From a virus, in IMG/VR virus record IMGVR_UViG_3300031873_000035, positions 1-27,345 of that record: a stretch of 27,345 nucleotides of DNA; one strand, given 5' to 3'. The position numbers and the translations under genes are program-made. Below, in pieces: positions 1 through 27,345 of this stretch. Under the pieces are notes generated by a model. The model did no database searches. It was not told where the DNA came from and was given only the letters and a program-made list of their open reading frames with translations. Every line of letters begins with the position of its first letter. Positions within the stretch are counted from its first letter, which is position 1.

Positions 1-198
1 AACAAAAAAGCGACTGAGTTAATTATCAGTAATTTTAAATTACCCCCCTTTAAGAATCCGAAAGCAAAGAGGTTAAAATTGATAAAAGCGAGGACGAAGA
101 TTTTTAAGCAAAGAGAGTTAATTACACAGGAAAAAACAGATGAAAATTTGTCCAGCTCTATACCATACAATTTACCCATACGCTTTGACGATCATTGA
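1..198 (+). CDS. C-terminal end of an unknown protein (partial, starts before window)
   Basis: An open frame runs from the first base to a TGA at 196-198, giving about 65 residues, lysine and arginine rich in the first half. I do not recognise the family. It overlaps the next ORF by 59 bases in another frame, which is more than typical for this genome, so one of the two may be wrong here. The start lies outside the window. Confidence 0.35.
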   Translation, partial: NKKATELIISNFKLPPFKNPKAKRLKLIKARTKIFKQRELITQEKTDENLSSSIPYNLPIRFDDH

Positions 199-394
199 AG
201 GCGGCTGGTTTACTTGGGCCAAGCAGACTATCATTGTCCAATGCCCTCAGGGTAATGTCTGGGTCAATATCTCAAAGGATAATATTATAGTTAACCGGGC
301 CCGGGACTGCCCGATGCACAAGGAGCAAGATGTATTCCTGTTTTCGGAGTTTATCTCCGACTGTAACTACAATCCGGACCAGAAAAAGGTGTAA
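140..394 (+). CDS. Cys-Pro-rich small protein, TIGR04076-like half-domains
   Basis: This 84-residue protein opens with CPALYHTIYPY and a later CPQGNVWVNI, which match the second half of the small TIGR04076 domain as I know it (CP-aF--lYPY, then a CPD-x-v-f-i ending). Its C-terminal part, VNRARDCPMHKEQDVF, looks like the first half of a further copy (CP--hk-GD-f). The function of the family is not established. A weak AGGA lies 11 bases before the ATG. The TAA at 392-394 falls in the middle of the second domain copy, and the missing half is encoded just downstream in another frame (417-836). The gene is therefore either frameshifted or built of exchanged half-domains. Confidence 0.55.
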   Translation: MKICPALYHTIYPYALTIIEGGWFTWAKQTIIVQCPQGNVWVNISKDNIIVNRARDCPMHKEQDVFLFSEFISDCNYNPDQKKV

Positions 395-416
395 GTATCA
401 TAAGAGAAAGAATCAG

Positions 417-836
417 ATGTATAGACAAGAGGACCTTTGCGGCCAGTTCTGTCTAGATGCTTTCTATATTGCTTATCCTTATTGCCTGGCACTTTTATAT
501 AACTGCATATCTGATATTTTTGAAGTTAGATGTCCGAGTCTTACAGGGATTAAAATGAGGATAGAAAGGATCCCGCGCAGCTGGTTTAGGTCTCGACGAG
601 CCTTAAAATGGATCCTGGGGAAGATTCTATTCCCTATTGACTGGGCTGACTGGCAGATAAAGATATCAGTAACAGAAGAAGGTAACTGTCCCTACTTAAA
701 GATTCATGATGCAATAAATTTTAATCTTAATGATCCTAAGATTCTCTGTCCGGCATCTTTTCATACGATATTCCCGAGGATGAGAGGAGAGATCTGTTGT
801 CCTGACGAAAGAGGGCAAATTTACCATATCAGATAG
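417..836 (+). CDS. Cys-Pro-rich protein with 1.5 TIGR04076-like domains
   Basis: I place the start at ATG 417 (139 residues); the frame is open further upstream but that stretch has no family-like content. The N-terminus (LCGQFCLDAFYIAYPY, then EVRCPSLTG) completes the half-domain left unfinished by the preceding ORF. After a basic linker, residues about 77-139 form a full domain: ISVTEEGNCPY, ILCPASFHTIFP, CCPDERGQIY. The conserved CP pairs suggest metal binding or disulfides, but no activity is known to me. It lies 22 bases after the previous stop and has only a weak AGAG ribosome site. Joining it to the upstream frame would need a +1 shift. Confidence 0.55.
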   Translation: MYRQEDLCGQFCLDAFYIAYPYCLALLYNCISDIFEVRCPSLTGIKMRIERIPRSWFRSRRALKWILGKILFPIDWADWQIKISVTEEGNCPYLKIHDAINFNLNDPKILCPASFHTIFPRMRGEICCPDERGQIYHIR

Positions 837-844
837 GAGAAAAT

Positions 845-931
845 ATGGTTTTTGTAAAAGGACATAAGACTAATATTGGGAGGCGTTCCCTTGAACAATT
901 ATGGGAGAGGGTTAGTAAGGAGGAGAAATGA
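845..931 (+). CDS. 28-residue ORF with a KGHKTNIGRR motif
   Basis: This very short ORF begins 8 bases after the previous stop with a good AGGAG site, and its TGA overlaps the ATG of the next gene (ATGA). The FVKGHKTNIGRRS stretch resembles the KGH/KG-GR motif of NUMOD3-type DNA-binding repeats and of DUF5681-like small terminase N-termini. It could be a functional micro-protein, a remnant of a homing endonuclease, or only a translational coupling leader. The ribosome site and the overlap are the main reasons to accept it. Confidence 0.4.
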   Translation: MVFVKGHKTNIGRRSLEQLWERVSKEEK

Positions 932-1128
932 GAAAAAAAACTACTACTTGGAAAAATCAAAAGCATACTTGGGCAAAGTATAAATTCCCCGATACAAATA
1001 AACTTCCTATTTTGTGTTGCAGTAATTGCTCTAAAAATCCTTGTGGAGTGCTTTTATATAATAAAAAGTTTAATCTATTTTGCAAATATCATTCAAAAAG
1101 AATGTCTTCGCCCAAAGTAAGGAGGTAA
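928..1128 (+). CDS. Small basic protein with putative zinc site
   Basis: A 66-residue lysine-rich protein preceded by AAGGAGGAG 2-3 bases from the ATG. Residues about 31-53 contain C-C-x2-C-x4-C and then a C-x3-H pair, an arrangement that could bind zinc. I do not recognise the family. It sits in a run of small accessory ORFs with overlapping starts and stops, as expected in a phage early/accessory cluster. A nucleic-acid-binding role would fit the charge and cysteines, but this is inference. Confidence 0.5.
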   Translation: MRKKTTTWKNQKHTWAKYKFPDTNKLPILCCSNCSKNPCGVLLYNKKFNLFCKYHSKRMSSPKVRR

Positions 1129-1132
1129 ACAG

Positions 1133-1459
1133 ATGAAGAAGAAACGAGAATGTAATATTGAAACTTGCCCAATGTTCGTTGGTCTCTTCCTTGAAGGACA
1201 AAAGATGAGTGGGCAGGCAAAAGAAGCAATAAACAAGAAATTGATAAAATGGTTTAAGATGAGAAAAAGATTAAATTTTTTGCCAAGGAGTTTGGTTTTA
1301 ACGAGATGGGTTCATAAAGACTGGAAATCAACAATCAAAACTTATGGATTAGAAATGTGGCTAAGGCATTATACATCTAAAAAGAAAATGGGAGAGTGCG
1401 ATGTAACAAGGGAGTTAGGAGCAATTAAAGTCCGTATCACCATAGAACAAATTAAATAG
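1133..1459 (+). CDS. Unknown 108-residue basic protein
   Basis: It starts 4 bases after the previous stop behind a strong AAGGAGG site. The protein is rich in Lys, Arg and Trp with no recognisable domain. Its last codons (KVRITIEQIK) lie inside the 57-bp direct repeat that recurs at 2837-2893. In the second repeat copy the same frame still reads VRITIAQIK followed by a stop, so this C-terminus seems to be the ancestral content of the repeat. Function unknown. Confidence 0.5.
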   Translation: MKKKRECNIETCPMFVGLFLEGQKMSGQAKEAINKKLIKWFKMRKRLNFLPRSLVLTRWVHKDWKSTIKTYGLEMWLRHYTSKKKMGECDVTRELGAIKVRITIEQIK

Positions 1460-1483
1460 CCCAACTAAAAAGGAGGGGGAGAT
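1427..1483 (+). repeat. 57-bp direct repeat, copy A
   Basis: This segment matches 2837-2893 at 55 of 57 positions; the only differences are AA versus CC at 1446-1447/2856-2857. It contains the last codons and stop of the 1133 gene and the AGGAGGGGGAGA ribosome site of the next gene. Copies lie 1,410 bp apart in the same orientation and bound the ATP-grasp cassette. Confidence 0.9.
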
Positions 1484-2186
1484 GAAACTAACAATTACTA
1501 AAGATAGCTTACTTTATTGGCATCCTAAAGTTAGAAATTTAGATATTCCACAACCCCAAACTGAATTTATATTGTTATCTAAAAAAGAATACTATGCAAC
1601 TATGGATAATATGCCAAAATCAATAATTGATAAAGTTGACAAAGTAATTGAAGAAAAATTTAAACTCCCAGTTTTTATAAGAACTGACCAAGCAAGTGGG
1701 AAGCATTCTTGGAAAGATACTTGCTATTATACTGGAGAAAAATTAGGTCTGCATCTTTTCAAAATTTGCGAAGCTAATCATTGTGCCGATGTCATAGGGT
1801 TACCCTTTAGGGGAATAGTGATAAGAGAATTTATAGAAATGGCTTCTGAATATACCGCTTTCTGGGGAGAGATGCCTGTTAGTCCCGAAAGAAGATACTT
1901 TATTAAAGATGGAAAAATACTTTGTCATCATCATTATTGGATTAGAGAAGCCATCCGCAATCCATCAGTAGAAAATTGGGAAGAATTAAGTGATGAAATG
2001 AACAAACAAACAGAAGAAGAAATAAAATTATTATCTTTTTATGCAGAACAAATTATTAAAGTTATTGATGGTTTTTGGTCAATAGATTTCTGTAAAGCAA
2101 AAAATGGGAAATGGTATTTAATAGATATGGCAACAGGGGAAAATAGTTGGCATCCTAATGATTGTATAAAGGCAGGTGAAAAATGA
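1482..2186 (+). CDS. ATP-grasp fold protein
   Basis: A 234-residue protein with the outline of an ATP-grasp enzyme. Residues 63-80 (PVFIRTDQASGKHSW) resemble the nucleotide-binding strand and glycine loop. Residues 115-120 (REFIEM) fit the hinge before the adenine pocket. Residues 199-225 (WSIDF, then WYLIDMATGENSWHP) resemble the metal-binding Asp/Glu/Asn end. ATP-grasp enzymes join a carboxylate to an amine or thiol through an acyl phosphate; the substrates cannot be read from the sequence. Similar stand-alone ATP-grasp proteins occur in phages as accessory genes. The start uses the GGAGGGGGAG site inside direct repeat A. It is coupled by ATGA to the next gene, and the cassette is more AT-rich than the virion genes. 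Confidence 0.65.
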   Translation: MKLTITKDSLLYWHPKVRNLDIPQPQTEFILLSKKEYYATMDNMPKSIIDKVDKVIEEKFKLPVFIRTDQASGKHSWKDTCYYTGEKLGLHLFKICEANHCADVIGLPFRGIVIREFIEMASEYTAFWGEMPVSPERRYFIKDGKILCHHHYWIREAIRNPSVENWEELSDEMNKQTEEEIKLLSFYAEQIIKVIDGFWSIDFCKAKNGKWYLIDMATGENSWHPNDCIKAGEK

Positions 2187-2623
2187 TGGAGATTAAGGAA
2201 GCGATTGAGATATTAGAAAGAGTAAAGCAATATGGTGGTAGATTAGGATTTGAGAATTTAATTGAACTTGAAGCTCTTACCATTGCCATAGATACACTCT
2301 CCAAAATAGAAAATGCGGAGATGCCTCAGAGACGAATGAGATGCGTAGGAACATCTGACTGGAATGGAACTCATTGGAATGTAGATTTATCAAAAAGGAT
2401 AAATCCTACAAGAGTAGAAAAAATTATGATGGATGACTTAATTGATAGTGGCTATAACCAATGCCACGACCTCTGGCTTCCGTATCATCTAAAGAAAATG
2501 GAAGAGAGGGTGGATGTGGAGAAGATAGAAACAATAATGAGTAAAATGAATTGCAGAAGAATTTGCAGTGAACTTGATTGTAGAAAGGTAGCCCAAGCCA
2601 TCGCAAAGGAGATAAACAAATGA
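2183..2623 (+). CDS. Unknown protein of the ATP-grasp cassette
   Basis: 146 residues; ATG 2183 overlaps the preceding TGA, and a second ATG at 2186 is an equal choice. The first 45 residues are an amphipathic helical stretch of the kind seen in many small phage proteins (E-A-I-E-I-L-E-R followed by L-E-A-L--A-I-D-T-L). A middle part has a His/Trp-rich DWNGTHWNVDL segment, and the C-terminus has spaced cysteines (NCRRICSELDC). I do not recognise the family. Coupled translation with its neighbours on both sides suggests one cassette. Confidence 0.5.
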   Translation: MMEIKEAIEILERVKQYGGRLGFENLIELEALTIAIDTLSKIENAEMPQRRMRCVGTSDWNGTHWNVDLSKRINPTRVEKIMMDDLIDSGYNQCHDLWLPYHLKKMEERVDVEKIETIMSKMNCRRICSELDCRKVAQAIAKEINK

Positions 2624-2865
2624 AGAAGAAAAGTTTGAAATTATTTATTTGGAGAGGTATTAGGGAAGATACAGATGGAATAGGTTTTGCAGTAGCAACC
2701 ACAAAGGAAGAAGCAATAGAAGCAATTCACAAAATTAGTGAAGATTGGGAATGGACTGCTTATGCTGGCGAATTACTATTAACAAATCCAGAAGTTCATA
2801 AGCCGCCCTATGGAGGCTGGATTAGTGGTGGTGGAAAAAGTCCGTATCACCATAGCCCAAATTAA
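2620..2865 (+). CDS. Small conserved-type phage protein, C-terminus altered by repeat
   Basis: An 81-residue protein coupled by ATGA to its upstream gene. The pattern FIWRGIREDTDGIGFAVA, EEAIEAI and a C-terminal PEVHKPPYGGWISGGG looks like a small family of phage hypothetical proteins; I cannot name a function. The final KSPYHHSPN is encoded inside direct repeat B in a different frame from that used in copy A, so the protein probably once ended near the GGG and was extended when the repeat formed. Confidence 0.5.
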   Translation: MKKKSLKLFIWRGIREDTDGIGFAVATTKEEAIEAIHKISEDWEWTAYAGELLLTNPEVHKPPYGGWISGGGKSPYHHSPN

Positions 2866-2893
2866 ATAGCCCAACTAAAAAGGAGGGGGAGAT
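2837..2893 (+). repeat. 57-bp direct repeat, copy B
   Basis: Second copy of the segment at 1427-1483, with two mismatches. It supplies the last codons of the 2620 gene and a purine-rich AGGAGGGGGAGA ribosome site for the membrane protein that follows. In the frame used by copy A it still reads VRITIAQIK-stop, consistent with duplication of the end of the 1133 gene. Confidence 0.9.
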
Positions 2894-2901
2894 TATTTTT
2901 G

Positions 2902-4335
2902 ATGGGAGAAAATATAGAGAGAATATTCATTCTTATAATTCTTAATTTAATTGTTTATTTTAGGCTCTTGCGTTATGGATACATAATTGATGACAACTGT
3001 ATTCCTCAAGGCAAAGGCAAGAATTTCCTACAGACTTTCTGGTGGCAACTGACAAGCCGTAAGTATTCTAATCTTCAGGTAGAACATCTGCAGCGCCTCG
3101 CAGTCCACATTATAAACTCCTGTCTTATCTATATAGCCTTTGGCAAGACCGATGTCTCATTTTTGGCAGCCTTACTATTCAGCGTAAATCCCTGGGGCAA
3201 CCAGGTCCCTTGCTGGCTTAATGCTATTGGATATGGCATGTCCTGTATGCTGGTCCTTCTAATGGTAATCTTTAAGGGTTGGGCTTGGGTGTTTTATCTC
3301 TTTACCCTTCTTTGGCACCTTACACCGGCCTTTGCGCCTTTCTTATTTCTCTATATAGGTCCCTGGCAGAAGGTCTTTATAATCATTCCTTATATGCTTA
3401 TTGTTTTTTTATCCAAAGGCAGAGTTCCTCTTTACAAGGTCCAGGATAACGCTACCATGTTTGAGAGAGGAAAATACGCCACCTGGCCACTCACACATAT
3501 CTATCCTAAAAAATTTATCTTTATCGTTAAGACCTACGCCTACTATACCCTCAATATTCTCTTTCCCAGGAGGCTTGGCCTCTTTCACATTTTTGGATAT
3601 TCTTTTGGTCTGGCTACTACCGATACTAACAAATGGCAAAAAGTCTGTCCTTTGTTTTTTGCCGGAATAGGATTGATGATTACGAATCTCTATTTGATCA
3701 TAAGATTCTGGGGGACTCCTTTAAGCCTAGGTCTTTTTTGGTATAACCTGTTTATTGGCCAGTGGTGTAATTTTGTGATTCTCTATCAGACTATCACGGA
3801 TCGTTATTCTTATCTGGCTCAGGTAGGGATGATGTTGGCTTTAGCTTATATACTCAGCATTATGCCTTATGGATACTATATAGCCGCCGTATTTTTGACT
3901 TTCTACACCACAAAGCTCTCTTATTACTTACCTGCCTTTAAATCGATGGAAGATTATATTGATATGAATTTGGTAGAATTCCCGGATAACTATGCCTGCT
4001 GGAATTGGGTGGGGATATTGGAATCTGGTAAGAATAGGAAATTCTCAGCCATCCGGGCTTGGGCTAAAGGATTGCATTACAGACCTAATGACTACCGGCT
4101 TAATTTTAACTTAGGACAGCTCTTAAGGATTATGGGTTATTTAGATGAAGCAGAGAAATACCTTTACCAGGCCGGTCTTGCACTTCAAGATGAGAAAAGG
4201 TTGGATCGCAGGTTAGGAGAGGTCCAGGCAATAGAGGAAGCCTTGGGGGATATAAAGAGAAGGAAAGCGGAGATCAAGGCAAGGCGCGCAGGGATTATAA
4301 TTGACAGGCCCGAGGGTGGAATAATAAAGCCATAA
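2902..4335 (+). CDS. GT-C/TMTC-like polytopic glycosyltransferase with TPR tail
   Basis: A 477-residue membrane protein (ATG 2902; TTG 2899 also possible) with about nine hydrophobic segments. Residues 30-31 are an Asp-Asp pair in the first loop after the first membrane helix, as in GT-C enzymes that use lipid-linked sugars. The following RLAVHIIN (65-72), LLFSVNPWGNQVPCW and later TDRYSYLAQVG (300-310) match the order of TMTC-type O-mannosyltransferase motifs (lnlllHlln, allFavHP-t-eavaw, aeRYlYlpsiG). Residues about 383-430 hold a canonical TPR (AW-KGL--RPNDY--NFNLGQLLR--GYLDEAEKYL). The predicted role is transfer of a sugar to a protein or surface polymer on the outer face of the inner membrane. 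This is unusual phage cargo. The family assignment is from motif memory; an O-antigen ligase-like or glucosyltransferase role is the main alternative. Confidence 0.6.
   Translation: MGENIERIFILIILNLIVYFRLLRYGYIIDDNCIPQGKGKNFLQTFWWQLTSRKYSNLQVEHLQRLAVHIINSCLIYIAFGKTDVSFLAALLFSVNPWGNQVPCWLNAIGYGMSCMLVLLMVIFKGWAWVFYLFTLLWHLTPAFAPFLFLYIGPWQKVFIIIPYMLIVFLSKGRVPLYKVQDNATMFERGKYATWPLTHIYPKKFIFIVKTYAYYTLNILFPRRLGLFHIFGYSFGLATTDTNKWQKVCPLFFAGIGLMITNLYLIIRFWGTPLSLGLFWYNLFIGQWCNFVILYQTITDRYSYLAQVGMMLALAYILSIMPYGYYIAAVFLTFYTTKLSYYLPAFKSMEDYIDMNLVEFPDNYACWNWVGILESGKNRKFSAIRAWAKGLHYRPNDYRLNFNLGQLLRIMGYLDEAEKYLYQAGLALQDEKRLDRRLGEVQAIEEALGDIKRRKAEIKARRAGIIIDRPEGGIIKP
4301..4329 (+). promoter_or_regulatory. 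Weak candidate promoter ahead of the structured RNA
   Basis: A perfect TTGACA lies at 4301-4306, and an A/T-rich stretch at 4322-4329 (TAATAAAG) could serve poorly as a -10 at 15-17 nt spacing. Initiation would fall around 4335, just before the helix that opens at 4349. It lies inside the end of the membrane protein gene, and the -10 is poor. Confidence 0.25.
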
Positions 4336-4348
4336 GGAAATAGTTTGT

Positions 4349-4490
4349 GGGAGACATAATAGAGTTGAATTTTGGGTAACCCAACCGATTAAATATCGGC
4401 TCAAGGAGTGAAATGCTGGATCTCGAAAGCCAGTGCAGGTGGCCAAGTCCTCTTAAAGTGAGAGGTGACGAAATCCTGTTTATGTCTCCC
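4349..4490 (+). ncRNA. 142-nt structured RNA candidate
   Basis: GGGAGACATAA (4349-4359) pairs perfectly with TTATGTCTCCC (4480-4490), an 11-bp closing helix. Inside are TTGGG/CCCAA around a TAA loop (4372-4384), CCGAT/ATCGG (4385-4399), CTGG/CCAG (4416-4433), CCTCT/AGAGG (4449-4465) and possibly CAGG/CCTG (4436-4478), so it would fold as a multi-branched junction. I could not match it to a known riboswitch or self-cleaving ribozyme. It sits between the membrane protein gene and the packaging genes. Possible roles are a leader or riboswitch for the small ORF at 4513, a packaging-associated RNA or a ribozyme, none of which is shown. Confidence 0.55.
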
Positions 4491-4520
4491 GGTAAAATTC
4501 CATTTAAATCTTATGTCTGA
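4413..4520 (+). CDS. Doubtful 35-residue ORF inside the structured RNA
   Basis: ATG 4413 follows an AAGGAG site by three bases, and the TGA at 4518-4520 overlaps the next start (ATGTCTGA). The peptide has no recognisable features and lies almost wholly within the RNA fold, so the ribosome site may instead be part of the RNA. If translated it could be a leader peptide that remodels the structure. Confidence 0.22.
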   Translation: MLDLESQCRWPSPLKVRGDEILFMSPGKIPFKSYV

Positions 4521-4695
4521 AGAAAAGAACTGCTGGAAGATTTTAAAACTTCTTTCTAAACTAGCACAACCCAATAAGATTGAATATGAGATTGAGCATA
4601 AGGATGGGTTACCTTTTAAAGTCAAGAATTTAAAGATTGAGGAAATTTGTCTAGAGGAAAAAATAGATTTTATAAAAGAGATTTTGCCCGATTAG
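4513..4695 (+). CDS. Small acidic/basic protein of unknown function
   Basis: A 60-residue protein from ATG 4513; GTG 4465 would add 16 residues encoded within the RNA helix and is less likely. The sequence is highly charged and probably helical (EEKNCWKILKLLSKL, then EEICLEEKIDFIKEIL). No family is recognised. There is no clear ribosome site, so translation may depend on the overlapping short ORF or on opening of the upstream helix. A terminator follows 25 bases later. Confidence 0.45.
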   Translation: MSEEKNCWKILKLLSKLAQPNKIEYEIEHKDGLPFKVKNLKIEEICLEEKIDFIKEILPD

Positions 4696-4719
4696 ATAGG
4701 TCTTAAAGACCCGATTTAA

Positions 4720-4780
4720 TAGGCAAGGATACACAATAAAAAAGCCGTATTGCTCTACGGTTAGTGTCCTTGCCTTTTTT
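4720..4780 (+). terminator. Rho-independent terminator with a side hairpin
   Basis: AGGCAAGG plus ACAC (4721-4734, two-base bulge) pairs with GTGTCCTTGCCT (4764-4775) and runs into a T-tract (4775-4780). The loop holds a second stem, CCGTA/TACGG (4745-4760). A further small hairpin GGTCT/AGACC lies at 4699-4711. It closes the accessory left arm before the packaging genes. Confidence 0.85.
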
Positions 4781-4785
4781 ATTTT

Positions 4786-5001
4786 ATGGTAGAAGAAAAG
4801 ATATTACCTGTTTCCTATATTCATGTAAGCATACCCCGCAAATTCCTGCAGAGATTACTCTATTCTCATAACTTCTTGACACCCAAAGAATATCGAAAAA
4901 CCATACGGAATTTAAGGCAAGTGGAGAGGGCAATTAACCAGTTGTTTCATGTGCGTTCTATCGACGAGAAAATACTTTTAAAATCAAAGGCTTCAGGATA
5001 A
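4786..5001 (+). CDS. Unknown 71-residue basic protein
   Basis: It begins only five bases after the T-tract of the terminator, with no Shine-Dalgarno site in reach. It would have to be read from transcripts that pass the terminator, or as a leaderless message started in the T-rich stretch. The protein is basic and mostly helical (PRKFLQRLLYSHNFLTPKEYRKTIRNLRQVERAINQL). I do not recognise it. Its place directly before the small terminase candidate suggests a packaging-module accessory. Confidence 0.45.
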   Translation: MVEEKILPVSYIHVSIPRKFLQRLLYSHNFLTPKEYRKTIRNLRQVERAINQLFHVRSIDEKILLKSKASG

Positions 5002-5044
5002 TGAAGTTGTTTTTATTCGTTTAATATATCATGCTTTAATCAGT

Positions 5045-5395
5045 ATGGCCATAAATAAGGGTAAGATAAGGAAAAAGAAGAAGGTATCCGTCAGAAAAGT
5101 CCAGCGCGATAAAAAGGGCCGATTTGTTAAAGGATATCCGGGAAAACCTAAAGGCGCAAGATCTGCTTTCTCTCTTGAAGTCTTACAGGAAGCGATCAGG
5201 AAGGTAGAGAAAGAGGAAAAAAAGAGTTTATTTGAGCATTTCGTTCGCCAAGCCTTTAAGGATAACAATATCCTGATTGCCGTGATGAGGAAGTTTATCC
5301 CGGACCGCAAGCAGACTGACCTTGAGCCAGGAGACGACTTAAAGGACTTTTTACGCATCTATTTACCGAAGAAAGATGAAATTAAACCAAGTTAA
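5045..5395 (+). CDS. Terminase small subunit candidate, DUF5681-like
   Basis: 116 residues. A very basic N-terminus (GKIRKKKKVSVRKVQRDKKG) leads into GRFVKGYPGKPKGARSAFSLEVLQEAI, which matches the G-x-F-x-K-G-x-x-G-x-P-x-G-R pattern of DUF5681-type proteins often encoded before TerL. The rest is helical and ends in a charged tail. Such proteins are thought to recognise phage DNA and load the large terminase. Position (one tiny ORF away from TerL) and motif support the call; no helix-turn-helix is obvious. The ATG at 5045 has no good ribosome site. Confidence 0.6.
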   Translation: MAINKGKIRKKKKVSVRKVQRDKKGRFVKGYPGKPKGARSAFSLEVLQEAIRKVEKEEKKSLFEHFVRQAFKDNNILIAVMRKFIPDRKQTDLEPGDDLKDFLRIYLPKKDEIKPS

Positions 5396-5468
5396 ATATA
5401 AAAATAACCGGCCATACATTGAATATATTCGTAAATCTGGAAAGATTGTCTTTGATGGGAGTAAATAA
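5376..5468 (+). CDS. 30-residue coupled ORF before terminase
   Basis: ATG 5376 lies within the end of the TerS frame behind GAAGAAAG, and its TAA (5466-5468) overlaps the ATG of the large terminase. The peptide (MKLNQVKYKN, then RPYIEYIRKSGKIVF) is basic with a plausible beta character. It may be a real micro-protein or simply keep ribosomes moving into terL. Family unknown. Confidence 0.35.
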   Translation: MKLNQVKYKNNRPYIEYIRKSGKIVFDGSK

Positions 5469-6958
5469 TGGAGTGGAGGCCGCAGAAGAAACAAGAATTG
5501 TTTTTAAAATCCTCTATTTTTGAATTGCTCTACGGAGGCGCTAAGGGCCCGGGCAAGACCGATGCCCTGCTTTTTGATGCTACCTATCAGATAGAAAAGC
5601 CTTACTATAAAGCAATTATCTTTCGCAGGACCTTTCCCAGATTACAGGAAATAATTGACCGGTCTCATCGTTGGTTTGCCAAAAAAGCAGCATGGAATGG
5701 AGATCTGCGCCGGTGGACCTGGCCATCCAGGGCCTTTCTGCAATTTGGCCATTGTAAGAATGAACAGGACAAATACGATCACCAGGGCAAGGAATATCAC
5801 TACATGGGTTTTGATCAGATTGAGGAATTTACAGAGACACAGTATTTATTTCTGACTGCTCAATGCCGTTCTGTCAATCTTGATATCACTCCTTTTGTTC
5901 GCTTGACTGCTAATCCGGGGAATGTCGGACATGCCTGGGTAAAGGCAAGATTCATTGACAAACTTACTCCGGATGGCAAACCTAAATATTTTAAAAGAGT
6001 AAACGACGAGGATATCGAGACTACTAAAGGCGATTCTGACGGAGTGGCCAGGGGCTATATTTTTGCCACCATTTATGATAATCCTATCCTGCTTAAAAAT
6101 GATCCTGGGTATCTTGTAAGACTAAAATCCCTTCCCGAGAAGGATCGTAAAGCCCTTTTGGAAGGCGACTGGGATATCTTTGTCGGCCAGTTTTTTGAGA
6201 TGTGGCGCAGACCCATTCATGTAATCCCATACTCAAGATTTATTGAGATGATTAACGAATTGCCTTTCACTAAATTCATGGCTTTAGATTATGGGTATAC
6301 CAAGCCTGCCTCAGTAGGATGGTATTGCGTTCTGCCTGAAGGCAAGCTTATCCGATACAGGGAACTGTATGTTGAGGGTTATACTTATTTTGACTTAGCG
6401 CATTTAATCTTAAAGGCAAATGAGAAGGCCCAGGAGACAAATATTAAATACATGGTAGCGGATCCGTCTATCTGGGGGGATAGGCAGCACCATGATAAGC
6501 ATCTTGAGGCAAAGGAAGGGGAGGCCAAAGGTAAGTCAGGATATCAGGTCATGCAGGAGATTATTGGCGATAGATTCCCGATAATCAAAGGCGATAACAG
6601 AAGGATTGTAGGTTGGGTGAGGTTTAAGGAGGCGCTTAAACCTTATCTTAATCAATTTAAGGAAGTAACTACGAGATTTTTAGTTACCGATATCTGCAAA
6701 CATTTTCTCCGCACTATTCCCGGCTGTATTCACGATGAAATCAAACCGGAGGATTTAGATACATCTGGCGAGGATCACGGCGCAGATGAAGGAAGATATG
6801 CAATCATGTCTACCCCGGAGATCCCTATTTTACTTGGGCCTGAGCCTTCCAGGGCTGTGAAATTCTGGTCTACGGTAAAGAAGGATATTGAAAGATCGAA
6901 ACCTTTTGAGGAAGAAGAAGTGCATGCTGTATCTGAAGAAGGGGCAAGGAGGATATAG
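5468..6958 (+). CDS. terL: Terminase large subunit (ATPase-nuclease)
   Basis: A 496-residue DNA-packaging motor. The N-terminal ATPase has Walker A GGAKGPGKT (23-31), Walker B YMGFDQIEE (112-120) and coupling motif LTANP (146-150). The C-terminal RNase H-like nuclease shows ALDYGYTKPASVGW with Asp274, the second acidic site around VADPSIWGD (Asp332) and the last acid in DHGADEGRYAIM (Asp440). It cuts the concatemer and drives DNA into the prohead through the portal encoded downstream. GGGAG lies 7 bases before the ATG, which overlaps the stop of the tiny upstream ORF. Length is normal for a terminase. All catalytic motifs look intact. Confidence 0.95.
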   Translation: MEWRPQKKQELFLKSSIFELLYGGAKGPGKTDALLFDATYQIEKPYYKAIIFRRTFPRLQEIIDRSHRWFAKKAAWNGDLRRWTWPSRAFLQFGHCKNEQDKYDHQGKEYHYMGFDQIEEFTETQYLFLTAQCRSVNLDITPFVRLTANPGNVGHAWVKARFIDKLTPDGKPKYFKRVNDEDIETTKGDSDGVARGYIFATIYDNPILLKNDPGYLVRLKSLPEKDRKALLEGDWDIFVGQFFEMWRRPIHVIPYSRFIEMINELPFTKFMALDYGYTKPASVGWYCVLPEGKLIRYRELYVEGYTYFDLAHLILKANEKAQETNIKYMVADPSIWGDRQHHDKHLEAKEGEAKGKSGYQVMQEIIGDRFPIIKGDNRRIVGWVRFKEALKPYLNQFKEVTTRFLVTDICKHFLRTIPGCIHDEIKPEDLDTSGEDHGADEGRYAIMSTPEIPILLGPEPSRAVKFWSTVKKDIERSKPFEEEEVHAVSEEGARRI

Positions 6959-7152
6959 TGTTTCATGTAAGAGAAGGATTCTGTTTTGATAAATTAGGAA
7001 ACGGCGATGTCGGATTATATAAAGATGGTAATTTACTTTTAACTATTGATAAAGATAGCTGGTGTTCTGTAGTTGCTTCTATGTCTTCTCGAGGGGACAA
7101 TCGAGAGAATTTTGAGAAAGCTAAAGAATTTCACTTTGGTCAGATTAGTTAG
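6958..7152 (+). CDS. Small conserved phage protein between terL and portal
   Basis: Starts at GTG 6958, overlapping the terL stop by one base, with AAGGAGGATATA directly before it. The 64-residue product has two halves: a short beta part (FDKLGNGDVGLYKDGNLLLTID) and DSWCSVVASMSSRGDNRENFEKAKEFH. The W--VVAS-S-RG pattern is common in small proteins of phage packaging modules, but no function is assigned as far as I know. ATG 6964 is out of frame, so the GTG start is required. Confidence 0.65.
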   Translation: MFHVREGFCFDKLGNGDVGLYKDGNLLLTIDKDSWCSVVASMSSRGDNRENFEKAKEFHFGQIS

Positions 7153-7165
7153 ATTGGAGGGTAGG

Positions 7166-7363
7166 ATGTTTGGTAAATGTAAAGGTTGTGAGATTTTAAA
7201 ACAGGAGAACGCTTATTTGAGGAAGTTTATCGATAGCCTTCTGCTTAAATTAAATATGCAGCAGATAGAAGCGCCGGCAGAAAAGATCTCGGGAGTCAAA
7301 GAGCCTGGAGAAGAGGAGATTCAACTTGGCCCACACGCTGAGAGATTTGGTCTCGTGGATTAA
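7166..7363 (+). CDS. Small CxxC plus coiled-coil phage protein
   Basis: A 65-residue protein starting at ATG 7166 behind GGAGGGTAGG. It opens with GKCKGCEILKQENAYLRKFIDSLLLKL: a C-x2-C followed by a heptad-like helix with Leu/Ile repeats, which suggests a short coiled coil. The second half is acidic and Pro/Glu rich. Such CxxC-E-L proteins recur between terL and portal in many phages without a known role. The upstream frame is open but lacks a ribosome site. Confidence 0.6.
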   Translation: MFGKCKGCEILKQENAYLRKFIDSLLLKLNMQQIEAPAEKISGVKEPGEEEIQLGPHAERFGLVD

Positions 7364-7529
7364 ACAGAACATCCGGGACTGGCGGATAAATAGATTAAGG
7401 AAAGGGGCATTAAAATACATAAATTTATTACATCGGGCCATGATCATAGAAGGATACCCGAGGCACAAGAGGAGACAATTCTGGAGAAAATTTATAAGTG
7501 ATGGGATGTTTTATCAAGGGGAGGAATAG
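7326..7529 (+). CDS. Small basic Trp/Arg-rich phage protein
   Basis: The start is TTG 7326, with GAGGAG nine bases upstream inside the previous gene, which it overlaps by 38 bases. The 67-residue product is strongly basic (WIKQNIRDWRINRLRKGALKYIN, then RAMIIEGYPRHKRRQFWRKFI) and probably helical. The overlap and basic charge suggest a small DNA- or membrane-binding protein of the packaging cluster. I cannot name the family. No ATG start is available in this frame before the middle of the protein. Confidence 0.55.
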   Translation: MAHTLRDLVSWIKQNIRDWRINRLRKGALKYINLLHRAMIIEGYPRHKRRQFWRKFISDGMFYQGEE

Positions 7530-7530
7530 A

Positions 7531-7941
7531 ATGGACTATGGAAAGCGTAGCAATGGCACCCCTAAAGGAAAGGGGTATTTTGGGGAAATTAAGGCCCCTT
7601 GGGGGAAAATATCTACGGAAATATCTATCGGAGTCAATATAGATGGTAAAGAGATAGAGATCCCGAGTCTTGTGCCTACTTTAGATAAAAGCGAAATAGA
7701 TTATCTTATTAAAGGAGGTAAGCCAACGAAAGCTATTATAGATAAAGCAGTAGAACATGCAAAGAAGAGAACTAAAGAAAATAAAAGTCCCTTTGCTCAA
7801 GAAGGAGAACAGGCTTCTTATTCAGAGAGACAGCTAGGTAAAGAGGCCGGAAGGCAGATGGGTGCTAATAATTTAAGTCAATATGATGATCTTGGCGGGT
7901 TTCATGCTAATGAAGTTAAAGGTAATATAGTTAAGAAATAA
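7531..7941 (+). CDS. Conserved small phage protein with GTPKG...FLG-like domain
   Basis: I use ATG 7531 (136 residues) because GGGGAGGAATAG stands directly before it; GTG 7498 lies inside the previous gene. The core pattern is NGTPKGKGYFGEIKAPWG, then STEISIGVNIDGKEIEIPSLVPTL, I-D-Y-L-I-K-G-G-KP, and AVEHAKKRTKENKSPFAQEGE. I recognise this as a recurring domain in phage virion or packaging-region proteins, with no established activity. The C-terminus (LGKEAGRQMG to the end) is separate and polar. It precedes the portal by nine bases. Confidence 0.6.
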   Translation: MDYGKRSNGTPKGKGYFGEIKAPWGKISTEISIGVNIDGKEIEIPSLVPTLDKSEIDYLIKGGKPTKAIIDKAVEHAKKRTKENKSPFAQEGEQASYSERQLGKEAGRQMGANNLSQYDDLGGFHANEVKGNIVKK

Positions 7942-7950
7942 GGAGACTTT

Positions 7951-9837
7951 ATGGCTGACGATAAAGAAAAGAACGATAATCTATCCGAAGTAGAACAATG
8001 TCAAAAGTGGAGTAAGGACCGCGATACCATCCAGAAGAACAGGTCCTCTTTTGAGAAACAATGGCTGGTAGATATCTCTTTTCTCTACGGCAAACATTAT
8101 TTTATCATAGATAAGATGGCTACCTCCGGCCTTGAGGAGAGGGTGCATTGGGAATTGAAGAATGAGTTGCGCCAGAAGAAGGTTCGCAGAACCTGTAATT
8201 ATATCCTGCCGTTATTTAGAGCTTTACTGGCCCGGCTTTTAAGCATGAAGGCTAATATCATGGTAGATGCCACTACCAGTGCAGAGAGGGATAAATCTTC
8301 TGCACAAGTATCTCAGGAGGTCTTAGAGGATTTCTGGCAGATGGTAAATAAACATAATCCTAATCTCTGCCAGGACTATGCCGGGATGCTTATGATTCAA
8401 AAGAGGCTTTTTACATATATTCTGGCTATCGGCACCGGATATTTAAAGCCTTATTTTAATCCTAAAATTTATGCTAAGACTTTCTTGGAGAATGAGATTG
8501 TTGAACCGACTATGCCAATCGGAGAGGTAGAGACAAAGGTCAGGCATGCTTTCGATGTATTTGAGGATCCCATGAAGCAGTATAAGATTGAACAGTCAGT
8601 CTTAACCGTAGATGAGATTCAAGAGCAATACGATGAGAAACTTGAGCCTGAAGAGATTACTATGACCGAGGCAGAACAAAGGCTCATCAATCTATTGGAA
8701 GAGACCAAGACTGAGAAATACGAGAATGCGATCCGGATATTTGAAAGATGGAATATTCCCTGTTCTCGTTATCCCAAAGGCCTGTATGCGGTCCACACCA
8801 ACAAAAAGATTCTATTTAAAGGCGATATCCCCGAGGAATATAAAGGCAGGATTCCTCTATTTAAATTTACTTATCTCGACCTTCTTTTTTCGTCCTTTGC
8901 TCAGGGGATGATCGAGCAAGTTATCTCTTTGCAGGAGGACCTTAACTATACCATTACCAGAATCGCTGCCTATAAGAAATGGATGGCCGGCAAGATTATG
9001 GTAGATAAGAATGCCAAGCTTGAGACTAAATGGGACGATGAGATCGGTCAGATCATTTATCATGCTAACGGAGTTATGGCCCCTAAATATGACGCAGGTC
9101 CATCAGCGCCTCAGTATTTGTTCGAAGATATAGCCAGGATTAGAGGCAATATGGAGGATATTGTCAGTGTCCATGATGCTTCTTTAGGCAGGATTCCCGA
9201 GCAGGCAAAATCCGGAGTGGCAATCGAAGCATTATCCGAAATGGATGCCGGAGCATTATCTCCGGACTTGATTACCATTGAGCAGCAGTTAGCTTTCTTT
9301 TCTGAGACAACCCTGGATATCATGGAGAAGAAATACACAGAACCCAGGATCTTAGGGATCACTGGAGAGGAATTCGGGGTAAAAGTAAGGACTTTTAAAG
9401 GAGAAAATGTCCAGGGCAATCGCAGGATTAAGATATCTTTAGGGTCTGCATTACCATCCTCAAAGATGGAGAGACAGAAATACATCATGACCCTCCAGGA
9501 AAAAGGTTACATCGATATAACCAAGGCCAGGGAATTATTGCAGTTTGGGGATGTAGAAGGAATTTATATTTCTTTGGATGAGAATTTGCAGAAGGAAGAA
9601 AACCAACATCTACTTGAGCCTGGCGTGGGTGTCAATGTAGAGGAGTGGGATGATCATACCATACATTTAAAGGTTATCACTGATTTTATGAAGACCAAAA
9701 AATATATGGGGTTAGATTCTGACATAAAGCAGAAATTCATCGAACATAGGAAGGCTCATCAGACTTATTTATTACAGGAGCAGGAGGCAGCTGCGCGGAT
9801 GGCTCAGGGAGCAGCTGCACCCGGAAGAGGTCAATAA
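7951..9837 (+). CDS. Portal protein
   Basis: 628 residues, the usual size of portals of short-tailed phages. The N-terminal part has the Trp/Tyr-rich entry region (EKQWLVDISFLYGKHYF, RRTCNYILPLFRALLARLL). The central stem/crown region carries SLQEDLNYTITRIAAYKKWMAGKIMV and, around residues 405-445, PEQAKSGVAIEALSEMDAGALSPDL, a typical portal pattern. The C-terminus is rich in Gln, Glu and Ala. It forms the dodecameric ring at one capsid vertex, docks TerL during packaging and later the adaptor and nozzle. Preceded by AAGGAGACTTT; its stop overlaps the next ATG. Confidence 0.9.
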   Translation: MADDKEKNDNLSEVEQCQKWSKDRDTIQKNRSSFEKQWLVDISFLYGKHYFIIDKMATSGLEERVHWELKNELRQKKVRRTCNYILPLFRALLARLLSMKANIMVDATTSAERDKSSAQVSQEVLEDFWQMVNKHNPNLCQDYAGMLMIQKRLFTYILAIGTGYLKPYFNPKIYAKTFLENEIVEPTMPIGEVETKVRHAFDVFEDPMKQYKIEQSVLTVDEIQEQYDEKLEPEEITMTEAEQRLINLLEETKTEKYENAIRIFERWNIPCSRYPKGLYAVHTNKKILFKGDIPEEYKGRIPLFKFTYLDLLFSSFAQGMIEQVISLQEDLNYTITRIAAYKKWMAGKIMVDKNAKLETKWDDEIGQIIYHANGVMAPKYDAGPSAPQYLFEDIARIRGNMEDIVSVHDASLGRIPEQAKSGVAIEALSEMDAGALSPDLITIEQQLAFFSETTLDIMEKKYTEPRILGITGEEFGVKVRTFKGENVQGNRRIKISLGSALPSSKMERQKYIMTLQEKGYIDITKARELLQFGDVEGIYISLDENLQKEENQHLLEPGVGVNVEEWDDHTIHLKVITDFMKTKKYMGLDSDIKQKFIEHRKAHQTYLLQEQEAAARMAQGAAAPGRGQ

Positions 9838-10010
9838 TGCCTTTACCAGCGACTTCAGATGTAGGCAAGATTTATGACTTTTTAAAACTAGAACATAAAT
9901 CCTGGCCACTTGCCAAAAAAAGGGCGGTGGCATTAGACCAAGCCAGGAGGCATGGAGCAGATATCAAGAAGAAGAATCCATACCAAGCGGCAGTCGATAG
10001 ATCAAAGTGA
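9837..10010 (+). CDS. 57-residue helical protein after portal
   Basis: The ATG overlaps the portal stop (TAATG). The product is basic with KKRAVALDQARRHGADIKKKNPYQAAVDRSK, similar to short post-portal proteins that carry A-x-A-x-x-Q-A-R--G. It may be a small capsid accessory, but no function is known. Coding is supported by the overlap and family-like pattern. It is below the size most gene finders report. Confidence 0.55.
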   Translation: MPLPATSDVGKIYDFLKLEHKSWPLAKKRAVALDQARRHGADIKKKNPYQAAVDRSK

Positions 10011-10023
10011 TTTTATTAACCAT

Positions 10024-10053
10024 TCTACCAACCCCGATACGCCGGGGAGTAGA
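10024..10053 (+). promoter_or_regulatory. Two-step hairpin upstream of scaffold gene
   Basis: TCTAC (10024-10028) pairs with GTAGA (10049-10053) and CCCCG (10032-10036) with CGGGG (10043-10047) around a six-base loop, with small internal bulges. No T-tract follows, so it is not a standard terminator. It ends seven bases before the GAGGAGGAAGGG ribosome site of the scaffold gene and could protect or process the capsid message. Confidence 0.5.
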
Positions 10054-10070
10054 GAAAAGAGGAGGAAGGG

Positions 10071-11165
10071 ATGTTTGAGTTATTAAAGATGCTTAAGGTT
10101 TTAGGATTGTTTATGCCGATTCTTTTTGAGGATTCTCCTACGGCTACTTTAGAAAAGGAATTAGGTCTTGGGTCAACTGGGGACGAGGAATTACTTAAAG
10201 ACTTTACTCCTGCTGTTGGTCCGACTGAGGAAACCGAGGAAGCCAAGACTACCAGGATTGAGCAGGAGAAAAAAGATCATATCACCAAGAAAAAGGGGGA
10301 TGCTGAGACCATTGAGATAGCAGGCCTCAAGATTAAGAAATCTGATCTGGAAGCCCACCAGATAGACCTGGGGGAAGGCCGCAAGATTACTTTAGCGGAT
10401 TTAAAGAAGGGTTTTATGCTCAACGAGGACTACACCAAAAAGACTCAGGCTCTATCAGAAGAAAAGGAGAAAATCGGGGACCTGATTAAATTCGCAGATG
10501 CAGTCCGCAAGAATCCCAAGATGGTAAAGGCAATCGTAGGCCTTACCGAGAAGGGATTATCTGATGAGACTGTTTTAGATAAAGTCCTTACTGCCCTTGA
10601 AGGCAAGATCGAGGAAGCCAAGGAAGATCTCGATAAATTGCTGGAAGGAATCGATCCTGAATCTCCTGAAGGCAAAATAATTAAAGCTCTTCAAGGCCAG
10701 GTCAAGGCTTTAGAGACTAAAGTTACACAGATCGAGAAAGCCGGTAAGGACATAGATACAAAGATAACGGATAAAGAGACCACTGAGGCCATAACACACG
10801 CCCAGCAAGTCTTAAATGAGACCCTGGTAGCGTTGGCTGACCCTAAAAAGGGTGGTCTTGAATTTGATACGGAGACTGGTCAAAAGCTCTGGAGGATGCT
10901 GACTATCTCTTATCTTAAGGATAATCCTCGCGAATATGCGTCTCAAGAGGATTTTGTCAAAATCGTAAACGAAGTAGGCAAGCAGATGCATGCTGCCCTT
11001 CAAAAATTCGGTGAGGCAAAACTTAAGAAATACCTCGAAACCAAAAAGACTCCTATTCCAGGGGCTGGTGGAGATGGAGGAGAGAAGCCATCAACGGTAA
11101 CATTCGAGAAACTCCAGGAAGGGATTGAGAAGTCTTTAATTGAGGAGAGTCAGAAAAGAGAATAA
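10071..11165 (+). CDS. Capsid scaffolding protein
   Basis: 364 residues, very rich in Lys, Glu, Asp and Ala, and almost wholly helical or coiled coil in the middle (about residues 120-250: SEEKEKIGDLIKFADAV, EEAKEDLDKLLEGI, LQGQVKALETKVTQIEKAGKDI). The position between portal and major capsid protein is the standard place for a scaffold, which guides shell assembly and then leaves. Residues about 75-125 (IEIAGLKIKKSDLEAHQ, then GRKITLADLKKGFMLNEDYTKKTQAL) resemble the start region of other phage scaffold-like proteins. The C-terminus is basic, as expected for capsid contact. The start has GAGGAGGAAGGG immediately before it. Confidence 0.8.
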   Translation: MFELLKMLKVLGLFMPILFEDSPTATLEKELGLGSTGDEELLKDFTPAVGPTEETEEAKTTRIEQEKKDHITKKKGDAETIEIAGLKIKKSDLEAHQIDLGEGRKITLADLKKGFMLNEDYTKKTQALSEEKEKIGDLIKFADAVRKNPKMVKAIVGLTEKGLSDETVLDKVLTALEGKIEEAKEDLDKLLEGIDPESPEGKIIKALQGQVKALETKVTQIEKAGKDIDTKITDKETTEAITHAQQVLNETLVALADPKKGGLEFDTETGQKLWRMLTISYLKDNPREYASQEDFVKIVNEVGKQMHAALQKFGEAKLKKYLETKKTPIPGAGGDGGEKPSTVTFEKLQEGIEKSLIEESQKRE

Positions 11166-11184
11166 TTAAAGACGGAGGTTTACC

Positions 11185-12363
11185 ATGGGTTTGACAATTA
11201 GTGATATTAGTGCGGTTTTAAAGAAACGAATTATCCCGGTGATTCAGAGTCAGCTGCCTATTGAGAATGTGCTTTTTAACAAGATCAAAAAGAATGTCGG
11301 GGTAATTATCTCCAACAACCAGATCTACATCGCGGCCAGGACTGGAAGGCACTCTGGTATATACTCTGTAGCAGAAGGCACCGAGCCGTTCTCTGGCAAG
11401 GCTGCTTATGCACAGCCATATACTGACATGACCTATGCTTTCGGCACCTTGGAGTTGACTGACCAGGCTATTGAGGCTGCACAGAAAGGGGATGTAAAGG
11501 CCATAGCATCGATTCTAACTGTTGAAATTACCGCATTGAAGGATGATTTTAAGGCAGACCTTAACCGGATCCTGCATGGAGCAGGAGCTGGTAAGTTATG
11601 CCAGACTAACGGCACAGGCGCAAATTCTACTGCTTTGACCGTTGATACCCCTCCTTGCGGCGGAGATGCTACTCAGTATATCTGTGCTGGTATGTATATT
11701 CAGTTCGCCGCTGGGGTAACAGCGTTAGTTTCGTCGGTTAGTTCTGCGACTGCGATAGTTTTAGCAGCTGGAACAACCTGGTCTGACGATACGGCTATCA
11801 CCAAAGCTTATGATGCTGAGGCTATGGGTTTAGCTGGGCTCATTGACGACGGAGATAATGTTGGAACTTGCCAGAATGTAATCAGATCTGCTAATCCTTA
11901 TGCTGTTTCTCACACCTATGATACCGGTGCTACCTTGACTGAAGCGAACATGATTGCTACTTATTTGAAAACTACTCGTTACGGTGGGGCTAAGGTAATG
12001 TTTATGAATACTGGACTGTTTGCCTACTATGGATCTCTCTTGACTAGCATGAAGCGCGCACAAATGACAGATGTGTTATCCGGTGGGTGGAAGGGTCTGG
12101 AGTTCATGGGTGGCAAGCTGGGTGTTATGCTTGATTTTGACACTTGGTCTGGTTATGTTCAGATGGTTGATTTTGATGCGCTTACATTAGCAGAGATGTC
12201 TGAGCCATTTGCGTGGTTGGACGCAGATGCACATGGTGGAATTTTAAAGAGGTCATCTTCTAACAGGACCATCTGGGAAGGCACTCTCAAATATTACTTC
12301 AACCTCGTCGCGTTAAAGTTTAAGTCATCGGCTAGGATGTCAGGCCAAACACCTGCTCCTTAG
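11185..12363 (+). CDS. Major capsid protein, HK97-like
   Basis: 392 residues, placed directly after the scaffold with a GGAGG site. The sequence has the features of an HK97-fold shell subunit: a helical N-arm (ISAVLKKRIIPVIQSQLPIEN), an E-loop region (IYIAARTGRHSGIYSVAEG), a long spine helix (ELTDQAIEAAQKGDVKAIAS, then EITALKDDFKADLNRIL) and a C-terminal domain with GGKLGVMLDFDTWSGYVQMVDFDALTLAEM. A Thr/Ala/Gly-rich stretch at about residues 140-200 may be an inserted beta domain. It forms the icosahedral shell. A terminator follows about 40 bases after the stop, so capsid message can be ended here. Confidence 0.88.
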   Translation: MGLTISDISAVLKKRIIPVIQSQLPIENVLFNKIKKNVGVIISNNQIYIAARTGRHSGIYSVAEGTEPFSGKAAYAQPYTDMTYAFGTLELTDQAIEAAQKGDVKAIASILTVEITALKDDFKADLNRILHGAGAGKLCQTNGTGANSTALTVDTPPCGGDATQYICAGMYIQFAAGVTALVSSVSSATAIVLAAGTTWSDDTAITKAYDAEAMGLAGLIDDGDNVGTCQNVIRSANPYAVSHTYDTGATLTEANMIATYLKTTRYGGAKVMFMNTGLFAYYGSLLTSMKRAQMTDVLSGGWKGLEFMGGKLGVMLDFDTWSGYVQMVDFDALTLAEMSEPFAWLDADAHGGILKRSSSNRTIWEGTLKYYFNLVALKFKSSARMSGQTPAP

Positions 12364-12403
12364 TTAGTAATTTAGGGTTAAGGGGGAATAGTTTTTGATT
12401 AGG

Positions 12404-12435
12404 GGTCAGAGACTATTCTCTCTTGACCTTTTTTT
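12404..12435 (+). terminator. Rho-independent terminator after the major capsid gene
   Basis: GGTCA plus GAGA (12404-12412) pairs with TCTC and TGACC (12419-12428, one bulged T) and is followed by seven T residues (12429-12435). It separates the capsid gene from the connector genes. The next possible ATG is only four bases after the T-tract. Confidence 0.85.
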
Positions 12436-12439
12436 ATGT

Positions 12440-12673
12440 ATGGCTGATTTTAAAGTTAAGAGATTTAATTCTGCTCAGGAGAAAGCTGGAGGCTTACTCC
12501 TGAAAAAGGCAATAGAGGATAAGGAGGCACGCCGGGAAGCCTCTAATAAAGATATTGCTCAAGGCGTAAAAGAGATTGCTGGGGACTTAGGTTATAAATT
12601 TAAAGGTAGAGTGATTTTTTCTGGAGGATCTGAGGCTTATCAAAAAGGCTACGAGAAAATAAACTGGAGGTAG
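12440..12673 (+). CDS. Unknown 77-residue helical protein
   Basis: I choose ATG 12440 (MADFKVKRFNSAQEKAGGLLL). The alternative TTG 12395 has a ribosome-like AGGGGG but would encode the terminator hairpin as its first residues. From 12440 there is no Shine-Dalgarno site, because the start sits four bases after the T-tract. The protein is charged and mostly helical, ending in a Gly/Lys-rich segment (GYKFKGRVIFSGGSEAY). Family unknown; it lies in the head-completion region. Confidence 0.5.
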   Translation: MADFKVKRFNSAQEKAGGLLLKKAIEDKEARREASNKDIAQGVKEIAGDLGYKFKGRVIFSGGSEAYQKGYEKINWR

Positions 12674-12676
12674 ATT

Positions 12677-12949
12677 ATGTTAAGAAATAAAGGAACAGGA
12701 GTATTACTTTTAAAATGGAATGGGATTGAGGCATTTCTGGAAGCCGGGAAGACGGTAGATGTAGAAGTCTTCGGAGTGAAGGCTGAAAAGGATAAATCGA
12801 TTTTGGAGGATCGCTTTATTGCCAAATATCCGGATAGTATTGAAAGGACGGTAGGAGGATTAGGTAAGACTCCTGAGACGAAAGTTGATACTGATCCAGG
12901 TCCGAGTGTAAAGTCTTCATCTAAACCTAAATTTAAGAAAAAGAAATAA
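12677..12949 (+). CDS. Unknown 90-residue protein, beta core and basic tail
   Basis: It follows the previous gene by three bases with TGGAGGTAGATT before the ATG. Residues 1-60 look like a small beta domain (GTGVLLLKWNGIEAFLEAGKTVDVEVFGV). Residues about 62-90 are a disordered Thr/Pro/Ser/Lys tail ending in KFKKKK. The position between capsid and adaptor suggests a head-completion or decoration protein; this is inference from location only. Confidence 0.55.
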   Translation: MLRNKGTGVLLLKWNGIEAFLEAGKTVDVEVFGVKAEKDKSILEDRFIAKYPDSIERTVGGLGKTPETKVDTDPGPSVKSSSKPKFKKKK

Positions 12950-12963
12950 TCCTAACCGTAGGA
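12950..12963 (+). other. Tetraloop hairpin between genes
   Basis: TCCTA-ACCG-TAGGA forms a five-pair stem directly after the stop of the 12677 gene and ends 11 bases before the GGAGA ribosome site of the adaptor gene. No T-tract follows. It may mark message processing or be incidental. Confidence 0.3.
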
Positions 12964-12983
12964 ATATAGAAGGAGACTAAAAG

Positions 12984-13595
12984 ATGTTAATCTCAGAGAT
13001 TATCGGTGAGGTATTGAGTGATGTAGGGGAAGACTCGGGAGACACAGATTTAATTGCCAAGGTGCTGATTTTCGCCAAAGGGGCCTTGCGCAGATTCCCT
13101 CTTTTCTGCCGGAGTAGACTGCTGATGGATACTTCTTATGCTACTTTGAAAGCCGGAGTTAATTACCTTACCACTCCGACAGGGTTTATAGAGGAGATTG
13201 CTATATATTATTTAGTTGATGGCAAGAAGAACTATATCGACAAAGCCACAGAAAGCGAATTTGGCGATGCGCAAAATACCCAGTTGACAGGCAATCCCTC
13301 ATATTACCGGATCGTCGGGAATGTCATAGAATTTGATAAATCTGCTGCAGAGGACTTGGTTATATATGTGGAGCATTTTAAGGAAGTGGATAATGTGGCC
13401 CTGGCTGATGATTTCTTTGGCTCTACGGATATCTTGGAGATTTTAAAGGATGGCATGAAGGCTACATATTACAGCGACTACCAGGAAGATCCGGCCAAAG
13501 GCAAAGAAAAACTTGCTCTGTTTAAAGTCGGACTGGATACGCTGGATTCAAAGTTTATGGTAAAGGAATTGGGGACACATGTTACCGAGGCATAG
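12984..13595 (+). CDS. Head-tail adaptor (connector) protein
   Basis: 203 residues in the position and size of a head-tail adaptor that binds below the portal. The N-terminus is helical (LISEIIGEVLSDVGED, then DLIAKVLIFAKGALRRFPLFCRSRLL). A beta region follows (KAGVNYLTTPTGFIEEIAIYYLVDGKKNYIDK). Next come ESEFGDAQNTQLTGNPSYYRIVGNVIEF, a pattern recurrent in adaptor proteins of short-tailed phages, and a C-terminal helix pair with A-T-Y-Y-S-D-Y-Q-E-D. It would extend the portal channel and receive the nozzle. AAGGAGACTAAAAG precedes the ATG. An unrelated function cannot be excluded. Confidence 0.65.
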   Translation: MLISEIIGEVLSDVGEDSGDTDLIAKVLIFAKGALRRFPLFCRSRLLMDTSYATLKAGVNYLTTPTGFIEEIAIYYLVDGKKNYIDKATESEFGDAQNTQLTGNPSYYRIVGNVIEFDKSAAEDLVIYVEHFKEVDNVALADDFFGSTDILEILKDGMKATYYSDYQEDPAKGKEKLALFKVGLDTLDSKFMVKELGTHVTEA

Positions 13596-13598
13596 AAT

Positions 13599-15095
13599 AT
13601 GGCAATAGAACTTGACTACATGGAATACTCCTCCGACGCCCTTGCACAGGCGGCGTATGTAACGAATTCTACATTTCCTCGTTCCAACGCCGACATAGAC
13701 GATGAGGATATGGAAGATATTACTGATTGGGCAGATATAGATGAGGGTGATAGTGTAAGTTCTCAAGCTACTTTTGATAGTAAATCTTGTATGAAACTTC
13801 TTACGGGCGACCAAGCAACAGATGGTCGGGCAAGTAGGACACAAGATATAGGTTCTTTTGGGGCAAGGACAGTATTTTCAATGAGTTTATATCACGATGC
13901 AATAGGAACAACTTGGGAAGATGCCTTTCAGTTTGCGGCGGCTGATGGTTCAACAAAGCTTTCTATTCTATATGGTTCGGATGGTTTATATGTTTACAAT
14001 GGTGCGGCATATGTAGAGGTAGGCACTAATTTAGTTGTCCAGGATACTTGGCAGGAATGGACTTTTGATGTTGACTGGACAGCACAAACAGTAGATGTTT
14101 ATTTGGATGGAGTATTAAAAGTTTCAGACGTAGATTGTAGTTGGGCAAGTGCGGATACAGAAGGAACTATAGTATTTATTCAGTATGGATATAGTAGCAG
14201 TAATTTATTGACCTACATAGACTGGTTTAAGGCTGGGACATCAACAAGTGATATTATTGGTGGTTCTCTCCAATGCTACTCCGAAGCCACCATCAAAACT
14301 CAAGGTTCATATTCATTAAAAGGAATAGCAGCAATTACAAGTAGTCTCAATAAAACCCTCACCCGCACAGTTTCACCGACGATAGATTTATCTGATAAAA
14401 ATACGATTAAATATTGGGCTTATGCTTTGCGGACAGGAAGCAATTTTAAGATAGGATGGCGTGATAGTGGATTAAATGTTATAGAACATACCCCAAATAT
14501 AATTCAATCTAATACTTGGGAAGAACAAACTGTGGATATATCAGCGGTAACCAATGCCGATAAGGATGCGATAGACAGGATTATTTTTACAGTTTTAAAT
14601 GCTGACGCTGCTAATATTATTTATCTGGACAAGATGTTTTCGCCACAACAATTTACCAAAACTTTTGACGAAACCTTAACCCTTTCCGAAGTAATCTCTA
14701 AAGCACCCGCAAGAACTTTCCTTGAAACAATAACCTTATCCGAATCCAGTTTTATTAAAGGAATTGGAAAAACTTTTACTGAAACCATAACTTTATCCGA
14801 AACATTCGGTAGGGCAATAAGCAAACTTCTTAAGGATACAGTTACTTTAACGGAAGTAGCGGCTAGAGATATTGCCATATTTTTCCAAGAGACCATTACT
14901 CTCACCGATAATATAGCTAAAGGGATCACCCGCACTCTTTCCGATAGCCTTTCACTTACAGATGTATTTACGAAGGTTCTTAAATGGCTTCATATTTCGC
15001 ATATCGCGACTACCTGGAATAAGGTAACCAAAACATTAACTAACTGGACTAAAACAAACAGGACAAATGCCTCTTGGCATAAAAAGTATGAGTGA
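13599..15095 (+). CDS. Adhesin/fibre-like virion protein with LamG-type domain and tandem repeats
   Basis: 498 residues, starting three bases after the adaptor stop. Residues about 45-215 look like a LamG/concanavalin-type beta sandwich (ARTVFSMSLYHDAIG, WTFDVDWTAQTVDVYLDGVLK, TYIDWFKAG). Residues about 226-350 form a second beta module (QGSYSLKGIAAI, TIKYWAYALRTGSNFKIGWRD, WEEQTVDISAV). Residues 355-463 carry six tandem repeats of 18-19 residues built on F-x-E-T-I-T-L-S-E, and the C-terminus is Trp/Thr/Asn rich (HIATTWNKVTKTLTNWTKTN). Such sugar-binding modules and repeats fit a surface-binding fibre or tail appendage. The AAYVTN at residues 17-22 and LQCYSEATIKTQGSYSLK after the LamG part look like one module split by an insertion. 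Confidence 0.65.
   Translation: MAIELDYMEYSSDALAQAAYVTNSTFPRSNADIDDEDMEDITDWADIDEGDSVSSQATFDSKSCMKLLTGDQATDGRASRTQDIGSFGARTVFSMSLYHDAIGTTWEDAFQFAAADGSTKLSILYGSDGLYVYNGAAYVEVGTNLVVQDTWQEWTFDVDWTAQTVDVYLDGVLKVSDVDCSWASADTEGTIVFIQYGYSSSNLLTYIDWFKAGTSTSDIIGGSLQCYSEATIKTQGSYSLKGIAAITSSLNKTLTRTVSPTIDLSDKNTIKYWAYALRTGSNFKIGWRDSGLNVIEHTPNIIQSNTWEEQTVDISAVTNADKDAIDRIIFTVLNADAANIIYLDKMFSPQQFTKTFDETLTLSEVISKAPARTFLETITLSESSFIKGIGKTFTETITLSETFGRAISKLLKDTVTLTEVAARDIAIFFQETITLTDNIAKGITRTLSDSLSLTDVFTKVLKWLHISHIATTWNKVTKTLTNWTKTNRTNASWHKKYE
14661..14987 (+). repeat. Six coding tandem repeats, 54-57 bp each
   Basis: Encodes TFDETLTLSE, TFLETITLSE, TFTETITLSE, LLKDTVTLTE, FFQETITLTD and TLSDSLSLTD, each followed by 8-9 more variable residues. 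One unit is 19 residues, the others 18. Repeat number could vary between related phages by slippage or recombination. Confidence 0.8.
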
Positions 15096-15177
15096 AATTA
15101 TAGATAAAACATATAAAAAACCGATACCGAAGATAACCAGGCAAATAGTAAAAATAATTAAAAAAGGAGAAGAACCT

Positions 15178-15648
15178 ATGCATCCACTCGTAGATAGTAT
15201 CAAGTTGGTAGGTGAAATTCGTCTGGTATTAAAAGACAGGCATGGAAATCTCAAGGAGGACCGGCTCATAAAGAATACCATTACCTCAGTAGGCAAGGCA
15301 GCGGTGGCAGGGTTAATGCTGGCTGATGTGGGGGGAACTGCCTTTGATTATATCGCCATAGGAGTAGGGACCCCAGGCGCGACTGCTTTAGGATCTGAAA
15401 GCACTACTAATGGAGGAACTAGGCGCGGTGGGGCAAATGTTACTGGGACTCAGGTTACTACTACTGTAACTAATGATACGGCCCAATGGGTAACTACTTT
15501 TACTTTTACAGGGGCCTTGGTTCTTACAGAAGAAGGTATTTTTAATGCAGCCTCCTCAGGGACGATACTAGCGAGCCAGTCTTTTGCTGCGCTTAATGTT
15601 GCCGACGGAGACACATTAGCCATTACGCATAAGATAAAGGTAGCGTAA
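15178..15648 (+). CDS. Conserved fibre/decoration-type virion protein
   Basis: I choose ATG 15178 (156 residues) because AAAAAGGAGAAGAACCT precedes it. ATG 15088 or 15067 would add a Lys-rich segment that overlaps the upstream gene. The pattern is LVGEIRLVLKDRHGNLKEDRLIKNTITSVGKAAVAGLML, then YIAIGVGTPGATALGSE, a Thr-rich beta region, and ALVLTEEGIFNAASSGTILASQSFAALNVADGDTLAITHKI. This I recognise as a recurring small virion family in tailed phages, usually labelled tail fibre or structural protein. It is all beta after the first helix. A role as a capsid decoration or fibre base is plausible; neither is proven. Confidence 0.6.
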   Translation: MHPLVDSIKLVGEIRLVLKDRHGNLKEDRLIKNTITSVGKAAVAGLMLADVGGTAFDYIAIGVGTPGATALGSESTTNGGTRRGGANVTGTQVTTTVTNDTAQWVTTFTFTGALVLTEEGIFNAASSGTILASQSFAALNVADGDTLAITHKIKVA

Positions 15649-15662
15649 TTAAAAGGCGGAAA

Positions 15663-15995
15663 ATGGATAAACTTATTAACTGGTTGATTGCCGGAGGACT
15701 CATTGTAATTGCAGGGGTCTGTCTTGGTATTTTCTGGAAGATAAACGATATTAAAGATTATGTGAATAAAAAGATTGATAGAAACTATGAACGGCTTGAC
15801 GAGGTAAAAGATGAGATAAAAGAAGAAACTGTGCCACAAAAACTTTGTGATATTCTGCATGCGCAGATACAGAAGGATGCAACAGAAACTAAGGAAATTC
15901 AAAAAGAAGTTATGAAGAAAGTAGATTGTATTCCTGCCATAAAATTAGGGATGGATTTGCTTTTGAAAAAGAATGGATTTAAAAGCGATGGCTAA
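15663..15995 (+). CDS. Single-pass membrane protein with coiled coil
   Basis: 110 residues with one membrane segment at about 4-27 (LINWLIAGGLIVIAGVCLGIFW) and then a charged helix of heptad character (IKDYVNKKIDRNYERLDEVKDEIKEE and IQKDATETKEIQKEVMKKVD). The topology resembles small holin-like or spanin-like phage proteins, but no lysis enzyme lies beside it, so a lysis role is unproven. AAGGCGGAAA precedes the ATG. The last 23 bases overlap the following gene. Confidence 0.6.
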   Translation: MDKLINWLIAGGLIVIAGVCLGIFWKINDIKDYVNKKIDRNYERLDEVKDEIKEETVPQKLCDILHAQIQKDATETKEIQKEVMKKVDCIPAIKLGMDLLLKKNGFKSDG

Positions 15996-16266
15996 AGGTC
16001 TGCATGAAGATAAGAAAACTTTGTATTGTAACCTTTGCGAGGAGGAAGTGGATAAATGGACTGGCACGCAGGTCTTGAATTCTCATCCTGAACAGAACAA
16101 ATACGGTGAAGTGTATTGTCTTTCTTGCGGTAACTGGCTCTGTGGTGAGTTTGATGCTTTCGGCGAACCGGGAAGATTTCACTATTTTAATCCGGCGATA
16201 AGGAAATTGGAACAGATGCGCAAGGATTTAGACGAGATTATAAAATATTTAGGACTGAATAATTAA
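15973..16266 (+). CDS. Zinc-ribbon small protein
   Basis: 97 residues from ATG 15973; ATG 15988 is an equally good start with a shorter overlap. Two C-x2-C pairs, YCNLCEEEV and YCLSCGNWLCGEF, about 30 residues apart make a likely zinc ribbon. The C-terminus is a helix (AIRKLEQMRKDLDEIIKYLGL). It lies among fibre genes, so it may be a structural accessory or a nucleic-acid-binding protein. Family not recognised. Confidence 0.55.
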   Translation: MDLKAMAKGLHEDKKTLYCNLCEEEVDKWTGTQVLNSHPEQNKYGEVYCLSCGNWLCGEFDAFGEPGRFHYFNPAIRKLEQMRKDLDEIIKYLGLNN

Positions 16267-16280
16267 GCGGGAGGATAATC

Positions 16281-16829
16281 ATGGGCCATACAAGAGATTG
16301 GGATAGTGGAGTTCCTATAGATCATACTAAATTTAAAGCCATACCAGGTGCCATCGCGGCTTTGGCTTTGGATATTGAGGAGAGGCTACAGGCTTTCTTC
16401 TACGGATTTACAAGTGGTGAGACCTCAGATGGGATTAAATATCTGCCTTTCTGGGTGCAGACGACTGCGCCCACAGGTGCAGCGAATAAGGTCTGTATAT
16501 ATAGTGAGGATTCTACTTCTAAGGCCGCTTTAAAGGTAAAGACCGAGGATAATGCGGAGATTCAGCTGACAGAGAGAGACTGGGGTCTTTTGGATGACTT
16601 TGCTTTAGGTAATAATACTCCCCTTAGGGCCAGGAATGCAGCGGATGATGGATTTGTAAATATCTTAAAAGTTAATAGCACAGGTCAGATCAACTTTCCT
16701 GCTCAGATACTGCTTGATGACGGTTTTAATTGTAATAAAAAACAAGCAGTTAATATGGTTATCGAAAACAGAACTGACGATACAGATATGACGACAACCG
16801 GCATGATTTGGTTTAGGACAGATGTGTAG
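16281..16829 (+). CDS. Putative tail fibre-associated protein
   Basis: 182 residues; GCGGGAGGATAATC precedes the ATG. The N-terminus (WDSGVPIDHTKFKAIPGAIAALALDIEERL) is of the type found at the attachment end of phage fibres. The middle (PFWVQTTAPTGAANKVCIYSED, KAALKVKTEDNAEIQLT) resembles phage fibre repeats with TAPT and LY-KT-DG-L-L-like turns. The C-terminus has NILKVNSTGQINFP, also fibre-like. No enzymatic motifs. Probably part of the adsorption apparatus with the genes on either side. Confidence 0.5.
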   Translation: MGHTRDWDSGVPIDHTKFKAIPGAIAALALDIEERLQAFFYGFTSGETSDGIKYLPFWVQTTAPTGAANKVCIYSEDSTSKAALKVKTEDNAEIQLTERDWGLLDDFALGNNTPLRARNAADDGFVNILKVNSTGQINFPAQILLDDGFNCNKKQAVNMVIENRTDDTDMTTTGMIWFRTDV

Positions 16830-16838
16830 GGAGACAGG

Positions 16839-17546
16839 ATGGCAGATAAGAATTTAATAATATACTCAGCTTCGCATGCTTATACTGGTGGCGCTGCTGG
16901 TCATGAGGGCGTTTACGAAATAGATGAGAATTTTTCTACCTACCACGGAGACGAGTATTCTCTTGGTGGAGGTAGTTGGGCTGGAAGTGCATCTAAAACA
17001 ATAATATCGGAACACACCTTTTCGAGACCTCTTACAGTAAATTCAATAAAATATAGACTTCTTTATCAATGTTCTGCTGGTGGTCCTGATGGTGGTCGTG
17101 ATTATGCCTATGAAGTTTATGTTGCCTATAAGGTGGGCGAAACCTGGACAAAAATATTAAATGCTTCCGGCTCCGGTGATGGTAATAGTGGACCCAATGT
17201 AGATACGGGAGAAGTTACATTTTCTACTCCGGTGGCCAATGTCACTGCTATCAAGGTCTATCTCTATGTATATTCTCACACTGCTGAAGGCGGTATTAGT
17301 GGACGCGCATACATCTATGAGATCGAAGCATTCGGTCAGCCCTATAATGATATTGGGATAAGATTTTATAAAGGTGCGGCAGTTTACAAGATAGGTGTTG
17401 AGCCCTTACTTTCTACTCACAAATTAAGGATCAGGAAAGGTTCAACCACTTACGGAATACCGTTATTAGCAACGACAGATGCTCTTGCGAGCCCGATAAG
17501 GATATATGATGGAAGTGCAGTTAAAAGTTTACCACTAGTAGATTAA
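16839..17546 (+). CDS. Receptor-binding-like protein with galactose-binding-type domain and KG repeats
   Basis: 235 residues. About residues 25-165 form a beta-rich domain (WAGSASKTIISEHTFSRPL, INS-like SIKYRLLYQCSAGG, YEVYVAYKVGETWTKIL, VANVTAIKVYLYVYSH, IYEIEAFGQ) with the order of a discoidin or F5/8-type carbohydrate-binding fold. Residues about 170-235 hold three short repeats: IRFYKGAAVYKIG, LRIRKGSTTYGIPL and IRIYDGSAVKSLPL. Such repeats end many phage adhesion proteins. Likely contacts the host surface. AGGGAGACAGG precedes the ATG; its stop is one base before the next gene. Confidence 0.55.
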   Translation: MADKNLIIYSASHAYTGGAAGHEGVYEIDENFSTYHGDEYSLGGGSWAGSASKTIISEHTFSRPLTVNSIKYRLLYQCSAGGPDGGRDYAYEVYVAYKVGETWTKILNASGSGDGNSGPNVDTGEVTFSTPVANVTAIKVYLYVYSHTAEGGISGRAYIYEIEAFGQPYNDIGIRFYKGAAVYKIGVEPLLSTHKLRIRKGSTTYGIPLLATTDALASPIRIYDGSAVKSLPLVD

Positions 17547-17547
17547 A

Positions 17548-19335
17548 ATGCCAAAACAAACAATACCCAGATTCCTTCCTAATAAAGGGATAGTTTTAGA
17601 CAAACCCGAGGAATTCCTCTTGCAGAATTTCTCTGTCTATTCGCGCAATATGGAATTCTACAATGAATTACTCCAAGGCAGATTAGGCCTACAGAAATTC
17701 TCCACTACTGCGCTGCCGGGAGCAGTTTTAAAATTTGACCAGTTCTGGCTTTATACTCCTGCCGGGAGCTGGTTCTTTATGATTTGCACCCAAAAGGATA
17801 TCACCTATTATGACTTCCCTAATTCCAGATTTGTATTCCTGAATAAAATCTACAATGCCGGGACCATTGAAGTAAAGACAGGTGAACTCAATAAAGTCTA
17901 TGGCACAAATACCCTCTGGTCCACTAATTTAAAGGCTGGGGATTATATCAAGATCGGGGCTGGGAATTTACATAGCGGGGCTACCTGGTATGAGATTGAT
18001 ACAGTTAATAGCAATACTCTGCTTACTTTAAAGACTAATGCACCTATAACCACAGCTGGGGCAAGTTATGAGGCAAGGAAGATTTTTACTGGAGGCACGA
18101 CGGACTTTTGGAATGCAAAGACTTTTCAGGATGATAATTTAGGTTCTGTCTGGATTGCTACCAATGGCAGAGATCTCCCTGTTTATTGGGATGGAGCAGA
18201 TCAAGTGGTAGATTTAACCGGTTTACCGAGTGGTTTTAAGAGTGCTAAATATATCGAGATTTATAAAAATAGGGTATTGTTTGCTTGGACTGTCGAGGGG
18301 AACCTTAATCAACCGGCAAGGGAAAGGTGGTCTGCTCCGGGGAATTGTCTCAGTTGGGATGCCGCGAATTTAAAAGATTTTATAGATGAGGATAGTTGGA
18401 TTACAGGCATAATCAATTTTTCTAATTACCATATTGTTTTTAAAGAGAGAGAGGCTTATATCGGCAGACCGGCAGATCCTCCTTACGACTTTGATTTTGA
18501 GAAGTCAACCACCTGCACCGGCTGCTATGCCGGCCAGTCAATAATCGATATGAGTGATTACCTCTATTACTGGGGGATAGATAACCATTTTTATCGCTGG
18601 AATCTCCTGCGGGAGGAATCTATCTCGGACCTTATATTTTCTTGGACCAAAGAATTCGATCCTAATTTAGAATCATCTATCTTTGGCTGGCAGGTAGAAT
18701 ACAAGAATCAGCTACGCTGGTTTGTGCCTCATGCTGATGTTGACTACCTCAATTTCGTGGTAGTTTTTGACTATACACAAGAAATCCTGCAGATCTGGGA
18801 ATACGAGCAGGAACAGGCCTGTTGCTCCATCGGAGAATATGTGAATCTTGAGGACCTTTTTTGCGACGATCCTATTTGGGGGGAATACTATGTTGACGAG
18901 CAGGAAGGCTACTGGGATGACCGTAAATTCCTGGAAGGCGCGCCAATAATCGTTTATGGAGGTTATGATGGTTATGTAAGGAAGGCAGACCAGGGAATCC
19001 AGGATGACGGCGTAGATTATACCAGGTTATTCAGATCTGTCAGGGATAACTTTGATATGCCTGATCAGTTTAAAAGGCTTAGTAAACAGGAATTCTGGTT
19101 TGAGAAGGAGATTGCCGGCTCTGAAGTTTCTATTAAACTCAGGAGGGACGATAACGAACTCTGGGACGATGAGACTAAGACAATATCTCTTTACCATGCT
19201 ACAAAAGATATTATAAAGGATTTTGTTAGATGGGATAAACACGCTAGGAATTTTCAAATTGAGATAAGTGCGACGAATCATTTTGCGCTGTTAGGATATT
19301 TGAACGAGATCTATCCTAAACGAAAGGTAAAATAA
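17548..19335 (+). CDS. Tail nozzle/hub-like beta-propeller protein
   Basis: 595 residues without membrane segments, rich in Trp, Tyr and Asp, with repeating beta blades: VLKFDQFWLYTPAGSWFFMICTQKDITYYDF, SVWIATNGRDLPVYWDG, SAKYIEIYKNRVLFAWT, ISFSNYHIVFKEREAYIGR-like, LYYWGIDNHFYRWN, VVVFDYTQEILQIWEYEQ and IIVYGGYDGYVRKADQG. This is the pattern of the large tail protein of short-tailed phages, which forms the nozzle under the adaptor (as T7 gp12 or P22 gp10 do). It starts one base after the previous stop and overlaps the next ATG. A fibre-hub role is the alternative. Confidence 0.6.
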   Translation: MPKQTIPRFLPNKGIVLDKPEEFLLQNFSVYSRNMEFYNELLQGRLGLQKFSTTALPGAVLKFDQFWLYTPAGSWFFMICTQKDITYYDFPNSRFVFLNKIYNAGTIEVKTGELNKVYGTNTLWSTNLKAGDYIKIGAGNLHSGATWYEIDTVNSNTLLTLKTNAPITTAGASYEARKIFTGGTTDFWNAKTFQDDNLGSVWIATNGRDLPVYWDGADQVVDLTGLPSGFKSAKYIEIYKNRVLFAWTVEGNLNQPARERWSAPGNCLSWDAANLKDFIDEDSWITGIINFSNYHIVFKEREAYIGRPADPPYDFDFEKSTTCTGCYAGQSIIDMSDYLYYWGIDNHFYRWNLLREESISDLIFSWTKEFDPNLESSIFGWQVEYKNQLRWFVPHADVDYLNFVVVFDYTQEILQIWEYEQEQACCSIGEYVNLEDLFCDDPIWGEYYVDEQEGYWDDRKFLEGAPIIVYGGYDGYVRKADQGIQDDGVDYTRLFRSVRDNFDMPDQFKRLSKQEFWFEKEIAGSEVSIKLRRDDNELWDDETKTISLYHATKDIIKDFVRWDKHARNFQIEISATNHFALLGYLNEIYPKRKVK

Positions 19336-19634
19336 TGCTGTTTAAACATCGGCCCAAGACCGAATGGCCGGATACAAGTAAGATTAAAGATGAACCTACC
19401 CAGGATTTTGCCACGGATATAGGGAAATTAGTTTTAGATAGCCTGCGCAATATCTACGACGATTTAAAAGTTCTGGAAAAAATCGAAGAAGTAAGTAATC
19501 TTCCTACTGCATCAATAGATAATAAGAGAAAAATACTTATGGTTCCTCAAGCTGGTGCGAAAGATAAGATTTATATTTGTCGATACAATAGTAATACTTC
19601 AACTTATAGTTGGGATGAAGTTAATTTTTTATGA
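19335..19634 (+). CDS. Small virion-module protein, end overlapped by HNH cassette
   Basis: 99 residues starting on the last base of the nozzle gene, behind AAAGGTAAAATA. The first 55 residues are helical and acidic (TQDFATDIGKLVLDSLRNIYDDLKVLEKIEEV). The rest looks like a small beta hairpin domain (KILMVPQAGAKDKIYICRYNSNTSTYSWDEV), a pattern found at fibre ends. Its last 31 bases are also read on the other strand as the end of the HNH endonuclease, so its C-terminus may have been shaped by that insertion. Confidence 0.55.
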   Translation: MLFKHRPKTEWPDTSKIKDEPTQDFATDIGKLVLDSLRNIYDDLKVLEKIEEVSNLPTASIDNKRKILMVPQAGAKDKIYICRYNSNTSTYSWDEVNFL

Positions 19635-20230
19635 AAACTTTGATGTTCTCCTTGATTAATAAACAGTTGAAGATTCTTAGGTCTATCATCTTGTTTATTC
19701 TCAATACTATCGAGAGGATACTTTGTCCCTTTATGATGCACAACTTCCTCAGGTATAAGATAGCGGCCAATCATCTTTTCCATAACGAGATGAGAGCGCC
19801 TAACATATCCCGCGGAGCTACAGAAAGGGTGTTGAGGTTTATGGATAAGGATATATCCTTGAGAGTTAATATTTATTCCACCTTTCCAGTTAGGATGTTT
19901 AGGGCCTTTATGTTTACCAATATTAGAATTTTTTATTTTTTCTCGCCATTCCTTAGAAAGTCGAGGTCGTTTTTTACCTTTCCAATAGGAAATATGTCCC
20001 TTTTTAAACGAACCAGACGTAACTTTTTTTATTTTATTAAGCCACAAGTATGGTCTTTTTTTATTTTTCCAATAACCTTCTTTTCCTATATGAGCGATAC
20101 TCATTTTCTCTCTTGTCTTAATAGAATAAATATTTATTTTGCCTTTATTCCAAGGTATATTGCCTTTTTTAAAAGAACTTTTGGTAGGCGGGTTTCCTTT
20201 TGCGTATTGATTTCCTTTTTGAAATGGCAT
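19604..20230 (-). CDS. NUMOD3/HNH homing endonuclease (cassette 1)
   Basis: 208 residues from ATG 20230, chosen because GGAGG lies six bases before it. The N-terminal 125 residues contain repeated NUMOD3-type DNA-binding motifs (FQKGNQYAKGN, FKKGNIPWNKGK, FKKGHISYWKGKKRPRLSKEWREKIKNSN, HPNWKGG). The C-terminus is an HNH nuclease: RRSHLVMEKMIGRYLIPEEVVHHKG with the His-His pair, then DDRPKNLQLFINQGEHQSFH. Such enzymes cut DNA at a target site and let their gene copy itself into it. It is antisense to the late genes and carries its own promoter and leader RNA. A longer relative of the endonuclease at 21955-22398. The + strand open frame over it is a shadow. Confidence 0.88.
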   Translation of the reverse strand: MPFQKGNQYAKGNPPTKSSFKKGNIPWNKGKINIYSIKTREKMSIAHIGKEGYWKNKKRPYLWLNKIKKVTSGSFKKGHISYWKGKKRPRLSKEWREKIKNSNIGKHKGPKHPNWKGGININSQGYILIHKPQHPFCSSAGYVRRSHLVMEKMIGRYLIPEEVVHHKGTKYPLDSIENKQDDRPKNLQLFINQGEHQSFHKKLTSSQL

Positions 20231-20249
20231 CTTATCCTCCAAATTAAAA

Positions 20250-20343
20250 GGGCAGCTTTCAGGTTGCTAACGGAGAGACGGTTAAGTATCTCCACCTTAC
20301 TCGCTACCCAGTTTAGATATAAAAAATCCGTCTGCCCGCTAGC
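20250..20343 (-). ncRNA. Conserved pseudoknot leader RNA of HNH cassette 1
   Basis: Read on the minus strand. Helix P1: GCTAGCGG (20343-20336) with CCGTTAGC (20273-20266, one G-T pair) and AGACGG (20333-20328) with CCGTCT (20281-20276). Within it lie conserved CGGATTTTTTAT, GAGTAAGGT and ACTTAACCG, and a hairpin AGGTG-GAGA-TACTT (20297-20284). GGGTAGC (20309-20303) pairs outside P1 with GCTGCCC (20256-20250), making a pseudoknot just before the endonuclease ribosome site. Cassette 2 keeps both helices with different bases, which is strong evidence for a selected RNA. Confidence 0.8.
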
Positions 20344-20350
20344 TAATATT

Positions 20351-20378
20351 AGTATAGTATATTCAGGAGGAATGTCAA
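20351..20378 (-). promoter_or_regulatory. Sigma-70-type promoter of HNH cassette 1
   Basis: On the minus strand TTGACA (20378-20373), 16 nt, TATACT (20356-20351). Initiation about seven bases later falls at 20344, exactly where helix P1 of the leader RNA begins. The same -35, spacing and -10 occur before cassette 2. The -35 box lies between the ribosome site and the ATG of the opposite GNAT-like gene. Confidence 0.8.
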
Positions 20379-20383
20379 GATAA

Positions 20384-20803
20384 ATGATACTACAAATGGA
20401 TAATATTTTATTTATACCAAAGGTTGTAGCACTAGTAAAGAATTTTCTAACTATTCCGGTAGGAAAGTTTGAGGATATGGTTCTAAATGCGATGAGCAAT
20501 AAAGATTCTCTTTTATTGATAGATAAGAAAGATGATATTCTGCGGGGATTCCTCTTTGCTACCATAGAAGGGATGGACGGAGAAGATGTGGTATTTATAC
20601 ATTTAAGCTATGTAGATCCTAAATTGTTTAAAATCGGTAATGAGTTATTGGCAAGAGTAAAACTCTGGGCTAAGGAACACAAAACAAATTGGATTTACAT
20701 GATGACTGACCGCAATATCAAAGGATTCCAGAAGAAGTATGGATTTAAATTTTACACACATATCTTAAGACGGAGGGTTCAAGATGAGATACTTAAAAAG
20801 TAG
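20384..20803 (+). CDS. GNAT-fold acetyltransferase-like protein
   Basis: 139 residues. The order of segments fits the GNAT fold: LLLIDKKDDILRGFLFATIEGMDGEDVVFIHLSYVDP (strands 2-4), a helix KIGNELLARVKLWAKEHKTNWIYMMTD, then NIKGFQKKYGFKFYTHILRRRV, the typical late G-F-x-K-x-Y-G-F-x-x-x element. The usual Q/RxxGxG/A acetyl-CoA loop is not clear, so the protein may be a structural relative without catalysis. It sits among internal virion genes, a place where short-tailed phages can carry GNAT-like proteins. AGGAGGA lies 12 bases before ATG 20384; ATG 20396 is the alternative start. Confidence 0.6.
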   Translation: MILQMDNILFIPKVVALVKNFLTIPVGKFEDMVLNAMSNKDSLLLIDKKDDILRGFLFATIEGMDGEDVVFIHLSYVDPKLFKIGNELLARVKLWAKEHKTNWIYMMTDRNIKGFQKKYGFKFYTHILRRRVQDEILKK

Positions 20804-21680
20804 AATAAGCAGATTTTTTAACCGGTTATTTCCCTGTAAATTCAATGAGCCGTTGTGTAAGGATAATTTCTTCGGATGCCGGTGCGGTAAGAATTTTTTC
20901 AGTAGTAAACAGACGACGACAGGGGTGGAGTCTATTGCAGATCCTTATAAAGATGTCCGGGAGAAGCTTAACGCCTGGCTTACCGGTCCTACTGGCATAG
21001 GTCAACCTGCCGAGCAGTATAAAGGCGAAATGGTGGCTCCGATGTCCGAACAGGAGAAAAAATCTCTTGGTTGGTTAGGAGAATATGAGACAGCCGGTCC
21101 TTCTGCTACCCGGACCGCAGCTACTGGTGAGATAGGCAAGATTTTAGGGGGCCAATACGATCCTACCAGCTCTCCTTATTACCAGGCGGTTAAAGCTGAG
21201 GCAGCCAGGAATTTAGAAAAGTCTATGTCTGATATTGCGGATGTGTCTGCTGGGAAGGGTCGGTATATGACCGGAGCAAGGGTTTCAGAACAGGGGGAGG
21301 CATCGAAAGATATTGCGCTTGGCTTAAATACCGTCTTAGGCCAGTTAGCAGACCAGGAAAGACAGAGGATGTTTGGAGTCCTGCCTATTGCTGAACAGTA
21401 TGCTACTACCGAAGAGGAAGCACCTTTAAGGAAGACCGCGGCATTGCAAGAGTATGGTGCTTTACCTAGAGCACAACAACAGGCTTATGATCAGGCTATC
21501 TATAATGAATGGCTCAGGTCTACTCAAGAATGGCCGTTGAATATCGCGCAGTTGGCATCTGGAGTGCAACAGGCACCACTTTATGGCCAGACGGGATATC
21601 AACCTTCTCAGTTTAGTCAGTTAGTAGGACCTATATCTACTATAGCAAGTAAGATTTTTGGAAATAAAAAAACTGCATAA
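20784..21680 (+). CDS. Putative internal virion (ejection) protein, small
   Basis: 298 residues, overlapping the GNAT-like gene by 20 bases, with CGGAGGGTTCAAG before the ATG. The first 48 residues are basic with four to five cysteines (FPCKFNEPLCKDNFFGCRCGKNFF). The rest is Ala/Gln/Glu-rich and helical: LGWLGEYETAGPSATR, SSPYYQAVKAEAARNLEKSMSDIADVSAGKGRYMTGARVSEQGEASKDIALGLNTVL, LPIAEQYATTEEEAPLRKTAALQEYG. This pattern is common in phage internal or DNA-transfer proteins that are ejected into the cell. A membrane-associated function after ejection is inferred from related phages, not shown here. Confidence 0.55.
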   Translation: MRYLKSRISRFFNRLFPCKFNEPLCKDNFFGCRCGKNFFSSKQTTTGVESIADPYKDVREKLNAWLTGPTGIGQPAEQYKGEMVAPMSEQEKKSLGWLGEYETAGPSATRTAATGEIGKILGGQYDPTSSPYYQAVKAEAARNLEKSMSDIADVSAGKGRYMTGARVSEQGEASKDIALGLNTVLGQLADQERQRMFGVLPIAEQYATTEEEAPLRKTAALQEYGALPRAQQQAYDQAIYNEWLRSTQEWPLNIAQLASGVQQAPLYGQTGYQPSQFSQLVGPISTIASKIFGNKKTA

Positions 21681-21695
21681 AATAAGGAGGGAATC

Positions 21696-21953
21696 ATGCC
21701 ATTACCAGCATTGTTAGCATTTTTAGCAAATCCGGCATTTTGGAAAGGTGCAGCAGAAGTAGGGGCATCTTTCGCAAGTTCAAAAGCAGGTGGAGGAGGA
21801 GAAGCAGGAATACCGGGAGCAGCAGGTCAACAGATTCCTCAGTTTCAGACTGCTAAGGCCCCAGCCTCTTTGATGGGATTCCCGAGTATGCAGAATACAA
21901 ATTATGGGGATATTATTGCAAAAATGCTTTCAAAGTATAAAACGACAGGATAA
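21696..21953 (+). CDS. Small Ala/Gly-rich internal-module protein
   Basis: 85 residues; AATAAGGAGGGAATC precedes the ATG. A hydrophobic N-terminal segment (PLPALLAFLANPAFWKGAAEVGASFASS) is followed by a Gly-rich linker (KAGGGGEAGIPGAAGQQIPQF) and a short C-terminal helix. It resembles small ejection-complex or internal proteins, which often carry one amphipathic membrane-seeking helix. Family not recognised. HNH cassette 2 starts two bases after its stop. Confidence 0.5.
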   Translation: MPLPALLAFLANPAFWKGAAEVGASFASSKAGGGGEAGIPGAAGQQIPQFQTAKAPASLMGFPSMQNTNYGDIIAKMLSKYKTTG

Positions 21954-21954
21954 T

Positions 21955-22398
21955 TTATAAGGAGGTTGTTTTTAAAGAAAGATGTTCCCTTTGATTAACA
22001 AACAATTCAAGATTCTCTGGTCTATCATCAAGAGTATCACTATTGATATGATGCACTACCTCTTCAGGTCTAAGATAACGACCAATCATTTGTTCCATGA
22101 CAAGATGAGAACGCAATATATATCCATTAGACCTACAAAAAGGATGAGTAGGTTTCCGAATAAAAATTCTTTCATAATCTCTACATTTAAATTTTCTTAT
22201 ACCACCTTTCCAATTCCCGGGTTTACCACCATTGGCAAAAAATTTATTTTTTGCTCTCTTTATTTTTTGTTTAGTTTCTTCGCTTTGTTTCTTGCCTTTA
22301 TTCCAAGGCATATTGCCTTTTTTAAAAGAACCTTTAGTAGGTGGATGACCTTTTTGAAATCCTTGCGTAGATTTACGTTTATAAATTCCTGTTGGCAT
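21955..22398 (-). CDS. NUMOD3/HNH homing endonuclease (cassette 2)
   Basis: 147 residues from ATG 22398 with GAGGTGAG before it. The N-terminus has NUMOD3-type motifs (FQKGHPPTKGSFKKGNMPWNKGK, SEETKQKIKRAKNKFF, GNWKGG). The C-terminus has the HNH core LRSHLVMEQMIGRYLRPEEVVHHINSD, then LDDRPENLELFVNQREHLSL, close to the classical phage HNH consensus. It lacks about 60 central residues of extra NUMOD3 repeats present in cassette 1. Predicted DNA-cutting homing enzyme that maintains its own cassette. Both His of the HH pair and the Asn of the HIN are present, so it looks active. The + strand open frame over it is a shadow. Confidence 0.9.
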   Translation of the reverse strand: MPTGIYKRKSTQGFQKGHPPTKGSFKKGNMPWNKGKKQSEETKQKIKRAKNKFFANGGKPGNWKGGIRKFKCRDYERIFIRKPTHPFCRSNGYILRSHLVMEQMIGRYLRPEEVVHHINSDTLDDRPENLELFVNQREHLSLKTTSL

Positions 22399-22418
22399 TT
22401 TCTCACCTCAAAAATTAA

Positions 22419-22513
22419 GGCGCTGTTCAGGTATCTAAAAGAGCAACGGTTAAGTTACTCAACCTTACTAGGCGCCGATTTTGGACATAAAAAATCCGCT
22501 ACTCTTTTAGATA
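22419..22513 (-). ncRNA. Conserved pseudoknot leader RNA of HNH cassette 2
   Basis: Minus strand. P1: TATCTAAAAGAG (22513-22502) with CTCTTTTAGATA (22443-22432), 12 perfect pairs, extended past a 2x2 loop by GCGG/CCGT (22499-22496 with 22449-22446). The conserved CGGATTTTTTAT, TAGTAAGGT, ACTTAACCG and ACCTGAA stretches match cassette 1. Hairpin AGGTT-GAGT-AACTT at 22465-22452. Pseudoknot GGCGC (22476-22472) with GCGCC (22423-22419). Helix sequences differ from cassette 1 while pairing is kept. Confidence 0.8.
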
Positions 22514-22518
22514 ACATA

Positions 22519-22546
22519 AGTATAACAGAATTTAATTTAATGTCAA
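22519..22546 (-). promoter_or_regulatory. Sigma-70-type promoter of HNH cassette 2
   Basis: Minus strand TTGACA (22546-22541), 16 nt, TATACT (22524-22519), with TG one base before the -10 (extended -10). Predicted initiation near 22512 coincides with the first bases of helix P1. Same architecture as cassette 1 although the spacer sequence differs. Confidence 0.8.
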
Positions 22547-22576
22547 TAGAATTTTCTAATACAGGAGGAATTTAAA

Positions 22577-23317
22577 ATGGGCTATCAAGTATTGGATCGT
22601 CCAGAAAATACTTACGCTACTAACCCCGGCTGGCTTCAGAATGTTACGTCTGCAGCTAAAGCCTTAGAGGATTGGATGAAGAAACAGGAGAAAAAGAAAA
22701 AAGATGCAGCCATCCGAGAGGCGATTAAGAATGAACAGTTGACTCCGAAGTATGAGAGGGATCCTAAAACTGAAGAGTGGACGGAGACTTGGGAGAAACC
22801 TAAAGTGAACCAAAGGGAAAACTCATCTATGAAAGATATTATTTCTGTTTTGGCTGGTATTAAACCTATAGAAAGTGTGGTGCCTAAGGAAACTCTCCAA
22901 CAGATTAGCCCTCTTTCCGTAGGTCAGGCAGAAGGTGGAGAGGTGATGTCTCCACCAGGGGCAACCTATAAGGATGGGATTATCTATGATGCGCAGGGCA
23001 CTAAGATAGGTGAATATTTGCCTGGAACTGAACCCACAAAGCAAGTTGCGGCTGTCCCTGATATAATGCGACAGAATTTAGGGGTTACACAGGGAGAATT
23101 GGTAAGGAAGATATTCGGCTTGCCGGCTAAAAAGGAAGAAAAAAAATCAACAGAGATCACTAAAGCTCAAGCATTAGCTATTCTTGCTGATCCGATGAAG
23201 GCTCAGAATCTTAAACGTAAATATCCAGAATATTATAAGAAACTTGAGCAGATAGCAGGAATGTCTGGCGCAGCTACATTAGATATCGGAAAGAATACTG
23301 CGGATATAAACTGGTAA
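22577..23317 (+). CDS. Putative internal virion protein with Y-VL-RP...YAT-PGW-QN start
   Basis: 246 residues; AGGAGGAATTTAAA precedes the ATG. The N-terminus YQVLDRPENTYATNPGWLQN is shared, at 14 of 20 positions, with the minus-strand protein at 26912-27345. Then comes a charged helix (ALEDWMKKQEKKKKDAAIREAIKNEQL), a linker, a small domain (SPPGATYKDGIIYDAQGTKIGEYLPG) and a C-terminal helical part (ITKAQALAILADPMKAQNLKRKYPEYYKKLEQIAGM). It lies between internal-protein genes and is five bases before the large one, suggesting the same complex. Function unknown. Confidence 0.5.
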   Translation: MGYQVLDRPENTYATNPGWLQNVTSAAKALEDWMKKQEKKKKDAAIREAIKNEQLTPKYERDPKTEEWTETWEKPKVNQRENSSMKDIISVLAGIKPIESVVPKETLQQISPLSVGQAEGGEVMSPPGATYKDGIIYDAQGTKIGEYLPGTEPTKQVAAVPDIMRQNLGVTQGELVRKIFGLPAKKEEKKSTEITKAQALAILADPMKAQNLKRKYPEYYKKLEQIAGMSGAATLDIGKNTADINW

Positions 23318-23321
23318 GGAT

Positions 23322-26300
23322 ATGGCTACTTGGAGAGAAGTAGTAGAAAGTAAGGACTACCGGGATTTACCTTTAGGCGAGCGGGTAAAGACAAAGAATG
23401 AGTTTTTTTCTAATATAATCTCAAGAAGCGATAAATTCACTTCACTTCCATCTGAAGCGCAAGCAAAGGTAAAGACCGACTTTTTCATCCCGAGGCCAGA
23501 AGAGAATCTTAACCCGACACTTCCGGAGAAACCTTCAATAAGTCAAGTAGTTCGTTATGCCACCGAGGCATTCAGGGAAAAATCACCTTTTAAATATTTG
23601 GATAGACCAGTGGAAGAAGTAGCAAAATTTATTGAACCAGATACGGCACAACCAGGGGTAATTGGAGCTCTAAAATTTATTCCTCGTCAAATGTTGGCTG
23701 ATGTAGTAAGGGCATATAAACCCACTTATGTTGGAGCATTTGGTTTAGCAGCCAAGGCAATTAAGCCAATAGCTAAACCTGTTGGGGAAGCTATAGCCAA
23801 AAGGATCCCAGAAGGATTAAAGAGATTTTTACTGAGAGAATTAACTGTCAGTAAGGGACAACCTGAAGCATATCAAGCGATAGCGAAAGAGGCACAACTT
23901 GAGCGATTAAAAGGAGCAAGAGAAGCGGAGGATGTGGCGAAGAGATTAAGTCATGCCCTTGAGGATATAGAAGGAACAACAGGGGCAGGACAAAAAATCT
24001 TAACTAAAAAGGGGGAAGTTTTACCAAAAGAATATCAAGGATACATAGGCAGGATTTTTAGGAAAGAGGTAGATTTAGGAGGTAAGTTATCTAATGTTAA
24101 TTTGACTCCTGAGCAAAGTGCCACTATAGCGAAGAATGTAGAGGTGGAGGTAGCGTTTAACCCAAAACTCCAAAAACTTAACAAAGAGTTAGCGAACATA
24201 AATCAGGCGTTGGGGGATAAAGAAAAATTGGCAGAAGGATTAGTGGGTAAAGAATTCAGGACTCCGACTGGCTTTACCGAAAAGGCATCCGAAGTAGTTA
24301 AGTTGACAAGACCAAAAAAGATAGAGTTATCTAATGATTTAATTTACCAGAACGGGAAAATTTATGCCATAGGGAAGTCGGAAGTGCAAGCTAAGGCAGA
24401 AGCGCAAACGATACTATCCAAGTTAAACGCAGTGCGCAAAAAACCTCTTATAGCTCCTGAAGATATTGAAGGGGCGGAGTTTATTTCCGGATTCCCCCCG
24501 GATTTAGAACTTGCAAAACCGGGAGCAAAGAGATTCAGGGTAGGACTGAAAAGCGAACCAGTTGTCCCCAAGCCTCCGACTGAGACAAATATTCCACAGG
24601 AGATGTTCCCCGAAGAGAATATTATCCGTAGCACAGGACAGGTATCCAAATTCCCAAGCGTCAATCAGTTTATAAATAAGCCCCGGGAGGTTTTACTAAA
24701 GCAAAGGAAGTTACTTTCTTCACAGATCCAGGATAAGGTGAAAGAGATAGAAATTGGGGTCAGGTCGAATTATGCTTTGTTTGATAGGACTTTTTCTGAA
24801 CAGATACGCACTAATCCTAAATATCAGCAACTTTCGGCTATCGCGGATGAGGGACGCAAAGTAATGGACAAATGGTCAACTGAACTTGCTAAGAGTGGTA
24901 TTCCTAAAGAACAGACACAAGAGGTTATAGAGAAAAATGTCGGTGAATACATGGCTAGGATGTATTCTACCAAACTGAAGCCAAAAGAAGGAGGATTTAG
25001 TTTATTCAAAGATTTACGCCTACGGTTAGGGATGCTTAAACATAGAAAAGATTTAAGTGCGGAGGTTTTGGCACAATTAGGTGAAATCAAAGAACCGGCA
25101 TTGCCTACTGCTATAAGGGTGAAGGAAATCTCCGCTAATATAGCCAATAATAAACTCTTCACTAAAGTAGCCCAGAATCCTGAGTGGACGAAAGATGCAG
25201 CAGTTGAAGGATGGATTAAAATATCTGATACTCCGAATGTAGGACCGCTACGAGGTAAGTATGTTATTCCTGAGATTGCTGAAGATGTTAACGCTATAAC
25301 GACTGCTGGACAACAAGCCCAAAGTGCATATTTAAAGGCTTTAAACGCGTGGAAATACGGTAAGGTTGTATTAAATCCGGCTACACAGGTAAGGAATATG
25401 CTTTCTAATACAATGCTTCTGGATTTAAGTGGAACTAATCACTTAAGGCAAGCTCAGTTGTTTCCTAAGGCATTTAATGAATTATTATCTCAAGGTAAAA
25501 TTTACCAGCAGGCTCTTGATGATGGGGCAGTAGGTGGAGAATTTGTAGGGGGTGAAATAACGCGGCTTAGAGATTATTATCTTGGTAGCCAGGGGAATAA
25601 TCTACAGCGTTGGCTTAATATAGCTAAAATGCCTTTTCAGAAGGCAGGAGATCTATACCAGGGGATGGAACAGTCAGCTAAATTGGTTAAATACATGGAT
25701 GTCTTAGAGAAAACAGGTAATAGGCAACTCGCTGCTCAGGAGGCCCAGAAGTGGCTTTTTAATTACCAGGAAGTGCCTAAATTTATTGATGCTGTTAGGA
25801 AATCGCCTCTTGGGGCTCCATTTATCACTTTTACCTATAAGTCCTTGCCAAGAATAGCTGAAGCAATAGTTGATCGGCCATTATCAGTTTACAAATATTA
25901 TGCTTTATTTAATGCCTTTAATGAAACCAGCCGTAAATATCAAGGGATGCTGCCTACTGAATTTGCCCGGCAGAAGAAGTTATTGCCTCCGTGGGTATTA
26001 AAGGATATAGGGGGTGTGCCTACGAATTTACTTATGCCTTGGAAAGATAAATATAACCGCACCCAATGGCTTAATCTTGAGTATATCTTACCTTTAGGTC
26101 AAGCCCCGGAGATAATGGAAAAAGGGTTACTAAAGGGTGGCATATCGAATCCTATTTTTAATATTGCCGCGGATTTAGCAAAGAATACTGACTTCAAAGG
26201 CACTCCGATTATACCTACAGGTGCTACTAAGGCCGAAGCGGCACAGATAACCTTAAGTTATATTTATAGACAACTTGCTCCTAATCTCGCTCCAAGTATC

Positions 26301-26606
26301 CCACCGTTGACAAAGGGCGGTTATACTTTTGAGAAGATCTTGGATGCTGTTCATAAACGCCCTGATTTTGCCGAAAGGACGAGGGATCTAACTCCTGTTT
26401 TATTTGATACTTTGGCAGGCTTAAAGGTATTTCCTCTTGACGTAGATGAAGCAGAAAAATTTAGGTTGATAGACAAAAGGAAGAGAATTGAAGATTTAAA
26501 GACCCAGATACTCAAACTTCAGCATCCTGCGATATCAGAGAAGGAGCGGGATAAGAAAACAGAGGATCTCTTCAAAAAGATACAGAAAGAAGTAGATGAC
26601 TTATGA
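23322..26606 (+). CDS. Large internal/ejection-type virion protein
   Basis: 1,094 residues, the largest gene here, starting five bases after the previous stop. Long Lys/Glu/Ala-rich helical stretches alternate with amphipathic ones (GVIGALKFIPRQMLADVVRAYKP, AIKPIAKPVGEAIAKRIPEGLKRFLL). Residues about 675-720 (AYLKALNAWKYGKVVLNPATQVRNMLSNTMLL) and 785-850 (MPFQKAGDLYQGMEQSAKLVKYMDVLEKTG, QKWLFNYQEVP, PLGAPFITFTYKSLPRIAEAIVDRP) match a pattern known from very large phage internal proteins. Such proteins leave the capsid with the DNA and form a channel through the cell envelope. No lysozyme or polymerase motif is visible. The position after nozzle and smaller internal proteins agrees. Confidence 0.6.
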   Translation: MATWREVVESKDYRDLPLGERVKTKNEFFSNIISRSDKFTSLPSEAQAKVKTDFFIPRPEENLNPTLPEKPSISQVVRYATEAFREKSPFKYLDRPVEEVAKFIEPDTAQPGVIGALKFIPRQMLADVVRAYKPTYVGAFGLAAKAIKPIAKPVGEAIAKRIPEGLKRFLLRELTVSKGQPEAYQAIAKEAQLERLKGAREAEDVAKRLSHALEDIEGTTGAGQKILTKKGEVLPKEYQGYIGRIFRKEVDLGGKLSNVNLTPEQSATIAKNVEVEVAFNPKLQKLNKELANINQALGDKEKLAEGLVGKEFRTPTGFTEKASEVVKLTRPKKIELSNDLIYQNGKIYAIGKSEVQAKAEAQTILSKLNAVRKKPLIAPEDIEGAEFISGFPPDLELAKPGAKRFRVGLKSEPVVPKPPTETNIPQEMFPEENIIRSTGQVSKFPSVNQFINKPREVLLKQRKLLSSQIQDKVKEIEIGVRSNYALFDRTFSEQIRTNPKYQQLSAIADEGRKVMDKWSTELAKSGIPKEQTQEVIEKNVGEYMARMYSTKLKPKEGGFSLFKDLRLRLGMLKHRKDLSAEVLAQLGEIKEPALPTAIRVKEISANIANNKLFTKVAQNPEWTKDAAVEGWIKISDTPNVGPLRGKYVIPEIAEDVNAITTAGQQAQSAYLKALNAWKYGKVVLNPATQVRNMLSNTMLLDLSGTNHLRQAQLFPKAFNELLSQGKIYQQALDDGAVGGEFVGGEITRLRDYYLGSQGNNLQRWLNIAKMPFQKAGDLYQGMEQSAKLVKYMDVLEKTGNRQLAAQEAQKWLFNYQEVPKFIDAVRKSPLGAPFITFTYKSLPRIAEAIVDRPLSVYKYYALFNAFNETSRKYQGMLPTEFARQKKLLPPWVLKDIGGVPTNLLMPWKDKYNRTQWLNLEYILPLGQAPEIMEKGLLKGGISNPIFNIAADLAKNTDFKGTPIIPTGATKAEAAQITLSYIYRQLAPNLAPSIPPLTKGGYTFEKILDAVHKRPDFAERTRDLTPVLFDTLAGLKVFPLDVDEAEKFRLIDKRKRIEDLKTQILKLQHPAISEKERDKKTEDLFKKIQKEVDDL

Positions 26607-26770
26607 TGTCTTATGTGGAGTATCTTGAGCCTAGTTTGCCTCCGATAAGTTTTTGGCAGATAATTACTAATCCTATAAGTCTTATTTTTTATCTTTTTTG
26701 TTTATGGATTTTTGTAGGGTGGGTCATTTATGTGGTTGAGGGATATAAGGGATTTTATCGGTATCGATGA
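26603..26770 (+). CDS. Small single-pass membrane protein
   Basis: A 55-residue ORF whose ATG overlaps the preceding stop (ATGATG with TGA); the second ATG at 26606 is equally possible. One strong membrane helix lies at about residues 19-43 (WQIITNPISLIFYLFCLWIF, then VGWVIYVV), with an acidic N-terminus and a basic C-terminal tail (GYKGFYRYR). A holin or envelope-related role is possible at the end of the late module, but nothing beyond topology supports it. It is convergent with and overlaps the minus-strand ORF at 26724-26915 by 47 bases. Confidence 0.5.
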   Translation: MMSYVEYLEPSLPPISFWQIITNPISLIFYLFCLWIFVGWVIYVVEGYKGFYRYR

Positions 26771-26915
26771 AGACAGCATCAATTTTACCAGTTTTCTTAT
26801 TGCAACGTGTAACTAAAGTTGAAGTGAGTCCGAATTGGTAGGTATCAAAGAAGATAAGGTAAAGATACAACCAGAGAATAAATAAAGTAAGTAAAAATAA
26901 TAAGTATTTTTTCAT
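26724..26915 (-). CDS. Short membrane-anchored or secreted protein
   Basis: 63 residues. The N-terminus MKKYLLFLLTLFILWLYLYLIFF is a signal anchor or uncleaved signal sequence. The remainder is a small polar domain with one cysteine (TRCNKKTGKIDAVFIDTDKIPYIPQ). The ATG overlaps the stop of the upstream minus-strand gene (CAATGA), so the two are translationally coupled and probably form an operon entering from beyond the window. Family unknown. It converges on the late operon. Confidence 0.5.
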   Translation of the reverse strand: MKKYLLFLLTLFILWLYLYLIFFDTYQFGLTSTLVTRCNKKTGKIDAVFIDTDKIPYIPQPHK

Positions 26916-27345
26916 TGTTCTTTGGTAAATTTTATAACTATACCATTAAGGTCAGGAGAAGCATCCAGGGTTTCTGAAGTAGTTTGTGTAATAGGTGGAA
27001 TGTTCTGAATCCAACCAGGATCCGTAGCGTATGTTCCTTGGGGTCGGGGTAAGACTGTGTAAGGACCTGATTGTTGGGCTATGTTTATATTAACTTCTGT
27101 CTTTGAGGGTATTGATTCTTTGGTCTGTTTTATAGGGTGGTAGTTATAGGAGGTTTTTAATAGAATGGCATCTCCACCCATTTCGGCAGCTTCAATTTTA
27201 AGTTTCTCAATCATATTATCGACATTGGAGGCAGGTGCACCGGAAGCTGATAGTTCACCAATTTTAACAAAATTTCGCGGAGGTGTAGTATAGAAAATCT
27301 TAACTGATTCAGGTCTAGTTGATGGATAGGTGTTATTATCAAAAT
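26912..27345 (-). CDS. Lipoprotein-type protein, C-terminal part (partial, enters from right edge)
   Basis: The minus-strand frame is open from the window edge to a TGA at 26914-26912, about 143 residues, with the true start outside; ATG 27214 is probably internal. The first part (TYPSTRPESVKIFYTTPPRNFVKIGELSASG, then NVDNMIEKLKIEAAEMGGDAILLKT) follows a pattern known from bacterial envelope lipoproteins of the DUF4156/RcsF-like kind (ve-fy--P-r-y--iGei-a-g, then lr-kAaelGADAvi). After a polar linker comes YTVLPRPQGTYATDPGWIQN, the same motif that opens the + strand protein at 22577. A host-like domain thus carries a phage-associated motif. Possible roles are surface modification or superinfection exclusion; this is inference. 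Confidence 0.55.
   Translation of the reverse strand, partial: FDNNTYPSTRPESVKIFYTTPPRNFVKIGELSASGAPASNVDNMIEKLKIEAAEMGGDAILLKTSYNYHPIKQTKESIPSKTEVNINIAQQSGPYTVLPRPQGTYATDPGWIQNIPPITQTTSETLDASPDLNGIVIKFTKEQ

Follow-up and report, generated by a model that had tools for sequence, protein, structure and literature searches.

A covarying pseudoknot leader RNA upstream of homing endonuclease genes in uncultured phages

Both minus-strand HNH endonuclease genes of the virus examined in this study are preceded by the same structured RNA, at the place and on the strand given by the original prediction and with the P1 and pseudoknot strands named there. In all, 26 distinct IMG/VR contigs carry 35 distinct copies of the RNA, with as many as four in a single contig (G018); this count leaves out near-duplicate contigs and includes 33 copies beyond this pair. 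It has a defined structure, a fixed position and a modular relationship to the genes that follow it, and it would act in cis on the expression of the next gene. The interpretation preferred here, at a probability of roughly 45%, is that the RNA is a modular cis-acting 5' leader of phage mRNAs that controls the expression of the next gene, with the pseudoknot deciding the use of the start site. Phage genes controlled by structured 5' leaders are already known, whereas the family itself appears to be new; it lies outside Rfam 15 and was encountered in none of the papers searched.

The window, i.e., the whole stretch of DNA that was analyzed, comprises a complete IMG/VR virus record (27,345 bases). 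Its plus strand carries a terminase, a P22-like portal and other virion-type genes, and two small minus-strand genes sit between plus-strand genes of this type. The gene behind RNA copy B (21955-22398, minus strand) encodes a 147-aa protein with Pfam matches to HNH_3 (8.4e-8) and NUMOD3 (2.3e-5), while the gene behind copy A (19604-20230, minus strand, start ATG at 20230) encodes a NUMOD3-like/HNH endonuclease of 208 aa that, taken alone, gives a weak NUMOD3 match and nothing else in Pfam, and was assigned by its alignment with the copy B protein across the HNH region and with other HNH_3 relatives. With an HNH and a NUMOD DNA-binding motif, and an intergenic location antisense between virion-type genes, both share these features with free-standing HNH homing endonuclease cassettes. 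As predicted, HNH_3 and NUMOD3 are the only recognizable domains, and RuvC- or PLMP-like parts are lacking. The strand opposite each RNA and HNH cassette forms a single open frame (19631-20383 and 21982-22575, plus strand); many relatives have such frames too, some of them continuous in frame with the virion gene that follows, and they are probably a by-product of composition.

The order of elements in the cassettes is fixed, consisting of a sigma70-type promoter, the RNA, a U-rich tract, a Shine-Dalgarno sequence (SD) and the AUG. In copy B, on the minus strand, the promoter (22519-22546) comprises a -35 box TTGACA (22546-22541), a gap of 16 nt and a -10 box TATACT (22524-22519); the RNA has a model span of 97 nt (22416-22512), and an A+U tract with the SD (GAGG, 22409-22406) occupies 22406-22418. 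The minus-strand promoter of copy A (20351-20378) has the same boxes (TTGACA, 20378-20373; TATACT, 20356-20351) 16 nt apart, followed by an RNA of ~97 nt (20248-20344) and the U-rich tract UUUUAAUUU with the SD GGAGG at 20240-20236 (together 20236-20249). The -10 box ends 6 nt upstream of RNA position 1 in most copies, both window copies included, which puts the expected start of the transcript at P1. The window copies thus have their own sigma70-type promoter ~6 nt before the RNA and an AUG 15-22 nt after it.

Three helices, P1, PK1 and PK2, show strong covariation and, together with an AGUA/GAA core, are present in both window copies. P1 joins 22496-22511 to 22449-22434 in copy B and 20328-20343 to 20281-20266 in copy A. 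The original prediction had given its strands correctly but split them into segments, since P1 proves to be continuous; it spans ~17 bp in copy B and, with one mismatch, ~16 bp in copy A. Pairing extends symmetrically outward from an inner CGG/CCG (CAG/CUG in L035 and others). Inside P1 lies a conserved U-rich loop, L1, of ~18 nt (AUUUUUUAUGUCUAAAAU; AUUUUUUAUGUCCAAAAU at 22478-22495 in copy B), followed by the 5' strand of a second helix. The first six pairs of that helix form PK1 (99.4% paired, 38 double-change cells); in copy B, GGCGCC (22471-22476) faces AGCGCC (22424-22419), which contains the GGCGC/GCGCC pairing as predicted with one mismatch besides, and in copy A, GGGUAGC (20303-20309) faces GCUGCCC (20256-20250). 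Next comes an internal loop in which AGUA (22466-22469 in copy B) faces GAA (22428-22426), probably of the sarcin-ricin/loop-E type to judge from its motif, and then the four pairs of PK2 (97.3% paired, 39 double-change cells), which occur as AGGU/ACCU, AGUC/GACU, GGUG/CACC, AGCG/CGCU and GAGU/ACUC. The PK2 strands are AGGU and ACCU in both window copies (22462-22465 with 22432-22429 in copy B; 20294-20297 with 20264-20261 in copy A). PK1 and PK2 are therefore one helix split by the AGUA/GAA internal loop, and its 3' strand, which reads ACCU-GAAA-GCUGCCC at 20250-20264 in copy A, adjoins P1. A second conserved loop, L2, ends in ACUUAA ahead of the P1 3' strand (22450-22461 in copy B). The stretches AGTAAGGT and ACCTGAA had been read as conserved; they are partly the two strands of PK2, and the AGGU/ACCU pairing and the AGUA/GAA internal loop make them one helix.

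These pairings were evaluated in 28 distinct copies anchored at the inner end of P1, the GUA core and GAA, with the helices free of gaps. Standard pairs filled 93.7% of the pair cells over all helices compared to a mean of 67.4% in shuffled alignments; since the anchors are self-chosen motifs, such counts lean mildly toward structure, a bias addressed by controls in which the 3' partners were slid by 1-3 columns and pairing fell to 38-46%. Double-change cells numbered 187 (56 in the shuffled sets), and none of 500 shuffles was equally high. Chance is excluded as the source of the pairing, and these helices bear out the earlier proposal of selection on RNA structure. The exception is a small AAG/CUU hairpin that had been placed within P1, for which 114 of 500 shuffles were as high and covariation did not exceed column make-up; this hairpin, which is also mutually exclusive with PK2, was rejected.

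The loops L1, L2 and AGUA/GAA are strongly conserved in sequence, with GUA in 25 of the 28 copies and GAA, which served as an anchor, in all 28. A leader peptide could start in L1, where most copies have AUG-UCU-AAA opening a short frame (MSKIGGE*) whose translation would unfold the pseudoknot; an AUG occupies this site in 24 of 32 copies, and in many copies a frame of 6-7 codons stops within the AGUAA loop. However, AUA replaces it in copy A, and other copies have AUA, UUG or none, the distance from AUG to GUA ranges from 18 to 23 nt and covers all three frames, and the upstream GGA sits paired in P1. Because neither the start codon nor the frame is conserved, a leader peptide is very unlikely.

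The copies were collected by several routes. A DNA pattern derived from both window copies found L001 and L003, a second DNA pattern found L023, a search with the copy A protein found L035, and the remaining copies came from a protein-profile scan, two further patterns, and the covariance models R1 and R2. A third model, R3, built from 33 copies that all lie outside the window, recovers both window copies (E = 5e-19 for copy B and 5.5e-18 for copy A). Scores of R2 are bimodal, with family members at 60 bits or more, bar the weakest (L233; 30.8 bits, E 6e-4), and 155 other loci, ~80 of them with RNA-less HNH relatives, gave one model match, at E 0.44. A weak R3 match in the window itself (12418-12500, plus strand, E 0.05) was taken as chance. 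Among pattern matches from genome contigs (L024-L033), eight were rejected by the model and the others are similar; several of them are one and the same coding sequence, which we take to be rpoB. Model scans of 398 and 289 whole genomes from two phyla found none, which is weak evidence of absence because 10-14 candidates were scored per genome, and the INPHARED phages gave no DNA match to one 97-nt RNA copy (L169). The homologue search that the original prediction proposed thus added 33 copies by these routes taken together, and the Rfam comparison it also proposed, with HEARO and other families, returned no family of Rfam 15 matching the leader RNA at gathering or relaxed thresholds. The open-access papers searched contain no description of it. 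Together, the absence from Rfam, the covariation, and proteins without RuvC- or PLMP-like parts sustain the prediction of a new HNH-leader RNA class.

The genes that follow the RNA are mostly, though not only, nucleases. For 29 of the 35 copies the next gene is of the HNH_3/NUMOD3 type, an association that would be expected of a nuclease partner RNA acting in a HEARO/omega-RNA-like ribonucleoprotein, as the original prediction had considered. However, the RNA also precedes HNH_1/HNH_5 proteins (L131, L232), an ORF that combines a zinc ribbon and an HNH-like end (L279), an HTH_36/RepA_N-like protein (L150:1296; weak Pfam matches) and a protein without Pfam support that is presumably replisome-organizer-like (L233). 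At L162 (2780-2950), the RNA is intact (100 bits) while the HNH gene behind it has been cut down to a C-terminal remnant, and a close HNH relative on the tree (L034) has the promoter and SD but lacks the RNA. Two related phages carry antisense HNH genes at one virion-gene junction, with the RNA in G001 (17430-18096) and without it in G023 (13724-14352); these HNH genes differ from each other, and G023 was discarded as an empty site relative to G001 because an RNA-less HNH gene occupies it. On the HNH tree, whose resolution is poor, association with the RNA changes 11 times compared to a shuffled mean of 21.6. The small size of the window proteins (147 and 208 aa), their lack of RuvC, and the absence of an Rfam HEARO match also argue against a partner role. 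Given other kinds of genes downstream, close HNH relatives without RNA, and a copy that persists after the loss of its nuclease, an obligate nuclease partner is highly improbable; the other downstream genes and the RNA-less relatives instead indicate a modular leader.

By their structural genes, the RNA-bearing phages divide into several groups. An O-antigen-ligase-like protein is common to 11 of 23 RNA-bearing contigs, which perhaps hints at a shared host group. Membrane proteins with an O-antigen-ligase/TPR-like look occur in the window (2902-4335, plus strand), in contigs G007, G009 and G021, and in others, and a second such family is common to the window, G009 and G021; these are a possible clue to the host or to surface modification. 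In addition, the HNH ORFs of L001, L148, L150, L195, L230 and L282 end in a common tail, (S/E)(E/D)IIFDGRxL.

The position of the RNA relative to the start codon varies little. Of 34 copies, 18 have the AUG 19 nt past the end of the pseudoknot and 33 have it 15-22 nt past that point, and the SD follows the pseudoknot by 7-11 nt in nearly all copies. This RBS-adjacent place with fixed spacing suits a leader better than a self-cleaving ribozyme; a ribozyme might be imagined from the compact pseudoknot and conserved loops, but none of the Rfam ribozyme families matched, even at a relaxed E-value, and this explanation is scarcely credible. The spacer between pseudoknot and SD is 76% U and 20% A, compared to 25% U and 36% A in the pre-SD region of RNA-less relatives. 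In the preferred model of a cis-acting leader, transcription would start at the 5' end of P1, judging from the promoter position; P1 closes, and directly behind it, as the covariation shows, a pseudoknot is formed by the second helix, with its loop-E-like internal loop between PK1 and PK2. The end of the pseudoknot, ~19 nt before the AUG, would correspond to the edge of the 30S subunit footprint, with only the U-rich single strand between pseudoknot and SD. A factor from the phage or its host may bind the conserved loops, and ribosome access to the adjoining start site would depend on whether the pseudoknot is bound or free, such that expression of the homing endonuclease, and sometimes of replication-type proteins, would be timed or limited.

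The fixed AUG spacing favors translational control, as does the U-rich strand that separates the pseudoknot from the SD. The same U-tract after a GC-rich helix would fit transcriptional attenuation equally, in which RNA polymerase would terminate or pause at the second helix and U-rich tract, a pseudoknotted form of intrinsic terminator, unless the helix is blocked by a ligand, a protein or a ribosome; 25 of 35 copies have at least six U among the first 8 nt past the helix, and the PK1 duplex averages -8.7 kcal/mol. However, a hairpin-terminator scan, which covers short-loop hairpins only, was silent at the helix/U-tract position, the tract is frequently broken by AA close to its start, and fixed spacing to the AUG would be superfluous for a terminator. 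Attenuation therefore keeps some probability but is rather unlikely. Burial of the SD by the leader was not predicted above the control, with a mean unpaired probability of 0.47 in nested folds (the only folds considered) and 0.44 with a shuffled leader, and the leader yielded no anti-SD element and no alternative fold. An unburied SD and a P1 that starts at the predicted transcription start would also suit a constitutive insulator, i.e., a 5'-terminal stem-pseudoknot with no regulatory role that guards against 5'-dependent mRNA decay and leaves the RBS accessible, but the conservation of L1, L2 and AGUA/GAA exceeds the needs of a stability element, and this explanation is considered unlikely. 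More speculatively, the family might be a new class of sensing leader, a promoter-plus-switch module that moves with homing endonucleases among unrelated phage lineages and answers a signal of the infection state, be it a small ligand or a factor of phage or host origin, timing selfish nucleases and replication proteins; this broader proposal is tentative and more doubtful than cis control itself.

In T4, many free-standing homing endonucleases rely on the expression signals of their host phage. Translational pseudoknot leaders and riboswitches (rpsO/S15, preQ1 classes) place a pseudoknot beside the SD and have conserved loops; unlike these, the RNA described here has no sequence or Rfam match to them, and it precedes mobile or replication genes of phages. 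It resembles HEARO, the omega-RNA of IscB, in being a structured RNA that precedes an HNH-containing gene of mobile elements, but differs from HEARO with IscB/IsrB in having no Rfam match, small proteins without RuvC or PLMP parts, and other genes downstream as well. The mRNA of T4 gene 32 has a pseudoknot and an A+U-rich sequence ahead of the RBS, and in T4, T2 and RB69 this small operator pseudoknot, ~67 nt upstream, controls translation (PMC3014915). The likeness is in anatomy only (a phage 5'-leader pseudoknot, then an A+U-rich single strand, then the RBS), with no homology shown; here, in contrast, P1 has ~16 bp, a loop-E-like motif lies within the second helix, and most of the genes encode endonucleases. 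Translation of T-even homing endonucleases is likewise controlled by 5' RNA structure near the RBS, in the form of simple hairpins (I-TevI/II/III, segB, Aeh1 mobE, seg43(25)) that in most cases bury the RBS, although the seg43(25) hairpin, as the leader RNA here, lies directly upstream of a free RBS (PMC2988022). Unlike these hairpins, the present leaders belong to a single conserved family of pseudoknots, carry their own promoter and are not predicted to bury the SD. This apparently uncatalogued structured RNA family of uncultured phages, with its unusually clean covariation, supplies a defined secondary structure with a probable loop-E motif and a covariance model, and bears on how free-standing homing endonucleases may take their own expression control between phage lineages.
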